NCBI GenBank assembly: GCA_016278725.1 | Contig: JADQBG010000003.1 | Location: 62,001-126,000, forward strand | Direction: 5' to 3' | From: Actinomycetota bacterium | GTDB taxonomy: Bacteria; Actinomycetota; Thermoleophilia; RBG-16-64-13 | Length of the DNA: 64,000 nt | Shown here: positions 1 through 64,000 of the stretch, one piece after another | How positions within the stretch are numbered: position 1 is the stretch's first letter | Layout of the letters: the number at the start of each line of letters is the position of its first letter | The notes under the pieces: generated by a model | The model's input: the letters and a program-made list of their open reading frames with translations, nothing else | The model's database searches: none | What the model was told of the DNA's origin: nothing | Position numbers and translations under genes: made by a program

Positions 1-1
1 C

Positions 2-796
2 CTTCTCCTGGCGGCGTTAATTGCCGTTGCGGTCTTCGCGCTGGGCTGCGGGGAAGAAGCCGCGGCGCCGGGCAGCGCCGCCGAGCAGCCCGAGGCCGCC
101 CCGGCAGTACCGGTCAGGAGTGAGCAATGTCTGTCCTGCCACACCGACTTTGCCGAGCGCATTTCGAATGAGAACCAACGGGTCTTCTCTCACGAACTCC
201 ATCTGGAGCAGGAGATCGACTGCAGCGCCTGCCACTCGGATGTGGGACACGATGGGGCTCCGATTCACCGTCCGAGTGACTGTCAGAATTGCCACGGAAT
301 CACCATGCCGCACCCCGGTGGTTTCGTAAATGACCACGGCGCGCAGGTGCTCGAAGAAGGCACCGACGTCTGCACCCGTTGCCACGATATCCATCTGCAC
401 TGTCAGGCATGTCACGGCATCGAGATGCCGCACCCCGCCGAATGGGACCAGAAGCACGGCGAGTTGGCGGTGCCGGAGTTGGAGTCCTGCAGGCAGTGTC
501 ATCAGCCCGACTTCTGCCTGCAGTGCCATCCGGTGGAGATGCCGCACCCCGCTGATTGGATAAAGACCCACGGCCTTCCCGTGGTGGACCAGGGATCCGC
601 GACGTGCACCAAGTGCCATGAGCCCGAGCTTTGCGTCAGCTGTCACGGTATGCCCATGCCCCACCCAGACGATTGGGGTACCGGTCACCCGGCTGTGGCC
701 GCGGAGAAGCGGGCCGAATGCCTGCTTTGCCACACCGAGCAGGACTGCGCCGATTGTCACGACATCCATCAGACTCACGGGAAGGATGGTGTGTGA
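2..796 (+). CDS. Multiheme c-type cytochrome lipoprotein, 11 CxxCH motifs (5' partial)
   Basis: The start codon lies before the window. The visible 264 residues open inside a hydrophobic signal segment ending in ALGC, a lipobox-like site, so the mature protein is probably complete and lipid-anchored outside the membrane. I count 11 CxxCH heme motifs, the first at 128-142. Four carry the extension CHxxxMPHPxxW (for example at 281-316), which recurs in the next two genes. Electron transfer is the expected role; partner and substrate are unknown. The stop overlaps the start of the next gene (TGATG), so the two are translationally coupled. The family is best described as a cytochrome c3-like or doubled-CxxCH protein. 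Confidence 0.88.
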   Translation, partial: LLLAALIAVAVFALGCGEEAAAPGSAAEQPEAAPAVPVRSEQCLSCHTDFAERISNENQRVFSHELHLEQEIDCSACHSDVGHDGAPIHRPSDCQNCHGITMPHPGGFVNDHGAQVLEEGTDVCTRCHDIHLHCQACHGIEMPHPAEWDQKHGELAVPELESCRQCHQPDFCLQCHPVEMPHPADWIKTHGLPVVDQGSATCTKCHEPELCVSCHGMPMPHPDDWGTGHPAVAAEKRAECLLCHTEQDCADCHDIHQTHGKDGV

Positions 797-1746
797 TGCG
801 CCCATCGATCGGTTCCCGTAAGAAACGCTTCGGCCTGCTCCTGGTCGTGGGGCTGCTCCTGGTCTTGGGGGGTACCGTGCTCTGGGACTCGCCGGACTCC
901 ATGGCGCAGGGGGAATCGGAACCCGAGCGTACCCGCACGGACCTTCGCAGACTCCCGACGACCAGTGAGCAAACCGACGTGAACGCTGCCCCGAGAGAGT
1001 CCGGGGGCGAGCCCTTCCGCACCTGCGAGGCTTGTCACCCCGACTTCTTGCAGAAGCCTCCTCCGTCAGCGGATCTGATCTTCTCCCACCAAACCCATTT
1101 GGACGAAGACGTGGAATGCGCCACCTGCCATAACCCTCCCCTGGGTCATTTTGGCAAGCCGGCTGCTTTGATGAGCACCTGTCTCTCCTGCCACGAGGGA
1201 CAGACCGCACCCAACGAATGCGAGAACTGCCACCGCAAGTTGGAAGAGATCGCGCCCAATCTGGACGAACCCATCGTGCACCTCAACCCCGATGCTTCCA
1301 CGCGGCAGAGTTGCGACAACTGCCACGACGTGGAGGTTTGGTGCGAACGCTGCCACGGCGTGGAGATGCCTCACCCCGACACCTGGAAGAGCGCCCACGG
1401 AGCGGTGGCCTTGGCGGGGGCACAGGTGTGCGAGAAGTGTCATCAATCCAAAGACCCCGCCTACTGCGTGGAATGCCACGGGGTGGCAATGCCTCATCCG
1501 GCCTATTGGTATTCGGGCCATGGAGACATTGCCTCGGACAATCGGGACACCTGCAATCAGTGTCATCCGGAGGCGCCTCAATACTGCAACGACTGTCACC
1601 ACGCGGGCTTCTCGCCCACCGAGGATTGGCTGCCGGAACAGCATGGTCAGATCGTGGACGAGCGCGGGGAGTCCACCTGCCTTGTTTGCCACGAGGAGGC
1701 ATTCTGCGCCGAGTGCCACACCGCAGGACGGTTTGTTAAGGGATGA
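796..1746 (+). CDS. Multiheme c-type cytochrome, 12 CxxCH motifs
   Basis: The protein has 316 residues. A basic N-terminus (RKKR) is followed by a hydrophobic stretch at about 12-30 and a plausible signal-peptidase site near SMA/QG; there is no lipobox cysteine, so it is a soluble or signal-anchored periplasmic protein. Twelve CxxCH motifs follow, two with the CHGVxMPHP extension. The opening heme block, with CEACHPDF followed by FSHQTHL, matches the layout of the flanking cytochromes (CxxCHxDF followed by FSHxLHL), which argues for duplication. ATG 796 overlaps the upstream stop. Assignment as an electron-transfer cytochrome is secure; the electron acceptor is not known. Confidence 0.9.
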   Translation: MRPSIGSRKKRFGLLLVVGLLLVLGGTVLWDSPDSMAQGESEPERTRTDLRRLPTTSEQTDVNAAPRESGGEPFRTCEACHPDFLQKPPPSADLIFSHQTHLDEDVECATCHNPPLGHFGKPAALMSTCLSCHEGQTAPNECENCHRKLEEIAPNLDEPIVHLNPDASTRQSCDNCHDVEVWCERCHGVEMPHPDTWKSAHGAVALAGAQVCEKCHQSKDPAYCVECHGVAMPHPAYWYSGHGDIASDNRDTCNQCHPEAPQYCNDCHHAGFSPTEDWLPEQHGQIVDERGESTCLVCHEEAFCAECHTAGRFVKG

Positions 1747-1829
1747 TCCTGGAGAGGAGGGCTTAGCCGGCCTCTCGAGAACCAATACGTCATTCACATT
1801 TCGCGGGACAGAGTGAAGGAGGTGAACGC

Positions 1830-2783
1830 ATGATTAGACTGCGAAATCAGAGCCTGCTGCTCGCATCTGCCCTGGTCCTTCTACTGGCTGCGCTGGTGTT
1901 CTTCGCCGGTTGCCAGGAAGCCGACGACGAACCGGAGGCCACCGACACCGAGGCGACGGAAACCACCGACACCGGAGCAACCGCAGGGACCGAGGACACC
2001 GAGGGCGAGGTAACCGACACCACCACGGCCGAAGCCGATTCGACGGGAACGACCGAGACCGGCGAAACGGCCGGTGAGTCTCTGGCCCCGGTCTCCGAGT
2101 CGTTTCAGACCTGCGCCGATTGCCACTCGGACTTCAATCAGTTCCTGGCCGACAGTAAAGTGCTCACCCCGAACTTCAGTCACGCTCTACACCTGAATCA
2201 GGGGTTCGAGTGCGAGTCATGCCACGTGGTGCCGACGCACGAGCCCGACAGGATCAACCAACCGCCGATGCTCAAGTGTTTCTCCTGCCACGGTCAGGAG
2301 GCCGACGCCAGCGCCCCGGGCGAGTGTAGCGTCTGTCACCCGGCGGACTTCCCGCTGGTTCCGGCCAACCACACCGAGCCCAACTGGTTGCCGCCGGCAA
2401 CTCCGGCTGCACTGGTCGCCACGGTAGACTCGCAGCATTCCGGCGTGGCCAGCCAGGACCGGGCTTATTGCGAGATGTGCCACGCTCAGCAGTTCTGCCA
2501 GGATTGCCATAACACCGAGATGCCGCATCCCGCCGACTGGACTCAGGTCCATTCGACGCAGGTGCGCGACGCGGGCAGTCCGGAGCAGTGTCTGCGCTGT
2601 CACCCGCAGGAGTTGCTCTGCAACACCTGCCACCACCCCGGCTTCGAAGCGGGGGGCGGTACCTGGAGGCAACAGCACCCGCCGATAGTGCGTAATGCCG
2701 GCGCGGAGCCCTGCTTCCAGTGTCACAATCCTTTGACCTGCGCGCGCTGTCACGTGACGGGCGAGTATCAGTCTTTCGACTGA
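1830..2783 (+). CDS. Multiheme c-type cytochrome lipoprotein, 10 CxxCH motifs
   Basis: The protein has 317 residues. The signal peptide ends in FFAGC, a lipobox, so the mature N-terminus is probably lipidated. About 60 residues of Thr/Glu/Asp-rich low-complexity sequence form a tether before the first heme motif CADCH. Ten CxxCH motifs follow, one with the MPHPADW extension. The start is ATG with a strong AGGAGGTGA Shine-Dalgarno. An 83-base gap without a visible terminator separates it from the previous cytochrome, so the three genes are probably one operon of 33 hemes. The tether suggests the heme domain is held away from the membrane to reach a partner or cross the cell wall. Confidence 0.9.
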   Translation: MIRLRNQSLLLASALVLLLAALVFFAGCQEADDEPEATDTEATETTDTGATAGTEDTEGEVTDTTTAEADSTGTTETGETAGESLAPVSESFQTCADCHSDFNQFLADSKVLTPNFSHALHLNQGFECESCHVVPTHEPDRINQPPMLKCFSCHGQEADASAPGECSVCHPADFPLVPANHTEPNWLPPATPAALVATVDSQHSGVASQDRAYCEMCHAQQFCQDCHNTEMPHPADWTQVHSTQVRDAGSPEQCLRCHPQELLCNTCHHPGFEAGGGTWRQQHPPIVRNAGAEPCFQCHNPLTCARCHVTGEYQSFD

Positions 2784-2810
2784 CGGTGAAGTAAGGAGAA
2801 AGGGATCGAC

Positions 2811-2838
2811 TGGGGCGGCGCCGCGAGGCGCCGCCCCA
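2811..2838. terminator. Strong hairpin, probable bidirectional terminator
   Basis: A 12-bp perfect stem (2811-2822 with 2827-2838) closes on a GCGA tetraloop and is followed by a pyrimidine-rich CTTCTTT. It lies between the convergent cytochrome operon and the diguanylate cyclase gene and can serve both strands. Confidence 0.8.
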
Positions 2839-2849
2839 CTTCTTTGCGG

Positions 2850-3851
2850 TTAACCCTGGCGCGCTTTCTGCTGCTTCATCTGGTACAGGCTGGCATCGGC
2901 CTGCTGCAGCAGTTCTTCCGTCTCCAGACCGTCCAAGGGACACGAGGCGGAGCCTTGGCTCACCTGGAGCGCTATCAAGGTATGGTCGGTCTTCAACTTG
3001 GTCTTGCGCAGCGAGACCGAAATGCGGTCGCCGACCAAGCGGACCACGTCCACCTCGGTTTCGGGCATGAGGATCATGAACTCGTCGCCGCCGAAGCGGA
3101 AAGAAAGATCTACGTCGCGCACGTTGGAACGGATGACTGCGGCCACATGGGACAGGGCGGCGTCACCGACGGCATGGCCGTAGGTGTCGTTGATCCATTT
3201 GAGGTTGTCCGCATCGAGCATCAACAGGGAGAAGGGGTGGCGATAGCGTTTGTACATCTCGACCTGGCGTTCCAGTTGCTGCACCAGGTATCGCCGGTTG
3301 AAGAGCCCGGTCAGGGGATCCGTGTGCGCCAGCCGGTCGAGTTCGGTGATCGAGCGTTCGTGGTAGCTCTCGGTGGCCGAGGCGGCGATGCCCTGCAAAC
3401 AGGTGCGCAGTCGTAGCACCAGGGAGAGCAGTTCGTGGTCCTCGCGCCGGAGGGCCTGGGCCAGCAGGGACCAGATGGACTCCTCGAGCGCCAGGGTGTG
3501 GCGAACCAGCGCCTGCATCCCCTCCTTGCCCGAACCCACCGAGGCCCCCAGAATGGCGGCGCGATCGTAGTAGCGGCCTCCCGGGGCGAACTCCTGCATG
3601 GCCTCCTCGTCCTCGAGGGCTCTGGCGATGCCTTCCACGAGTTCCACCGAGGCGCTGATGCTTTCCTGCGTGGGGAAGCTCTCCAGGGTGGAAAGGTCGT
3701 TGATGTCGCTGATGATCCGGCCAAGCCAGCTCTTGGTCAGCTGGAGCTTGTTGTCGTCGAGGAGCCGCCGGGTCTTACCGAAGAGCGGGTGCAGGGGAGG
3801 CTGATCGCTCTCCCTCAGCAACTCGTCCATCTGCCCGAAATCTTCTACCAA
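2850..3851 (-). CDS. Diguanylate cyclase (GGDEF) with helical N-terminal sensor-like domain
   Basis: The 333-residue protein makes cyclic di-GMP from GTP. The GGDEF domain covers about 170-333. The signature GGDEF is at 254-258 and an inhibitory-site RxxD (R245 to D248) sits exactly five residues before it, so product feedback inhibition is expected. No EAL or HD-GYP domain is present. The N-terminal 160 residues have no membrane segment and look all-helical, perhaps an RsbRD-type N-terminal domain around the KSWLGRIIS stretch; that is a guess. The start is TTG, with a GGAAGAAAGAG ribosome site upstream. It is convergent with the cytochromes and has no obvious operon partner. Confidence 0.9.
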   Translation of the reverse strand: MVEDFGQMDELLRESDQPPLHPLFGKTRRLLDDNKLQLTKSWLGRIISDINDLSTLESFPTQESISASVELVEGIARALEDEEAMQEFAPGGRYYDRAAILGASVGSGKEGMQALVRHTLALEESIWSLLAQALRREDHELLSLVLRLRTCLQGIAASATESYHERSITELDRLAHTDPLTGLFNRRYLVQQLERQVEMYKRYRHPFSLLMLDADNLKWINDTYGHAVGDAALSHVAAVIRSNVRDVDLSFRFGGDEFMILMPETEVDVVRLVGDRISVSLRKTKLKTDHTLIALQVSQGSASCPLDGLETEELLQQADASLYQMKQQKARQG

Positions 3852-3889
3852 GACGAAACTCTTTCTTCCAGGAGTACGATTAGTCCTAC

Positions 3890-3895
3890 TATAAT
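3890..3895 (+). promoter_or_regulatory. Possible -10 box (TATAAT)
   Basis: A perfect TATAAT lies in the gap between the divergent diguanylate cyclase and PATAN genes, about 130 bases before the latter. No convincing -35 element is found 16-18 bases upstream, so this is only a candidate. Confidence 0.3.
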
Positions 3896-4023
3896 CTAAC
3901 CGGCCGCCGGAGTAAACTTCCCCGTTACTGTTCGGCCGCCCGTTCGTTCGGGGCCGCCCTCAAGCCTCTCTCCGTTATTGCCGATTGCCTGACATTAGAA
4001 GCTCCAAGGCGGAAAGAGAGGCC

Positions 4024-4857
4024 ATGTCGGCGTCCGGCTCCTTGGCCACCATTGGGGTGGCGGAACTCCTGCAGATCGGTGCCCTTTTTCGAAAGAGGGG
4101 TTCACTGGTGTGCACTTTCAAAGACGACCGCTCGCTTACGGTGTACCTGCAGGACGGACACTTGAGCGGCCTCACCGACACCGGGTCGGTGTGGCAACTC
4201 GGCGACCTGTTGGAGTGCATGGGACTGCTCAGCGAGGCGGAGAAGTTCCGGCTGCTGGCCGAAGCCCGGCTTCACGGTAAGCGCCTCGGTCAGTTGCTGC
4301 TGGAGGAGGAAGTCCTTTCCCGCACCGAGATGGAAGACCTGCTGCGGCGGCTGATCATGCAGTCGCTCCTCTACGCGGTCGAGAATGAAGCCGATGGCTG
4401 GTTCGAGTTTGAGTTGGGCGCGGTGTCCGAGACCTCGGTCATGTTCCCGATCAACGATTTCCTGATCGAAATAACCTCGGCCGTCGATGAACTGGAGCGT
4501 TTGCGCTCGGTGCTCGGGCCCGGAGGTGGCTGCGTCGCCTTGAGTTCGGCAGCGGACCTGACGGACCACGTGCACGCGCTGCCCTATCGTCTGGTCCAGG
4601 TGCTGGCTCACGTCGACGGCGAGAAGACTCCGATGGAAGTGGCGGCGTCTTCGCCTTTCTCCCCGTCGGAAACGCTGAGGCTCCTGTCGCAGTTGGGACG
4701 GCTGGGGTTGGTGGTGTGGGCGGCGGCGGCCTGCGAGCCGGAGGCCGAGGTGGTCTTCTTTCTCAAGCCCTCCCCCGAAAAACCGCCGGCGCGTCGCGCA
4801 AAGGATAGGTCTTCGCCCGTGAGCCCTCTGATAGAATTGCGCCGGCGGCTGCCTTAG
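4024..4857 (+). CDS. PATAN (DUF4388) domain protein
   Basis: The protein has 277 residues from ATG 4024, which follows GGAAAGAG at good distance. A TTG 39 bases upstream (3985) would add 13 residues, but the DUF4388 domain typically begins with a GSL-type segment, here SASGSLATIGVAELLQ, so the shorter form is preferred. The N-terminal 100 residues fit the PATAN family, which adjoins signalling domains in many bacteria. A second helical section around residues 100-170 carries the typical GxxLGQLLLEE pattern, and the C-terminus looks like a winged-helix (SPSETLRLLSQLGRLGLV). No enzyme motif is visible. It is divergent from a GGDEF gene, so a signalling role is plausible but unproven. Confidence 0.75.
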   Translation: MSASGSLATIGVAELLQIGALFRKRGSLVCTFKDDRSLTVYLQDGHLSGLTDTGSVWQLGDLLECMGLLSEAEKFRLLAEARLHGKRLGQLLLEEEVLSRTEMEDLLRRLIMQSLLYAVENEADGWFEFELGAVSETSVMFPINDFLIEITSAVDELERLRSVLGPGGGCVALSSAADLTDHVHALPYRLVQVLAHVDGEKTPMEVAASSPFSPSETLRLLSQLGRLGLVVWAAAACEPEAEVVFFLKPSPEKPPARRAKDRSSPVSPLIELRRRLP

Positions 4858-4897
4858 TGTCGTCCGCCACTCTGTCCTGCCTCGTCTTGGGGGTCAC

Positions 4898-5995
4898 TTG
4901 AGGGTCGGATTCGACGCGCGCGCGATTGACACCAGCGGTATCGGCAGGTACACGAGAGATCTGCTGCTCGGGCTCGCCGAGTTGGACGTCGACCTCGTCA
5001 TCTTCTGCCAGGACGGCAACAAGGAACTGGTGCCCGAAGGGCGCCGCTTCAACCTGGTCTCCTCCAATGCCGAGCCGGGCTCCTGGCTTGCGGGCTCCGC
5101 CTTCGCCCGCACTGTGAAGAGCTCAGCCGTGGATCTATTGCATATCCCGGGACATCTCACCGTCGTCCCGGAAGACGTTCCCACGGTGGTCACCATCCAC
5201 GACGTGATCCCGTTGATCTACCCGAGGAGCATCCGCAGCCCGGTCGGCCGCATCCGTTATCGGCGCCTCTTGGAGCAGGCCCTGACGCGCGCGCGCCTGG
5301 TCATCACCGTCTCGCGCATCTCTCAGTCGTGCCTGAGCGCGTACGCCGCCATCGACCCGAGCAAGGTCAGGGTGATCTACAACGGGATCTCCGAGCACTT
5401 CTACCCGGTGGAGGACACGGAGACCCTGGCGGACGTCAGGCGCAGCTACGGCCTGCCGGAGGTGTTCGCTCTCTGGCTGGGAGGATTCCGGCCGGAGAAG
5501 AATCTCGAATTCTTGGTGCAGGCGTGGGTGCGGGTGCTGGAGCAACACCCCGAATTGCAGCTGGTTCTCGCGGGCGCACAGACCGACGAGTATCTGAAGA
5601 TTCGGCGCGAGGTCGGGAGGCGCGGGCTGGAGCAGTCGGTGCACTTCCCCGGCTTCATCCGGGAGTCAGATCTCGCCGCGCTTTATTCCGCAGCCAAGCT
5701 CTTTGTCTTCCCGTCACTCTATGAGGGCTTTGGCATGCCGCCGGTGGAGGCGATGGCATGCGGCACCCCGTCCGTCGTCTCGAACTCCTCCTCGCTGCCC
5801 GAGGTGACCGGCCACGCCGCCATGATGTTCAACCCCACCGAGCACGAGCAGCTGGTGTGGTGCGTGGACCGCCTGCTGAGGGACGACGATCTCTATGAAA
5901 CGTTGCGCCGCGAGGGCCTCAAGCAGGCGGAGGGCTTCAGTTGGGGCAAGGCCGCGCGCGAGACCCTGAGGGTCTACCAGCAGGCGCTGGCGTAA
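4898..5995 (+). CDS. Glycosyltransferase family 4
   Basis: The protein has 365 residues with the GT-B fold of retaining glycosyltransferases. The N-terminal Rossmann half begins with VGFDARAID, containing a GIGRY loop. The C-terminal donor-binding half contains GGFRPEKNL at about 195-203 and the EX7E motif (E276 and E284) within the EGFGMPPVEAMACG segment. It should transfer a sugar from a nucleotide-sugar donor, as in mannosyltransferase-like family members, at the cytoplasmic face. The acceptor cannot be read from the sequence. The start is TTG 4898 with GGGGG a few bases upstream. It stands alone and is convergent with the PRC-barrel operon, only 7 bases away. Confidence 0.9.
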   Translation: MRVGFDARAIDTSGIGRYTRDLLLGLAELDVDLVIFCQDGNKELVPEGRRFNLVSSNAEPGSWLAGSAFARTVKSSAVDLLHIPGHLTVVPEDVPTVVTIHDVIPLIYPRSIRSPVGRIRYRRLLEQALTRARLVITVSRISQSCLSAYAAIDPSKVRVIYNGISEHFYPVEDTETLADVRRSYGLPEVFALWLGGFRPEKNLEFLVQAWVRVLEQHPELQLVLAGAQTDEYLKIRREVGRRGLEQSVHFPGFIRESDLAALYSAAKLFVFPSLYEGFGMPPVEAMACGTPSVVSNSSSLPEVTGHAAMMFNPTEHEQLVWCVDRLLRDDDLYETLRREGLKQAEGFSWGKAARETLRVYQQALA

Positions 5996-6002
5996 CCCCG
6001 CC

Positions 6003-7058
6003 CTAGTCCACGTTCAGCGATAGGATCAGAAGCAGGTCATGACTCTTGGCCCGCTGGATCATCTCGTAATCCACGACGTCGCCTTCGCCGGCGATGACTT
6101 CTCCCGACGGTGACTCGATTCGGCGCAGCACCTTTTTGCCCACGAGAAAGTGGCGTTGTTGTGAGGCCAGATTGTCTTCGTCCGCGGCGGCCGGGCTGAT
6201 CTCGGCGGTTGCGGTTTCTTCGGGGGGATCCTTTTCGGCCGCGCCATCCGGTTCGGGCGCGAGAGAGTCCGGGGCAGTCTCCCCCGGCGCGACGGCCTGC
6301 TCCGGTGCGATGTCCTGCTCCGGTGCTTGGCTTTTCTCGGGGACCTGCGTCTGCTCCGCTTCCTCGGCGACCGGGGGTTCGGGTTCGACTTCGGCGGTTT
6401 CGGCCGGGGATTCCTCGGCGACCGACGGGGGCCCGGACGCCCGGAGTTGCGTTGGGGACTCGTCCGCGTCGGCCTGTGGCGGGGCGGGCGCCACAGGCTC
6501 AGGCCGGCCGAGGCCTGTCACCCGGTCGGTCCGGGCTTCGCTCCGCGTCAGCGCCTCGCCATTCGGCATGAAATGCTGGTCGTAGTCGTTGGTCAGCACC
6601 ACGATATCCCGCCCGAGACGGTGGACGACCGATATGGGCAGAACCACCGTGTCCCGAGGATAGACGGCCTCTTCCAATGGAAGGAATTCAAAGCCCACCA
6701 GGTCGCCGCTCCGCCCATCGACGAAGAAGTCACCCACCGCCCCGACGTTGTTGCCCGCCAGGGTGATGGCCACCACCCCCGAAAGCGTGATCTCCCTCTC
6801 GGTCAGGTCTTCCAGTTCCTGGTCCTCTGAGAGCCGGGCGACCGCGGAAGCGGCCTCCACGATGATGGCGTCTTCGCCGATAGCCTGGGCCTTCGCGAAC
6901 GGGAGCACCCTGGCCTCGTACAGGCTTAGATCGACGAGGAACCCGGCGACGCGCAGGGACTGTTCGTCGATGATCAGCCCGTCGACCTCGCCGGCGATGG
7001 AGGCATCTTCTTTGCTCACTATCGGCAGTCCGAGCAGATCGGTGTCGAGTCGGGCCAT
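6003..7058 (-). CDS. Tandem PRC-barrel domain protein with long acidic linker
   Basis: The protein has 351 residues from an ATG preceded by AGGAGGACG; an upstream in-frame start would run into the preceding gene. Two PRC-barrel-like units are visible. The first (about 1-75) includes LLGLPIV and GEVDGLIID, and the second (about 90-165) includes GNNVGAVGDFFVD. A Pro/Glu/Ala-rich linker of some 120 residues follows, then a conserved-looking C-terminal block (about 300-351) with FLVGKKVLRRI and GEVIAGEGDVV. No signal peptide or membrane segment is present. PRC-barrels occur in RimM, photosynthetic reaction centres and sporulation proteins. The specific role is unknown. It is the last gene of a three-gene minus-strand operon. 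Confidence 0.75.
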   Translation of the reverse strand: MARLDTDLLGLPIVSKEDASIAGEVDGLIIDEQSLRVAGFLVDLSLYEARVLPFAKAQAIGEDAIIVEAASAVARLSEDQELEDLTEREITLSGVVAITLAGNNVGAVGDFFVDGRSGDLVGFEFLPLEEAVYPRDTVVLPISVVHRLGRDIVVLTNDYDQHFMPNGEALTRSEARTDRVTGLGRPEPVAPAPPQADADESPTQLRASGPPSVAEESPAETAEVEPEPPVAEEAEQTQVPEKSQAPEQDIAPEQAVAPGETAPDSLAPEPDGAAEKDPPEETATAEISPAAADEDNLASQQRHFLVGKKVLRRIESPSGEVIAGEGDVVDYEMIQRAKSHDLLLILSLNVD

Positions 7059-7101
7059 GGGATCGTCCTCCTGTTGCGCTGTGGGCTGGTGCAGGGCGGC
7101 G

Positions 7102-7782
7102 CTAGGCTCCATCGCTCAGATCCTGCAGCGTGCGTTCGAGTTCCTCCATCAGCAATTGGTTGTCCGTATAGGCGGTGGCCTGTGAGTATGCGGCCGCCGC
7201 CTGGGTCGGCATCTGTTGTTTGCGGAATGCGTTGCCTATCTCCACGAATAAAGTCAGTTTGGCCTTCCGATCGTCGGTAAGCCCCGTGGCCCGGAGGAAT
7301 TGATCAGCGGCCTGGGCAAGGAGGTTTCTTTCGAGCAGCCGGAAGCCGAGGGTCACGCGAAAAGCGAAGTCCCGCATCCCGTCCCCCGTGCCCCGCGCGC
7401 CGCTGGAGCCGTCGTCGGGCGTGCCGGCCGCGCGGGCGATGGACGCGGCGTCGGGCAACGAAGGCTCGCCCGCGCTCAATCCGGATGGCCTCGTCGGCAC
7501 GGTCTGCGCGGGCGGCACGGTCTGCGCATTTTGGGCGGTCTGGGCGGGGGAAGCGAACTCCAGGGTGGGCTCATCGTCCCCGGCAGTTGCGGGCGCAGCC
7601 GGCTTTCCCCCCAGTTCGTCCGCGATATCCGTAGTCAGAGGGCGATCGAGGAAGTCGCCGCCGCCTTCTTCGACGACGGTTTCTTGCCGGCCCTCCCTTC
7701 CCACGAGGAAAGAAAGGACGATGAGCGCCAGGCCGGCGACCACGAAGATAGCTGCCACGGCAAGCACCACGGGATTGCTCAT
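7102..7782 (-). CDS. Membrane-anchored protein with TPR-like C-terminus
   Basis: The protein has 226 residues. One N-terminal membrane helix (about 4-27) precedes a disordered Pro/Ala/Thr/Gln-rich region of roughly 110 residues, then a helical C-terminal domain (about 135-226) with repeats of the form LLAQAADQFLRATGL and QAAAAYSQATAY that look like degenerate TPRs. It would sit with the helical domain on one face of the membrane. GGGAAG lies upstream of the ATG. It lies between two PRC-barrel genes on the same strand and is probably co-transcribed with them. No catalytic motif is seen. Confidence 0.65.
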   Translation of the reverse strand: MSNPVVLAVAAIFVVAGLALIVLSFLVGREGRQETVVEEGGGDFLDRPLTTDIADELGGKPAAPATAGDDEPTLEFASPAQTAQNAQTVPPAQTVPTRPSGLSAGEPSLPDAASIARAAGTPDDGSSGARGTGDGMRDFAFRVTLGFRLLERNLLAQAADQFLRATGLTDDRKAKLTLFVEIGNAFRKQQMPTQAAAAYSQATAYTDNQLLMEELERTLQDLSDGA

Positions 7783-7835
7783 CAGGACTTCCCGAGCAGA
7801 TTCAGGTTGGCGATGGAACTCAACCCAGACATCTC

Positions 7836-8342
7836 CTAGAGATCGTCGGGGCCTCCGACCGCCATGGTCCTGTACTTGGAGGAGACCATTACCAGATCGG
7901 TGCCAATGCTCACCACCGCGGAGATGGGGACCACGTGGGTCTCCTCGCCGGCTTCGGCATCGATAACGATCTCGATCCCTGCCAGGGAGCCGTCACCGGG
8001 ATTGACGAAGTAGTCGCCGACCATGCCGACGACGTCTCCGCCGTCGGTCAGTATCAGTAACTCGTCCAATTGGATGGAGCGCTGAGCGACGGCTTCCAGT
8101 TCCGGTTCTTGGGATAGGGGCCGGACGGCCTCGGCCGACTCGACCAGGACGGCATCTTCGCCTAGGGCGGTGATCCGGTCGAACGGCAGAACGCTCGCCT
8201 CGTATAAGCCCATGTCGATGATCAGGCCGGCAACCCGTTTGGTGGTTTCGTCCACGATCAGTCCGTCCACTTCGCCGAGAAGCGAAGCGTCGTCGAGTCC
8301 GATGACCTCGAGCCCTAAGAAGTCCTTGTCGCTGCGAGCCAT
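7836..8342 (-). CDS. Tandem PRC-barrel domain protein
   Basis: The protein has 168 residues from an ATG behind AGGAGGA. It is a clear paralogue of the longer PRC-barrel protein two genes downstream: both start MAR.D.D.LGL, share GEVDGLI(I/V)DE and the LYEA(R/S)VLPF block, and carry a second barrel with a VG(M/A)VGD(Y/F)FV core. The long acidic linker and C-terminal block are absent here. It is the first gene of the three-gene operon and is divergent from the TPR gene, with a gap of about 130-165 bases depending on that gene's start. A structural or adaptor role at the membrane is a reasonable guess only. Confidence 0.78.
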   Translation of the reverse strand: MARSDKDFLGLEVIGLDDASLLGEVDGLIVDETTKRVAGLIIDMGLYEASVLPFDRITALGEDAVLVESAEAVRPLSQEPELEAVAQRSIQLDELLILTDGGDVVGMVGDYFVNPGDGSLAGIEIVIDAEAGEETHVVPISAVVSIGTDLVMVSSKYRTMAVGGPDDL

Positions 8343-8507
8343 GTCGGGCGGGTCCTCCTGATTTTTTACCAAGTGAGCGGGCGATTGCCCGAGCGCCATG
8401 TTAGCAGATCGCACTTCTGCCCTGTGCGATAATTCCGTGTCGCTCAAGCGCTTACCCAGAGGTGGAGGAAAGGGATTCCCAGCATAATCTCCAGCCGTCG
8501 TCTCTTA

Positions 8508-9293
8508 TTGCTCGCCGGCGCCCTGTTCATCGCCGGCGGGGCCGCGATCATGGTCTCGCTGCTGCTTCCCAACGAAGGAAGCAGCGGTCCGCCGGCGACC
8601 ACCCCGCCACCGCCCTCCACGACGACCACCGCGGTCGAACTGCCCGGCGCCGAGGAAATCCGCACCGGAGACCTCACCGCGGCTCGCGCGCAGATCAGGG
8701 CATATCTGGAGCAGCATCCTCTGGACGAACAGGCCCACTTCCTGCTCGCGCACACGTACGAGCGGGAGGGCGATTTCGCTGCCGCGCTCGCGGCCTATCG
8801 GGCTCTTCTCGAGGTCCAGCCGAACAGTTTCGAGGCCCACTACCGGATTGGCCTTCTACAAGAGCGCCAAGAACAACTGGATGAGGCCGCCGCTTCGTAC
8901 GACGAATCGCTGGCCCTGAATTCGGATTTCACGCCGGCGCGGCTTGGGTTGGCAGAGGTGCTGGCCCAGTTGGGCCGGACCGAGGAGGCGGCTGAACTGT
9001 ATTTCGAGGTGATCGACCGGCGGCCGATGGGGGTCCACATGGACGAGGTCAGGGTTGAGTTGGCCCGGCTGCTCATCGACTTAGGCCAGACGGATAACGC
9101 GGTCATTCAGTTGGAACGCGCGCTCAGCGAGAATCCGCAAAACCAGACTGCTCCGGAACTGCTCGAGCAGGCCCGAGCCGCGGCGGCGACCACGACCACT
9201 GAAGCGGAAGCCGCCCCTGGCGCGACGACGACCACCACTATCGGCGCGGGCGCGCCTCCCGGATCGACGACGACGACGGTGGGGGAGGGCTAG
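8508..9293 (+). CDS. Membrane-anchored TPR protein with Thr-rich flanks
   Basis: An N-terminal hydrophobic anchor leads to a short Pro/Thr-rich stretch, then about four tetratricopeptide repeats (roughly residues 50-215, with units such as AHFLLAHTYEREGDFAAALA and AHYRIGLLQERQEQLDEAAA). The C-terminal tail contains blocks of four or five threonines. TPRs bind partner proteins, and the Thr-rich ends suggest an extracytoplasmic spacer. The start is doubtful. TTG 8508 has no ribosome site, whereas an ATT at 8475 sits 6 bases after GGAGG and would add the expected basic residues (RR) before the membrane helix. The stop overlaps the next gene by one base, so the two are coupled. Confidence 0.75.
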   Translation: MLAGALFIAGGAAIMVSLLLPNEGSSGPPATTPPPPSTTTTAVELPGAEEIRTGDLTAARAQIRAYLEQHPLDEQAHFLLAHTYEREGDFAAALAAYRALLEVQPNSFEAHYRIGLLQERQEQLDEAAASYDESLALNSDFTPARLGLAEVLAQLGRTEEAAELYFEVIDRRPMGVHMDEVRVELARLLIDLGQTDNAVIQLERALSENPQNQTAPELLEQARAAAATTTTEAEAAPGATTTTTIGAGAPPGSTTTTVGEG

Positions 9294-10468
9294 TGCTTGC
9301 TCGAAGTCCTTTCCCCCTTTGCTATCGGTGCCGGCCGACCGCCATCAACCGCTTGGTGGTCGGCCACTGCGTGGTCGCGCTGGCGGCGCTTATGGTCTTG
9401 CTTATAACCGCGGCGCCCGCCTTCGCCCTGGCCGACCCCGCCGGCCCGCGGGTGCAATCGGGGGCGCAGAGCGGGGAGGGCCGGGAGGCGCAGCCCCAGG
9501 CGCAGCAGCGCACCGGCCCCTTGCCGAAGACCACGCTCTCGGTCTCGCCGGTTTCCCCGGACGGCGACGAAGACTGGTACCGCACGGTGCCCCGGATCAC
9601 GCTGGTGCCGGAGTATCCCGGGCGCGCTTTTCCGACCATCTTCTATGCGTGGGAAGACGAATCGGAGGAGGTCTATGCCGGTTCTTTCACCGCGCCCGCC
9701 GGGACGAACACGCTGAAATTCCATTCCGAGGCGGGCGGGCTGGCGGAGGAAGAACGCTCCTGGGTCTTCCGCGTCGACACCAATCTGTTGGCTCCCGAGC
9801 TCACCGACCCTCCGGTCCCGGAAGACCCCAATCTGCCCTACCTGGTGACCGGGGCGGTCCCGGTGAGCGCCACGGCTGCCGACGACGTGTCCGGCATACG
9901 CCACGTGGCCTTCTTCTACTTCCCGTGGAATGAAAGCACTCAGGAATGGTCGCTTAGTGGCCGGCAGATCGGCATCAATCAACCCGTGCCTCTCAGCGGC
10001 GGGTCCTACGGTGAAAGCTGGCAGACCGTTTCGGTCCCCGATGGGAGATATCGCGTGCAGGCGCAGACGCGCGATTACGCCGGGAACACCGCGTGGTCCG
10101 AACCCTCCTTCGTCGTGGTGGACAACACCCCTCCCGACGTGTCCTTCTCGCGTCCCGCTTTTGATCAGGCCGTCGCCGGTACCTGCGTGGTTGTCGGAGC
10201 GATGCTCGAAGAGAATCTCCTCTCCTGGAAGCTCGAGATAGCCCGGGAGTCGGGAGACAATTGGGCGGTGCTCGCCGCGGGCACGGCGCCGGGCACCGGG
10301 GAGCTGCATTCCTTCGACACGCGCATCTACCCCGACGGCAAGTACCGCCTGCGTTTGACCGTGACCGACCTGGTCGGGCTGACCCGCTCTGCGGAGACCA
10401 CCATCCGGATAGCGAATCAGCCGGATTCGAGTTCTCCCCGTTCCCCGCGTTCTCCGCAGTCGTCCTAG
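9293..10468 (+). CDS. Secreted protein with Ig-like (Big-type) beta-sandwich domains
   Basis: The protein has 391 residues from GTG 9293, which overlaps the TPR stop codon. A membrane segment at about 20-45 ends in APAFALAD, a good signal-peptidase site. The mature part has at least two beta-rich repeats with the Ig-like pattern seen in extracellular proteins: SATAADDVSGIRHVAFFYF, then DGRYRVQAQTRDYAGN, then a third-domain start at VDNTPPDVSFSRP, and again DGKYRLRLTVTDLVG. The C-terminus is Ser/Pro-rich. No enzyme motif is present. It probably sits at the cell surface and may interact with the TPR protein encoded just before it. Confidence 0.7.
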   Translation: MLARSPFPLCYRCRPTAINRLVVGHCVVALAALMVLLITAAPAFALADPAGPRVQSGAQSGEGREAQPQAQQRTGPLPKTTLSVSPVSPDGDEDWYRTVPRITLVPEYPGRAFPTIFYAWEDESEEVYAGSFTAPAGTNTLKFHSEAGGLAEEERSWVFRVDTNLLAPELTDPPVPEDPNLPYLVTGAVPVSATAADDVSGIRHVAFFYFPWNESTQEWSLSGRQIGINQPVPLSGGSYGESWQTVSVPDGRYRVQAQTRDYAGNTAWSEPSFVVVDNTPPDVSFSRPAFDQAVAGTCVVVGAMLEENLLSWKLEIARESGDNWAVLAAGTAPGTGELHSFDTRIYPDGKYRLRLTVTDLVGLTRSAETTIRIANQPDSSSPRSPRSPQSS

Positions 10469-10527
10469 GAGGCCGTTCCGCCCCCGTGCTGCCCCGAATA
10501 TCGGCCATTTAGAGCCGCCTGGCCACT

Positions 10528-10557
10528 TTGATTCGGTTTTCACAAATATGGTAGATT
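10528..10557 (+). promoter_or_regulatory. Predicted promoter of hemL-rex-mqn operon
   Basis: TTGATT (10528-10533) and TAGATT (10552-10557) are 18 bases apart, a good sigma-70-type pair about 35 bases before hemL. The 18 bases 10528-10545 also resemble a Rex operator: the right half TTCACAA is perfect but the left half is poor (TTGATTC instead of TTGTGAA). Since rex is the second gene of the operon, weak autoregulation is possible. Confidence 0.5.
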
Positions 10558-10591
10558 CGCCTCTGCGGCGCGCTCAGAGCCGTCACTTGCC

Positions 10592-11905
10592 ATGGTTACG
10601 CGATACATGGGGGAAGCCTTGAAAGACCAGCGGAGCTCCGAGCTCTACCGCGAAGCCCGGCGACTCATGCCCGGCGGGGTGAACAGTCCGGTTCGGGCGA
10701 TGCTCTCGGTAGGCCGGGAGCCTTTGTTCATAGAGCGGGCCGACGGGTCCCGTATGTGGGACGCGGACGGCAACGAATTCATCGATTTCGTGGGTTCCTG
10801 GGGCCCCATGATCCTGGGCCATCGCCATCCTCGAGTGGTCGAGGCGCTGGAGCGGGCCCTGGAAAAAGGCACCAGTTTCGGGGCTCCCTCGGCGCTCGAG
10901 ATAGAGCTCGCCCGGCGTGTGGTCGACGCGGTTCCCTCGGTGGAGATGGTGCGCATGACCAGCTCGGGGACCGAAGCCACCATGAGCGCCCTCCGCGTCG
11001 CCCGCGGTTACACGGGGCGCGAAAAGATCGTCAAGTTCATCGGGGGATATCACGGACACGCGGACTTTCTGCTCGTGCACGCCGGGTCGGGGGTCGCGAC
11101 CTTCGGCCTGCCGGACAGCCCCGGAGTCACCAAGGGAACCGCCGGTGACACCATCAGTCTGCCCTACAACGACCTGGAAGCCGTGCGCCGGGCATTCGCC
11201 GACTCGGGTGAACAGATCGCCGCGGTGATTGTCGAGCCGGTGGCCGGGAACATGGGTTGTGTCCCTCCGGCGGCGGGTTTTCTCGAGGGGCTGCGCGACA
11301 TCACCGCCGCCCAGGGCAGCGTGCTGATCTTCGATGAAGTGATGACCGGCTTCCGGCTCGCCTACGGAGGCGCGCAGGAGCGCTTCGGCATCGCGCCGGA
11401 CATGACCACCCTAGGGAAGATCATCGGCGGCGGCCTGCCGGTGGGGGCCTTCGGGGGCCGGGGCGAGATCATGGAGCGGGTGGCGCCCGCGGGTGACATC
11501 TACCAGGCCGGAACGCTCTCCGGTAATCCCCTGGCCATGGCTGCGGGCATCGCCACCCTGGATGCGCTCGACCAACCGGGCAACTTTGAGTATTTGGAGA
11601 AGCGCGGAGCCCAGCTCGAAGAGGGTCTGCGCCAGGTGTCCGCAGAGACCGGGATTCCGGCGACCGTCCAGCGGGTGGGGGCCATGCTGACCGCCTTCTT
11701 CACCGATCATCCGGTGACCGATTTCGACAGCGCCAAGGCAAGCGACACCCAGCGGTTCGCCGGCTTCTTCCGGGGCATGCTGGAGCGGGGAATCTATCTG
11801 GCTCCCAGTCAGTTCGAGGCGGCCTTCTTGTCCCTGGCCCACTCCGAGGAGGACGTGGACAGGACAATTGAGGCGGCCCGGGCGGTGTTGGGAGAGTTGT
11901 CATAG
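10592..11905 (+). CDS. hemL: Glutamate-1-semialdehyde 2,1-aminomutase
   Basis: The 437-residue protein is a full-length PLP enzyme of the class III aminotransferase fold. It isomerises glutamate-1-semialdehyde to 5-aminolevulinate, the precursor of heme, in the cytoplasm. The Schiff-base lysine is K276 in [18 protein letters not shown], and the PLP-ring aspartate is in [20 protein letters not shown] near the N-terminus is the GSAM family signature. ATG 10592 is used; ATG 10607 would remove five residues. It leads a run of heme, redox-sensor and menaquinone genes, which fits a cell that makes many c-type cytochromes. A predicted promoter lies just upstream. Confidence 0.96.
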
Positions 11906-11941
11906 ACGGCTGCGGTTTGACCTTTACTGGGGGAGGTAGCG

Positions 11942-12595
11942 TTGGCGCCAGGTCCGATCGATAAGTCTCAGGTTCCGCAGGCCACCGTGCCGCGGCTGGC
12001 CCGCTATCTGCGGGTGTTGCACCGGCTGGAGAGGGAGGGCGTGCCCAAGGTCTCGTCCAAGGAGCTCGCCGAACGCCTGGACGCGAATGCCGCCCAGATC
12101 CGCAAGGACTTCAGCTACTTCGGAGAATTCGGTGTGCGCGGCGTCGGCTATGAGGTCGAGTACCTGATCGACCAGCTCTCCCGCTGTCTGGGCGTGAGCG
12201 AAAAGTGGAAGGTGATCATCCTCGGAGCCGGCAAGCTGGGGAGCGCGCTCGCCCGCTATCGCGGCTTTCAGGAGGAGGGCTTCGAGCTGGTCGGCGTGTT
12301 CGACAGCTCGCAACGAGTGGCGGGCAGCGACATCGATGGAGTGACCGTGCGGCCGGAGCGCGAACTCCCGGAATTCTTGCAGGAAAATCCCGTGGACATC
12401 GCCATTCTGACGGTTCCCGGAGAGGTGGCCCAGTTGGTGGCCGACAAGGTCATAGCCGGAGGCGTCAGAGGCATAGTCAATTTCGCCCCCGCCCGTCTCG
12501 CCTCGGTGGACGGCGTCTTCATCCGCCAGGTGGATCTCTCCACCGAACTCATGGTGGTCTCCTTCTACCTCTCCAAGGAGTGCAGCCCCCGCTGA
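11942..12595 (+). CDS. rex: Redox-sensing transcriptional repressor Rex
   Basis: The 217-residue protein has an N-terminal winged helix (about 1-80, with VSSKELAERLDANAAQIRKD as the recognition region) and a C-terminal Rossmann domain with the GAGKLGSAL dinucleotide-binding loop at about 97-105. Rex binds DNA when NADH is low and releases it when NADH rises. The start is TTG 11942 with GGGGGAGG upstream. It follows hemL by 36 bases and overlaps mqnL. A near-perfect Rex operator occurs in this window at 40820-40837, in front of nuoA, which gives it a likely local target. Confidence 0.95.
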   Translation: MAPGPIDKSQVPQATVPRLARYLRVLHRLEREGVPKVSSKELAERLDANAAQIRKDFSYFGEFGVRGVGYEVEYLIDQLSRCLGVSEKWKVIILGAGKLGSALARYRGFQEEGFELVGVFDSSQRVAGSDIDGVTVRPERELPEFLQENPVDIAILTVPGEVAQLVADKVIAGGVRGIVNFAPARLASVDGVFIRQVDLSTELMVVSFYLSKECSPR

Positions 12596-14148
12596 ACGAC
12601 CTGCGTGACTTCATGGAGCTCCTCCGCAGGCGGAAGGAGCTGGCCGAGATCAGTACCCCGGTCGATCCCCAATTGGAGATCACCGAGATAGCGGACCGGG
12701 TCGTCAAGGCCGAAGGACCCGCGCTTCTGTTCACGGATGTCAAAGGCAGCGACATGCCCGTGCTGATCGGGCAGTTCGGCACGCACGGGCGCATGCTGGC
12801 GGCGCTGCGGGCGGATAGCTATGAGTCTCTCTCCGGCCGGGTGCGCGAACTGGTGGCCATGGACGTGCCCGGCGGGCTCGTCGAGAAGCTGAAGGCCCTG
12901 GCCCGATTGCGGGACATCGCCGGCTACGGGCCCAAGATGGTCAAGGACGGCGCGTGCCAGGAAGTCATCTACCGCGGCGACGAGGTGGACCTCGGTCGCC
13001 TCCCGGTGCTCACCACCTGGCCGCTGGACGGGGGGCCGTTCATCACGCTGCCCGTTGTCTTCACCCGCGACCCCCGCAGCGGGCGGCGCAATGCCGGGAT
13101 GTACCGGCTGCAGGTCTACGACCGGAACACGACGGGCATGCATTGGCATCTGCACAAGGACGCCGCCGAGAACTACCGCCAGGCCGGCGGGCGCCTGGAA
13201 ATCGCCGTCGCCATCGGCACCGATCCCGCCGTCACCTACTCCGCCACCGCGCCGCTGCCCAAGATGTTGGACGAGATGATGTTCGCCGGCTTCCTCCGGG
13301 GGCAGGCGGTGGAGATGGTTCCCTGTGTGAGCGTGGACCTCGAGGTCCCGGCGCACGCGGAGATCGTGCTCGAGGGCTACGTCGACGTCGGGGAGCGCCG
13401 CACCGAGGGGCCGTTTGGCGATCACACCGGCTACTACTCCCTGGCCGACGAGTACCCGGTTTTTCACGTGACCGCCCTGACCCATCGCAAAGATGCGGTC
13501 TACTCGACCACCATCGTGGGCGTTCCCCCCATGGAAGACACCTACCTGGGCAAGGCCACCGAGCGGCTCTTCCTCCCCCTGCTCCAGCTGACCATGCCCG
13601 AAGTGGTGGATATGGACCTGCCTGATGAAGGCGGATTTCACAATTGCGCTATCCTTTCTATCCGGAAGTCCTATCCTCTGCACGCGCGCAAGGTGATGCA
13701 CGCGGTTTGGGGCATGGGGCAGATGCAGTTCACCAAGAACGTGATCGTGGTGGACGCGGACGTTAACGTGCACGACTACGCCGAGGTGGCCTGGCGGGTG
13801 TTGAACAACGTGGATCCCAAGCGAGATACGATGATCACCGAGGGACCCCTCGATGCCCTCGATCACTCTTCCCCCCACCCCCATTGGGGGGCGAAGATGG
13901 GAATCGACGGGACCAAGAAGTGGCCCGAGGAGGGCCACCCGCGCGAGTGGCCTCCGGATATCGTCATGGACCCCGAGGTCAAGAGGCGTGTCGACGGGTT
14001 CTGGAGCGAACTGGGACTGGAGAAATGGGGACTCGGCGACCTGGGCGGCGCTGAGGGTGGCGACTCGGCGGCACAGCCGAGCCTGGCCCGGCGTGCCGGA
14101 GGGCGGCTGCTGCGCCGGCGCGGGCGTCCGGGCGAGGACGGTCGTTAG
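12580..14148 (+). CDS. mqnL: UbiD-family decarboxylase, probable menaquinone-pathway MqnL
   Basis: The 522-residue protein belongs to the UbiD family of prenylated-FMN decarboxylases. The N-terminus NDLRDFMELLRRRKELAEI matches the family start, which supports a start at GTG 12580 or CTG 12592 rather than ATG 12613. A conserved block with NAGMYRLQVYD and the H-x-H at MHWHLHKD is present, as is GERRTEGPFGDHTGYY with the family acidic residue. In this context, next to mqnP, mqnE, mqnA and mqnC, the substrate is most likely the prenylated 1,4-dihydroxy-6-naphthoate of the futalosine route. It needs a UbiX-type flavin prenyltransferase, which is not encoded in the window. Confidence 0.88.
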   Translation: MQPPLNDLRDFMELLRRRKELAEISTPVDPQLEITEIADRVVKAEGPALLFTDVKGSDMPVLIGQFGTHGRMLAALRADSYESLSGRVRELVAMDVPGGLVEKLKALARLRDIAGYGPKMVKDGACQEVIYRGDEVDLGRLPVLTTWPLDGGPFITLPVVFTRDPRSGRRNAGMYRLQVYDRNTTGMHWHLHKDAAENYRQAGGRLEIAVAIGTDPAVTYSATAPLPKMLDEMMFAGFLRGQAVEMVPCVSVDLEVPAHAEIVLEGYVDVGERRTEGPFGDHTGYYSLADEYPVFHVTALTHRKDAVYSTTIVGVPPMEDTYLGKATERLFLPLLQLTMPEVVDMDLPDEGGFHNCAILSIRKSYPLHARKVMHAVWGMGQMQFTKNVIVVDADVNVHDYAEVAWRVLNNVDPKRDTMITEGPLDALDHSSPHPHWGAKMGIDGTKKWPEEGHPREWPPDIVMDPEVKRRVDGFWSELGLEKWGLGDLGGAEGGDSAAQPSLARRAGGRLLRRRGRPGEDGR

Positions 14149-14149
14149 G

Positions 14150-15064
14150 ATGGCCAATTCCAGCCGGCTGAGTCACCGGGGCAGCGTGGTCGAGAGCGGC
14201 CTCGGGGTGCTGTCCTATCTGGGGCTCTACATCAACCTGGTCAAGTTCGAGCACACCATTTTCGCCCTGCCCTTCGCCTACGTGGGCGCTTTCCTGGCCG
14301 AGGGGGCCATCCCCGGTTTCTGGCGGATGTTCTGGATCACGGTTGCCATGGTGGGGGCCCGCAGCCTGGCGATGGCGCTCAATCGTCTGCTGGACGCGGA
14401 GATCGACGCCATGAACCCCCGCACCGCCGTGCGCGAGTTGCCGGCGGGGAGACTCTCGCGGGTGGAAGGCTGGGTTTTCTCGCTGGTCAGCCTGGCCGTG
14501 CTCATCGCTGCGACCTTCAACCTGCCCGAGGTCACCCGCTATCTCTGGCCCCTGGTCGTACTTCCCTTCCTGATCTACCCCTTGACCAAGCGCTGGACCT
14601 GGCTCTGTCACCTGTTCCTGGGGGCCACCATCGGCCTGGGACCGGTGGGCGCCTGGGTCGCGGTCACGGGCGAAGTCACCTGGGAGCCCTTCCTTTTGGG
14701 CGGGGCGGTGGCCTTGTGGATCGCGGGATTCGACATCATCTACTCTTTCATGGATGTGTCCTTCGACCGCTCGCACGGAATCCACTCGGTGCCGGCGGAC
14801 CTCGGTTATAAGGCGGGCATTTGGCTCCCCCGCGTACTTCACACCGGCTCGATCGGTCTGCTGGTCCTCACCGGTCTGGTCACCGGGGTGGGCTGGCTCT
14901 TTTTCGCGGGCGTTCTGGTCAGTGCGGGTCTCTTGGCTTACGAGAACTGGCTGATGCGAGAGGCCGACCTGGCGAAGACGGGCATAGCCTTCATGACCAT
15001 GAACAGCCTTATCAGCGTCGTCTTTTTCGTGTTCGCCACGGGCGCGGTCTTGTTGCAGGGTTAG
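14150..15064 (+). CDS. mqnP: UbiA-family prenyltransferase, probable MqnP
   Basis: The 304-residue integral membrane protein has about eight or nine helices. Both aspartate-rich motifs of the UbiA superfamily are present: NRLLDAEIDAMNPRT (NxxxDxxxD) near residue 83 and DIIYSFMDVSFDRSHG (DxxYxxxD) near 200, which hold Mg-diphosphate of the polyprenyl donor. In the futalosine route this enzyme attaches the isoprenoid tail to 1,4-dihydroxy-6-naphthoate. It starts one base after the mqnL stop. The long form of the same reading frame that runs back into mqnL is not real, because mqnL is conserved there. Confidence 0.9.
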   Translation: MANSSRLSHRGSVVESGLGVLSYLGLYINLVKFEHTIFALPFAYVGAFLAEGAIPGFWRMFWITVAMVGARSLAMALNRLLDAEIDAMNPRTAVRELPAGRLSRVEGWVFSLVSLAVLIAATFNLPEVTRYLWPLVVLPFLIYPLTKRWTWLCHLFLGATIGLGPVGAWVAVTGEVTWEPFLLGGAVALWIAGFDIIYSFMDVSFDRSHGIHSVPADLGYKAGIWLPRVLHTGSIGLLVLTGLVTGVGWLFFAGVLVSAGLLAYENWLMREADLAKTGIAFMTMNSLISVVFFVFATGAVLLQG

Positions 15065-15074
15065 GGGGCCTCTG

Positions 15075-15800
15075 GTGAAGCCTCCACTGCTCAAGCGCGT
15101 AGACGCGGCTCCTGACCCCGGCAAGGTCCGGGCGATGTTCGACACCATCGCCGGTTCCTACGATCTGCTCAACACCCTGATGAGTGCCGGTCTTCACCAT
15201 CGCTGGCGCGAACTGGGAGTGCTCTTGGCCGGGGTGGGGCCCGGCGATACGGCGCTCGACGTGGCCACGGGCACGGGCGACTTTGCCTTCGCTCTGCGGC
15301 GGGTCGTGGGGCCCCAGGGGAGAGTGGTGGGCCTCGACTTCTCCGAAGAGATGCTCGCCGTCGCACGGGAGAAGAGCGGGCGCAATCAGCACTGGGTGGA
15401 TTTCGTCCAGGGCAACGCGCTCGACCTGCCCTTCGCCGACGATACCTTCGACGCCTCGACCGTTGGCTTTGGCATCCGAAACGTGCCGGACATCGAGCGG
15501 GCTTTTGCCGAGATGAGCCGGGTGGTGCGTCCGGGAGGCCGGGTCGTCTGTCTGGAAATCACGCAGCCGCAGATCATCGGCTTCAAGCAGTTCTTCGGGC
15601 TGTGGTTCGATCTGGGCGCGCCGGTGCTGGGCCGGCTGGCCGGGAGCAACGGCTCGGCCTATGAGTATCTTCCCGCCTCGGTGCGCCGCTTCCCCGATCC
15701 CGAAACCCTGCGGGAGATCATGCGTTCCGCGGGCATGCAGAATCCACGCTACGAGATCCTGGCCGGGGGGATCATCGCCCTTCATCACGCCTCGGTCTAG
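15075..15800 (+). CDS. ubiE: Demethylmenaquinone methyltransferase
   Basis: The 241-residue class I SAM-dependent methyltransferase of the UbiE/MenG family adds the final ring methyl to demethylmenaquinone. Motif I is LDVATGTGDFAFAL, the acidic motif II is VVGLDFSEEML, and the family signature GFGIRNVPDIERAFAEMSRV is intact, as is the C-terminal GG(I/V)IALH. The N-terminal VRAMFDTIAGSYDLLNTLMS block is also typical. The start is GTG 15075 after GGGGGCCTCTG. It completes the tail end of menaquinone synthesis next to mqnL and mqnP. Confidence 0.94.
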   Translation: MKPPLLKRVDAAPDPGKVRAMFDTIAGSYDLLNTLMSAGLHHRWRELGVLLAGVGPGDTALDVATGTGDFAFALRRVVGPQGRVVGLDFSEEMLAVAREKSGRNQHWVDFVQGNALDLPFADDTFDASTVGFGIRNVPDIERAFAEMSRVVRPGGRVVCLEITQPQIIGFKQFFGLWFDLGAPVLGRLAGSNGSAYEYLPASVRRFPDPETLREIMRSAGMQNPRYEILAGGIIALHHASV

Positions 15801-15814
15801 ACTTTGAGGAGCAA

Positions 15815-17065
15815 ATGAGTACTACCGAACCCGAGAACAAGAACCCGCGCGCCTCCGGCGCGAAAGGCACGAAAGGTGCGAACGGCGCGAACGGCCCCGG
15901 CGCCCGCCTGAGCGCATCGCTCGATCTGGTCGAAGAGAAGGTGCGCGCCCGCGAGCGGCTCGGCCGCGACGACGGCCTGGCTCTCTTGAGCAGCCCGGAT
16001 CTGCTCCGAGTGGGCCGCTTGGCCGACCTGGTCCGCAGGCGCAAGGCGGCCGAGACCGGAGCGGGCGAAGCCGTCTACTTCATCAACAATCGGCACATCA
16101 ATCACACCAACATCTGCAAGAACATGTGCCGTTTTTGCGCTTTTTCCCGGGAGGCGGGCGCAGAGGGAGCCTACGCCCTGACCCTCGAGGAGATCCTCGG
16201 CAAGGCTCGGGAAGCGGCGGCGCTGGGGGCGACCGAACTGCATATCGTCGGCGGCGAGCACCCGCAGATGAGCTATGCCGAGGTGCGGGAGATGATGCTC
16301 CGCCTGCACGAGACCGTGCCGGACATCACCCTGACCGCCTTCACCGCCTCGGAGATCGTCCACTTCGCCCAGGATGCGGGGATGAGCGAGGAAGAGGTGC
16401 TCCTGGACCTGAAGGACGTGGGGCTGGGCAGCCTTCCCGGCGGCGGCGCGGAGATCTTCTCTCCGCGGGTGCGCGGGCTGGTCTGCGAGCGCAAGATTTC
16501 CGGGGAGCGCTGGCTCGAGGTGCACAAGACGGCCCACCGCGCCGGCCTGCCCACCAACGCCACCATGCTCTACGGGCATGTCGAGAGCCTGGAGGAGCGG
16601 GTCGACCACCTGCTCGCGCTGCGCGAGGCTCAGGACGAAACCGGCGGCTTCCTGGCCTTCATCCCGCTGGCCTTCCACCCGCAGAACACCGAACTCTCTC
16701 ATCTGCCGGGGTCCACCGGAGTCGAGGATTTGAAGGTTCTGGCGGCGGCCCGGCTGTTGCTCGACAACTTCCCGCACATCAAGGCGTACTGGGTGATGAT
16801 CGGTCTCAAACTGGCGCAGGTCAGCCTCTTCTTCGGAGTGGATGACGTGGACGGCACCATCGTCGAGGAGACCATCACCCGAGCGGCGGGATCCCAGGCG
16901 GGGCAGGCGGTGGCCCGCGCCGAACTGGAACGGATAATCGCGGACGCCGGGCGGGTTCCGGTCGAACGCGACACCTTCTACCTTCCCGTGGCCGGACAGG
17001 CGCCCGCGGAGCCCTCGGGCGCCGCTTCTGCCCCCCAGGGCGGGCGCCGGGGAGTCTCGGCTTGA
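15815..17065 (+). CDS. mqnE: Aminodeoxyfutalosine synthase (radical SAM)
   Basis: The 416-residue enzyme joins 3-[(1-carboxyvinyl)oxy]benzoate to S-adenosylmethionine, giving aminofutalosine. The radical-SAM cluster motif is CKNMCRFC (CxxxCxxC) at about 109-116, preceded by NNRHINHTNIC. The GGEHP and SLPGGGAEIFSPRVRG segments are typical of MqnE/MqnC relatives. An unusual 30-residue N-terminal extension has a collagen-like Gly-x-x run. The start is ATG with GAGGAG upstream. It overlaps mqnA by four bases (TTGA). It is distinguished from MqnC in the same operon by its own conserved variants and by pairing with it. Confidence 0.92.
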   Translation: MSTTEPENKNPRASGAKGTKGANGANGPGARLSASLDLVEEKVRARERLGRDDGLALLSSPDLLRVGRLADLVRRRKAAETGAGEAVYFINNRHINHTNICKNMCRFCAFSREAGAEGAYALTLEEILGKAREAAALGATELHIVGGEHPQMSYAEVREMMLRLHETVPDITLTAFTASEIVHFAQDAGMSEEEVLLDLKDVGLGSLPGGGAEIFSPRVRGLVCERKISGERWLEVHKTAHRAGLPTNATMLYGHVESLEERVDHLLALREAQDETGGFLAFIPLAFHPQNTELSHLPGSTGVEDLKVLAAARLLLDNFPHIKAYWVMIGLKLAQVSLFFGVDDVDGTIVEETITRAAGSQAGQAVARAELERIIADAGRVPVERDTFYLPVAGQAPAEPSGAASAPQGGRRGVSA

Positions 17066-17934
17066 GCGTACGCGTCGGTCATATCGAGTTCCTCAACTGC
17101 TATCCCCTCTACCACGGGCTACGGAGGCGGGCCGAGGCCGGAGTGGCCGAGGCCGCCGACTTCGAGCTGATCTCCGGGGTGCCCACCGATCTGAACCGAA
17201 TGCTGGTTTCGGGCACCATCGACTTCGGCCCGATCAGTTCCATCGCCTACGCCCGAAACCATCGCCATTTGGCGCTCTCCCCCCGCCTCTCCATCTCTTC
17301 CCGAGGAGCGGTCGACAGCATCCAGCTGGTGACGCGGGCGCCGATCGAGGACATCTCTGCGGTGGCGCTGACCCCCAAGAGCGCGACTTCGGTGGCCCTG
17401 CTCAAGACGATTCTCAAGCTGCGGTACGGCAGCGACGTCGAGTACGTGGAGCTCCGGGTGCCTCCCGAGCAGGCGCTGGACGAGGTGGGCGCGGTCCTGC
17501 TGATCGGGGACGAGGGACTGGAAGCGATGTACTTCCCCTTCTCGAACGCGCGGCGTTACGACCTGGGGCAGGTTTGGCAGGACTGGACGGGCCTCCCCAT
17601 GGTCTATGCGGTCTGGGCCGCCCGGCGCGAGTTCGTCCACGACCATACGCGGGCCCTCTTCTCGGTGGAAAAGGAGCTGGTGAGCTCCATGGGCGTGGGC
17701 CGCGAGCGGGCGGACGAGGTGGTGGACGCCGCCGCGGGGCTCTCCCGTTTTGGCAGGGACTGCCTGGAACGCTACTTCCGCGTGCTCCACTACGGCTTCG
17801 AACCCGAATATCAGACGGGCCTGCGGCGTTACTACGAGCTTGCGCACGAGGCGGGCGAGCTGTTCGAACTCGCCGAGTTGCGCTTCCTGGACGAGTTCGG
17901 GGGACCCGAAGAAGCGGGGCAGGTGCCGGCGTGA
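17062..17934 (+). CDS. mqnA: Chorismate dehydratase
   Basis: The 290-residue MqnA/MqnD-family protein has the periplasmic-binding-protein-like fold but is cytoplasmic. It dehydrates chorismate to 3-[(1-carboxyvinyl)oxy]benzoate, the first step of the futalosine route. The N-terminus VGHIEFLNCYPLYHGL is the MqnA signature, followed by the GVPTDLNRML and SSIAYARN blocks. This pattern separates it from MqnD. It starts at TTG 17062 inside the mqnE stop and ends overlapping mqnC, so mqnEAC are tightly coupled. No mqnD is present in the window. Confidence 0.93.
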   Translation: MSVRVGHIEFLNCYPLYHGLRRRAEAGVAEAADFELISGVPTDLNRMLVSGTIDFGPISSIAYARNHRHLALSPRLSISSRGAVDSIQLVTRAPIEDISAVALTPKSATSVALLKTILKLRYGSDVEYVELRVPPEQALDEVGAVLLIGDEGLEAMYFPFSNARRYDLGQVWQDWTGLPMVYAVWAARREFVHDHTRALFSVEKELVSSMGVGRERADEVVDAAAGLSRFGRDCLERYFRVLHYGFEPEYQTGLRRYYELAHEAGELFELAELRFLDEFGGPEEAGQVPA

Positions 17935-19016
17935 CGCCCACTGCCGAATTCCTCTCCGGGGTCGCCGCCAGAGTCCGTGCCGGCGAGCGGCTCTCCGATG
18001 AGGAGGCGGCGGCCCTGCTGCGCTCGCGCGACCTCCTGCGTCTGGGCGAGTTGGCCTCGGAGCGTCGCGCCCAAATGGTTCCCGGGGACCGCGTCACCTT
18101 CGTGGTCGACCGCAACATCAACTACTCCAACGTTTGCATCACCCAGTGCGACTTCTGCGCTTTCTACTGCGCTCCCGGCCAGGAGGGAGCCTATGTGCTC
18201 AGCCGGGAGGAGATCTTCGAGAAGATAGAGGAAACTCTCGAATTGGGCGGCACCGCCGTGATGATGCAGGGAGGTCATCACCCCGATCTGGGTGTGGAGT
18301 ACTACGAGGAGCTCTTCCGGGCGATCAAGGACCGTTTCCCGATCACCGTCCACTCGCTGTCGCCGCCCGAGATCCTTCACATTGCCAAGGTCAGCGGCCT
18401 GGACACCACCACGGTGCTCGAGCGTCTGCATGCGGCCGGCCTTGATTCGCTTCCCGGCGGCGGCGCCGAAATCCTGGTGGACTCCGTGCGCGAACGCATC
18501 GCTCCCCGCAAGGCCCGGACCGAACCGTGGCTGCGGGTCATGCGCGAGGCGCATGGGATCGGGATGAAGAGCACCGCCACCATGATGTTCGGCAGCCTGG
18601 AGAGCCTGGAGGATCGGGTCGAGCACATGCGCCGCATCCGCGAGGTGCAGGACGAAACCGGAGGCTTTCGCGCCTTCATTCCCTGGACCTTTCAGCCGGG
18701 CAACACCGAACTGGAGGGAGAAACCGAATCGGCCACAGCGGTCGACTACCTGACCACTCTGGCGGTATCGCGGCTATACCTGGACAACGTCCCCAACATC
18801 CAGGCCTCCTGGGTTACTCAGGGACTCAAGGTGGGTCAGGTGGCGCTGCACTTCGGCGCTAACGACCTGGGCAGCACCATGATCGAGGAAAACGTGGTGG
18901 CCGCGGCCGGAGTGACCTTCAGCGTCTCCGCAGACGACCTCAAGCACGCCATCCGCCAGGCCGGGTTCGTGCCCGCGCAACGGCGGACCGACTACGGTCT
19001 GGTTGAGGTCTTCTGA
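17931..19016 (+). CDS. mqnC: Cyclic dehypoxanthinyl futalosine synthase (radical SAM)
   Basis: The 361-residue radical SAM enzyme cyclises dehypoxanthine futalosine. The cluster motif is CITQCDFC (CxxxCxxC) after NINYSNVC. MMQGGHHPDLG and SLPGGGAEILVD are the typical MqnC segments. GTG 17931 overlaps the mqnA stop by four bases (GTGA), so I prefer it over longer forms running into mqnA. It ends the quinone operon; the next gene begins 287 bases later behind its own promoter. MqnB and MqnD, which act directly before and after this step, must be encoded elsewhere. Confidence 0.93.
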   Translation: MTPTAEFLSGVAARVRAGERLSDEEAAALLRSRDLLRLGELASERRAQMVPGDRVTFVVDRNINYSNVCITQCDFCAFYCAPGQEGAYVLSREEIFEKIEETLELGGTAVMMQGGHHPDLGVEYYEELFRAIKDRFPITVHSLSPPEILHIAKVSGLDTTTVLERLHAAGLDSLPGGGAEILVDSVRERIAPRKARTEPWLRVMREAHGIGMKSTATMMFGSLESLEDRVEHMRRIREVQDETGGFRAFIPWTFQPGNTELEGETESATAVDYLTTLAVSRLYLDNVPNIQASWVTQGLKVGQVALHFGANDLGSTMIEENVVAAAGVTFSVSADDLKHAIRQAGFVPAQRRTDYGLVEVF

Positions 19017-19172
19017 ACCAGCAGGGGTGAACCGGCCGCGTCGGGGGCCATCCGGCTGGTTGGGCGCAGCGGCTTGGCGCTGGGGCGGTCAGTGGTCAGA
19101 CCAGTTTCTTTCGCACAGTAAAACTCCCTGCAAAAAGGGCAATTATGCGGGAGGTCGGCCGAGGCTTCCGGC

Positions 19173-19201
19173 TTGTGGCGAGCAAGTTGGCAATGTATAC
19201 T
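19173..19201 (+). promoter_or_regulatory. Predicted promoter of hdrCBA-flxDCBA
   Basis: TTGTGG (19173-19178) and TATACT (19196-19201) are spaced by exactly 17 bases in the 287-base gap after mqnC, about 100 bases before hdrC. No Rex-like operator is found in this gap, unlike the nuo promoter. The rest of the gap holds no coding sequence that I can support. Confidence 0.6.
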
Positions 19202-19303
19202 GCCCGGGTGCCCGCCTTGTGGAGGCGTGCACATTCTCTTTTTTCGAGCAACGGCCCTGGCGCCAGCCCTGTTCCGTAGCCCCGCCAACCTCAGGAGGTC
19301 GGC

Positions 19304-19864
19304 TTGATCAGATACAACCCTGAGCAGGCCCGCGAGTACCGCGAGAAGCTAATCGAAGAGGTGCAGGCCGACGTGGCCGAGTGCTACCAGTGCGGCAACT
19401 GCTCCGCCGGCTGTCCGGCCAACTTCACCTTCGATTACCCGCCGAACCAGTTGATGCGCATGCTCCAGGTGGGGCTGGTCGATGAACTGCTTCACTCGAA
19501 GAGCGTGCAGAACTGCATTCAGTGCCTCACCTGCTCGGCCCGCTGCCCCCGCACCATCGACGTGGCCGGCATCATCGAGGATCTCAAGACCATCGCCGCC
19601 GCGCGCGGCATCGCCGTGCCCGAGCATGTGGAGACCTTCAACCACGCCTTCCTCAAGAACATTGCCCGCTTCGGACAGCTGAACGAGGCGCTCTTCCTGG
19701 TGCGCTTCAATTTGGAATCGGGGCAGCCGTTCAACGACGCCAGCCTGGGCACGCCGATGCTGACTCGGGGCAAGCTGGATCCCATCCCCCGGCGGGCGGC
19801 GGGGGCCGGCGAAGTCGGACGCATCTACGAAAAAGCGATGGAGAAGGCCAGATGGCAGGCGTAG
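19304..19864 (+). CDS. hdrC: Heterodisulfide reductase subunit C-like protein
   Basis: The 186-residue soluble protein has two ferredoxin-type [4Fe-4S] motifs, CYQCGNCSAGCP and CIQCLTCSARCP, with the spacing of HdrC. It passes electrons between HdrA and HdrB. The start is TTG 19304 with a strong CAGGAGG upstream. There is no membrane domain, so this is the soluble HdrC rather than HdrE-linked or QmoC forms. It overlaps hdrB by 13 bases. In the Flx-Hdr context no heterodisulfide of methanogens is expected; the physiological disulfide or thiol partner is unknown. Confidence 0.92.
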   Translation: MIRYNPEQAREYREKLIEEVQADVAECYQCGNCSAGCPANFTFDYPPNQLMRMLQVGLVDELLHSKSVQNCIQCLTCSARCPRTIDVAGIIEDLKTIAAARGIAVPEHVETFNHAFLKNIARFGQLNEALFLVRFNLESGQPFNDASLGTPMLTRGKLDPIPRRAAGAGEVGRIYEKAMEKARWQA

Positions 19865-20862
19865 CCTATTACCCGGGGTGCTCACTCCGGCACTCCGCGA
19901 TCGAGTTCGACCGCTCCACCCGCATCGTGCTCGAGTCGCTGGGGATCGACTACGAGATCGTCAAGGATTGGACCTGCTGCGGGGCGTCTCCCGCGCACAT
20001 GACCAACCACCTGCTGGCGCAGGCGCTGGCGACGCGCAACCTACGTCAGGCTGCCAAGATCGGCGAGGAACTGCTGGCTCCCTGTCCGGCCTGCTACCAA
20101 CGGGAGAAGAACGCCGAGGTCGAGGTCCACGCCGACGCCGACTTTCGCGCCGAGGTCAACGAGATCATGGACGAGCCCTACACGGGAGAGGTCCGGGTGT
20201 GGAGCCTGCCTGAATTTCTCAAAGAGAAGGTGGGGCTGGCCGTCCTGGCGAAGCTACCCACCACCGATCTCTCCCAACTGAAGGTGGTGCCCTACTACGG
20301 TTGCCTTTTGGCCCGGCCCACCGAACTCACCGGCGAGTGCGACACCGAGCAGCCCATGATCATGGACCAGCTGCTGGCTGCCGCCGGCGCGGACGTGGTC
20401 TGGTGGAACTACAAGACCGAGTGCTGCGGCGCCAGTGTGGGCGTGCCCAACAAGAGCATTCAGCAGCGGCTCTCGGAGAAGATCCTCTCCCAGGCGGAGG
20501 AGGCCGGGGCCGACGCCATCGTGGCCGCCTGTCCTCTCTGCCACCAGAATCTGGACATGCGCCAGCACCAGCTAAACGACGCCATGGGCACCAGCCACCA
20601 CATGCCGGTGCTCTACCTTACCCAGGTTATCGGCCTGGGCCTGGGCTTCACTCCCAAAGAGATGATGCTGGACAAGCACCTGATCGACCCCACCCCGGTG
20701 GTGGAACGGGCGATCGCCAAGGCCGCGGAAGTGCGGGCCGAAGCCGAGCGCAAGGCGCAGGAGGCGGCGGAGAAGGCGCGCAAGAAGGCCGAGCGCAAGA
20801 AGAAGGAAGCGGAGGCCAAGCCGGCCGGCGACGCGGATGAGAACGTGGAGGAGCGCGAATGA
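19852..20862 (+). CDS. hdrB: Heterodisulfide reductase subunit B-like protein with basic C-terminal tail
   Basis: The protein has 336 residues. Two cysteine-rich CCG domains are intact: the first includes YYPGC, WTCCGASP and CPACY, and the second YYGCLL, TECCGAS and CPLCHQN. In HdrB these bind two noncubane [4Fe-4S] clusters where disulfides are reduced. After the family C-terminus (about residue 290) comes a tail of some 45 residues made almost entirely of Ala, Glu, Lys and Arg, likely a single charged helix, which is not typical of HdrB. ATG 19852 lies inside the end of hdrC, and the stop overlaps hdrA (ATGA). Confidence 0.92.
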   Translation: MAGVAYYPGCSLRHSAIEFDRSTRIVLESLGIDYEIVKDWTCCGASPAHMTNHLLAQALATRNLRQAAKIGEELLAPCPACYQREKNAEVEVHADADFRAEVNEIMDEPYTGEVRVWSLPEFLKEKVGLAVLAKLPTTDLSQLKVVPYYGCLLARPTELTGECDTEQPMIMDQLLAAAGADVVWWNYKTECCGASVGVPNKSIQQRLSEKILSQAEEAGADAIVAACPLCHQNLDMRQHQLNDAMGTSHHMPVLYLTQVIGLGLGFTPKEMMLDKHLIDPTPVVERAIAKAAEVRAEAERKAQEAAEKARKKAERKKKEAEAKPAGDADENVEERE

Positions 20863-22844
20863 GGATCGGAGTCTTCGTCTGCCACTGCGGCACCAACATA
20901 GCGGCAACCGTCGATTCCGAGGGCATCGCGGCCCGCGCCGGGGAACTCAAGGGCGTCGTCCACACCGAGGACATCATCTACACCTGCTCGGAACCCGGTC
21001 AGCACGCCATCCAGCAGGCGATCCGGGAGAAGAACCTGGACCGCGTGGTGGTGGCCGCCTGCTCTCCGCACATGCACGAGGTCACTTTCCGGCGAACCGT
21101 AGAAGGGGCGGGGCTCAACCCCTACCTCTTCGAGATGGCCAACATCCGCGAGCACTGCTCTTGGATCCACCCCGACAAGCCCGAGGGCAGCGAGAAGGCC
21201 TACGACCTGATCAAGATGGCGGTCGCCAAGGTGCGCGACCTGGAACCGCTCTACGCCAACGAGGTCGAGGTGAACAAGGACGTGCTGGTGATCGGCGGCG
21301 GGGTGGCCGGCATCCAGACGGCGCTCGATCTGGCCGAGGCCGGCCTCAAGGTGACCGTGGTGGAGAAGGAGACCACCATCGGCGGCACCATGGCGCAGCT
21401 GGACAAGACCTTCCCCACCATCGACTGCTCGGCCTGCATTCTCACTCCCCGAATGGTGGACTGTTCTCAGCACGAGAACATCGAGATCATGGCCTACTCC
21501 GAGATCGACCGGGTGCAGGGTTACGTGGGCAATTTCACCGTCGACATCCGCAAGAAGGCGTCGATGGTCGACTGGGACAAGTGCATCGGCTGTGAGCTCT
21601 GCCAGCAGAAGTGCCCGGCCAAGGCTCCGGACGCTTTCAACGAGGGGATCGCCACTACCAAGGCCATCTACATCCCCTTCCCCCAGGCGGTGCCCAAAAA
21701 GGCGGCGATCCAAGTGGACTACTGCCGCTGGTTCCAGGAGGGCAAGTGCCGGGTCTGCGAGCGGGTCTGTCCGGCCGACGCCATAGACTATGAGCAGCAG
21801 GACGAGTTCGTGCAGAAGGAGTTCGGGGCCATCGTGGTGGCCACCGGCCAGGACGTCTTCCCCTGGGAGGACTACTACCACGAGTACGGCTCGGGGCGGA
21901 TTCCCGACGTGATCTCCGGCCTGCAGTACGAGCGCATGTTGAACGCGTCGGGTCCCACTCACGGCCACGTGCTGCGTCCCTCCACCATGGGCCAGAAGGA
22001 CGTGGAGCCGGAGGAGCCCAAGACCGTGGTCTTCATCCAGTGCATCGGCTCGCGGGACGAGTCGGTGGGCCGGCCTTACTGCTCGAACGTCTGCTGCATG
22101 TACACGGCCAAGCAGGCGATCCTGACCAAGGATCACGTGGGCATGGAGACCGAGGTCTACGTCTTCTACATCGACATCCGGGCCTTCGGCAAGGGCTACG
22201 AGGAGTTCGTCAAGCGGGCCCAGACCGAGTTCGCGGTCAAATACGTGCGCGGCCGCGTGTCCAAGCTCTACGAGGAGCGGGGCAAGGTCAAGGTGCGGGG
22301 TATGGACACCCTGCTGGGCAAGCAGGTGGAGATAGACGCCGACCTCGTGGTGTTGGCCTCGGGCATAACGGCGGCCGACGGTGCCTCCGAACTGGCCCAG
22401 CGCCTCAACATCAGCTACGACCAATACGGCTTCTTCAAAGAGTCTCACCCCAAGCTGCGGCCGCTCGAGACCAACACCGCCGGTATCTTCCTAGCGGGAG
22501 CCTGCCAGGCGCCCAAGGACATCCCCACCACCGTGGCGCAGGCTTCGGGCACCGCGGCCAAGGTGCTGGGACTGCTGGCCAAGGACAAGTTGAAGACCTC
22601 GCCCATGATCGCGCGGGTCGACCAGAACCGGTGCGTCTCCTGCTGGAAGTGCATCGAGGTCTGCCCCTTCAGCGCTCCCGAGAAGGAGGAGCTCCGCGAC
22701 GGCAGCTACAAGAGCCATATCATCGAGACCGTCTGCCAGGGCTGCGGCATCTGCGTGGCCACCTGCCCGGTGAACTGCATCGACCTCAAGGGCTTTGGCA
22801 CTCAGTCGGTTCTCGATCAGATCGAAGAAGTCCTCCTAACCTAG
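20859..22844 (+). CDS. hdrA: Heterodisulfide reductase subunit A-like flavoprotein
   Basis: The 661-residue protein has an N-terminal FVCHCGTNI segment, then a FAD-binding Rossmann motif VIGGGVAGIQTAL at about 145 and the HdrA-specific cysteine region near DCSACILTP. Four ferredoxin-like motifs follow: CIGCELCQQKCP, CRVCERVCP, CVSCWKCIEVCP and CQGCGICVATCP. HdrA is the flavin-based electron-bifurcating subunit that splits electrons between ferredoxin and the HdrB disulfide site. No in-frame TGA or selenocysteine is seen. The start overlaps the hdrB stop. Its electron input here would be the Flx proteins encoded directly downstream. Confidence 0.94.
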   Translation: MRIGVFVCHCGTNIAATVDSEGIAARAGELKGVVHTEDIIYTCSEPGQHAIQQAIREKNLDRVVVAACSPHMHEVTFRRTVEGAGLNPYLFEMANIREHCSWIHPDKPEGSEKAYDLIKMAVAKVRDLEPLYANEVEVNKDVLVIGGGVAGIQTALDLAEAGLKVTVVEKETTIGGTMAQLDKTFPTIDCSACILTPRMVDCSQHENIEIMAYSEIDRVQGYVGNFTVDIRKKASMVDWDKCIGCELCQQKCPAKAPDAFNEGIATTKAIYIPFPQAVPKKAAIQVDYCRWFQEGKCRVCERVCPADAIDYEQQDEFVQKEFGAIVVATGQDVFPWEDYYHEYGSGRIPDVISGLQYERMLNASGPTHGHVLRPSTMGQKDVEPEEPKTVVFIQCIGSRDESVGRPYCSNVCCMYTAKQAILTKDHVGMETEVYVFYIDIRAFGKGYEEFVKRAQTEFAVKYVRGRVSKLYEERGKVKVRGMDTLLGKQVEIDADLVVLASGITAADGASELAQRLNISYDQYGFFKESHPKLRPLETNTAGIFLAGACQAPKDIPTTVAQASGTAAKVLGLLAKDKLKTSPMIARVDQNRCVSCWKCIEVCPFSAPEKEELRDGSYKSHIIETVCQGCGICVATCPVNCIDLKGFGTQSVLDQIEEVLLT

Positions 22845-22857
22845 AAAGGCGGTGACG

Positions 22858-23316
22858 ATGGCACAGGCAACGGAAACAGCGACCGGCACCACCGCCTCCT
22901 GGGACGGGGAGGGACGCGTCAAGGTGGTCGGCATCCTCTGCAACTGGTGCAGCTACGCGGGCGCCGATGGGGCGGGTACGGCCCGGTTGCGCCAGCCCTT
23001 CGACTTCCGCATCGTGCGGGTTCCCTGCACGGGACGCATCGACCCTCTGCATATCCTGAAGGCCTTCGAGAAGGGGGCGGACGGCGTGCTGGTCAGCGGC
23101 TGCCACCCCGGCGACTGCCACTACGCCGAGGGCAACTACTACGCCCGGCGGAAGTTGGAGCTGCTCGAACGCATGCTGCCGCAACTGGGCTTCGAGCCCG
23201 AGCGCTTCAAGTACACCTGGGTCTCGGCGTCGGAAGCCCAGCGCTGGCAACAGGTCGTCACCGAGTTCATCAAGGGCGTGGAGAAGCTCGGCCCTCGCGA
23301 GGGGAGGGCCCTGTGA
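22858..23316 (+). CDS. flxD: MvhD/FlxD-type iron-sulfur electron adaptor
   Basis: The 152-residue protein matches MvhD, the small [2Fe-2S] subunit that links an electron-donating module to HdrA. ILCNWCSYAGADGAG, VPCTGRID, GVLVSGCHPGDCHY and KYTWVSASEA are all typical. No [NiFe] hydrogenase genes are nearby, so the donor is the Flx module. ATG 22858 is chosen over GTG 22852 because AAAGGCGG sits at better distance from the ATG. A short Thr/Ala-rich N-terminal extension precedes the domain. It overlaps the next gene by four bases. Confidence 0.9.
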   Translation: MAQATETATGTTASWDGEGRVKVVGILCNWCSYAGADGAGTARLRQPFDFRIVRVPCTGRIDPLHILKAFEKGADGVLVSGCHPGDCHYAEGNYYARRKLELLERMLPQLGFEPERFKYTWVSASEAQRWQQVVTEFIKGVEKLGPREGRAL

Positions 23317-24302
23317 GCCCTGCCAACGGCAACTACGAAGAGGTGGAGCAGCGCATCCGCGAACTGGCGCGCACGGCGCTCGAGGAAGGCCGGGTGGATT
23401 ACTTCATCGGTTGGACCGCGGGCTACAACGAGTCCGAGGTCATTCCCGGATTTGTGCGCAGCGCCGACCGGGTCGACGCGCTGGTTTGGAACCCGCTGGC
23501 GGCCTACAACCTGACCGCCTTCCTCAAGCGCAAGATGCCCGATCCGCCCCAGGCCAAGATCGGGCTGGCGGTCAAGGGCTGCGACAGCCGCACCCTGGTC
23601 TCGCTGCTGCAAGAAGAGCTGGTCGACCGCGAACGCCTGTATGTGGTGGGCGTGCCCTGCGAGGGCATCGTCAACCGCCGCGCGGTCTCGAAAGTCTTTG
23701 CCAACGAGGTGGTCAAGATCGAGGTCGAGGACGACACGATCAGCGTCACCAATCAGGACGGCGAGACCAAGCAGCTCGCGCGCGAGGAGTACCTGCTGGA
23801 TCACTGCCGCAGCTGCAAATACCCCAATCCGCGATACTTCGACGATCTGGCCGGCGAGGCCGTGACCGAACCCGAGGATCAGGCCCCCATGTGGCGGGAG
23901 ATCGAGGAGTTCGAGGCCCTGCCCGAGGCGGAGAAGGACCGGCTGATGGCCGAGGCCTTCGAGAAGTGCATCCGCTGCTACGCCTGCATCAACGCCTGTC
24001 CGGTCTGCTACTGCTGGGACAACTGCGTCTGCCGAGCGCGCCAGCCCAAACTGGTCAGCCAGAAGGTGAACGCGCAGGAGAACCTGATGTTCCAGATGGT
24101 GCACATGTTCCACGTGGCCGGGCGCTGCCCCAGCTGCGGCAACTGCGACCGGGCCTGTCCGGTGGAGATCCCGCTCTATCTGCTCCACCGCAAGATGAAC
24201 AAAGAACTCAAGGAGATGCTGGACTTCGAGCCGGGCATCGACCTCGAGCAGAAGCCGGTCTTCCAGACCTTTGACGTAAACGATCCCTTCGGCCAACACT
24301 AG
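23313..24302 (+). CDS. flxC: FlxC-like iron-sulfur protein (FrhB-like plus 4Fe-4S dicluster)
   Basis: The protein has 329 residues. The first two thirds resemble the FrhB/FdhB beta-subunit fold, with GLAVKGCDSRTLVSLLQE, VVGVPCEGIVN and CRSCKYPNP. The C-terminal third has two clusters, CIRCYACINACPVCYC and CPSCGNCDRACP, the second leading into a hydrogenase-type segment (IPLYLLHRKMNKEL). It probably relays electrons from the NADH-oxidising subunit to FlxD/HdrA. The name is by context: it sits between FlxD and FlxB in an order that mirrors the known flxABCD-hdrABC cluster. GTG 23313 overlaps the flxD stop. Confidence 0.78.
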   Translation: MSPANGNYEEVEQRIRELARTALEEGRVDYFIGWTAGYNESEVIPGFVRSADRVDALVWNPLAAYNLTAFLKRKMPDPPQAKIGLAVKGCDSRTLVSLLQEELVDRERLYVVGVPCEGIVNRRAVSKVFANEVVKIEVEDDTISVTNQDGETKQLAREEYLLDHCRSCKYPNPRYFDDLAGEAVTEPEDQAPMWREIEEFEALPEAEKDRLMAEAFEKCIRCYACINACPVCYCWDNCVCRARQPKLVSQKVNAQENLMFQMVHMFHVAGRCPSCGNCDRACPVEIPLYLLHRKMNKELKEMLDFEPGIDLEQKPVFQTFDVNDPFGQH

Positions 24303-24315
24303 AAAGGAGGGCGGC

Positions 24316-25512
24316 GTGAAGTTCCTACCCCAGGATCAACTCGAGGCCTTCCTGGCGCACCTGGCGGAGTCGGCCATCGTCGTGGCCCCGCAGCGGGACC
24401 AGGACGGGGTGCTTTTCTTCCAGCCGTGGGAGGCGGGCGCCGAGGTCGAATTCGAGCAACTGCTCACCCGGCAGTCGCCCAAGGACTACGTATTCCGCCA
24501 GACCGAGACCTACCTCAAGTTCGGCTACCAGATGAAGGGCAAGGCGGCGGCCGAAGAGGAAGAGGTCGGCGGCAAGAAGTCCAAGGATGAGCCGGCGGCC
24601 GAAGAGGCACCCCCGGCCGAAGGCGAGGAGCCGGCCCACGAGGTGCTCCAGGTGGAGACCGTGGAGGATGCACCCGAGCAGGTGATCTTCGGTCTGCGCC
24701 CCTGCGACGCCCGCGGCTACTACCAGATGGATCAGGTCTTCGGCGGCTACGGCGGTTTTTACTACGATCCCTACTACATGGCCAAACGCGAGGCCACCAC
24801 GCTGGTGGCGCTGACCTGCGCCCAACCTTGGTCCACCTGCTTTTGCACGGCGGTATACGGCAGCCCCAGCGGCACCGACGGGGTGGACCTGCTGCTGACC
24901 GGGATCGAAGGCGGCTTCACCGCCGAAGCCCTGACCGAGCGCGGCGAGAATCTGCTGGGCTTCGGCGGCTTCGCCGACGTCGGCACCGGCCAGGCCGACG
25001 CGGCGCAAACCGTGAAGGACGAGGCGTTCGCCGCCATCGACCCGCCTTTCGAGATCGAGGGCGTGCCTCAGGGCCTGCGGGACAATTTCGAGGATCCCGC
25101 TTGGCACGACCTGCAGATGCGCTGCATCTCCTGCGGCACCTGCACCTACGTCTGTCCCAACTGCTACTGCTTCAACATCACCGACGAGATGGTGGAGAAG
25201 TCGGGGGAACGGGTGCGCACCTGGGACAACTGCTTCAATCCGGGCTACACGCTCGAGACCTCGGGTCACAACCCCCGCGAGCAGAAGTTTGCCCGCTTCC
25301 GCAACCGCTTCAGCCACAAGTTCTGGTATTACCCCGAGAAGTACGACAGCCTGCTGTGCTCGGGCTGCGGCCGCTGCATCCGCTACTGCCCCACCAAGAT
25401 CGACTTGCGCGAGGTGATTCGCACCCTGGGCCGGCCACACGCGGCAGAGGCGGCGCCGGCAGAGGACAGCGAGGCGGCCGGTGTCCACGCCCAGACTGGG
25501 GAGGACCTCTAG
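24316..25512 (+). CDS. flxB: FlxB-like 4Fe-4S dicluster protein (HydB/AsrA family)
   Basis: The 398-residue protein belongs to the family of sulfhydrogenase beta and anaerobic sulfite reductase A subunits. It shows the characteristic GLRPCDARGYYQMD at about 126-139, a CAQPWSTCFC segment, and two [4Fe-4S] motifs, CISCGTCTYVCPNCYC and CSGCGRCIRYCP. Residues about 74-110 are a Glu/Lys/Ala/Pro-rich insertion unlike the rest of the fold. The start is GTG 24316 with AAAGGAGGG upstream. It transfers electrons from the flavin subunit downstream. It abuts flxA with no gap. Confidence 0.82.
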   Translation: MKFLPQDQLEAFLAHLAESAIVVAPQRDQDGVLFFQPWEAGAEVEFEQLLTRQSPKDYVFRQTETYLKFGYQMKGKAAAEEEEVGGKKSKDEPAAEEAPPAEGEEPAHEVLQVETVEDAPEQVIFGLRPCDARGYYQMDQVFGGYGGFYYDPYYMAKREATTLVALTCAQPWSTCFCTAVYGSPSGTDGVDLLLTGIEGGFTAEALTERGENLLGFGGFADVGTGQADAAQTVKDEAFAAIDPPFEIEGVPQGLRDNFEDPAWHDLQMRCISCGTCTYVCPNCYCFNITDEMVEKSGERVRTWDNCFNPGYTLETSGHNPREQKFARFRNRFSHKFWYYPEKYDSLLCSGCGRCIRYCPTKIDLREVIRTLGRPHAAEAAPAEDSEAAGVHAQTGEDL

Positions 25513-26556
25513 ATGGCCAAGAACGATAAGCGCAAAGCGGCCTCCTCCCCCGCCCAGGCCGCGGACTTTCCGGGAAGAGAAGCGGCCGCTCGAGGGAACG
25601 GCGAAGCACGCAAGGCCCCGGCGGCCCGCAATCCGGTCAAGACCGGCGGCGTCCAGAGCGACGGCCGCCGCCGCATGACCATCGACGACATCCGCCCCGG
25701 CGCGACCATCGCCGCCGCGCGTAACGCCGCCGGCAACCCGTACCTGCCCGAGCCGGCCACGGTGGTGGAGATCGTCCCGGAGACGCACAACATCAAGTCG
25801 TTTCGAGTCCGCTTCGACGACGAAGCCGTGATGGAGAACTTCAGCTTCGCTCCCGGCCAGGTGGGCCAGTTGGGGATTTTCGGGGTGGGGGAATCCACCT
25901 TCGCCATCAATTCGAGCCCCTCCACCAAGGAATACCTGCAGTTCTCGGTGATGCGCACCGGGGAGGTGACCACCGCCCTTCATAACCTGAGCGTTGGCGA
26001 CAAGGTCGGAGTGCGCGCGCCCATGGGGTGCGGCTTCCCCGTCGACGAGTGGAAGGGCAAGAAGATCCTCTACGTGATGGGCGGGATTGGCTCGGCCGCG
26101 CTGCGGGCCACCATCCACTACACGCTCGAGCACCGGGACGACTACGAGGACGTCACCATCATCTACGGCGCCCGTTCTCCGGAGGATCTGACCTACAAGT
26201 ACGACATCGATGATTGGGTCGAGCGCAAGGACGTGAACGCGGTCATCACCATCGACCGCGAGGTGCCCGGCTGGGACAAGCGCGTGGGCTTCGTGCCCGC
26301 CGTGCTGGAAGAGGAGCAGCCGCGGCCCAAGGACACCATCGCCATCACCTGCGGCCCGCCGATCATGATCAAGTTCGTCCTGCAGAGCCTGGAGAAACTC
26401 CAGTTTACGGATGACCAGATCTATACGACACTCGAGAAGCGGATGAAGTGCGGCATCGGCATTTGCGGCCGCTGCAACATGGGCCCGCGCTACGTCTGCG
26501 TCGACGGTCCGGTCTTCTCCATGACCGAACTGCGGGAACTGCCCGACGAGATGTAG
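25513..26556 (+). CDS. flxA: FlxA-like FAD/NAD(H)-binding oxidoreductase
   Basis: The protein has 347 residues of the ferredoxin-NADP reductase superfamily (AsrB/HydG type). After a disordered N-terminal extension of about 55 residues come the FAD domain (with FAPGQVGQLGIFGVGESTFAI), the NAD domain (YVMGGIGSAALRATIHY and ITCGPPIMI) and a C-terminal [2Fe-2S] or similar cysteine site KCGIGICGRCNMG. It should oxidise NAD(P)H for the Flx-Hdr complex. The start is ATG 25513 directly after the flxB stop; ATG 25675 would give the core domain alone. It is the last gene of the seven-gene operon. Confidence 0.88.
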   Translation: MAKNDKRKAASSPAQAADFPGREAAARGNGEARKAPAARNPVKTGGVQSDGRRRMTIDDIRPGATIAAARNAAGNPYLPEPATVVEIVPETHNIKSFRVRFDDEAVMENFSFAPGQVGQLGIFGVGESTFAINSSPSTKEYLQFSVMRTGEVTTALHNLSVGDKVGVRAPMGCGFPVDEWKGKKILYVMGGIGSAALRATIHYTLEHRDDYEDVTIIYGARSPEDLTYKYDIDDWVERKDVNAVITIDREVPGWDKRVGFVPAVLEEEQPRPKDTIAITCGPPIMIKFVLQSLEKLQFTDDQIYTTLEKRMKCGIGICGRCNMGPRYVCVDGPVFSMTELRELPDEM

Positions 26557-26629
26557 GGCTCGGCGAGACGTAGCGCCGGGCTTGGGCGACGCGCGTCGGG
26601 GGCGACTGAAGCCACCGCGGGTCCTTGGC

Positions 26630-28012
26630 CTATCGCCCCGCGTAGGTCTGCTCGAGCACCCGTTCTACGAGCACCCGCTCGAGTTCTTCCGGTTGCTCGG
26701 TGACGACGTTGTGCCCGCTCTTCTCGAACCAGTGGAACTCCTTGTGGGGAGCTTCCAGGCCCTCGTAGTACTCCTCGGTCAGCGTCTGGAAGGCGTTCAG
26801 ATCGTGGCGGCCGGCCAGGAAGTAGACGGGGATCTCGAGGTCGGTGACATCCTCGCGGAAGTCGACCTCGTAGAGCTGGGGATAGACCTCGTTGAAGGTC
26901 GAGTAGAGTGCCCAGACCTGTCCGAGGGTGTCGATGAAGCCGTACTCCGGGGCGAGGGGATTGTCGATCGCCATGTTATGCCCCCGGACGTCCCAGGGGG
27001 CCGTGGCCTCGGTGGTCTCCATGGACATGGGCATGAACTGCATGGTCGGATCGTCGTAGTAGGGCGGTTGGCCGTTCTTCTCGAGGACGGCGGCCGTCGC
27101 GGTGTCACCCGTATCCCGGGCGTGGTCGAGCGCCGCTTCGTACATCATCAGATCGTTCTCCACAAAAGCCACCATCTGGTCCGCGCCGATGTAGGCGTGG
27201 AAGAGCTCGGGATGCTCATCGACCAGCCAGAGGCCGAGGGCGCTGCCCCAGGAATCGCCCAGCACGTAGATCTTCTCCTCGTCGAAGCGCTCTCGCAGCT
27301 GGTTGGTCAGTTCGAGGGCGTGCTCTCGATAGACCTCGGGGGTGAGGTCGTCGGTGTCCATGGCGTTCCAGGACTTGCCCGCGCCGGGCTGATCCCAGTT
27401 GACGACGACGAAGTGTTTCTCGAGGGCGTGGCCGGTGTCTTCGTATCGGGTCTTGACCAGCTCGCTGCCGCCCGGGCCTCCCGCCAGAAAGAGGAGCACG
27501 GGATTGTCCGGGCTCTGGCCGCGGATGGTGAGGTATTGGGTCGTGCCGCCGAGTTCGATCTTCTCCAGGGAGGCGATGCTGCCGGCGATTTCGTCGTCGG
27601 CGGCATCTCGGACCGGGGGCGCGTAGGTCAGCTGGTCGTTGACGAGGGCCGCCAGGGTGAATCCTGCCAGGAGGAAGACGGCAGTGAAGGCCACCCGGTT
27701 GGCCCGGGCGTACCAGCGGGGACGGGATGCGCGCATCCGCGGAACTGCCGCCGCGACGCCGGTGACGACCAGCAGTCCAAGAGCGGCGAGGGTAGTGAGG
27801 AGAAACCCGAGCAGAAGCAAGACGATGACGCCCAACTCCACATAGACGGTAGCGCCGGCGGGCATGAGCAGCGGCCGGAGTGCCAGGTAGAGTAGACCCA
27901 GGAGTGCTCCGGCAGTGGCCACCGCTGCATGCGGCCGCCGCAGCCAGGAGACCAGGCGTTGCCTCGAGGAGTCCTTTGCGCTTGTCTGAGTCGCTTCTCG
28001 GGGCGTATCCAT
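26630..28012 (-). CDS. Membrane-anchored alpha/beta hydrolase, peptidase S33-like
   Basis: The protein has 460 residues. Three hydrophobic segments at about 30-130 form an N-terminal membrane domain not found in typical proline iminopeptidases. The hydrolase domain then follows with GGPGGSE as the oxyanion loop, VNWDQPGAGKSW, and the nucleophile elbow GDSWGSALG. The candidate acid and base are in GRHDLNAF and SGHNVV. It should hydrolyse an ester or peptide outside the membrane if the topology is as drawn. The start is ATG with GGAGGACACC upstream. It is convergent with the flx operon and has no obvious partner gene. Confidence 0.82.
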   Translation of the reverse strand: MDTPREATQTSAKDSSRQRLVSWLRRPHAAVATAGALLGLLYLALRPLLMPAGATVYVELGVIVLLLLGFLLTTLAALGLLVVTGVAAAVPRMRASRPRWYARANRVAFTAVFLLAGFTLAALVNDQLTYAPPVRDAADDEIAGSIASLEKIELGGTTQYLTIRGQSPDNPVLLFLAGGPGGSELVKTRYEDTGHALEKHFVVVNWDQPGAGKSWNAMDTDDLTPEVYREHALELTNQLRERFDEEKIYVLGDSWGSALGLWLVDEHPELFHAYIGADQMVAFVENDLMMYEAALDHARDTGDTATAAVLEKNGQPPYYDDPTMQFMPMSMETTEATAPWDVRGHNMAIDNPLAPEYGFIDTLGQVWALYSTFNEVYPQLYEVDFREDVTDLEIPVYFLAGRHDLNAFQTLTEEYYEGLEAPHKEFHWFEKSGHNVVTEQPEELERVLVERVLEQTYAGR

Positions 28013-28160
28013 GGTGTCCTCCCTAGAATGGGTCGTTCACTAGCCCGTATGCTACGGAAAGGAGGCGCGGTCGGATTCAGTCAGGCGGGGGGTTCGCGCA
28101 CCGGCAAAGGGTGGGGATCGCACCTGGCCGGGTGAAGGGGCGGGCCCGCCCTCGTAGACA

Positions 28161-28964
28161 GTGAGCAACGAGTGGAGGACCTACGACGTGACGCTCCCGG
28201 ACAAACAGTCTGCGCAGATCGCCGGTTCGACGATCGAGTACGCCCACGGGGGCAGCGGGACTCCCTCGATCGTGCTACTCAACGGGGCGGGCACGCCGAT
28301 CGAGGGATGGGACAGAGTCTGGAACCGCCTCGCGGAGCTGAGCAGCGTCTTCGCCCACAATCGGTTCGGGGTGGGCGGGAGCGGGAAGCCGCCCGAGCCG
28401 CAAACCGGGCAAGCGGTCGTCGCAGGCCTGCGGGAGTTGCTTGCCGTTGCGCACGTCCCGCCGCCGTACGTGCTCGTCGGACACTCGCTTGGAGGTCTGT
28501 TCGTCAACCTCTTCGCGCGCCTCCACCCGGAGGAGGCGGCCGCTGTCGTGTTTGTGGAGGCCACCTCCCCCATGGACGCCTTCCTCTTGGAGGATTACGG
28601 CTCTGCGACCCATCGGTTTCTTCAAAGAACCGTGGATCTCTTGCCCGGGCCGGGAGAGCAGTCCGCCGTGGCGCACCTGGCGGATACCGCAAAAAGCGTC
28701 ACCGAGGCGGCAGGGTTCCCGGCCGTTCCCCTGGTGGTAGTCAGTGGGGGGAAGCATTCGCCGATGATGCCGCGGGCTTTTCGGAATGTGTGGGCCTATC
28801 GCCAGTCGCAACTGGCAGCCCTCTCACCGCAAGGAAGGCACGTCGTCGCCCGGCGAAGCGGGCACTTTCCCCAAGTCACCGAGCCGGACGTCGTGGTCGA
28901 GGCGGTGCGGCGCGTCTTGCAGGACGCTGGGTGCTATCCCCCTCGAGAAGCGGAGGCGAAATGA
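28161..28964 (+). CDS. Alpha/beta hydrolase
   Basis: The 267-residue soluble hydrolase has an LLNGAGTPIEGW oxyanion segment, the nucleophile elbow GHSLGG at about residue 111 and the catalytic His in RSGHFPQ near the C-terminus. A VVSGGKHSP stretch takes the place of the acid-bearing strand. No signal peptide is visible. GTG 28161 has no Shine-Dalgarno; a perfect 14-bp GC palindrome lies at 28138-28151 just before it. The substrate is unknown. It is convergent with the SHOCT gene 17 bases downstream. Confidence 0.8.
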   Translation: MSNEWRTYDVTLPDKQSAQIAGSTIEYAHGGSGTPSIVLLNGAGTPIEGWDRVWNRLAELSSVFAHNRFGVGGSGKPPEPQTGQAVVAGLRELLAVAHVPPPYVLVGHSLGGLFVNLFARLHPEEAAAVVFVEATSPMDAFLLEDYGSATHRFLQRTVDLLPGPGEQSAVAHLADTAKSVTEAAGFPAVPLVVVSGGKHSPMMPRAFRNVWAYRQSQLAALSPQGRHVVARRSGHFPQVTEPDVVVEAVRRVLQDAGCYPPREAEAK

Positions 28965-28981
28965 ACGGTGGGCCCGTGTCC

Positions 28982-29254
28982 CTAGCCGGTCAGGTCGCTC
29001 TTTCTATCCAGGAACTCCTGGCGGTCGATCTCGCCGCGCGAGTAGCGTTCCTCTAGGACCTCAAGGGGGGTCGCGCTGCGCTCGGAAGGCGGCTGGTTGC
29101 GGGTTGCTTCGTGACCGTGGTTCTGGTTGCTCAGCGAGCGCACGACCAGGACGACCCCGACGATGATGACCACCAAGAACAGCACCATGAAGAAAAAGCC
29201 GACCCAGCCAAAACCCGATCCGAAGCCGTTGTCCCAGTGCCATCCGCCCATCAT
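28982..29254 (-). CDS. Small membrane protein with C-terminal SHOCT domain
   Basis: The 90-residue protein has a Gly/Trp-rich start (MMGGWHWDNGFG), one strong membrane helix at about 15-40, and a C-terminal SHOCT motif (LEVLEERYSRGEIDRQEFLDRK). The domain is short and usually ends membrane or oligomerising proteins; its function is not established. ATG is preceded by AGGAGGCAGACG. It lies 10 bases downstream of the monoheme cytochrome gene and is probably co-transcribed with it. A related SHOCT gene sits 700 bases away on the same strand. Confidence 0.85.
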   Translation of the reverse strand: MMGGWHWDNGFGSGFGWVGFFFMVLFLVVIIVGVVLVVRSLSNQNHGHEATRNQPPSERSATPLEVLEERYSRGEIDRQEFLDRKSDLTG

Positions 29255-29264
29255 CGTCTGCCTC

Positions 29265-29831
29265 CTATTGGGAGAGTTGCTGTAAGTAGTCAACGAGCGC
29301 GTCGACCTCGTCGGCGGAAACGTCCCAACGGGGCATGACGCGTTCGAGTTCCTCGCCCCCGGGAGTCTCGCCCTCACGAAGCGCCGTAGCGAAGCTATCG
29401 CGGTCGTAGGGCTCGTGGGGGTGGGCTTCGGCGGCGCTGGAACTCCCCGTCCCCGCGCCCTCTTCCTCGGGTTCGGTCAAGGTGCTCCAGCGGATGTCGG
29501 GCGCGTCGATATCGAACATCATCATCTGGATCTCACGCCCTTGACCGTCCTCGCCGTGACAGTCGGCGCAGGCGACGACCCCCATCATGCCGCCGAAGCC
29601 TCCCGAACGGGCAATGAGGCGCCCGTCGGCACCCCGGCCGGTCAGGAAGACCTGCTCGCCGAGGGAGTCGAAGTCGCCTTCGCGCACGTTGCCGTCGCCG
29701 TCGAAGAACGACCGAGAACCGAAAGAGCCATCGGAACCGGCCAGCCCGATGAGGACGAAAACCCCGAGGAAGCCGAGGACGAGTAAGCCGATGCCCCACC
29801 ACAGCGCTGGACTTGTCTTGCCTTGGGCCAT
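29265..29831 (-). CDS. Membrane-anchored monoheme cytochrome c
   Basis: The protein has 188 residues. One N-terminal membrane helix (about 10-31) anchors a class I-like cytochrome c domain with a single CADCH heme site near residue 88 and a likely methionine axial ligand in RVMPRWD near the C-terminus, before VDALVDYLQQL. An acidic Ser/Gly-rich insertion lies between the two ligands. It resembles small electron carriers or c-type modules near sulfur or copper oxidoreductases, but no enzyme partner is encoded beside it. It is probably in an operon with the SHOCT protein downstream. The ribosome site is weak. Confidence 0.82.
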   Translation of the reverse strand: MAQGKTSPALWWGIGLLVLGFLGVFVLIGLAGSDGSFGSRSFFDGDGNVREGDFDSLGEQVFLTGRGADGRLIARSGGFGGMMGVVACADCHGEDGQGREIQMMMFDIDAPDIRWSTLTEPEEEGAGTGSSSAAEAHPHEPYDRDSFATALREGETPGGEELERVMPRWDVSADEVDALVDYLQQLSQ

Positions 29832-29951
29832 GGGGAGAGCTTACCCGCCGTCATTGCGGCGAAACAGGAGGGCAAGGCGAGTTGGTGTGGCACTCTTCCT
29901 CCGCCTTTCAAGACCCCCGCCTTTCGCAGGCCGGCGCACCCCGCAGCTGTT

Positions 29952-30167
29952 CTAGCGCTCGAGGTCGGCGCGGCGCTCACGGTACTCCGCTGCGTCTATC
30001 TCACCGCGGGCGTACCGCTCATCGAGCAGGGTCCTGGCGTCCGGCCGGCCCGCCGCGGAAGGGTGGGATTGCTGGGTGCGATCGTCCCGATCGCGCTGTG
30101 ACTGGACGAACCACCAGATGAGGCCGATGATGAGCAACGGCCAGAGAAGCATGCCACCAAACATCAT
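29952..30167 (-). CDS. Small membrane protein with SHOCT domain
   Basis: The 71-residue protein has one membrane helix at about 4-22 (LLWPLLIIGLIWWFVQ), a short polar linker, and a SHOCT motif (LLDERYARGEIDAAEYRERR). ATG is preceded by GAAGGAGG. It is a paralogue in layout of the SHOCT gene downstream of the cytochrome on the same strand and may belong to the same transcription unit, 120 bases upstream of it. No function can be given. Confidence 0.83.
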   Translation of the reverse strand: MMFGGMLLWPLLIIGLIWWFVQSQRDRDDRTQQSHPSAAGRPDARTLLDERYARGEIDAAEYRERRADLER

Positions 30168-30392
30168 GCTGTCGATACCTCCTTCTACGCTCGGCGCCGT
30201 GGGGCTCCGGCGGGCTATTTGCTAAGGAACTGCTGTTTGCTTAGTTTACCCCCCCTACACAAAGCTAAAGTAAAGGTGGGGCTCGACAACGGGATCGAGG
30301 CACCGGCATAGCCCGCGGCCCCCGTCTTACACACCGAGTAGCCCAGATCAAATCTGTGACGCCGTCGAGGCGCTCGAGCATGGGAGGAAACC

Positions 30393-30668
30393 GTGAAGGT
30401 ACTGGTACCAGTCACGAGATCATGCGGCCACCGTCCAATACTCGAACGCAAACTCGCCGAGATGGGCATCGAGCACGAGGTCAAGTACGTGGAGGATCAC
30501 CCGGGTCTCCAGGAACGGTTCGGCGTCACGACCAGCCCCAACTTGATCGTCGACGACACCCTCATCTTCGCTGGATGGCCGGAGGCCGCCGAGCTGAAGG
30601 CGTCGCTGGAAAGCCTCGAGGCTCGAGCAAGAACTGAGCGCCGAGAGGAAGGGCCGCGCAAGGCCTGA
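30393..30668 (+). CDS. Small thioredoxin-fold protein with a single cysteine
   Basis: The 91-residue protein begins MKVLVPVTRSCGHRP and has the beta-alpha-beta plus TSPNLIVDDTLIF pattern of small thioredoxin-fold proteins. The cis-proline is in TSPN. The usual CxxC active site is reduced to a single Cys followed by GHRP, so it cannot form the standard intramolecular disulfide; a monothiol or metal or thiol-carrier role is possible. GTG 30393 has GGGAGGA upstream. The C-terminal 20 residues are highly charged. It stands beside degraded genes, so it may also be a relic of a transferred cluster. Confidence 0.65.
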   Translation: MKVLVPVTRSCGHRPILERKLAEMGIEHEVKYVEDHPGLQERFGVTTSPNLIVDDTLIFAGWPEAAELKASLESLEARARTERREEGPRKA

Positions 30669-30685
30669 GGGGTAGGTCTAGAGAC

Positions 30686-30820
30686 GTGGTGCTCGATCTC
30701 GCCTGCGGAACCGGGCTCAACTTCCCAGCGCTCGAGCGGGCGGTCGGCCCGGCCGGCCGGATTATCGGGATCGACCTCTCGGCCGACGTGTTCCAGGAGA
30801 TCGCCGCATGTACATGTTAG
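30686..30820 (+). pseudogene. Remnant of a SAM-dependent methyltransferase
   Basis: An open stretch of 44 codons encodes VVLDLACGTGLNFPALE and then AGRIIGIDLSADVF, which are motifs I and II of a UbiE-like class I methyltransferase. There is no N-terminal region and the C-terminal two thirds are missing; the frame stops soon after at TAG, just past a CATGTACATG palindrome (30807-30816). It is too short to fold as an enzyme. I read it as a deletion scar. Confidence 0.75.
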
Positions 30821-30854
30821 CTACCGAATCACCATTCTGTGGTAGGAGCCCATT

Positions 30855-31652
30855 ATGGGCCCGTTGCGGATAGCCAACTTTCTTTCGCCGCTCCTGGAGC
30901 CGGTGTACCGATTCGTCGCCGAGGAGATGGGCCGGGAGCTCGACGTACCGGTGGAGTTCGCAAACGGCCGGTCCTTTTCGCAGTTCGCTGCGGGCGAGGT
31001 CGACGCGGGCTTCATCTGAGGCCTGCCCTACGTGCTCCTGCGGCGGGAGGATCCTCCGCCGGTGGAGCTGCTGGCCGCTCCCGTGCTGGAGGGCGAACGC
31101 TATCAAAACCGCCCGATCTACTTCTCCGACGTGATCGTCCGCCGGGATAGCGACATCGAGGGCTTTGAGGCGCTGCGCGGCCGCTCTTGGGCCTACAACG
31201 ATCCGCTATCTCACTCGGGCTACAACCTCACCCGTTACGAGTTGATCCGGCGCGGCGAGACCGGGGGCTTCTTCGGCCGGGTGGTCGAAGCCGGGTCCCA
31301 TGCGAACTCTCTGCGTTTGGTGGCGGCGGGCACGGTCGACGCCGCCGCCATTGATTCGCAGATCCTCGCGGTAGAGTTTCGCGATTCGCCGGAACTGGCG
31401 GGAGCGCTACGGGTAATCGACGTGTTCGGTCCGTCGACTATCCAACCGATGGTGGCGGCTTCGCGTCTGCCTCAGGAGATCAAGGAGCGCATGCGCTCCC
31501 TGCTCCTGGATTTGCCTCGCGACGAACGCTCGCGGCCGGCGCTTGGCTATGGTTTCGTGCGCCGCTTCGCCCCGATGATCGATCCGGATTACGACGACAT
31601 CCGGCGCATGCTCGCGGCGGCCGAGTACAGCGGGTTCATGACCTTGCGTTAA
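30855..31652 (+). CDS. PhnD-like substrate-binding protein with in-frame TGA at codon 55 (selenoprotein or pseudogene)
   Basis: The frame opens at ATG 30855 behind GGAG at six bases and runs to 31652, 265 residues if the TGA at 31017-31019 is read through. Both sides of the TGA belong to one protein of the PhnD/SsuA substrate-binding type. Before it is LRIANFLSPLLEPVYRF and GEVDAGFI; after it is GLPYVLLRRE and then FEALRGRSWAYNDPLSHSGY, with HANSLRLVAAGTVDAAAID, as expected. No other stop or frameshift occurs in 210 downstream codons. From memory, relatives often have Cys before GLPYV, so TGA could encode selenocysteine. The protein lacks a signal peptide. A plain nonsense mutation is the alternative. 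Confidence 0.7.
31041..31061 (+). promoter_or_regulatory. Candidate bacterial SECIS hairpin
   Basis: Twenty-one bases after the in-frame TGA begins an eight-pair stem (31041-31046 with 31056-31061, plus 31048-31049 with 31054-31055) with one bulged G at 31047 and a GATC loop at 31050-31053. A G at the first loop position, a bulged stem and a loop about 30 bases from TGA fit the general layout of bacterial SECIS elements as I remember it. GC-rich DNA forms such hairpins easily, so this is suggestive only. Confidence 0.4.
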
Positions 31653-31680
31653 GGCGCGCGTCTTGGTTCATCGCCATGGT

Positions 31681-32091
31681 TCATCGCCATGACGATGCCT
31701 CCTCGTATGGGATCACGAATTTGATCGCGGTCAGCCTCTCCGAGATTTCGGCGGCGTCCACGTCCGCCAGGCCCTGTGTCCGGCCGGCGGCGCGCACGTC
31801 GCTCGCCTCCACGTCCGCGCCCATTTTGGGATAGACCACCCAAAGGACCGAATCGCCCTGCATGAGGCGCGATACGGTGCGGACCGCCGCCAGATTGTCG
31901 CGCCCCTGCACACCCAACAGCACCAGGTCGCTTCCCCGGCGGGGCCCCAAAGAGACATCGGCGGAAGCCTCGGCGAGTTCCTCCAGCAGGTCGGCCTCGG
32001 GCAGATCCAGCACGTCCACGCGGCTGTGCTTCTCGACCCCAAGCCTGTTCATGCGACCGACCATCTGGAGGACATCTTCCCGCGTGGACAA
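31681..32091 (-). CDS. DUF3052 family protein
   Basis: The 136-residue protein ends with the DUF3052 pattern: VLWVVYPKMG, then the ASDVRAAGRTQGLAD block and a final LTAIKFVIP strand. The central SDLVLLGVQGRDNL segment matches the part where a hydrophobic strand precedes an Asp/Asn loop. It is a small soluble alpha/beta protein with no catalytic motif. The family is common in actinobacteria and has no established role. The start is at 32091 (ATG or alternative); the gene is divergent from the FAD oxidoreductase, with 98 bases between them that hold two similar palindromes. Confidence 0.75.
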   Translation of the reverse strand: MSTREDVLQMVGRMNRLGVEKHSRVDVLDLPEADLLEELAEASADVSLGPRRGSDLVLLGVQGRDNLAAVRTVSRLMQGDSVLWVVYPKMGADVEASDVRAAGRTQGLADVDAAEISERLTAIKFVIPYEEASSWR

Positions 32092-32123
32092 GATTTATCG
32101 CCTTTCAACTGATTGGGCGCTGC

Positions 32124-32164
32124 CCCACCCGGGTGGGCTGTAGTACAGTTCACCACTCGGGTAG
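32124..32164. promoter_or_regulatory. Two related palindromes, possible operator pair
   Basis: CCACCCGGGTGG (32125-32136, part of a 14-bp perfect palindrome at 32124-32137) and CCACTCGGGTAG (32153-32164) agree at 10 of 12 positions and are 28 bases apart centre to centre, on the way to the FAD oxidoreductase start. This is the layout of a dimeric repressor or activator site pair. GC-rich palindromes of this length arise by chance, so the repetition is the main evidence. Confidence 0.4.
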
Positions 32165-32189
32165 TTAATACGCAGGGGGGATTCCTCAG

Positions 32190-33491
32190 TTGTCCAAGAT
32201 CGTGGTGGCCGGTGGCGGTTGGGCGGGAGTGGCTGCGGCCTATGCCGCCAGGCTCGCCGGCGCCGAAGTCCAACTGCTCGAGCGGACCGACATGCTGCTC
32301 GGAACCGGCCTCGTGGGGGGGATCCTGCGCAACAACGGGCGCTTCACCGCCACCGAAGAGCACATCGCTCTGGGCATGGACGGGCTCTGGGCGGTGATCG
32401 ACGCCAACCTGCGCCACCGTGACGTCGACTTTCCCGGCCACGAGCACGCCGACCTCTACGACGTCACCACGATCGAGCCGGCGGTGAAGGGCTTTCTCGA
32501 GGAGCAGGGAGTGGAGCTTCAGACCCGCACCCGAGTGAGCCAAGCGGCGCACGACGGCGCGCGGCTCACGGCGGTGGCGGCCGCCGACCGGTGGTTCGAG
32601 GCGGACGCCTTTGTCGACGCCACCGGGTCCTTCGGGCCGCAGGGCAACTGCACCAGGCACGGCAACGGTTGCGCTATGTGCATCCTTCGCTGCCCCAGTT
32701 TCGGCGGCCGGGTGAGCCTGGCGCAGGAAGCCGGGATCGCCGAACTGCGGGCCACGCGCATGGACGGCACCGTCGGCGTCATGAGCGGTTCGTGCAAGCT
32801 ACACTCGGATTCGGTTTCGCCGGAATTGCGGACCCAACTGGCCGATACCGGAGTCGCCGTGGTTCCCCTGCCCCCCGAGCTTCAGGCGGGCAAGACCGAG
32901 ATGTTGGGGGCCAAAGCCTGCCAGCAGTACGCTTTGCCCGAGTTCGCCGAAAACCTGGTCTTGCTCGACACCGGCCATGTCAAGTTGATGACCCCCTTCT
33001 TCCCCCTGGATCAGTTGCGGCGCGTGCCCGGGCTGGAGAATGCCCGCTACGAGGACCCATACGCGGGGGGAATCGGAAACTCCATCCGCTATCTGGCCAT
33101 GACTCCGCACCGGGCCGACCTGCGCTCCGAGACCATTACCAACCTGTTCGTGGGCGGCGAGAAGACCGGCCCCTTCGTGGGCCACACCGAGGCGATGGTC
33201 AGCGGCTCGGTTGCCGGACTGAATGCCGTGCTCGAGGCCGAGGGCCGCGAACCCGTGATCCTGCCGCAGAGCCTCGCCGTCGGAGATGCGCTGGCGGCCG
33301 TGGGCGAGGTTATGCGGGCGGGTCTTCTCAGCCGTAAACTCACCTTCTCCGGCTCCTGGTACTTCGAGCGCATGAAGGATAAGGGGCTCTACAGCACCGA
33401 TCGGGACGAGATTGGCCGGCGCGTGCTGGAGGCGGGACTGAGCGGGGTCTTCAAGAAGGCAGCAAGGGCCGACGGCGTTTCCGCCGCCTAA
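32190..33491 (+). CDS. FAD-dependent oxidoreductase with four-cysteine motif
   Basis: The 433-residue protein has the N-terminal FAD-binding motif VVAGGGWAGVAAAYAA and a second dinucleotide region near VGGEKTGPFVGHTEAM, as in GidA/TrmFO-type and HdrA-like flavoproteins. At about residues 154-166 is an unusual motif, CX6CX2CX3CP (from NCTRHGNGCAMC to RCP), that looks like an iron-sulfur ligand set. The start is TTG 32190 after a GGGGGGA tract. It lies 40 bases before a lipoprotein substrate-binding gene, followed by transporter permease and ATPase genes. It may act on the transported compound; the substrate is unknown. Confidence 0.8.
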   Translation: MSKIVVAGGGWAGVAAAYAARLAGAEVQLLERTDMLLGTGLVGGILRNNGRFTATEEHIALGMDGLWAVIDANLRHRDVDFPGHEHADLYDVTTIEPAVKGFLEEQGVELQTRTRVSQAAHDGARLTAVAAADRWFEADAFVDATGSFGPQGNCTRHGNGCAMCILRCPSFGGRVSLAQEAGIAELRATRMDGTVGVMSGSCKLHSDSVSPELRTQLADTGVAVVPLPPELQAGKTEMLGAKACQQYALPEFAENLVLLDTGHVKLMTPFFPLDQLRRVPGLENARYEDPYAGGIGNSIRYLAMTPHRADLRSETITNLFVGGEKTGPFVGHTEAMVSGSVAGLNAVLEAEGREPVILPQSLAVGDALAAVGEVMRAGLLSRKLTFSGSWYFERMKDKGLYSTDRDEIGRRVLEAGLSGVFKKAARADGVSAA

Positions 33492-33531
33492 CCCTGAGAC
33501 AAACACGAACCTATCGGAGGACGGGACGAGG

Positions 33532-34671
33532 ATGAGACGAATTGGGGTTTTGGGTTTGGCGGCGCTCTTGGTGCTGCTGGGGCTGGCGGTTATCACCGGC
33601 TGCGGCGACGACGGACCGGCGGTGGACACCACCGAGGGCACGGAGGTCACCGAGGCGGGGTCCGAAGAGGCCCAGGCCGGGGAAGGCGACAACGGCTTCC
33701 AGCCGCTGGATCCGCGGGTGGAGGTCAACGTGGCCTTTGACGATGCTCCCGGCACGGCGGGCATCATCCTGGCCGACAAGTTTGGCTTCTTCGACGAGGT
33801 CGGCATCGATATCAAATACACCAAATTCAACACCGGCGCCGACATGTATACCTCGCTGGCCGCCGACCAGGTGGACGTGGGGCGGGGCATCATCACGGCC
33901 TCTCTGTTCAACGGCGCCGCGCGGGACATCGGCGTGCGTGTGGTCGCGGACAGCGGGACCAACGTCGAAGGCGCGGGCAACTACTTCGGCCTCGTGCTGC
34001 GCAAGGAGATCGCCGACGAGATTCAGGACTACAGCGACCTCGAAGGCCGCAAGATCCTGATCGTCTCCCGAGGGAGCATCAACGAACTCTTCCTCGAGCT
34101 TGCCTTGGCCAAGGGGGGTCTGACCATCGACGACGTCGATGCGACGGTCATCGATTCTTTTTCCGACCTCAACATAGCCCTGGCCAACGGGGCTGCCGAT
34201 GCAGCTGTTCAGATCGAGCCCCTGATCACGCGCGGCGAGCAAGAGAACATCCTGGTTGCCTTTGGGGACGCGTCGGAATACGCGCCCGACGAGCAGGTGG
34301 CGGCACTCCTCTACGCCCCGGCCTTTGCCGAGAAGACCGAAGTGGCTCGGGCTTTCATGATCGCCTATCTGCAGGGCGTGCGCATGTACAACGACGCCAT
34401 CGTCATGGGCGACAAGAACCGGGAAGAGGTCGTGCGGGTGCTCAGCGAGAACACCTTCGTTGACGACCCTGAACTCTGGACCATCATGCGTCCCACCGGA
34501 CTCAACCCGAACGGCGAGGTCAACGCCGAAGCGGTTTCTCGCGATCAGCGCTTCTACGTGGATAAGGGGCTGGTCGAAGAACCGGCGCCCATCGAGGAAG
34601 TGGTCGACAACTCCTTCGCGGAGTTCGCCGTCGATTACCTGGGGCCGTACGAGCCGCCCGAGGGTCAGTAG
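33532..34671 (+). CDS. ABC transporter substrate-binding lipoprotein (SsuA/TauA/NMT1-like)
   Basis: The 379-residue protein has a signal peptide ending in VITGC, a lipobox, then a 40-residue acidic low-complexity tether. The binding domain begins VNVAFDDAPGTAGIILADKFGFFDEVGIDIKY, the typical start of NMT1/SsuA-like proteins for nitrate, sulfonates, taurine or thiamine precursors, followed by AADQVDVGRG and the second-lobe ANGAADAAVQIEP. ATG is preceded by TCGGAGGACGGG. The ligand cannot be inferred. A 15-16-base tandem duplication overlaps the stop codon. It is followed at 21 bases by the permease. Confidence 0.88.
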   Translation: MRRIGVLGLAALLVLLGLAVITGCGDDGPAVDTTEGTEVTEAGSEEAQAGEGDNGFQPLDPRVEVNVAFDDAPGTAGIILADKFGFFDEVGIDIKYTKFNTGADMYTSLAADQVDVGRGIITASLFNGAARDIGVRVVADSGTNVEGAGNYFGLVLRKEIADEIQDYSDLEGRKILIVSRGSINELFLELALAKGGLTIDDVDATVIDSFSDLNIALANGAADAAVQIEPLITRGEQENILVAFGDASEYAPDEQVAALLYAPAFAEKTEVARAFMIAYLQGVRMYNDAIVMGDKNREEVVRVLSENTFVDDPELWTIMRPTGLNPNGEVNAEAVSRDQRFYVDKGLVEEPAPIEEVVDNSFAEFAVDYLGPYEPPEGQ

Positions 34672-34688
34672 GGCCGAGGGTCAGTAGG
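34658..34688 (+). repeat. Tandem duplication of a 15-16-base unit at the substrate-binding gene stop
   Basis: The unit CCGAGGGTCAGTAGG occurs twice in a row (34658 and 34674). The first copy includes the last codons and stop of the substrate-binding gene, and the second provides the sequence just before the permease ribosome site. Confidence 0.85.
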
Positions 34689-34692
34689 AAAA

Positions 34693-35556
34693 GTGAGCAG
34701 CACAGCGGAGGACTACCGCGTGGCGACGGATCAGAACACGGCGGTTACGGAAGAGACGGTTCCGCGGGCGCGGCGGGAGCGGCGCCGCCTGCCGCTTTCC
34801 CCGGACAGGCTCAGGAGCCTCCTCGGTCTCATGTCCCCGTTGGCCCTCTTGCTGCTCTGGGAAGCGGGTGTTCACCTGGGACTCGTGGACTACCGCTTCT
34901 TCCCGGCGCCGACAGCCATCCTGGCCGAGACCTGGGACATGCTGCGTTCCGGCGAGTTGGTCAGGGACATGGGCTGGAGTCTGTCGCGCATCTTCGTCGG
35001 CTTCTTCGGCGGCGGTTTCCTCGGCCTGGTCGTCGGCCTCTCCATGGGCCTGTTCAGACCGGTGCGGTTGTTGCTGCGGCCGATCGTGTCCGCCATCTAT
35101 CCGATCCCGAAGCTGGCGCTCTATCCCCTGATCCTGTTGGTATTCGGCATTTCCGAGACGGCGATGTACTTCACCATCGGGCTCGGGACCTTCTTCATGG
35201 TGCTGATCAACACCCAGGCCGGGGTGCTCAACCTGGACAAGATCTACCTGGACGTGGCCAAGAACTACGGTGCCAGCCGCAAAGACTACTACCTGAAGAT
35301 CGCCCTTCCTGGAGCCCTGCCCCTGATCTTCACCGGTATCGAGTTGGGCATGGGCATGGCGCTCCTACTCATCGTGGCCGCCGAGATGGTGGGAGCGGAT
35401 GCCGGGATCGGCCAGAACATATGGACGGCCCGGGATACCTTCCAGATCGAGCAGATGTTCGTTTCTTTCTTCCTGATCGCCCTGCTTGGCTACCTGTTCG
35501 CCGAACTGCTCGCCGCGATCGAGCGCCGGGTCATTCCCTGGAAGCGAGAAGGATGA
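34693..35556 (+). CDS. ABC transporter permease (SsuC/TauC-like)
   Basis: The 287-residue integral membrane protein has about six helices. The N-terminal 35 residues are polar with a basic cluster (RARRERRRLP), then a first helix at about 45-60. The coupling (EAA-type) loop, with AKNYGASRKDYYLKIALPGALP, contacts the ATPase. The C-terminal end IPWKREG is typical of the family. GTG 34693 has TAGGAAAA upstream. Its stop overlaps the start of the ATPase gene (ATGATG), so the pair is translationally coupled. The substrate is unknown, as for the binding protein upstream. Confidence 0.9.
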   Translation: MSSTAEDYRVATDQNTAVTEETVPRARRERRRLPLSPDRLRSLLGLMSPLALLLLWEAGVHLGLVDYRFFPAPTAILAETWDMLRSGELVRDMGWSLSRIFVGFFGGGFLGLVVGLSMGLFRPVRLLLRPIVSAIYPIPKLALYPLILLVFGISETAMYFTIGLGTFFMVLINTQAGVLNLDKIYLDVAKNYGASRKDYYLKIALPGALPLIFTGIELGMGMALLLIVAAEMVGADAGIGQNIWTARDTFQIEQMFVSFFLIALLGYLFAELLAAIERRVIPWKREG

Positions 35557-36345
35557 TGGCCGACTTCAAGATCGTCCTCGAGCGGCTGACCTGCGCGTGC
35601 GGAGGGCGAGTTTCTGTGCATCGTGGGGCCGAGCGGGTGCGGGAAGACCACGCTGCTGCGCATCCTGGCGGGGCTGGAAACGGCCACCTCCGGCCAGATG
35701 CGGATCGCCCAGCGCAACCCCGACAAACCGCTGAACTCGATGGTGTTCCAGGACCAGTCGATCTTTCCCTGGATGAGCGTGCGCAAGAACATCTCCTTCG
35801 GTCTGGAATGCCGAGGCGTGGATCGCAAGACCACGCGTGCCGTCGCCGACCGCTATATCGAGATGGTGGGCCTGGGCAAGTTCGCCGACGCTTATCCCTT
35901 CCAGTTGTCGGGGGGAATGAAGCAGCGGGTGAGCGTGGCCCGCGCCTTTGCCAACGATCCCGAGATCCTGCTGATGGACGAGCCCTTCGCCGCACTCGAC
36001 GAGCAGAACAAGCTGCTGCTCCAGGAAGAGTTGCTGCGCATCTGGGAGGGCTCGAACAAGACGGTGGTCTTCATCACCCACTCGATCGACGAAGCTCTGG
36101 TGCTGGCCGACCGGGTCATCGTGATGACCGCTCACCCCGGCACCTTCAAGGAGGAGGTCGAGATCGACCTGCCCCGGCCTCGCCGTATTGCCGAGTTGCG
36201 GCAGGATCCTCACTTCAACCAACTCTTCGCCCAGGTCTGGGAAATCCTCAAGGACGAGGTGGCCAAGGCCAAGGAGCGGGAGGGCTACTCCTTCCACCGC
36301 CGCGAGCGCAGCGCGCTGGACGACGAATCGCACATGGTGATGTAA
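35556..36345 (+). CDS. ABC transporter ATPase (SsuB/TauB-like), 5' end frameshifted and shortened
   Basis: The coding body from about 35602 to 36345 is intact: Walker A GPSGCGKTT, Q-loop MVFQDQSIFPW, signature LSGGMKQR, Walker B LLMDEPFAALDE and switch His in FITHSIDEA. The expected N-terminus MADFKIVLERLTC begins at 35556 but in another frame. The body frame is blocked upstream by TGA at 35587-35589 and has only GTG 35623 as a start, which would remove the first strand. Compared with relatives, roughly 20 residues between the two parts are missing. A deletion that is not a multiple of three explains both facts, or a sequencing error. If real, the transporter is probably inactive. Confidence 0.8.
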
Positions 36346-36448
36346 GCCCGCCCCGAACCCGGTCGGGCGCCAACCTGGAGAAACTGGGCCGCCCGCAGCC
36401 CGAAGCGCGGGCCTGCGGGGCCGCCCTGCGGAAGGCGGTCTGATCGGG

Positions 36449-36454
36449 TAGAAT
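36449..36454 (+). promoter_or_regulatory. Candidate -10 box for a leaderless transcript
   Basis: TAGAAT ends 8 bases before the ATG of the cation exchanger gene, which has no Shine-Dalgarno. A transcript starting at the usual distance would begin at or next to the ATG. No clear -35 element is present. Confidence 0.35.
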
Positions 36455-36462
36455 CGCCGCTC

Positions 36463-37464
36463 ATGGCGGACAATGTCATCCTACTTCTGGTTAGTCTCGC
36501 GGTCATCCTCGCCGGCTGCGAGCTTTTTGTTAACGGCGTCGAGTGGTTCGGGCGACACCTCGAACTCGGCGAAGGTGCCGTGGGCAGCGTCCTTGCGGCG
36601 GTCGGCACCGCTCTGCCCGAGACCCTGATCCCCATCATCGCGATATTCTTCGGGACCGGCGAGAGCGGTCACGATATCGGCATCGGCGCCATACTGGGCG
36701 CGCCCTTCATGCTCGTGACCCTGGCCATGTTCGTCAACGGCGTGGCCATCGTCGTCTTTGCCGCGCGGGGCAGACGGACTCGAGAGGTCCGGATCAACCG
36801 CACCATCCTTTCCCGCGACCTGGCCTACTTCCTGGGCACGTACAGCGTTGCGGTCCTCGTCGGCATCGTCGACCCCGGGTCCGCCATAAAAGCGCTGGTG
36901 GCCCTCCTGCTGCTGGTCGGGTACGGGCTCTACGTCTACCGCACCATGCGCGCCGAAGGCGATCTGGAAGGCGAGACCCGCTCCCTCTACTTTCACTACA
37001 CCGCCGGGGCCCCGGACTTCCGGCGGATCTTGCTGCAACTGCTGGTCGCCCTCAGCGCGATCGTCTTCGGAGCCGAGCTCTTCGTGGGCGAGCTCACCGT
37101 CCTGGCGGAAGGGCTGGGGGTCCCCGCCCTGGTGATCTCCTTGTTGCTGACCCCGATTGCCACCGAACTGCCGGAGAAGTTCAACAGCGTCTTCTGGATG
37201 CGGGAGCGCAAGGACACCCTTGCCATGGGCAACATCACCGGGGCGATGGTGTTCCAGAGCGCCATTCCCGTGTCCGTGGGGCTGCTCTTCACCGAGTGGA
37301 ATCTGGACAATTCCGCCCTGTTGGCAGCAGGCCTGGCGCTGCTATCGGGTTCGATTCTCTGGTTGCGCATTCGGGCGACCGGGACTCTGGGGGTGAACTC
37401 GCTCCTGTTCGGCGGGTTCCTCTACGCCGTCTTCCTGACGATCACTCTGATCGGTGTCCTCTAG
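36463..37464 (+). CDS. Sodium/calcium exchanger-family membrane protein
   Basis: The 333-residue protein has about ten helices in two inverted halves, the fold of the CaCA (YrbG-like) family. The two alpha-repeat motifs are AVGTALPETLIPI (about 47-59) and TPIATELPEKFNSVFW (about 225-240), each with the conserved ion-ligand glutamate. It should exchange Na+ or H+ for Ca2+ or another cation. ATG 36463 lacks a ribosome site and may be leaderless. A short hydrophilic loop with RGRRTREVR joins the halves on the cytoplasmic side. It stands between the ABC transporter and the DedA-PAP2 gene. Confidence 0.88.
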   Translation: MADNVILLLVSLAVILAGCELFVNGVEWFGRHLELGEGAVGSVLAAVGTALPETLIPIIAIFFGTGESGHDIGIGAILGAPFMLVTLAMFVNGVAIVVFAARGRRTREVRINRTILSRDLAYFLGTYSVAVLVGIVDPGSAIKALVALLLLVGYGLYVYRTMRAEGDLEGETRSLYFHYTAGAPDFRRILLQLLVALSAIVFGAELFVGELTVLAEGLGVPALVISLLLTPIATELPEKFNSVFWMRERKDTLAMGNITGAMVFQSAIPVSVGLLFTEWNLDNSALLAAGLALLSGSILWLRIRATGTLGVNSLLFGGFLYAVFLTITLIGVL

Positions 37465-37539
37465 CATGCCGAGTGTCCCGCCGGCCGCGGCCGGCCGTGG
37501 AGGGCCGCGGGGCGGTCGGCCGCGGGGCGGTCGGCTCTA

Positions 37540-39261
37540 GTGGAAATCTTCGGCTACGAGATCCCCTTCGACTTCATCATCCGCATCCTGTCCGAGTGGG
37601 GCTACCTGATCGTCTTCGCGCTGGCCTTCCTCGAGACCTCGGCCTTCATCGGCCTATTGGTTCCGGGAGAGACCACAGTGCTTCTGGCCGGAGGGGCCGC
37701 TTCTGAGGGTTACCTGGATCCGTGGACGCTCGGCGGAGTGGTGATAGGGGCGGCGCTTTTGGGCGATACCACCGGTTATCTGCTGGGCCGCCACTTTGGC
37801 CGCGGTTTCCTGCTGCGGCACCAGCGCTTGTTCCGGCTGAGCCGGGAGCGGCTCGAACAGGCCGACCGCTACTTCGCGCGGCACGGGGGCAAGACCATCT
37901 TCGTGGGCCGGTGGGTGGGATTCCTGCGCTCTCTGGCCCCCTTCCTCGCCGGCTCAGCCCACATGCCCTACTCTCGGTTTCTCGCGTATGACGTGCTGGG
38001 GGCCGCCAGTTGGGGAGCCACCCTGACCCTGCTTGGCTACCTCGCCGGGCGGAGCTACCGTCTGGTGGAGCAATGGCTGGGGCGCATCAGTCTCTTTCTG
38101 GTCCTGTTCATTTTCGCGGCCGGCCTGTTTTGGCTGCTCGGCCGCTACCTCTGGCGGCGCCGCGATCTGCTGGGTGCGCTGGCGGGATCGGTCACAGACG
38201 AAGCCCTGGGTCACCCCTTGAGCCGGCGCATATACTCGAGATTCGGGGATCAGATCGACTGGCTTGTCCGCCGCTTCTCGCCGCGGGAGGCCTACGGTCT
38301 CACCCTCACTCTGGGCCTCGCTGCGTCCGCGCTTCTCGCTTGGAGTTTCGGCGTGCTGACCGATGCCGTTCTCAGCCGCGGACCCTTCGATCTCCCCGAC
38401 CGAAGGGTGGCCAGCCTTCTGCACGAGCACGCCGTGCCTGAGTTGACTTCGGTGATGGACCTGCTGACCCGGCTGGGGAGCGGTTGGTTGCTGATCCCCG
38501 CCTCGGTGGTCTTGGGCCTCCTGCTGGTTTACCGCGGGCGGCGCTACGAGGCCCTCATCTTTTTCACCGCGGCCCCGGGCGCCGCCCTGCTCGCTCAAGC
38601 CCTCAAACTGTTGATTCACCGCGAGCGCCCCGACTTCATCGAGCCGCTGGTGCCGGCGGCGGGTTATGCATTTCCCAGCGGGCACGCCACCACCGCCATG
38701 GCCTTCTATCTGGTGTTGGCGGTGCTGCTCTCCAGTTGGGTGCGCCGCTGGGAGACCCGGGTCTACGTGCTGCTCGGGGCGCTTGCCATGATCGTGCTGG
38801 TGGGCTTCAGCCGGATGTATCTCGGCGTCCACTACCTCACCGACGTGCTCGCGGGCTACGCTGTCGGGGCATTTTGGGCAACGCTCGCCATCACGGCCGC
38901 CACCGTGCTCGAGCGGGCCCGGGGAGTAGGCGATGAGGACGAGCAATACCCCCCCGGGCATGTTACGATGCCGCCTGAACGCCCTCGCCAAGCTGGGCGA
39001 GAGCCCGCGAACCCGACTCAAAGAGAGGGAGACGTCTTGGCCGATCTACGCGATCCTCAGCAGATGAGCGAGTCCGAGATCCAGGAAGAGCTCTCGAGTC
39101 TCGAGGAAGAACTGGAGGAGTTGGCCCACGAGCGGCAACTTACTCTGGGCGGCACGGGGGTGCACCTCGGGGGCAAGGAGGCCGAGCGGCTGCGCGCCGA
39201 GTTCGAGCGGGACGAACGCCGGGTGCTCAACCGGATCGAGGAGCTGCGCAGCGCGCTTTAG
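37540..39261 (+). CDS. DedA-PAP2 fusion protein with coiled-coil tail
   Basis: The 573-residue protein combines a DedA/VTT domain (about 1-200, with GLLVPGETTVLLAGG and GRWVGFLRSLAPFLAG) and a PAP2 lipid phosphatase domain (about 280-470). The PAP2 active-site motifs are all present: KLLIHRERP, FPSGHAT and SRMYLGVHYLTD. It probably moves and dephosphorylates a polyprenyl or phosphatidyl lipid. Residues about 500-573 form a Glu-rich helical tail, separated by a disordered linker, and an internal TTG at 39037 with GAGGGAG in front could start that tail as a separate 74-residue protein. The start is GTG 37540 without a clear ribosome site. Confidence 0.88.
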   Translation: MEIFGYEIPFDFIIRILSEWGYLIVFALAFLETSAFIGLLVPGETTVLLAGGAASEGYLDPWTLGGVVIGAALLGDTTGYLLGRHFGRGFLLRHQRLFRLSRERLEQADRYFARHGGKTIFVGRWVGFLRSLAPFLAGSAHMPYSRFLAYDVLGAASWGATLTLLGYLAGRSYRLVEQWLGRISLFLVLFIFAAGLFWLLGRYLWRRRDLLGALAGSVTDEALGHPLSRRIYSRFGDQIDWLVRRFSPREAYGLTLTLGLAASALLAWSFGVLTDAVLSRGPFDLPDRRVASLLHEHAVPELTSVMDLLTRLGSGWLLIPASVVLGLLLVYRGRRYEALIFFTAAPGAALLAQALKLLIHRERPDFIEPLVPAAGYAFPSGHATTAMAFYLVLAVLLSSWVRRWETRVYVLLGALAMIVLVGFSRMYLGVHYLTDVLAGYAVGAFWATLAITAATVLERARGVGDEDEQYPPGHVTMPPERPRQAGREPANPTQREGDVLADLRDPQQMSESEIQEELSSLEEELEELAHERQLTLGGTGVHLGGKEAERLRAEFERDERRVLNRIEELRSAL

Positions 39262-39780
39262 TCAGCGAGGCCGCACCTCGACGCCCAGCCTTTCGAGCTC
39301 CTCGAGCACCACTTCGGCGATCACCGGTAGCCGCACCTCGAGCGCGGGGGTGAGGCCCACTCGGGGCGTGCTGATGTCCTGGGGCTCCACTCCCACGATC
39401 ACCATGCGAGCCTCGTAACCCAGTAACTGGGCGTACTGCCAGGCATCCACAATGCTGATGTCGTGCGCCGAAACCCTGAGTTCGGCCCCCAGCGGGAGTT
39501 GCTCCGGGGTGAAGCGGTACACATCTCCCGGGTTGCCTCCGCCGCGGACCGTGTCAACGACCACGATGTCCTCGAACTCGCGGAAGTGGCCGACCATGGC
39601 CAGGCCGGGCGTGCCCGCGTCACGTAGGTATACCTCTTCGGGGAAGTCCCACCTATCGAGCAAGAAATGCACCGTTGCCGGGCCCACGCCCTCGTCGGAG
39701 AGCAGGAGGTTCCCCACCCCGAAGACGGCGACGCGGGGGGAAGGCGAATCCCCGGAGCTCACGGTCGCGCCTGCCCGCAC
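39262..39780 (-). CDS. Hydrogenase maturation protease
   Basis: The 172-residue protein belongs to the HycI/HyaD/HybD family that trims the C-terminus of [NiFe] hydrogenase large subunits after nickel insertion. FGVGNLLLSDEGVG contains the metal-binding Glu/Asp, DTVRGGGNPG the second Asp, and SAHD the His. No hydrogenase structural gene is in the window. The start is GTG 39780, with GTG 39762 as an alternative. It lies 46 bases downstream of tatC on the same strand, which suggests that a Tat-exported hydrogenase is encoded elsewhere. Confidence 0.9.
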   Translation of the reverse strand: MRAGATVSSGDSPSPRVAVFGVGNLLLSDEGVGPATVHFLLDRWDFPEEVYLRDAGTPGLAMVGHFREFEDIVVVDTVRGGGNPGDVYRFTPEQLPLGAELRVSAHDISIVDAWQYAQLLGYEARMVIVGVEPQDISTPRVGLTPALEVRLPVIAEVVLEELERLGVEVRPR

Positions 39781-39826
39781 CCCGCCGCTCCTATCGGAGT
39801 CACGGGCCCATTCGTCACTTCGGGCC

Positions 39827-40573
39827 TCAGGGGTTGTTCCCGCGCTCCCGCGCCTTGCGCTCCCGGCGCAGGCGGCGGCGGTCCATGCCGCGGATCAGCA
39901 GGATGCCCAGCTCGTAGAGGGCGTAGAGCGGCGCCATCATCAAGAGCATGCTGAAAGGATCGCCCCCCGGGGTCAGCAGCATGCCGAGTATGGCGATGCC
40001 GAAGAGGGCGTACTTGCGGATGCGTCCCAGGATGACCGAGTTGACCAGGCCGGCCGAAGACAGCAGCAGCATCAGCGCGGGCATCTCGAAAACCACGCCA
40101 AAGGCCAGCAGGAACATGGTCACGAAGCTGATGTACTCGCTGGCCCGCAGTTGCTGTTGGAAGATATCGCCCCCGTAGCCGACCAGGAAGGTCAGGGCGA
40201 CGGGCAGCACCACGAAGTAGCCGAAGGTGACTCCGGCCAGGAAGAGAATGGTGGTGAAGAGCACATACGGCACGATCGACCTGCGCTCGTTCTCGTACAG
40301 CGCGGGCATCAGGAAGGCCCAGAACTGCCAGGCAAGGACCGGCAGCGAGAGCAGGAAGCCGGCCACGATCGAGGTCTTGAACGCGGTCATGAAGGGCTCT
40401 GAGGGGCTGAGGGTGACCAGATCGGCTTCTACTGGAGCCCGGTTCAGCGGTTGCTTGATGATCTCGAAGACCGTCTCCTGAAAGACGAAGGCGAGGATCA
40501 CGCCGATCACCAAGGCGGCGAGCGCGATGATCAGGCGCTTGCGGAGCTCGGTCAGATGCTCGATCACGCTCAT
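39827..40573 (-). CDS. tatC: Sec-independent protein translocase TatC
   Basis: The 248-residue protein has six membrane helices and binds twin-arginine signal peptides for export of folded proteins. The N-terminus SVIEHLTELRKRL is the TatC signature, followed by PLYENERRSIVPYV and the conserved FVVLPVALTFL. It ends in a basic tail. The ATG at 40573 is chosen because a candidate promoter lies farther upstream and longer forms would contain it. No tatA or tatB is seen beside it. It is divergent from nuoA and upstream of the hydrogenase maturation protease. Confidence 0.95.
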   Translation of the reverse strand: MSVIEHLTELRKRLIIALAALVIGVILAFVFQETVFEIIKQPLNRAPVEADLVTLSPSEPFMTAFKTSIVAGFLLSLPVLAWQFWAFLMPALYENERRSIVPYVLFTTILFLAGVTFGYFVVLPVALTFLVGYGGDIFQQQLRASEYISFVTMFLLAFGVVFEMPALMLLLSSAGLVNSVILGRIRKYALFGIAILGMLLTPGGDPFSMLLMMAPLYALYELGILLIRGMDRRRLRRERKARERGNNP

Positions 40574-40649
40574 GCGTTGCTCTTCGGCCTGCACCAGTCC
40601 TCCGGTTCGGGCTTGGACGGCGGCTATGGGCGGTCCCAACTCGCAGGCT

Positions 40650-40655
40650 AGTATA
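40650..40655 (-). promoter_or_regulatory. Candidate tatC -10 box
   Basis: TATACT on the minus strand lies about 75 bases before the tatC start. The -35 region is poor. If used, it excludes tatC starts farther upstream. Confidence 0.4.
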
Positions 40656-40784
40656 AGCCAGCGGGCACCCACATGCCTGAGGAACGGTCTTCAACCAGCC
40701 GGCTGTTTTCTTTAGACGGTCCCCGTGGGCGGCAAAAGGCCTAAATTGCAGGATAAAGGGCTGTTTTCTAGCATGTGAAGTCTG

Positions 40785-40813
40785 TTGCATCCTCGGAAAC
40801 GGTTTGCTATTGT
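40785..40813 (+). promoter_or_regulatory. Predicted nuo operon promoter
   Basis: TTGCAT (40785-40790) and TATTGT (40808-40813) are 17 bases apart. The expected start of transcription falls at about 40820, about 50 bases before nuoA and at the left edge of the Rex site. The rest of the 297-base gap between tatC and nuoA shows no coding sequence. Confidence 0.6.
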
Positions 40814-40819
40814 GACGCG

Positions 40820-40837
40820 TCGTGAGATTGCTCACAA
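40820..40837. promoter_or_regulatory. Rex operator
   Basis: TCGTGAGATTGCTCACAA agrees with the Rex consensus TTGTGAAnnnnTTCACAA at 11 of 14 defined positions, including the full GTGA/TCAC core. It begins at the predicted start site of the nuo promoter, where bound Rex would block transcription. The rex gene is in the same window at 11942-12595. A second TTGTGA half site lies at 40810-40815. Confidence 0.75.
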
Positions 40838-40870
40838 GAAACCCCAGCACCTGATCACGTAGGGGGATCA

Positions 40871-41239
40871 ATGGTAAACCCAACCGTCGATCTACTGATT
40901 CAGTTCGGGCTCATGGCCTTCATCGGGGCGGCCGTCGCCTTCGCCCTGATCGCCATGTCTCACATGATGTCGCCCACGAGCAAGAACCCGAATAAGGCCA
41001 TCTCGTACGAGTGCGGAGTCCTGCCCTGCGCCGAAGCCCGGGTGCCCTACAACGTCCACTTCTACCTGGTGGCCGTTCTCTTCGTGCTCTTTGACCTCGA
41101 GGCCGTCTTCCTCTATCCGTGGGCCGTGGCCTTCCGGACCCTGGGAGTGGTGGGCCTGGTCGAGATGTTCATCTTCATCGGCATCCTCCTGGTCGGATAT
41201 TTCTACGCCTGGAAGAAGGGAGTCCTCGATTGGGAATGA
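40871..41239 (+). CDS. nuoA: NADH-quinone oxidoreductase subunit A
   Basis: The 122-residue protein has three membrane helices. The conserved loop with [41 protein letters not shown] carries the cysteine region near the quinone site. It belongs to the membrane arm of complex I. ATG 40871 follows AGGGGGATC. It overlaps nuoB by four bases (ATGA) and opens the eleven-gene operon. Confidence 0.96.
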
Positions 41240-41850
41240 CAAGCCCCCGGGACCCGCGACATCCCCACATCAACGGCGAAATGGTCCGGGAGGCCTCCGA
41301 ACGCGAGTTGCGGTTGCTTGCCGAAGGCAACCTCAACCGGACGGAGGAGCACGTCCCCGGCGTCGCCATTCCCGCTCAACTCGAGAAACTGCTCGGCTTC
41401 GGCCGCAGCTTTTCCTGGTGGCCTCTGCTTTTCGGCCTTGCCTGTTGCGCCATCGAGATGATGGCGACCGCGGGCCCGCGCTATGACATGTCCCGCTTCG
41501 GCATGGAGGCCATGCGCGCCTCCCCCCGGCAGGCGGACGGCATGATCGTGGCCGGATGGTGCTCGGTCAAGATGGCCCCTCGCGTGGTTCGCCTCTACGA
41601 GCAGATCCCCGACCCCAAGTGGGTGCTGGCCATGGGGTCCTGCGCTATCTCGGGCAATGTCTGGGACACCTATCACGTCGTGCAGGGCATCGACAGCCTG
41701 ATCCCGGTTGACGTCTACGTTCCCGGTTGCCCGCCGCGCCCCGAGGCCCTCTGGCAGGGCCTGGAGATGCTGCGCGACAAGGTCAAGCAGAGCGACCACG
41801 CCTACGACAGAGTACCGGTCATCCCCGCCCGCGCCGCGATCGGTGAGTAG
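41236..41850 (+). CDS. nuoB: NADH-quinone oxidoreductase subunit B
   Basis: The 204-residue protein holds the N2 [4Fe-4S] cluster, the last redox centre before quinone. The tandem cysteines are in [11 protein letters not shown], with further ligands in MGSCAISGN and VPGCPPRPE. The N-terminal 50 residues are longer than the minimum family length. ATG 41236 overlaps the nuoA stop. It is part of the connecting module with NuoC, NuoD and NuoI. Confidence 0.96.
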
Positions 41851-41887
41851 CGCGTTGGGCGAGGAGGGCTCGTTGGAGAGGGGAGGC

Positions 41888-42406
41888 ATGGATTCCACAC
41901 GTGAGCAGATAAGCGATGCGCTCAAATCTGTCTTCGGCAAGATCGAGGAGAAATTCGGGGCCCGGTTGCTGGGCAGCAGCGTCTTTCGCGGGGAATTGAC
42001 CTTTCTGGCCGCCGCCGAGGATTTGATCGAGGTGGCCACCTACTGCAAGGAAGGCCTGGGGTTCGACCGGCTGGAGTTTCTGACCGGAAACCACTACCCC
42101 GAGCGGATCGAGCAGCCATTCGAGGTCGCCGTTCACCTGACCTCGATGGCCACCAACGACCGGCTCCGCCTCAAGGTGCCGCTCAAAGAGGGCCAGAAGC
42201 TTCCCACCCTGAGCTCCCTGTGGCCCTCGGCCAACTGGTGCGAGCGCGAGACCTGGGAGATGTACGGGATCGAGTTCGAGGGGCACCCAAACCTGATTCG
42301 TCTCCTGACGGACGCCGACTTCGAGGGTCATCCCTTGCGCAAGGACTTCCCGGTGCGGGGCCTGGTGGGCGGACGAATCAGAACCGACCTGAAAGGAAAG
42401 ATCTGA
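41888..42406 (+). CDS. nuoC: NADH-quinone oxidoreductase subunit C
   Basis: The 172-residue protein is the 30-kDa subunit that packs against NuoD in the peripheral arm. The family signature runs from WCERETWEMYGIEFEGHPN to RLLTDADFEGHPLRKDFPVRG. ATG 41888 has GAGAGGGGAGG upstream; GTG 41843 would overlap nuoB and add 15 residues. It is a separate gene, not the NuoCD fusion of enterobacteria. It overlaps nuoD by one base. Confidence 0.95.
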   Translation: MDSTREQISDALKSVFGKIEEKFGARLLGSSVFRGELTFLAAAEDLIEVATYCKEGLGFDRLEFLTGNHYPERIEQPFEVAVHLTSMATNDRLRLKVPLKEGQKLPTLSSLWPSANWCERETWEMYGIEFEGHPNLIRLLTDADFEGHPLRKDFPVRGLVGGRIRTDLKGKI

Positions 42407-43677
42407 TGGCCGGGCACGAGTCGCATCCCACGGCCCCTCCCAAGCCGCGGGCTACGCCGGAGGAGATGCGCGAGCGCAAGCGGCTTTCCCGCCAGCGGGT
42501 CTCCGACGACAGCGAGTTCATCACCGTATCGATGGGCCCTCAACACCCCTCCACCCACGGGGTGTATCAGGCGGTCGTCGACCTCGACGGCGAGATCGTG
42601 GTCAACACGCGGCCCAGCATCGGCAACCTGCACCGCGGCGTGGAGAAGCTCGCCGAGGTCAAGAGCTACCATCGCTTCCTGCCGCTGACCGACCGGCTGG
42701 ACTACATCTCCTCCTTCGCCATGAACCACGCGTACGCGGAGGCCGTGGAGAAGCTGATGGATATCGAGGTTCCCCGGCGGGCGCGGTACATAAGGACCAT
42801 TGGGGACGAGCTCTGCCGGCTGTCCAACCACCTTCTCTGGTTGGGTGTCCACGTCATGGACTTCGGCGCCCAGACCTTCTTCCTGATCTGTTTCCGTGAC
42901 CGGGAGTACGTCCTGGATCTCTGGGAGATGCTCTGCGGCGCCCGGCTGACCCACAGCTACGCCCGGATCGGCGGGGTGGCGGCGGACCTGCCCGACGGAT
43001 GGGTCGAGAAGTGCCGGGCGGCCATGGAGTTCATGCCGCGGCGGCTGGCGGAGTACCAGCGTCTGGTCGAGAAGAACCGGATCTTCCTCAAGCGCACCCA
43101 GGGCATCGGGATCTTCACCCAGGAGGACTGCGTGGCCTGGCGGGTCACCGGCCCCAGCCTGAGGGCAACCGGCATGGAGCGCGACCTGCGCAAGACCGAG
43201 CCCTACGCCGCCTACGACGAGGTGGACTTCGACGTGGCGGTCGAGTACGACGCCGACGTCTACTCCCGCTACCTGGTGCGGATGAAGGAGATGTACGAGT
43301 CCTGCAAGATCATCCTGCAGTGCCTCGATCAGCTCCCCGAAGGCGACTACATCAACCAGGATGCGGCCTCGCAGACCTTCCCCCGCAAGAAGCGGGTCAT
43401 GCGCGATTCTGCGGCGATGGTTCAGGACTTCATGCAGACCTTCCGCGGACCGAAGGTGCCCAAGGGGGAGGTGTACAAGGCCATCGAGGTGCCGAAGGGC
43501 GAGATGGGCGTCTACATCGTGTCCGACGGCACTTCCATTCCTCAGCGGCTGCACCTGGTCACGCCCACCTTCTATCACTGCCAAGCCACGCCCGCATTGT
43601 TCGAGGGCGAGATGATCTCCGACGTGGTCGGCATCTTCGGGAGTGTAGACATCGTACTGGGGGACAGCGACCGATGA
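42406..43677 (+). CDS. nuoD: NADH-quinone oxidoreductase subunit D
   Basis: The 423-residue protein is the 49-kDa subunit related to hydrogenase large subunits, forming the quinone pocket with NuoB. VSMGPQHPSTHGVYQ, the GNLHRGVEKL block and ISDVVGIFGSVDIVLGDSDR at the C-terminus are intact. The His and Tyr region that binds quinone is in the PQHPSTHG loop and the ARLTHSYARIGGV segment. About 40 N-terminal residues are a polar extension. It overlaps nuoH by four bases. Confidence 0.96.
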   Translation: MAGHESHPTAPPKPRATPEEMRERKRLSRQRVSDDSEFITVSMGPQHPSTHGVYQAVVDLDGEIVVNTRPSIGNLHRGVEKLAEVKSYHRFLPLTDRLDYISSFAMNHAYAEAVEKLMDIEVPRRARYIRTIGDELCRLSNHLLWLGVHVMDFGAQTFFLICFRDREYVLDLWEMLCGARLTHSYARIGGVAADLPDGWVEKCRAAMEFMPRRLAEYQRLVEKNRIFLKRTQGIGIFTQEDCVAWRVTGPSLRATGMERDLRKTEPYAAYDEVDFDVAVEYDADVYSRYLVRMKEMYESCKIILQCLDQLPEGDYINQDAASQTFPRKKRVMRDSAAMVQDFMQTFRGPKVPKGEVYKAIEVPKGEMGVYIVSDGTSIPQRLHLVTPTFYHCQATPALFEGEMISDVVGIFGSVDIVLGDSDR

Positions 43678-44678
43678 CGGAATTCATCATCCTGATAATC
43701 AAGCTGATCCTCATCATCGCCGTTTCGGTGGGGATGGTTCCCTTTCTCATCTACTTCGAGCGCAAGTTCGCCGGGTTCTTCCAGAGCCGCATGGGCCCCA
43801 CCTACGCCGGACCCTGGGGCAGTCTGCAGTCGTTCGGCGACATGGCGAAGCTCATGTCCAAAGAAGACCTGGTTCCCGCCGCGGCGGACGGCCCGGTGTT
43901 CCGCATCGCTCCCTACATCCTCTTCGTTCCCGCCTTCGTCAGCATGACTCTGATCCCCTTCGGTCCCATGGACGTGGACATCTTCGGTTACAACGTGGAC
44001 CTGGTGGTTTCCAGCTTTGACGCCGGGGTCATCCTGTTCCTGGCCCTGGGATCGCTGGCGGTCTACGGCCCGGTCTTCGGAGGCTGGGCTTCCAACAACA
44101 ACTGGGCGCTCCTCGGCGCACTGCGTTCGGGCGCGCAGATGGTCAGCTATGAGATCTCCATGGGCCTTGCGGTGGTCGGGGTGATCGTCATGGCCAACAC
44201 CCTGAACTTCGTCGACATCGTGGACGCTCAGGCCGGCGGCTTCTGGAATTGGTTCTTCATCCCGCAGCTGGTGGGCTTCGTCATCTTCTTCGTGGCCTCG
44301 ATCGCCGAACTCAACCGCGATCCCTTCAACCTGGCCGAAGCGGAGCAGGAGCTCGTCGCCGGCTACATGACCGAGTACTCGGGAATGCGCTGGGGGATCT
44401 TCATGTTCGGCGAGTACGTCAACATGGTGGTGATGTCCGCCGTCATCTCCACGATCTTCATGGGCGGCTGGAGAGCGCCGTTCGAGTTTCTCGACGTCAT
44501 CCCGGGGTTCATTTGGCTCGTGGGCAAGATGCTCTTCTTCATCTTCCTCTACATGTGGATACGCTGGACGTTGCCCCGTTACCGCTACAACCAGCTCATG
44601 GATATCGGCTGGAAGATCTTCCTGCCGCTGGCGATTGCCAACCTGGCCGTTACGGCCCTGATCATCTCCGTGGTGTAG
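43674..44678 (+). CDS. nuoH: NADH-quinone oxidoreductase subunit H
   Basis: The 334-residue membrane protein links the peripheral and membrane arms and forms part of the quinone channel. ERKFAGFFQSRMGPTYAGPWG near the N-terminus and IAELNRDPFNLAEAEQELVAGYMTEYSGMR in the middle are the family signatures, with all acidic residues of the E-channel loop present. It has about eight helices. ATG 43674 overlaps the nuoD stop; nuoI follows after four bases. Confidence 0.96.
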   Translation: MTEFIILIIKLILIIAVSVGMVPFLIYFERKFAGFFQSRMGPTYAGPWGSLQSFGDMAKLMSKEDLVPAAADGPVFRIAPYILFVPAFVSMTLIPFGPMDVDIFGYNVDLVVSSFDAGVILFLALGSLAVYGPVFGGWASNNNWALLGALRSGAQMVSYEISMGLAVVGVIVMANTLNFVDIVDAQAGGFWNWFFIPQLVGFVIFFVASIAELNRDPFNLAEAEQELVAGYMTEYSGMRWGIFMFGEYVNMVVMSAVISTIFMGGWRAPFEFLDVIPGFIWLVGKMLFFIFLYMWIRWTLPRYRYNQLMDIGWKIFLPLAIANLAVTALIISVV

Positions 44679-44682
44679 CCCT

Positions 44683-45147
44683 ATGGGATTGAAAGACATA
44701 CTAAAGAGCTCGACCTTCTACGAGATCCTGCAGGGGATGTCGGTAACCGGCTCCTACTTCGTGGGCGAGAAGGTCACGGTTGAATACCCCAAGGAGCAGA
44801 TCCCTCCATTTGAGCGGTTTCGCGGGGTGCAGTGCCTGATCAGCGACCCGGAAACCGGCGAGCTCAACTGTGACGCCTGCCACATCTGCGCCACTATCTG
44901 CCCTTCGAACTGCATCTTTATCGAGAGCTCCGAGGGGCCGGACGGGACCAAGCAACTCGACTCCTTCGTCATCGATCTGACCCGCTGCATCTTCTGCGGG
45001 TTCTGCGAAGAGGCCTGCCCTCGGGCGGCCATCGCCATGACGAGCGCGTTCGAGTTCTGCACTTACAACAAGAACGACCTGATCCTGACCAAGGATTGGC
45101 TCGTGGAGAACCAGAAGAACCTCCACAAAGAGCTAAGAAAGCGCTAG
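44683..45147 (+). CDS. nuoI: NADH-quinone oxidoreductase subunit I
   Basis: The 154-residue protein carries two [4Fe-4S] clusters, with motifs CDACHICATICPSNC and CIFCGFCEEACP. In full complex I it receives electrons from NuoG. No nuoE, nuoF or nuoG occurs in this operon, so NuoI is the likely entry point for an external donor such as ferredoxin. ATG 44683 lies four bases after nuoH. Confidence 0.95.
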   Translation: MGLKDILKSSTFYEILQGMSVTGSYFVGEKVTVEYPKEQIPPFERFRGVQCLISDPETGELNCDACHICATICPSNCIFIESSEGPDGTKQLDSFVIDLTRCIFCGFCEEACPRAAIAMTSAFEFCTYNKNDLILTKDWLVENQKNLHKELRKR

Positions 45148-45155
45148 GGGGGGGA

Positions 45156-45746
45156 ATGGTCGAAAAGGTTCTCTTCATAGTATTCGCGGCTCTCGCGGTG
45201 GGCAGCGGGGTCGGGGTCATCACGCGCTCCAACATCGTGCACGCCCTGATACTGCTGATCTTCAGCTTCGTGAACGTCGCGGCCATCTACCTGCTGACCA
45301 GCGCCTTCTTCATCGCGGTGGTGCAGATACTGGTTTATGCCGGCGCCATTCTGGTGCTCTTCACCTTCGTGGTGATGTTTCTCAACTTGAGGCAGTACCA
45401 GAGCATGGAGCAACTCCACCCGGTGCAGAAGTGGGTGGCCCTGATCATGACGCCCTTGGTGCTGGCCGAGTTCGTGGTGGTCGCGCTCGCCGCCACCTGG
45501 ACCGCCGTGGGGGGTCCCTTCGACCGCGAGACGGTGGCTGCCGGTGGCGGCAACGTCGCCCTGCTGGGCGAGCGGCTCTTCAATGATGCCCTGCTCCCCT
45601 TCGAGATCGCTTCGCTGATCCTTCTGGTCGCCATGGTGGGGGCCGTCGTCCTTGCCGCCAAGGAAGGCCGGGAGTTCATGGAGACCCGGGCCTGGGCGGA
45701 CACGGACGAAGAACGAATTCCCGAATTCGTGGAAGAGGAGGTATAG
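45156..45746 (+). CDS. nuoJ: NADH-quinone oxidoreductase subunit J
   Basis: The 196-residue membrane protein has five helices; the VQILVYAGAILVLFTFVVMFLN stretch on the third helix is the family mark. ATG 45156 follows a run of G; longer upstream forms would overlap nuoI. The C-terminus is a short acidic tail. nuoK follows within two bases. Confidence 0.93.
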   Translation: MVEKVLFIVFAALAVGSGVGVITRSNIVHALILLIFSFVNVAAIYLLTSAFFIAVVQILVYAGAILVLFTFVVMFLNLRQYQSMEQLHPVQKWVALIMTPLVLAEFVVVALAATWTAVGGPFDRETVAAGGGNVALLGERLFNDALLPFEIASLILLVAMVGAVVLAAKEGREFMETRAWADTDEERIPEFVEEEV

Positions 45747-45747
45747 C

Positions 45748-46053
45748 GTGGATATCCCTATCGAGTGGTATCTCGTCTTGTCCGCGTTCCTTTTCGTCAT
45801 CGGGGCGGCGGGAGTGCTCACCCGGCGGAACATGTTCATCGTTCTCCTCTCGATCGAACTGATGATGAACGCGGTCAATATCAACCTGATCGGGTTTAGC
45901 CGCCTGCACGACAACTTCATTGGTCAGCACTTCGTGCTCTTCACCATGACGGTGGCGGCCGCGGAAGCCGCCGTGGGTCTGGCCATCGTGACGTCGCTCT
46001 TCCGAAACCGGCAAACCACGATGGTCGACCTGTTCGACCTGCTCAAGGGCTAG
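45748..46053 (+). CDS. nuoK: NADH-quinone oxidoreductase subunit K
   Basis: The 101-residue protein has three helices, with conserved glutamates in LLSIELMMNAVNIN and TVAAAEAAVGLAI that take part in proton transfer. The start is GTG 45748 behind AGGAGGTAT. It is full length. nuoL follows after eight bases. Confidence 0.95.
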   Translation: MDIPIEWYLVLSAFLFVIGAAGVLTRRNMFIVLLSIELMMNAVNINLIGFSRLHDNFIGQHFVLFTMTVAAAEAAVGLAIVTSLFRNRQTTMVDLFDLLKG

Positions 46054-46061
46054 GGGGCGGC

Positions 46062-47993
46062 GTGGAACACGAATTCGCTTCGTATATGAACTGGATCGTG
46101 CCGCTGATCCCGGCCCTGCCGCTCACGGCCTTCCTGGTCACCATCTTCTTCGGAAAGTGGTTCATCAAGGAGCAGGCCCATTGGCTGCCGATCCTGGCCA
46201 TGGCCGCCGCCTTCGTGCTTTCGCTCTTGGTTTGGTGGGAGGTGCGCCAGGCGGAAGAGGGCTTCTACGTGGAACTCTTCACCTGGATCCCCGTGGGCGA
46301 TCTTCAGGTGCCGCTGGCCTTCTACGCCGACCGGTTGAGCACGGCCATGATCATGATGGTCACCGGCGTGGCCACGCTGATCTTCATCTACTCCAAGGGG
46401 TACATGCACGGCGACCCCGGTTACTACCGGTTCTTCAGTTACCTGAGCCTGTTTGCCTTCAGCATGCTGGTGCTGGTGCTGGGCGCCAACTACGTGATGC
46501 TGTTTTTCGGTTGGGAAGCGGTGGGTCTTTGCTCCTACTACCTAATCGGCTTTTACTACCACAAGACCTCGGCCGCCGCGGCGGGCAAGAAGGCCTTCAT
46601 CACCAACCGCGTCGGCGACTTCGGTTTCAGCCTGGGGATCTTTCTGCTCTTCGTCACCTTCGGCACCCTGACCTACACCGAGGTCTTCGAAGCCGTCGAA
46701 GTGGAGGGCGCGGGCACGGCCACCATGACCGCCATCGCCCTGCTGCTCTTCATGGGGGCCATGGGTAAGTCCGCTCAATTCCCGCTGCACGTATGGCTGC
46801 CGGACGCCATGGAGGGCCCCACCCCGGTCTCGGCCCTGATCCACGCGGCCACCATGGTCACCGCCGGCGTCTACATGGTCGCCCGCAGTTCGGTGATCTT
46901 CGCGAGCTCCGAGACGGCGATGCTCGTGGTCGCCGGTATCGGCGCCTTCACCGCCATCTTCGCCGCCTCGATCGGCATAGCTCAGACGGATATCAAGCGG
47001 GTGATGGCCTACTCCACGGTCTCGCAGTTGGGCTACATGTTCATGGCCCTGGGAGTGGGCGCCTGGATTCCCGCCATCTTCCATCTGATCACCCACGCCT
47101 TCTTCAAGGCCCTTCTCTTCCTCGGCTCGGGCTCGGTGATTCACGCCCTCTCCGGGGAACAGGACATGCGCCGGATGGGAGGCCTGCGGTCCCGGATCCC
47201 CTACACCTACTGGACCCTGTTGTCCGGCGCCATCGCGCTGTCGGGCATCTTCCCCTTCGCGGGTTTCTGGTCCAAGGACGAGATCCTGGGCATCACCTTC
47301 AAGGACGGGGCTTACATAATCTGGGCCGTTGGTCTAGTGGCCGCCTTCATCACCGCCTTCTACACCTTCCGGCTGATCTTCATGACCTTCTGGAACGAGT
47401 CGCGCATGGAGCCCGAGGTGGAGAAGCACGTGCATGAGTCTCCCTGGTCCATGACGGTGCCCCTGATGGTGTTGGGAGGACTCTCCCTGGTGGGTGGCTT
47501 CCTGGGCTTCCCGCCGGAGGCCGGAGTCTTCCATCACTTCCTGGAGCCGGTGTTCGAGCCGGCCAACGAGATCCTGGGCATCCACCACGAGGCGTTCGGC
47601 GCCATCGACCTGACCTTGATGATCGTCTCGGTCGCGGTCGCCGTGTCCGGGGTGATCTTGGCCTACTTCTTCTACGTGCGTCAGCGCGACCTGCCCGAGA
47701 AGGCGGGTGCCGCCGCTCAGCCTCTCTACAAGGCGATCTACAACAAGTGGTACATCGATGAGATCTACGACGCCACGGTCGTGCGCCTGGTGATCGACGG
47801 TTCCCGCTTCCTGTGGCGCTCCTTCGACGCCGCCGTCATCGACGGCATCGTGAATGGTGTGGGCAAGCTGTGGGAAGTTTCTGGGGCGGCGGTTCGCCCC
47901 GCCCAGACCGGGAAGGTCCAGAACTATGCCGGGATGATGTTCGCGGGAGTCTTCGTGCTCCTCAGCGCGGTCATCATCGCGTACGGCCTCTAA
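46062..47993 (+). CDS. nuoL: NADH-quinone oxidoreductase subunit L
   Basis: The 643-residue protein is the largest antiporter-like proton-pumping subunit. The segment from SAQFPLHVWLPDAMEGPTPV to HAATMVTAGVYMVAR and the ASIGIAQTDIKRVMAYSTVSQLGYMF region carry the conserved lysine and histidine residues. The C-terminal lateral helix is present, so it is full length. The start is GTG 46062. It is followed by nuoM after 13 bases. Confidence 0.96.
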   Translation: MEHEFASYMNWIVPLIPALPLTAFLVTIFFGKWFIKEQAHWLPILAMAAAFVLSLLVWWEVRQAEEGFYVELFTWIPVGDLQVPLAFYADRLSTAMIMMVTGVATLIFIYSKGYMHGDPGYYRFFSYLSLFAFSMLVLVLGANYVMLFFGWEAVGLCSYYLIGFYYHKTSAAAAGKKAFITNRVGDFGFSLGIFLLFVTFGTLTYTEVFEAVEVEGAGTATMTAIALLLFMGAMGKSAQFPLHVWLPDAMEGPTPVSALIHAATMVTAGVYMVARSSVIFASSETAMLVVAGIGAFTAIFAASIGIAQTDIKRVMAYSTVSQLGYMFMALGVGAWIPAIFHLITHAFFKALLFLGSGSVIHALSGEQDMRRMGGLRSRIPYTYWTLLSGAIALSGIFPFAGFWSKDEILGITFKDGAYIIWAVGLVAAFITAFYTFRLIFMTFWNESRMEPEVEKHVHESPWSMTVPLMVLGGLSLVGGFLGFPPEAGVFHHFLEPVFEPANEILGIHHEAFGAIDLTLMIVSVAVAVSGVILAYFFYVRQRDLPEKAGAAAQPLYKAIYNKWYIDEIYDATVVRLVIDGSRFLWRSFDAAVIDGIVNGVGKLWEVSGAAVRPAQTGKVQNYAGMMFAGVFVLLSAVIIAYGL

Positions 47994-48006
47994 GGGGAGG
48001 AGCACC

Positions 48007-49575
<1,569 letters not shown>

Positions 49576-51036
49576 ATGCCGACGCCTGACGTCACTCCCA
49601 TCATCCCTGAGCTCATCCTGGCGGTGGCGGCCTGCCTGGTGCTGGTAGTCGAACCCTTCCTCAAGCTCGACAAGACCGCCGTCGTGGCGGTTGCGCTCAC
49701 CGGGCTGCTGGCCTACGGGGCCGCGGCCTTCGCGCTGCTCGGCCAGGACATGGCGGGCTTCAACGACATGATCGTGATCAACGACTACGCCATCTTCTTC
49801 AAGGTGCTGTTCGCCGCGGCCGGAGTGATGACGGTGCTGATGTCGCCTCGTTACCTGGAGGCTCACGACCGTCACCTGGGCGAGTACTATGCCCTGCTGC
49901 TTTTCGCCATCCTGGGCATGAGCGTACTGGCGGCCGCCCGCGATCTGATGGCCTTCTACGTGGGTCTCGAGTTGATGGCGGTCTCCAGTTACCTGTTGGC
50001 GGGCTTCTTCCGCTACCGGCTGCGTTCCAACGAAGCCGCCCTCAAGTACTTCCTGACCGGCTGTTTCGCCTCGGCCATCACCCTCTACGGCATCTCCATG
50101 GTCTACGGGTTCACCGGCGCCACCAACTACGCCGAAGTCGGTACCGCCCTCGCGGGCGGGGAGAACACGCTGGGCGTGGCTTTCGCCACCGCGCTGGTGT
50201 TCGCGGGCATGGGTTTCAAGGTCTCGGTGGCCCCCTTCCACATGTGGACGCCGGACGTCTACGAAGGCGCCCCCACCCCGATCGCCGGGTTCTTCTCGGT
50301 CGGGCCCAAGGCCGCGGGATTCGCCGCCATTCTGATGATGTTCCTGGCGGTTTTCGAGGCCTCGGTCGACACCTGGACCGTCATCTTCATTGCCTTCTCG
50401 ATCTTCACGATGTTGGTCGGCAACCTCTTTGCTCTGGTTCAGCGCAACCTCAAACGGATGCTGGCCTACTCCTCGATCGCGCACGTGGGATACCTGCTGG
50501 CGGGGATGGGGGCCATCGGCCAGAGCGGCGACCTGCTCGCGGGCGAGGCCATCCTCCTCTACCTGGCGGCCTACACCTTCATGAACCTGGGGGCCTTCGG
50601 CGTGCTGGCGTACCTCAAGACCCAGCAGCCCGTGACCTTCGACTACACCCTGGACGACATGGCGGGCCTGGCGCGCCGGTCGCCCTGGGCGGCGATTCTG
50701 ATGTCGCTCTTCATGTTCTCGCTGACCGGGATTCCGGGAACGGCGGGCTTCATCGGCAAGTTCTACCTGTTCAACGCGGTGGTCCGCGCCGACCTGGTGT
50801 GGCTGGCGGCCATTGCCGTCATCTTCAGCGCCGTCTCCGCCTACTACTATCTGCGGGTGATGGTCTACATGTTCTTCCGCGAATCCGAAGAGGAGTTCGT
50901 GGGAGGAGAGGCGATCAGCGGTCCCCTTGCGGCCTCGCTGGCACTGGCCGCGGCGGGCGTGCTCTTCATCGGACTGGTGCCCGCACGGCTGGTGGATGCT
51001 TCGGCGACCGCCTTCCAGAACTTCCTGGGGTTGTAA
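49576..51036 (+). CDS. nuoN: NADH-quinone oxidoreductase subunit N
   Basis: The 486-residue antiporter-like subunit shows YVGLELMAVSSYLLAGFFR, FKVSVAPFHMWTPDVYEGAPTP and NLKRMLAYSSIAHVGYLLAG. The C-terminal part has GTAGFIGKFYLFNA. It ends the operon; a hairpin at 51095-51116 probably terminates transcription. The gene order nuoABCDHIJKLMN is complete apart from EFG. Confidence 0.96.
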   Translation: MPTPDVTPIIPELILAVAACLVLVVEPFLKLDKTAVVAVALTGLLAYGAAAFALLGQDMAGFNDMIVINDYAIFFKVLFAAAGVMTVLMSPRYLEAHDRHLGEYYALLLFAILGMSVLAAARDLMAFYVGLELMAVSSYLLAGFFRYRLRSNEAALKYFLTGCFASAITLYGISMVYGFTGATNYAEVGTALAGGENTLGVAFATALVFAGMGFKVSVAPFHMWTPDVYEGAPTPIAGFFSVGPKAAGFAAILMMFLAVFEASVDTWTVIFIAFSIFTMLVGNLFALVQRNLKRMLAYSSIAHVGYLLAGMGAIGQSGDLLAGEAILLYLAAYTFMNLGAFGVLAYLKTQQPVTFDYTLDDMAGLARRSPWAAILMSLFMFSLTGIPGTAGFIGKFYLFNAVVRADLVWLAAIAVIFSAVSAYYYLRVMVYMFFRESEEEFVGGEAISGPLAASLALAAAGVLFIGLVPARLVDASATAFQNFLGL

Positions 51037-51094
51037 GCGGACTGCCGGGCGCCTCGTGGGTGGCTCGGCACCTGCCGACTTACTCTTTTTGACG

Positions 51095-51116
51095 AAGGGG
51101 GCCCTCGGGCCCCTTT
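51095..51116. terminator. Probable terminator after nuoN
   Basis: AAGGGG, a bulged G, then CC pairs across a CTCG loop with GGCCCCTT, followed by TCT. It separates convergent nuoN and the transglutaminase-like gene and may act on both strands. Confidence 0.65.
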
Positions 51117-51117
51117 C

Positions 51118-51825
51118 TCATTGGCCGAGCCTCGCCCCGAGGGCGCGGGCCCGCTGGGCTTCGGCAGCGCGGGCCCCGGAGAGCCGCGCGCTGAGCGCCC
51201 GCGGCAGAGACTCAGCCCAGAAGAGGATCACCACCACCCCCAGCGCCAGGAGCAGTTTGCGCTCGAGGGGCATGGGCAGCCAGTGAAAGCGCACCCTCTG
51301 CTCGACGATTTCTGCCAGCGGCAGGCGGGAGGGCACCCGCGCCAGCCATCCGGCGTCCCCCGAGGCCATGAGGGACTGCGCGGGGTCCTCCAGAGAGGTG
51401 TACTGCTTGCCTTCGTAGTCCACCCAGACGTGGTCGAAGGAGTAGTTGAGGGTGTAGGGGATGCCCTTGGCCTCGAAAATGCTGGCCGCCACCAAGGCCT
51501 GCGCCTGACAGTCTCCGGCGCCATCTTCGATGGCCTCGGCCACGCTGGGGAAGTACCAGGGCATTCCATAGATGGGCCACGCGGACTCGTATCGGATGTA
51601 TTCGCGGGAAAAGGCGTCGATCAGCACCGGGTCGTCGGGCAGCCGGGCGGCCAACGTTTCGGCCGCCGCCGGGTCGATCGGAGGGTGCGCGAGCCTATCC
51701 AGCGACTGCCAGAGCGGGACGGGGTTGGGGTAGAGAACCAGGCCGATCCAGACGAGCATGGCCGCCAGTGCAGGTATCCTCCGCCGCAAGGGGGAGCGCC
51801 GGGCCATGGATGCGAGGTGCTTCAT
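51118..51825 (-). CDS. Transglutaminase-like cysteine protein with two membrane helices
   Basis: The 235-residue protein has an N-terminal membrane helix at about 17-35 and a second at about 185-205. Between them is a short transglutaminase-like core: Cys in DGAGDCQAQALVAAS, then YTLNYSFDHVWVDYEGKQYT with the His. This pair, plus a downstream Asp, is the catalytic triad of the papain-like fold. The core is smaller than in true transglutaminases and probably works as a protease or peptidase outside the membrane. The last 30 residues are Arg/Ala-rich. No neighbour explains the target. Confidence 0.78.
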   Translation of the reverse strand: MKHLASMARRSPLRRRIPALAAMLVWIGLVLYPNPVPLWQSLDRLAHPPIDPAAAETLAARLPDDPVLIDAFSREYIRYESAWPIYGMPWYFPSVAEAIEDGAGDCQAQALVAASIFEAKGIPYTLNYSFDHVWVDYEGKQYTSLEDPAQSLMASGDAGWLARVPSRLPLAEIVEQRVRFHWLPMPLERKLLLALGVVVILFWAESLPRALSARLSGARAAEAQRARALGARLGQ

Positions 51826-51880
51826 CAGGGGATGGATTATAGCCCTGGGTCAGACCAAAACGGCCGAAGCCGGGCAGGTG

Positions 51881-53443
51881 TTAGGAAATCGTAACCGCCA
51901 GGCTGGTGCTGCCTCCGCGCCGGGGGTCTCCGCCCCCGTCGAAGCGGCCGGAGGGAGAAGGCCAGAAGGCGGCCGCCTGCACGCCGCCGAAATACAGGTC
52001 GCACTCCGGCCAGCGGTTGACCTCGTAACCGGCGTTCACCAGGGCCTGTACCGCCGAGTCCGGCACCCCCGGCTCGATCTGCACGGTGTTCCCGGTGAGG
52101 TGAACCCGCGGCGCCTCCACCGCTTGCTGAAGTCCCATGCTCCGGTCCAGCACGTTGCTCAGGGTTTGCACGATGGCGGAGCGCAGTCTCTCCGAACCCG
52201 CCGACCCCAGAGCGAGAATCATCTCCGGGCCGCCGGCTCCTTCGGCGCTCCTCGGGAGTCCTGATCCTGCCGAGACCTCGGCCAGCGTGGGCGCCATCAT
52301 CGAAGTCAGCCGTTCGCCCGGAGCCAGCGAGAAGTGGCCTCCCGGGTTGAGATCCTCTTCGCCCATCATGTTGTTCATGATGATGCCGGTTCCCGGGACC
52401 ACCACTCCGGATCCCGAACCGCAGGAGGAGGTGACCGAAACGGCGAGGCCATCGGCATCGATCGCCGAGATATGGGTGGTGTTGCCCAGGAACTTCTCGG
52501 CGAACCCGGGGTCGCGAACCGCCTGGTCGAAGCCGCCGGCGCGCGCCCGGTCGGTCTGGGCAAACGCTTCCACCAGGGCGAGGGTCCCGGCCGACGGGTC
52601 GAGTTCCGCCAAGTGACGGTCGGAGAGGGTCTTGAGGGTGTAGGCGATCAGGGTGCCCCCCGAACTGGGCGGCGGGTTGGTCCAGATGCGCTGCCCCCGG
52701 TAGGAGACCTCGACCGGACGGCGGTCGATCACCGTGTAGGTCTCGAGGTCCTCCCGCGTGATCAGCCCCCCCGACTCCTCCATAAAGTCGGCGATGCGCT
52801 CGGCGAGAGCGCCGCTGTGGAAAGCGGCCTCCCCCTCGCGGGCGAGCACCTCGAGCGTGTCGGCCAGTTCGGGAATGCGCAGCCGCTCACCGGCCCTGAG
52901 CAGCTGGCCTTCGGGGGCGAAGATGCGCTGCATCTCGGGAGGGTCGTGCAGGATGCCGGCGAGGATGTCGTGCAGGTATTCTTGCTGGGGAACCAGGAGG
53001 GCGCCGTCACGGGTAAGCCGGATTGCGGGCTCGAGCACCGCAGCCAGGGGGACGCGGCCATACCTGCGGTGAAGCGTGAGCAGTCCGGGCACGACCCCGG
53101 GAACCGCGCAGGAGGACGGTCCGATGTTGAAGCGCTGGGTGGTCGCCCGGAAGGGCACGTAGAAGGCCACCAGATGGGAGCGGTTCTCGCGGTCGCCGGG
53201 GGTGCGTCCCTTCCCGGGCGCGGCGACGAAGAAGTCCAGGAGGTGGGGCGCCGACCCGGGCTCGCGCACCAAGGCAAAACCGCCGGCGCCCATTCCGGTG
53301 AGCGAGGCCTCGGCCACCATGGCCGCGAAGGAGGCGGCGACGGCGGCGTCGGCCGCGTTGCCTCCCAGCTCCATGACCTCCGCTCCCGCGGCCGCGGTGT
53401 CAGGGTGGCCGCCCGCCACCATGCCCACCGCGCGTCTTCCCAC
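51881..53443 (-). CDS. ggt: Gamma-glutamyltransferase
   Basis: The 520-residue protein is of the Ntn-hydrolase GGT family, which cleaves gamma-glutamyl bonds such as in glutathione. The catalytic threonine of autoprocessing is in GNTTHISAIDADG, and GGHFS and ITS near the ends are usual. The N-terminal half contains AVVASF- and NAADAAVA-type stretches typical of the family. There is no signal peptide at the chosen start; export would need one, so a cytoplasmic role or an unseen upstream start is possible. It overlaps the DUF3786 gene upstream by one base, so the two may be co-transcribed. Confidence 0.9.
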   Translation of the reverse strand: MGRRAVGMVAGGHPDTAAAGAEVMELGGNAADAAVAASFAAMVAEASLTGMGAGGFALVREPGSAPHLLDFFVAAPGKGRTPGDRENRSHLVAFYVPFRATTQRFNIGPSSCAVPGVVPGLLTLHRRYGRVPLAAVLEPAIRLTRDGALLVPQQEYLHDILAGILHDPPEMQRIFAPEGQLLRAGERLRIPELADTLEVLAREGEAAFHSGALAERIADFMEESGGLITREDLETYTVIDRRPVEVSYRGQRIWTNPPPSSGGTLIAYTLKTLSDRHLAELDPSAGTLALVEAFAQTDRARAGGFDQAVRDPGFAEKFLGNTTHISAIDADGLAVSVTSSCGSGSGVVVPGTGIIMNNMMGEEDLNPGGHFSLAPGERLTSMMAPTLAEVSAGSGLPRSAEGAGGPEMILALGSAGSERLRSAIVQTLSNVLDRSMGLQQAVEAPRVHLTGNTVQIEPGVPDSAVQALVNAGYEVNRWPECDLYFGGVQAAAFWPSPSGRFDGGGDPRRGGSTSLAVTIS

Positions 53444-54165
53444 TAGCCCTCGCCCTCGCCCCCGCCGGAGCGCAGCAGCCGCCCGAGGTGCTCGGCGAGA
53501 ATTCTCAGATCCTGCAGGGGAAGGTTGCGCGCGCCCGAGCGCTCGTACAGCACTTTGACCTCGGCCGGGAACTCAGCCGGGAACTCCTCGTCTTCGACGT
53601 GCAGAATGAAGACCACCGGCACTTTGGGGAAGGGGTGCAGCGCGAAGGCGGCATCGGCCAGCGTCAGCGGGTCGCCCCCCAAGCCGGCGCCGGCCTCGAG
53701 AAAGGCCTCGGGATCGTTCCTGTACACCTCGGCCAGCGGCCGCTCGACCTCGCGGGAGATGGTGTCCGCATAGAACATGCCGTCGGGAATCTCCCGGTAG
53801 GAGACCCAGTCTTCTCCGGGCTCCTCCCCGCCCACCAGACTGAGGTAGTGCAGGGCCATGAGCCGGAAGGGGAAGCTCGCGAGGTGGGGGTTCCCGGACC
53901 GGAACTCGAGCCCGGGCCAAACCAGGCTGAGCGTGGAATTCAGCGAGGGAAGGATCAGAGTTCCTGCCGGCGCCGCCGGGCCGGCGGGCTCGGGGAGATC
54001 CGGCCGCGCCGCCTCCGGTCTATGCGCCGCCGCGTCGGGGCGATCCGGCGCCCCCGCCTGCCAGCGCCCGCCGGCCCTGGCCGCCAGCGTGGCCGGGTCC
54101 AGGGCGCGCACTTGTTTCACCATGGCCAGATATGCTTCGGCGTGCTTGTCTTCGTTCGTGGTCAT
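53443..54165 (-). CDS. DUF3786 domain protein
   Basis: The 240-residue protein matches DUF3786 in its C-terminal part: EDWVSYREIPDGMFY, then GDPLTLADAAFALHPFPKVPVVFILHVEDEEFPAEFPAEVKVLYERSG is read as a near-continuous match in separate blocks. The family is often encoded near corrinoid, acetyl-CoA or carbon-monoxide genes in anaerobes, but no such gene is near. The N-terminal 100 residues hold an Ala/Pro-rich linker. It starts at ATG 54165 and sits upstream of ggt on the same strand. Confidence 0.78.
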   Translation of the reverse strand: MTTNEDKHAEAYLAMVKQVRALDPATLAARAGGRWQAGAPDRPDAAAHRPEAARPDLPEPAGPAAPAGTLILPSLNSTLSLVWPGLEFRSGNPHLASFPFRLMALHYLSLVGGEEPGEDWVSYREIPDGMFYADTISREVERPLAEVYRNDPEAFLEAGAGLGGDPLTLADAAFALHPFPKVPVVFILHVEDEEFPAEFPAEVKVLYERSGARNLPLQDLRILAEHLGRLLRSGGGEGEG

Positions 54166-54347
54166 CGGTGGCGAAGCGGCTCCCGCGGCGGTGGCCCGGA
54201 CTGGCCCCCTACTATAGCGCAGGGCTCCCGGCTAGAATGGGGGCAGGCAACCCCGGGCCGCCTCAGCGGGACCCGGTCAAAACGGAGCCTCATCGCGCGG
54301 CCGCCGCCGCGCAAAACGAACGTCGCGCAGGTAACGGTGGAGGAACG

Positions 54348-55694
54348 ATGATTTTTGAAGCGGAGTGGGTCGTACCGATTTCGCAGCAGCCGATCCGGCA
54401 GGGGGCGGTCCGCGTCATCGACGGCCAGATCACCGAAGTCGGCCTCGCGTCCGAACTCCGCCGCGATCATCCCGACGAGGAGACGCGTAATTTTGAGGCT
54501 GCCGTCCTGCTCCCGGGCTTCGTCAACGCCCACGTCCATCTGGAGTACTCGGTCTTTCGCGGTCTCTTCGACGACTGCTCGTTCGGCGATTGGATGCTGC
54601 GTTTCATGCCGGCCAAGCGGACGCTGGGGGAGAAGGAGTATCTGACCTCTGCCCTGGTGGGCGCCGCGGAGTGCGTTTCTTCGGGCATCACCACGGTGGG
54701 GGACACCGTGTCCGACGGCCGGGCGATGGTCAATGCGGCCAAGACCTTCGGTCTGCGGGGCTACGCGTTCCAGGAAGCCTTCGGAATGGACGACACCCTG
54801 ATCCGGGATTGCCTCAATGGGCTGGAGGAAAAGCTCTGGCGGTTGCGGGCCATGGCTCCTCCCTTGGTCAAGGTGGGCATTTCCCCGCACGCTCCTTACA
54901 CCGTTTCCGGCCAGCTATTCCGTGCCCTTTCGGCCTATGCCCTGAAAAATGGGCTCAAGGTGATGACCCACATGGCTGAGTCCGTGGAGGAAGTCACCTT
55001 CGTACGCAATGGATCGGGCGTGCTGGCGCACGACTTCCGCGAATTGGCCGGCTGGGACGATCTGATGTGGATGCCCACCGGCACGAGCGTGGTCAAGTAT
55101 TTGGAGCAATGGGACGCCCTCGATCCCGACGTCATCGGCGTGCATCTGGTCCAGGTCTCCCCCTCGGACATCGACGTGCTGGCCAAGTACGATGTCGCTG
55201 TGGCCCACTGTCCTAAATCCAACGCCAAACTGGGCTGCGGAATCGCGCCGGTGGGCGACTTCCTCGAGCGCGGCCTGCGGGTGGGGATCGGTACGGACAG
55301 CTTGGCCTCGAACAACATCCTCGATATGTTCGACGAGATGCGCATGGTGATCTTCCTCCAGCGCGCCGATCAGCGCCGGACCACCTGCATCGGGGCCGAG
55401 CAGGTGCTGCAGATGGCCACCCTGGGGGGGGCCCAGGTTCTCGGGTTGGCGGACGAGGTGGGCAGCCTCGAGGCCGGCAAGCGCGCCGATCTGGTCGCGG
55501 TCGACATGAAGCACAGCCACTTCTCGCCCATCGACGACCCCGCCTCGGCGGTCGTCTATGGGGCCAACCAGGAAGATGTCTTCTTCACCATGATCGATGG
55601 CCGGGTGGTCTACGACAACAAGCAGTTCCTCACGGCCGACGCGGACGAGATCCGAAGCGAGGCCACCGCCATCAGGAGCAAGCTCCGCGGTTAA
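54348..55694 (+). CDS. Amidohydrolase, adenosine/SAH deaminase-like
   Basis: The 448-residue protein has the amidohydrolase barrel. Metal ligands are His62 and His64 in NAHVHLEY, a histidine in THMAESVEE, and Asp in GTDSLASNN; SPHAPYTVS and HCPKSN are also typical. The family includes S-adenosylhomocysteine/methylthioadenosine deaminases and aminofutalosine deaminase. As the window has mqnE but no mqnB, it might convert aminofutalosine to futalosine (the MqnX role), although it is not in the mqn operon. ATG 54348 has GGTGGAGGA upstream. Longer frames to the left overlap DUF3786 antisense and are rejected. Confidence 0.82.
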   Translation: MIFEAEWVVPISQQPIRQGAVRVIDGQITEVGLASELRRDHPDEETRNFEAAVLLPGFVNAHVHLEYSVFRGLFDDCSFGDWMLRFMPAKRTLGEKEYLTSALVGAAECVSSGITTVGDTVSDGRAMVNAAKTFGLRGYAFQEAFGMDDTLIRDCLNGLEEKLWRLRAMAPPLVKVGISPHAPYTVSGQLFRALSAYALKNGLKVMTHMAESVEEVTFVRNGSGVLAHDFRELAGWDDLMWMPTGTSVVKYLEQWDALDPDVIGVHLVQVSPSDIDVLAKYDVAVAHCPKSNAKLGCGIAPVGDFLERGLRVGIGTDSLASNNILDMFDEMRMVIFLQRADQRRTTCIGAEQVLQMATLGGAQVLGLADEVGSLEAGKRADLVAVDMKHSHFSPIDDPASAVVYGANQEDVFFTMIDGRVVYDNKQFLTADADEIRSEATAIRSKLRG

Positions 55695-55809
55695 TGGTGG
55701 AGGTAACGGCCTCCATGAGGCATAATTGGACGGCTACGTAAGGCGGGCCGGTTTTTCCCGGTTTCGCACTCTCCTTTACGTAACCCGATTTTCCGAGGAG
55801 TAGTTTCAA

Positions 55810-56469
55810 TTGCTGTTAAATAGACGCCGCATCGATAAGTGGGCCCGCTGGGTCGCCATCGGCCTGGCCGCGGTCTTCGCGCTGAGCTTTGTCTTCATGG
55901 GAGTAGGCACCGGAGTCGACATGAACTGGTCGGCCCTGTGGTCCGATGGACCTTCGACCGGCCATAGCGGACCCGCAACCGGGGACGTGCAGACGCCCGA
56001 GGAGCTCATCAAGGGGTATGAGGCCGAGCTGGCGGCGAACCCCGACAACTTCGAGGCTCTGGTTGGCATCGCCACCCAGTATGAGGCCTTGGATCAGCCG
56101 GATCTTGCGGCCGAGTACCTGCAGAAGGCGATCTCGCTGCGCCCGGAGGACGGTCCCCTGCACCAGCGCCTGGCGGCCATCTACATGCACCCGGCCACGG
56201 CCAACTACGAGGAGGCCGTACCCGTCCTCAATCAGTTGACCTCGCTGGAGCCCGAAAACGCGCAGGCTTTCCTGCTGCTGGGGGTGGCCCAGCGGGAACT
56301 GGGCAATACCGATGCGGCCGTACTTGCCTGGAACAAGTACCTGGAACTCGAACCGGAAGGCGCCTCCGCGGATGACGTGCGCGCGCAGATGGAGACGCTG
56401 ACGCAGGCTGCCGGCTCCGCCGCTGCGCCTGCCGCAGGATCCGCCTCGCCGGAAACCACGGTTCCCTAG
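55810..56469 (+). CDS. Membrane-anchored TPR protein
   Basis: The 219-residue protein has a basic N-terminus, one membrane helix at about 13-35 and two to three tetratricopeptide repeats at about 60-185 (ALVGIATQYEALDQPDLAAE, then AFLLLGVAQRELGNTDAAVL). The C-terminal tail is Ala/Ser/Pro-rich. The start is TTG 55810, with GAGGAG upstream. It would present TPRs on the outside of the membrane for partner binding. It is unrelated in detail to the TPR protein at 8508 but similar in layout. Two TACGTAA sites lie in front of it. Confidence 0.8.
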   Translation: MLLNRRRIDKWARWVAIGLAAVFALSFVFMGVGTGVDMNWSALWSDGPSTGHSGPATGDVQTPEELIKGYEAELAANPDNFEALVGIATQYEALDQPDLAAEYLQKAISLRPEDGPLHQRLAAIYMHPATANYEEAVPVLNQLTSLEPENAQAFLLLGVAQRELGNTDAAVLAWNKYLELEPEGASADDVRAQMETLTQAAGSAAAPAAGSASPETTVP

Positions 56470-56522
56470 GCTTTGGTCGTGAACGTGCGCCTCACTAAAG
56501 AGAGTGGTAAGGTCATTTGGGC

Positions 56523-56870
56523 ATGGACTTCTCGATAGACAAATCGTCGGCCGGCGACTCCTACGTGATTCGGGTGGATGGTGAACTCGACATGTACACG
56601 GCGCCCCAACTCAAGTCCGCCCTGCAGGAAGCCATCGACCAGGGGCAAAAGCAACTGGTGATCGACCTCACCCGGGTCGGTTTTCTGGATTCCACCAGTC
56701 TCGGGGTCTTGGTCGGCGGGCTTCGGCGGGTGCGCTCCGAAGAAGGCGAGATGTCCCTGGTGGTGGATCATCCCCAACTGGACAAGATGTTCCGCATCAC
56801 CGGATTCGACGGGGTCTTCCGGATCCACCGAACCGTCGATGAAGCGCTCGGCAACGGTTCCAAGGAGTAA
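56523..56870 (+). CDS. Anti-sigma factor antagonist (STAS domain)
   Basis: The protein has about 115 residues of the SpoIIAA/RsbV family, which bind an anti-sigma factor when unphosphorylated. The phosphorylatable serine is in LDSTSLGVLVGGL. GELDMYTAPQLKSAL at the N-terminus is typical. ATG 56523 is chosen; TTG 56517 two codons upstream has a closer AAGG. No partner kinase or sigma factor is in the window. A strong terminator follows. Confidence 0.92.
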   Translation: MDFSIDKSSAGDSYVIRVDGELDMYTAPQLKSALQEAIDQGQKQLVIDLTRVGFLDSTSLGVLVGGLRRVRSEEGEMSLVVDHPQLDKMFRITGFDGVFRIHRTVDEALGNGSKE

Positions 56871-56908
56871 AATCGGCGGACCCGGCATATAGACGGCAGA
56901 GTTCGAGG

Positions 56909-56934
56909 GGCCGGCCTTTTGAGCCGGCCTTTTT
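56909..56934 (+). terminator. Rho-independent terminator
   Basis: GGCCGGC (56909-56915) pairs with GCCGGCC (56923-56929) over a seven-base loop and is followed by five T. It is the clearest terminator in the window and ends the STAS transcript. Confidence 0.88.
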
Positions 56935-56956
56935 CGTCTGTGCAACAAAGGGCTGA

Positions 56957-56985
56957 TTGCAGACGTCAGAACCCATAGGTATCGT
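56957..56985 (+). promoter_or_regulatory. Predicted topA promoter
   Basis: TTGCAG (56957-56962) and TATCGT (56980-56985) are separated by 17 bases, 36 bases before the topA start and just after the terminator. Confidence 0.5.
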
Positions 56986-57020
56986 TACCCTCCGAAAACA
57001 ACCTCAGGAGCAGCACCTAC

Positions 57021-59240
57021 GTGCGCCTCATAATTAGCGAAAAGAACAATGCCGCTTCCAAGATCGCCGATATCTTGGCGGCCGGCAAAGTAACCAAGGA
57101 AGCCTTCTACAAGGTCCCCTACTACTTGTTCACGGACAAGCAGGGGCGGGAGTCGGTCACCGTGGGGCTCAAGGGCCACGTGCTTGCGGTGGATTTCCCC
57201 CCGGAGTACGCGGACTGGCGCAAGGTCGAACCCTCGGATCTGATCGACGCTCCTCTGATCAAAGAGGCCTCGGCCAAGTCGGTGGTGCGTGCGGTGAAGA
57301 AACTGGCCGCGGACGCCACCTCGGTGGTGATCGCAACCGACTACGACCGCGAAGGCGAGCTGATCGGTCTCGAGGCTCTCCATATCGTCGAAGAGGTCAA
57401 CGAGTCACTCCTGCGCGGGTCTCGGCGCGCGCGTTTCTCGGCCCTGACGAAGGAAGAGATCACCCGGGCTTTCGACAAACCTGAGCACCTCTCGGAGCCG
57501 CTGGCCATGGCCGGCGAGGCTCGGCAGGACATCGACCTGATCTGGGGGGCCACCCTCACCCGTTTCGTCTCCCTGGCCACCTCGCGCCTGGGCAGCCAGT
57601 TCCTGAGCGTGGGCCGGGTGCAAACCCCGACGCTCGCGCTGATCGTCGACCGGGAGAAGGAGCGCCGCGCGTTCGAGCCCCAACCCTACTGGGTGGTTCA
57701 CGTGGACCTCGAAGCCGACGGTCGCAACTTCTCCGCGAACCATAAGACCGAGCGCTTCTGGGACGAGGCCGAGGCGAACACGGCCTTCGAGAAGCTCGCC
57801 GGGCCGGCCAAGGTGACCGGAGTCAAACGCACCCAGAAGAAGGTGACGCGGCCGGCTCCCTTCAACACCACGGCCTACACCAGCGCGGCGACCTCGCTGG
57901 GCTTTTCGGCCGCGGCGGCGATGAATATCGCCGAGAGCCTGTACATGGACGGGCTGATCAGCTACCCCCGCACCGACAACACGGTCTACCCCAACTCGTT
58001 GGATATGCGCGAGACCCTGCAGGAGCTCGCCGGGAGCGCTTTTGCCCGCGAGGCGGCGGAACTGCTGAGCCGCAAAGAACTGACACCGTCACGCGGCAAG
58101 AAGCGCACCACGGACCATCCTCCGATCTATCCGACCGGCTCCGCCCGCAAGGGGCAACTGGGAGATCGGGAGTGGCGGATCTACGAACTGGTGGTGCGCC
58201 GCTTTTTTGCCACCCTGGCCGACGACGCCGTTTCCGAATCCAACCGCATCGATCTGGACATCGACGCCGAGCCCTTCTTCCTGCGGGGTTCGCGGGTGCT
58301 CGAGCCGGGCTGGCTGGCCTACTATCCGTACAGCCGGCAGAAGGACACGGAGCTGCCGCCTCTCAAAGAGGGTGACATCGCTCGGCTGGTGGAGAAGTAC
58401 CTGGATTCCAAGGAGACCCAGCCGCCCGGGCGATATGGCCAAGGGACGCTGATCGAGCTCATGGAGCAGCACAATCTGGGCACCAAGGCGACCCGCCACA
58501 ACATCATCCAGAACCTCTACGACCGCGGTTACATCCACGGCAATCCGGTGGAGCCCACGGAAACGGGGGTCAAGATGGCCGAGGCGCTCGAGGAATACGC
58601 TCCTCATATCGCTTCCTCCGAGATGACCGCACAGCTGGAGTCGGACATGGACGCCATCGCCGACCGGTCGCGCACCAAGGATGAGGTGGTGCACATCTCG
58701 CGGGAGCTGTTGCGGCAGGCCTACGGTTCCCTGCAGGCAAACCGCGAGCAACTCGCCAAGAAGATATTCGAAGGAATCACCGACGATCGCATTCTGGGCG
58801 ACTGCCCCAAGTGCGCCGCCGAAGGCCGGCGAAATACCGAACAGGACCGGCCCAACCGCCTGCGGATCATCCGTTCCAAGGCGAGCAAGAAGCGCTTCGT
58901 GGGCTGCGAGGGCTACCCTGACTGTGACCAAACCTACCCGCTGCCCCAGAGGGGCGACGTCATCGCTCTGGGCGAGACCTGCCCCGAGTGCGGCAGCCCG
59001 AAGATCAAGGTGTTGGGCGGCAAGAGGCCCTGGGTGCTGTGCCTGGATCCTGACTGCTCGACCAAGGATGAATACAAAGCCAAACGGGCGGCCAAGGCCG
59101 CGGCAGCAGAGAGTAACGGGACGAGCAAAGCCAAGAAGGCGACCACCCGCAAAACCACGGCGCGCAAGACCACGGCCGGCAAGACCACGGCCGGCAAGAC
59201 CACGGCAAGCGCTTCGAGTAAGAAGAAGCCTTCGTCCTAG
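57021..59240 (+). CDS. topA: Type IA DNA topoisomerase (topoisomerase I)
   Basis: The 739-residue enzyme relaxes negatively supercoiled DNA. The Toprim domain begins RLIISEKNNAASKIA and has the DYDREGELIG acidic motif; the active-site Tyr is in GLISYPRTDNTVYP. The DxDREGE spelling and YPRTDN are closer to archaeal TopA and topoisomerase III than to the usual bacterial TopA (which has MRTDS). Two C-terminal Cys4 zinc ribbons follow (CPKC to CEGYPDC; CPECG to CLDPDC), then a Lys/Thr/Ala tail built from 15-base repeats. The start is GTG 57021. Confidence 0.93.
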   Translation: MRLIISEKNNAASKIADILAAGKVTKEAFYKVPYYLFTDKQGRESVTVGLKGHVLAVDFPPEYADWRKVEPSDLIDAPLIKEASAKSVVRAVKKLAADATSVVIATDYDREGELIGLEALHIVEEVNESLLRGSRRARFSALTKEEITRAFDKPEHLSEPLAMAGEARQDIDLIWGATLTRFVSLATSRLGSQFLSVGRVQTPTLALIVDREKERRAFEPQPYWVVHVDLEADGRNFSANHKTERFWDEAEANTAFEKLAGPAKVTGVKRTQKKVTRPAPFNTTAYTSAATSLGFSAAAAMNIAESLYMDGLISYPRTDNTVYPNSLDMRETLQELAGSAFAREAAELLSRKELTPSRGKKRTTDHPPIYPTGSARKGQLGDREWRIYELVVRRFFATLADDAVSESNRIDLDIDAEPFFLRGSRVLEPGWLAYYPYSRQKDTELPPLKEGDIARLVEKYLDSKETQPPGRYGQGTLIELMEQHNLGTKATRHNIIQNLYDRGYIHGNPVEPTETGVKMAEALEEYAPHIASSEMTAQLESDMDAIADRSRTKDEVVHISRELLRQAYGSLQANREQLAKKIFEGITDDRILGDCPKCAAEGRRNTEQDRPNRLRIIRSKASKKRFVGCEGYPDCDQTYPLPQRGDVIALGETCPECGSPKIKVLGGKRPWVLCLDPDCSTKDEYKAKRAAKAAAAESNGTSKAKKATTRKTTARKTTAGKTTAGKTTASASSKKKPSS

Positions 59241-59265
59241 GATCGTTTTTCTCAGGAGGTAAAGG

Positions 59266-60183
59266 ATGAACCACATCAATTCGCATCCGTCCACCGAACG
59301 CTTCCGCCCGCGGATGGCGCATATCAACGGCGTCGCCCGCCGCATGCTCGTGGTGCTGGCGCTGGCGGTGCTGATGCTCCCCCTGCTGGCGGCGAGCGCC
59401 CTGGCACAGGAGCAAGTGGTCACCCTGGGGGCCAACCTGGACCAGGCGCAGCGGCAGGAGATGCTGGAACTCTTCGGAGTGACGGCGGACGAGGTGCCGG
59501 TGCTGGAAGTGACCAACGAGGAGGAGCGGGATTACCTCGAGGGTCTCGTGCCCGACGAGCAGATCGGTTCCCGAGCCATTTCGAGCGTCTATGTGGAGAT
59601 TCTGGATGAGGGCGACGGCATCGACGTCCAGACGCAGAACATCACCTTCGTGACCGAGCAGACCTACGCGAACGCCCTGGTAACCGCCGGCGTGACCAAC
59701 GCGGACGTGTTTGCCGCCGCGCCCTTCCCGGTTTCGGGCACCGCGGCGCTGACGGGGGTGTTCAAAGCCTACGAGGAAGCCACAGGAGAACAGATCCCCG
59801 AAGAGGCCGCGCAGACGGCCACGGCCGAGCTCGTGGAAACCGCCGAGACCGGTGAGGAGATTGGTGACAAGGAAGGCGTCGCCGAACTCATGAAGCGGGC
59901 CAAGGAAGAGGTGATCCGGCGCGGACTGGACGATCCCGCGGCCGTGCGCGAGGTGGTCATCAACATCTCGAACGAGCTCAATCTCGACCTGACCGACACT
60001 CAGATCGACCGCCTGGTGCAGATCCTGATCCGCATTCAGGGCCTTGACATCAACGTGGATCAGCTCCAGGACCAACTGCGCAATTTTGGCGAGCGGATAG
60101 GGATCTCCGGCGAGGAGGCGGACGGGCTGTGGGAGCAGATCACCACCTTCTTCAAGGATCTGTGGAACTCGATCTTCGGCTAG
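59266..60183 (+). CDS. Secreted DUF1002 protein
   Basis: The 305-residue protein has a signal peptide ending in ASALAQEQ and then the DUF1002 pattern from VTLGANLDQAQRQEML and VTNEEERDYLEG to SGTAALTGVFKAYEEATGE. The family is secreted and found in Gram-positive anaerobes; its role is not known. The C-terminal 100 residues are helical and amphipathic. ATG 59266 has TCAGGAGG upstream. It follows topA after 25 bases and precedes tmk by four, so it may be part of one operon. Confidence 0.85.
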   Translation: MNHINSHPSTERFRPRMAHINGVARRMLVVLALAVLMLPLLAASALAQEQVVTLGANLDQAQRQEMLELFGVTADEVPVLEVTNEEERDYLEGLVPDEQIGSRAISSVYVEILDEGDGIDVQTQNITFVTEQTYANALVTAGVTNADVFAAAPFPVSGTAALTGVFKAYEEATGEQIPEEAAQTATAELVETAETGEEIGDKEGVAELMKRAKEEVIRRGLDDPAAVREVVINISNELNLDLTDTQIDRLVQILIRIQGLDINVDQLQDQLRNFGERIGISGEEADGLWEQITTFFKDLWNSIFG

Positions 60184-60187
60184 AGCC

Positions 60188-61036
60188 GTGACCGAGCATG
60201 AAGGACGAGGTCCGGGCCGGGGCGGGCCCGGACCTGAAGAAGAGCTTCCGGTGTGCCGCGGCGGTTCGTTGCGCCCGGCCTGGGACGAAGGCGTGGTGCA
60301 GAAGGATCCGTCGCTGTTTGCCGACGTCCCCACCTCGCCCGAGGATATCGAGCTCGACGACCGCTTGATGGCGGGCCTGGGGCACGGTTGCCGGGGGCTC
60401 TTCATCACCTTCGAGGGACTGGACGGCACCGGGAAGAGCACCCAGATGGAGCTCTTGGCCGAACGCCTGCGTGCGGCGGGGCACTCTTTGGTCACCACTC
60501 GGGAACCCGGGGGCACCGCGCTGGGGGAAGCCGTGCGCGAGGCGCTGCTCGCCAAGGGTGAGGGCGAGCACGAGATGGATCCAAAGGCCGAGGCCTTCCT
60601 CTACACCGCCGCGCGGGTGCAGCTGGTCGAGGAGGTAATCCGCCCGGCGCTGGAAGCGGGCGAGATCGTGCTCTGCGACCGCTACATCGATTCCTCGCTG
60701 GCCTACCAGGGCTATGGCCGCGAACTCGGCTACGAGAACATCATCAGCATGAATATGTGGGCGGTGGACGGGTTGCTCCCCGATCTCACCCTGGTCATGC
60801 TGGCCCCGGAAGCGGTTCGGCGGCGCCGCCTGAGCGGCGCCGAAGCCGACCGTTTGGAATCCTCCGGGGACGACTTCTTCCGGAGGGTGGAAGACGGCTA
60901 TCGCCGGCTGGTGGCGGACCACCCCTACCGCATCCGCGCGGTCGACGCGGGCGGCGACGTGCACGAGGTGGGCGACCGAGTGCTCGAGGTCCTGCGCGAG
61001 GAACTCGACCTCGATCTGGCCCCGCAGTCCCGCTGA
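60188..61036 (+). CDS. tmk: Thymidylate kinase with N-terminal extension
   Basis: The 282-residue protein phosphorylates dTMP to dTDP. The P-loop is FEGLDGTGKST (about 75-85), the DRYIDSSLAYQG motif is the DR(Y/H) and lid-adjacent segment, and the family motif TREPGGT is present. Most family members have about 210 residues; here some 60-70 residues precede the core. They are polar and not conserved. ATG 60368 would start close to the core (residue 61). No Shine-Dalgarno is clear for either. It is followed by holB. Confidence 0.93.
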   Translation: MTEHEGRGPGRGGPGPEEELPVCRGGSLRPAWDEGVVQKDPSLFADVPTSPEDIELDDRLMAGLGHGCRGLFITFEGLDGTGKSTQMELLAERLRAAGHSLVTTREPGGTALGEAVREALLAKGEGEHEMDPKAEAFLYTAARVQLVEEVIRPALEAGEIVLCDRYIDSSLAYQGYGRELGYENIISMNMWAVDGLLPDLTLVMLAPEAVRRRRLSGAEADRLESSGDDFFRRVEDGYRRLVADHPYRIRAVDAGGDVHEVGDRVLEVLREELDLDLAPQSR

Positions 61037-61071
61037 TGCCGGCCACGAACCACGTGCGGGCCGGTTAGCCC

Positions 61072-62208
61072 ATGGCGATCTGCGCCGATGCCCTCTTTGG
61101 CGAGCTCGTGGGTCAGCGGCGGGCGCGCGCCATCCTCGAACGCGCCCTCGAGACCGGGCCCTCGCACGCCTATCTGTTCAGCGGCCCGCCCGGTGTGGGC
61201 AAGACCGAGGCGGCACTCGCCTTCGCGGCGGCTCTATGCTGCAACGAGGGCGGTTGCGGCGTGTGCCCGGTATGCCGCCGGGTCCGCGAGGGCATTCATC
61301 CGGACGTCGACCTGGTCTCGCCCGAAGGCACTTTCATCACCGTCGCCCAGATCCGTGAGATCAACCACGATACCTCTCTGCGCCCTTTCGAGTCCCGCTC
61401 GCGGGTGACCATCATCACCGAAGCCGAGGCCATGAACACAGAGGCGGCCAACGCTTTTCTCAAGACCCTGGAAGAGCCCCCGCCTCACGCATACTTCTTG
61501 CTCGTGACCAGCGCCCTCGAGCGCCTGCTGCCCACGATCGTCTCCCGCTGCCAGCGCGTAGCCTTCCAACAGGCGCCGGCACCGGAGCTGGAGGCCTATC
61601 TTCGTGGCTGCTGCGCGGTAACCGATCTCGAGGCCAAATCCTTCGCCCGCGCCTCCGAAGGCAGCCCGGCCTACGCCCGGCGTCTGGCCGAGTCCGCCCC
61701 GGCCCGCGAGCACCGCGCTCAACTGATCAACTGGGCCCGCCGGGTGCCCGAGGCCTCCTTCTACGACCTGGGCGTCGCGGCCGACGAGATCCTGGCTTCG
61801 CTCGAGCACCTGGGCGAGGAACGAGCCGCCGAGCTGGAGGCGGCGCGCGAACGGCAACGGGATTGGGCGGGCGACGCGCGAACGCGCAACCGCATCGAGA
61901 AACTCTATGATCAGCGGATCAAAAGGGAGCGCCGGCGCGCCCAGGCCGACGGGCTGGCCGAGGTGCTGCGCGTGTTTGCCGGCTGGTATCGCGACCTGGC
62001 CACGGTGGCGGTGGGGGCGGAGCAGGCGGCGCTCAATCAGGATTATCTCTACGAGCTCAGAGACGGGGCGTTTGTGGGGATGGTCCCCGGTTACCTGGGG
62101 GCGGTGGACGCGGTCAAAAGGGCCCAGGAGCGTTTTCGCTATAATGTGGACGCGAAGTGCACTCTCGAGGACATGCTCCTCGCCATCAAGGAGGCCCTCC
62201 TTCCGTGA
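61072..62208 (+). CDS. holB: DNA polymerase III delta-prime subunit
   Basis: The 378-residue clamp-loader subunit has an AAA+ domain with Walker A SGPPGVGKTE, a zinc-binding set of cysteines (CCNEGGCGVCPVC) and the SRC motif in TIVSRCQRVAF. The Walker B region is replaced by ITEAEAMN, usual for this non-hydrolysing subunit. The C-terminal collar domain is recognisable. ATG 61072 is used. It overlaps the next gene by four bases (GTGA), and tmk-holB-ricT is a common bacterial order. Confidence 0.92.
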   Translation: MAICADALFGELVGQRRARAILERALETGPSHAYLFSGPPGVGKTEAALAFAAALCCNEGGCGVCPVCRRVREGIHPDVDLVSPEGTFITVAQIREINHDTSLRPFESRSRVTIITEAEAMNTEAANAFLKTLEEPPPHAYFLLVTSALERLLPTIVSRCQRVAFQQAPAPELEAYLRGCCAVTDLEAKSFARASEGSPAYARRLAESAPAREHRAQLINWARRVPEASFYDLGVAADEILASLEHLGEERAAELEAARERQRDWAGDARTRNRIEKLYDQRIKRERRRAQADGLAEVLRVFAGWYRDLATVAVGAEQAALNQDYLYELRDGAFVGMVPGYLGAVDAVKRAQERFRYNVDAKCTLEDMLLAIKEALLP

Positions 62209-63413
62209 CCGACGTCGTCGGCGTAGTTTTTGAACCTGGCGGAAAAGTCTACTACTTCGATCCCGGCAACATGTCGCTGGGCAAGGGGGAGCAGGTGGTC
62301 GTCCAGACCGCCCAGGGCAACGAGATGGGACAGGTAGTCCAGGCGCCCCACGAAGTATCCCCGGAGGAAATCCAGGCGCCGCTCAAACGCGTGGTGCGCC
62401 CGGCCGATAGCGAAGACCTGCGGATCGTGGCCGAGAACGAACGCCTGAAGGAATCCTTCCTGCAAACCTGCCGCGAGCTGATCGAGAAGCACGGCCTCGA
62501 TATGAAGCTGGTCGACGCGGAAGTGGCTTTTGAAGGCGGTAAAGTCACCTTTCATTTCTACGCCGACGAACGGGTCGACTTCCGGGCGCTGGTGGCCGAG
62601 CTGGCGCGGACGCTCAAGCGCCGAATAGAACTGCGGCAGATCGGAGCGCGGGAAGAGGCCAGGTTGATCGGGGGCATGGGACCCTGCGGCCGTAAGCTCT
62701 GCTGCTGCTCCTTCGGCGTCAGTCAGGACCCGGTCTCGATCCGGATGGCCAAAGAACAGCAACTCCCGCTGAATCCCACCAAGATCTCCGGCCTCTGCGG
62801 CCGCCTGATGTGCTGCCTCAAATACGAGCAGGATCAGTACGTGGAGTTCCGCAAGACCGCCCCTCGCTGCGGCACGCGGGTCGAGACCTCGGCGGGGATG
62901 GGGACCATCGTCGCGCACAAGGTGCCCAAGGCCGCGGTGGCGGTGCGCTTCGAGGACGGCGAGACGATGGACTTCCCGGTGGTCACCTGCAACTGCGGGG
63001 ACAAGCCCTGTCTGGTGGTCGAACGCTGCCAGGCGGAGGAGGGTCCGTATCCCGCTGTGGACGAGGAGGATTCGGGCGAGGAAGCACCCGCGGGCGCCTG
63101 CGACCAACCTCTGTGGCAGCAGGACCCCGAGGCCCGGCGGGAAGATTTGGGCAATCTCGAGGACGGCCCGGCCGACGGCGTCACCGACACCGAAGACGAA
63201 GAGCATGGCAGGCTGGCCTCTGCCGAAGCCAAAACCCAGGGGCGAGGAGCCAAAGGCCCCGAGGGCCAAGGTAATGGGCAAGAGCGGGAAAGCCAGGCGC
63301 AAGATCCGGGCAAGCAGGGCGGGACCGCCCAGGACGAGGGCCGCAATCGCCGCGGCCGCGGCGGCCGTTCACGCCGCCGCCGTAAGCCGCGCCCGCCTCG
63401 CTCTCAGGACTAA
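62205..63413 (+). CDS. ricT: PSP1-domain protein RicT/YaaT-like
   Basis: The 402-residue protein is of the RicT family, which in Firmicutes is part of a complex with RicA and RicF that affects RNA maturation and phosphorelay. The PSP1 core is about 1-265, with cysteine clusters GPCGRKLCCCSF and LCGRLMCCLKYE that in RicT form Fe-S sites. The C-terminal 130 residues are low-complexity and end in a highly basic Arg/Gly/Pro tail, likely RNA-binding. GTG 62205 overlaps holB; its AAGGAGG is in a self-complementary stretch. Confidence 0.9.
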   Translation: MTDVVGVVFEPGGKVYYFDPGNMSLGKGEQVVVQTAQGNEMGQVVQAPHEVSPEEIQAPLKRVVRPADSEDLRIVAENERLKESFLQTCRELIEKHGLDMKLVDAEVAFEGGKVTFHFYADERVDFRALVAELARTLKRRIELRQIGAREEARLIGGMGPCGRKLCCCSFGVSQDPVSIRMAKEQQLPLNPTKISGLCGRLMCCLKYEQDQYVEFRKTAPRCGTRVETSAGMGTIVAHKVPKAAVAVRFEDGETMDFPVVTCNCGDKPCLVVERCQAEEGPYPAVDEEDSGEEAPAGACDQPLWQQDPEARREDLGNLEDGPADGVTDTEDEEHGRLASAEAKTQGRGAKGPEGQGNGQERESQAQDPGKQGGTAQDEGRNRRGRGGRSRRRRKPRPPRSQD

Positions 63414-63449
63414 TCCTTCGTCTCTCGGGGGATGGGCCGTGACACGCGA

Positions 63450-64000
63450 ATGAAAGCGCTGGCCAAGACAGCCCCCGGCATCGGTCTCCAGTTGGTCGAC
63501 GTCGACCCGCCTGCCTACGGCACCCACGACGTGCTCATCCGCATCTTGAAGACCGCCATCTGCGGTACCGACGTGCACATCTGGGATTGGGATGACTGGG
63601 CGCAGAGGACCATCCGCGTTCCCAGCGTGGTCGGACACGAGTTCGTCGGGGTGATCGAACGGTTGGGTGAGGAGGTGCAGGGCCTCCACCTCGGTCAGGT
63701 GGTCAGCGGCGAAGGCCACATCGTCTGCGGGCACTGCCGCAACTGCCGCGCCGGACGGCGGCACCTCTGCCCCAACACCTCTAGCGTCGGCGTCACCCGC
63801 GCCGGCGCCTTTGCCCAGTGGTTGTCGCTCCCGGCCTCCAACGTCTGGCCTCTCGCCGAGGCCATCCCACTCGAGGTCGCGGCGATCTTCGATCCTTTGG
63901 GAAATGCGGTGCACGCGGCGCTGTCCTTCGACCTGGTGGGCGAGGACGTGCTTATCGCCGGTGCCGGACCGATCGGCTGCATGGCGGTCGCCATCGCGCG
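63450..64000 (+). CDS. tdh: L-threonine 3-dehydrogenase (3' partial)
   Basis: The visible 183 residues match Tdh closely: MKALAKT, then [19 protein letters not shown] with the catalytic-zinc Cys, VVGHEFVG, and the structural-zinc segment with [33 protein letters not shown] and the NAD-binding GAGPIGCMA follow. It oxidises threonine to 2-amino-3-ketobutyrate. ATG 63450 is at the family start; ATG 63432 in frame would add six residues. The gene continues past the window. Confidence 0.93.

Follow-up and report, generated by a model that had tools for sequence, protein, structure and literature searches.

A predicted selenoprotein in the AioX/ArrX-like branch of the PhnD superfamily of binding proteins

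A gene in the 64,000-nucleotide stretch of actinobacterial DNA analysed here (the window) has a single in-frame UGA, at codon 55, that is very probably decoded as selenocysteine (Sec) by the SelA, SelB, SelC and SelD of the cell. Sequence comparison and a structural model support placing the predicted protein in the AioX/ArrX-like branch of the PhnD superfamily, as a two-lobed binding protein that would stand alone in the cytosol. We are nearly as confident that Sec55 lies in the ligand pocket of this protein, where the same two lines of evidence support its replacing an invariant Cys, the residue that in AioX links to arsenite.

The frame and its TGA codon

The 265-codon PhnD-like frame on the forward strand runs from an ATG at 30855 to a TAA stop at 31650-31652 and is intact apart from its sole interruption, the TGA. 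The first-pass annotation had described one TGA splitting an otherwise intact frame with a good ribosome site, and a protein continuous across the TGA; it was right in both respects, as a Shine-Dalgarno sequence stands 6 nt from the ATG and the Pfam match to PF12974 spans residues 18-246 unbroken across the TGA (E = 9e-38). The features of the gene and its upstream edge are as follows.

30662-30808, start of a methyltransferase (PF13649 motif I region, E = 1e-6), truncated by a stop and non-functional, immediately ahead of the gene
30844..30848, + strand, Shine-Dalgarno sequence AGGAG, 6 nt before the ATG, as read from the sequence
30855..31652, + strand, AioX/PhnD-like gene with a predicted Sec, 265 residues followed by TAA (PF12974, five TGA orthologues, pN/pS)
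31017..31019, + strand, TGA codon 55, predicted selenocysteine at the position of AioX Cys106 (orthologue TGA, homologue Cys, profile alignment)

Purifying selection acts on both sides of the TGA. Comparison of the codons after the TGA with those of the closest relative (locus L010) gives 61.5 synonymous and 27.5 non-synonymous differences (pS 0.37, pN 0.06, pN/pS 0.16). In genomes with this gene, automatic annotation probably reports two separate pieces, a stub of 54 residues and a fragment of 206.

Conservation of the TGA codon

A search of the 18 genomes of the same family added five genes that likewise contain a single TGA, in genomes G017, G008, G010, G011 and G007, whose products are respectively 88, 62, 58, 56 and 53% identical to the window protein. 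The order search, which likewise covered 18 genomes, returned the same six TGA genes; a further locus, L018, is on the same contig as L010 and was not counted as a seventh genome. The carriers thus comprise six genomes from five genera of one order and account for 6/6 close orthologues (family-f1), and in the family and order searches, which covered the same 18 genomes, every member found of this close group had the TGA. All six TGA codons align in one column, within the motif GF[IL]-U-GLPY, and all six frames are intact to the end.

Beyond the close group the column holds Cys. A class search of 399 genomes found a Cys homologue in another family (L032, AFVCGLPYV, 44%), and a phylum search of 397 genomes yielded many more homologues; Cys occupies the TGA column in 35/35 aligned homologues outside the TGA group, including two from cyanobacteria and the AioX of strain NT-26. 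The first-pass annotation had described Cys as common before GLPYV, had proposed a selenoprotein of an unusual type, with Cys-to-Sec exchange as the usual route to new selenoproteins, and had named the alignment of close homologues at codon 55 as a check. That alignment, with TGA in five other genomes and Cys in 35 other homologues, bears out the first statement and supports the selenoprotein reading, as does the Sec machinery described below. Another of its suggestions, that reads might show TGC or TGT instead of TGA, is answered by the recurrence of the TGA in six independently assembled genomes, which therefore is not a read error.

In a phylogenetic tree the Sec rows fall among Cys rows of the same phylum and all deeper branches are Cys, a placement that fits a Cys-to-Sec change. 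Monophyly of the Sec rows is neither resolved nor rejected (AU p = 0.34), so that one and several such events are indistinguishable. No relatives of the gene were found in viral contigs or phages, and a viral fold library gave distant binding-protein folds only.

Selenocysteine machinery

The window genome encodes tRNA-Sec (74.9 bits; ARAGORN anticodon tca), SelA (464 bits), SelB (main segment, 320 bits) and SelD (401 bits), and so the check for selA, selB, selC and selD proposed in the first-pass annotation finds all four. Its SelD gene carries an in-frame TGA of its own. TGA-containing SelD is present in 6/6 TGA genomes, while the SelD of a Cys genome (G123) is without the stop. tRNA-Sec was found in five of the six, the exception being G008 (assembly 78% complete), and SelA in all but G011 (assembly 76% complete). 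The SelD genes (L028, L076-L079 and L081) have, 20 nt downstream of their in-frame TGA, a highly conserved hairpin with a GGAC loop, which makes a good local SECIS standard for these bacteria.

Other readings of the TGA codon

Conservation of the TGA and coding-type evolution after it in practice exclude three readings: pseudogene, read error and split gene. Decay of a PhnD-like gene through a nonsense mutation would suit the truncated methyltransferase fragment just upstream, from which the first-pass annotation had argued that the area is decaying. The remnant is real, but the gene itself is not decaying: five orthologues keep the same TGA down to 53% identity with no other stop or frameshift, and the codons past the TGA evolve under the constraint noted above for the closest pair, leaving this reading very improbable. 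Equally slight is the chance that the TGA is a real stop between two polypeptides, one of 54 aa and one of 206 aa begun at a GTG at 31032. Such a start codon is present in the window, yet four orthologues have GTC or ATC there, and the split would hit the ligand loop at an otherwise invariant Cys. Suppression or a change of code that inserts Trp or some other residue at the UGA is the least probable of the three. It has the open frame in its favour and nothing further; Trp occurs in no homologue at codon 55, the genome has tRNA-Sec, SelA, SelB and SelD, and three orthologues (L010, L012 and L014) end in TGA as their own stop. Decoding as selenocysteine is the reading followed below.

SECIS candidates

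The published SECIS model calls for a hairpin 16-37 nt after the UGA and for G in the first two positions of its loop. Such a structure can be drawn in 6/6 orthologues, in one or other of two places, and Cys homologues rich in GC frequently accommodate it as well. Two candidates were recorded in the window gene.

31034..31068, + strand, SECIS candidate, bulged hairpin of about -23 kcal/mol whose GATC loop, at 31050-31053, lies 30 nt after the TGA
31035..31049, + strand, putative alternative, a small CTCC/GGAG hairpin that shares its register with the one in the other four orthologues (alignment, pair counts)

The first of these is the SECIS-like GATC hairpin of the first-pass annotation, whose SECIS proposal is borne out only in part. 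The hairpin exists, but it is common to the window gene and its closest relative only, and it is unremarkable alone: in these two genes 7-9% of synonymous recodings fold as stably (recoding z = -1.6 over codons +1..+17 for the window hairpin). The other four orthologues have instead a six-pair hairpin, one of them bulged, of the type UCCGGC-UGAUGC-GCCGGA, which loops 19 nt after the TGA, a position that the window gene and L010 do not share. This register is 86% paired vs at most 69% for slid registers, with covariation of 0.467 vs at most 0.178, and L014 shows a compensatory exchange of G-C to C-G within it.

Folding energy alone was rejected as a SECIS indicator, Cys homologues in GC-rich DNA being equally stable (mean -16.6 vs -15.7 kcal/mol). 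The caution of the first-pass annotation that GC-rich DNA forms hairpins easily was well placed, as Cys homologues often hold hairpins just as stable. Measured as excess over synonymous recodings, folding is stronger in the TGA orthologues than in 20 Cys homologues over the whole region of codons +1..+17 (p = 0.036), and over codons +4..+12, a range chosen after the hairpin was seen, p is 5e-5. We take the excess as a modest candidate SECIS signal, support rather than proof. An Rfam scan of the gene gave chance matches only.

Fold and ligand pocket

Among PDB entries matched by profile, ArrX (E = 2e-35) and AioX (E = 3e-33) rank first, with PtxB and PhnD well behind. An AlphaFold model, with Cys in place of Sec, has a pLDDT of 94.8, and its best PDB fold matches are again ArrX and AioX. 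The PhnD-like label of the first-pass annotation therefore stands at the level of the PF12974 superfamily and can be sharpened to the AioX/ArrX-like branch, in which the Cys is a ligand residue. Its proposal of a cytoplasmic binding-protein fold agrees with these fold matches and with the N-termini of the window protein and its orthologues, in which no signal sequence was seen by visual inspection.

In AioX the sulphur of Cys106 forms the link to arsenite, and the pocket consists of Y88, C106, Y131, S161, S163, H192 and D210 (PMC5908839). Five of these are kept in the window protein, C106 becomes Sec and Y88 becomes Phe. HMM alignment places Sec55 at Cys106, Phe41 at Tyr88 (L014 has Tyr there) and His120 at Asn162. 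Since Sec55 aligns with the arsenite-linking Cys106, the residue exchanged for Sec would be a ligand contact. The remaining pocket positions, with their conservation among 41 homologues, are these.

31119..31121, + strand, Tyr89 (AioX Tyr131), pocket; Tyr in 40/41 homologues, by alignment
31209..31217, + strand, Ser119-His120-Ser121 (AioX Ser161-Asn162-Ser163), oxyanion loop; Ser119 in 41/41, Ser121 in 40/41
31299..31301, + strand, His149 (AioX His192), pocket; 41/41
31353..31355, + strand, Asp167 (AioX Asp210), pocket; 41/41

Position 120 is His in the clade of the window gene, Asn in AioX and some others, and Leu elsewhere. No second Cys is conserved among the six Sec proteins, and in four of them (the window protein, L010, L013 and L014) Sec is the sole Cys/Sec residue.

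Comparison with known systems

AioX, the arsenite sensor of Rhizobium NT-26 (PDB 6ESK/6EU7/6ESV), has the same fold (Foldseek E about 1e-22 to 1e-23, TM 0.83-0.85) and shares the Cys106 position and residues Y131, S161, S163, H192 and D210, its motif CGYPF standing against UGLPY. The window protein differs from it in having Sec for Cys, Phe for Tyr88 and His for Asn162, at about 29% identity, and, unlike AioX, lacks a signal peptide and an operon with a histidine kinase and regulator. ArrX, the arsenate sensor of Chrysiogenes arsenatis (PDB 6X6B/6XL2/7L22), is the top PDB match by profile and by fold (fold E = 1e-24) and keeps the Cys, whereas the window protein is Sec-containing and predicted to be cytosolic. 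ArrX binds arsenate, not arsenite, with the same Cys, and so Cys or Sec at this position does not fix the ligand.

The phosphonate and phosphite binding proteins PhnD and PtxB have in common with the window protein the PF12974 superfamily, the fold and the Ser and His pocket residues, but they are secreted and encoded beside an ABC transporter, and PhnD has Gly65 at the position equivalent to Sec55 (PMC5908839). The window protein is below the cut-offs of TIGR03431 (83 bits vs 261) and TIGR01098. SaoX, SaoB and BtuF, selenoproteins of a 2026 catalogue, are likewise substrate-binding proteins predicted to hold Sec; they belong to other families with the motifs UxP, CUxxT and CxxU, and the window protein has no match to NF040735 or NF040727 at E up to 1.

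Genomic context

Comparison of 12 loci revealed no conserved operon: few neighbour clusters recur beyond two genomes of the same genus, and none is consistently beside the gene. No arsenic gene neighbours and no XSR operon (sensor kinase plus response regulator) were found in the window or at the orthologous loci. The small subunit of arsenite oxidase, considered as a regulatory target, gave only weak matches below the cut-off in the six TGA genomes and was rejected. With neither arsenic neighbours nor this subunit, an AioX-type arsenic role is unsupported by context.

Upstream on the same strand, at 30393-30668, is a small Thioredoxin_3/glutaredoxin-like gene (PF13192); the closest relative showed no homologue of it at the orthologous locus. 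At 32190-36345 lie genes for an FAD-dependent oxidoreductase and then an NMT1/SsuA-like binding protein, a permease and an ATPase, conserved in the closest relative and likely forming one operon; the NMT1-type binding protein belongs to this transporter (33532-36345), which was not seen at orthologous loci in other genera. A heterodisulfide reductase/hydrogenase-like gene group occupies 20859-26556. A second Sec site was sought in these Hdr/Mvh-like genes and rejected, the HdrA- and MvhD-like proteins being of Cys type with no in-frame TGA.

One TGA genome, G010, also has two Cys paralogues with hydrophobic N-termini (L016 and L017), and G009 has a related Cys fragment (L015) followed by what, by eye, is a likely sensor histidine kinase. 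These three loci may represent separate AioX/ArrX-like sensing systems in these actinobacteria.

Proposed function

The most likely role of this protein, with about an even chance, is to bind or sense an oxyanion or metalloid inside the cell, with selenium as a ligand contact; that the ligand is arsenite itself is unlikely. The two Ser, the His, the Asp and the Tyr would hold the oxyanion; the selenolate, which as a nucleophile is both stronger and softer than a thiolate, would bond to it; closure of the lobes would then signal or pass the ligand on. A more specific model, which we offer as tentative and somewhat doubtful, is a cytosolic sensor of metalloids or oxyanions whose Sec bonds the ligand (arsenite or a similar soft species) through its selenium, serving recognition and not redox catalysis.

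The main alternative, also rather unlikely, is a redox or peroxidase-like role: Sec55 would undergo turnover with a thiol or a small oxidant, and the fold would do no more than position the substrate. Most prokaryotic selenoproteins of known function are redox proteins (PMC13188914), and the Thioredoxin_3 gene upstream in the window would suit such a role. Neighbourhood gene lists, however, place no thioredoxin gene beside the orthologues, the pocket conservation is of binding-protein type, and the four Sec proteins named above, having no other Cys, contain no CxxU/UxxC motif, which argues against a dithiol-type redox motif.

Novelty and meaning

Of the 119 prokaryotic selenoprotein families and subfamilies catalogued in a 2026 review, those that bind substrates are SaoX, SaoB and BtuF, and a Sec form of the AioX/PhnD-like family is absent from the catalogue. 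NCBIfam 20.0, cited by the review for many selenoprotein models, has no fitting model above its cut-off, and in full-text open-licence literature no paper was found that substantively joins selenoproteins with PhnD or AioX. The predicted protein would thus bring a further family into the selenoproteins, one in whose fold the ligand contact of the replaced Cys is defined by crystallography, and would make testable what is gained from selenium in ligand binding rather than in redox cycling.
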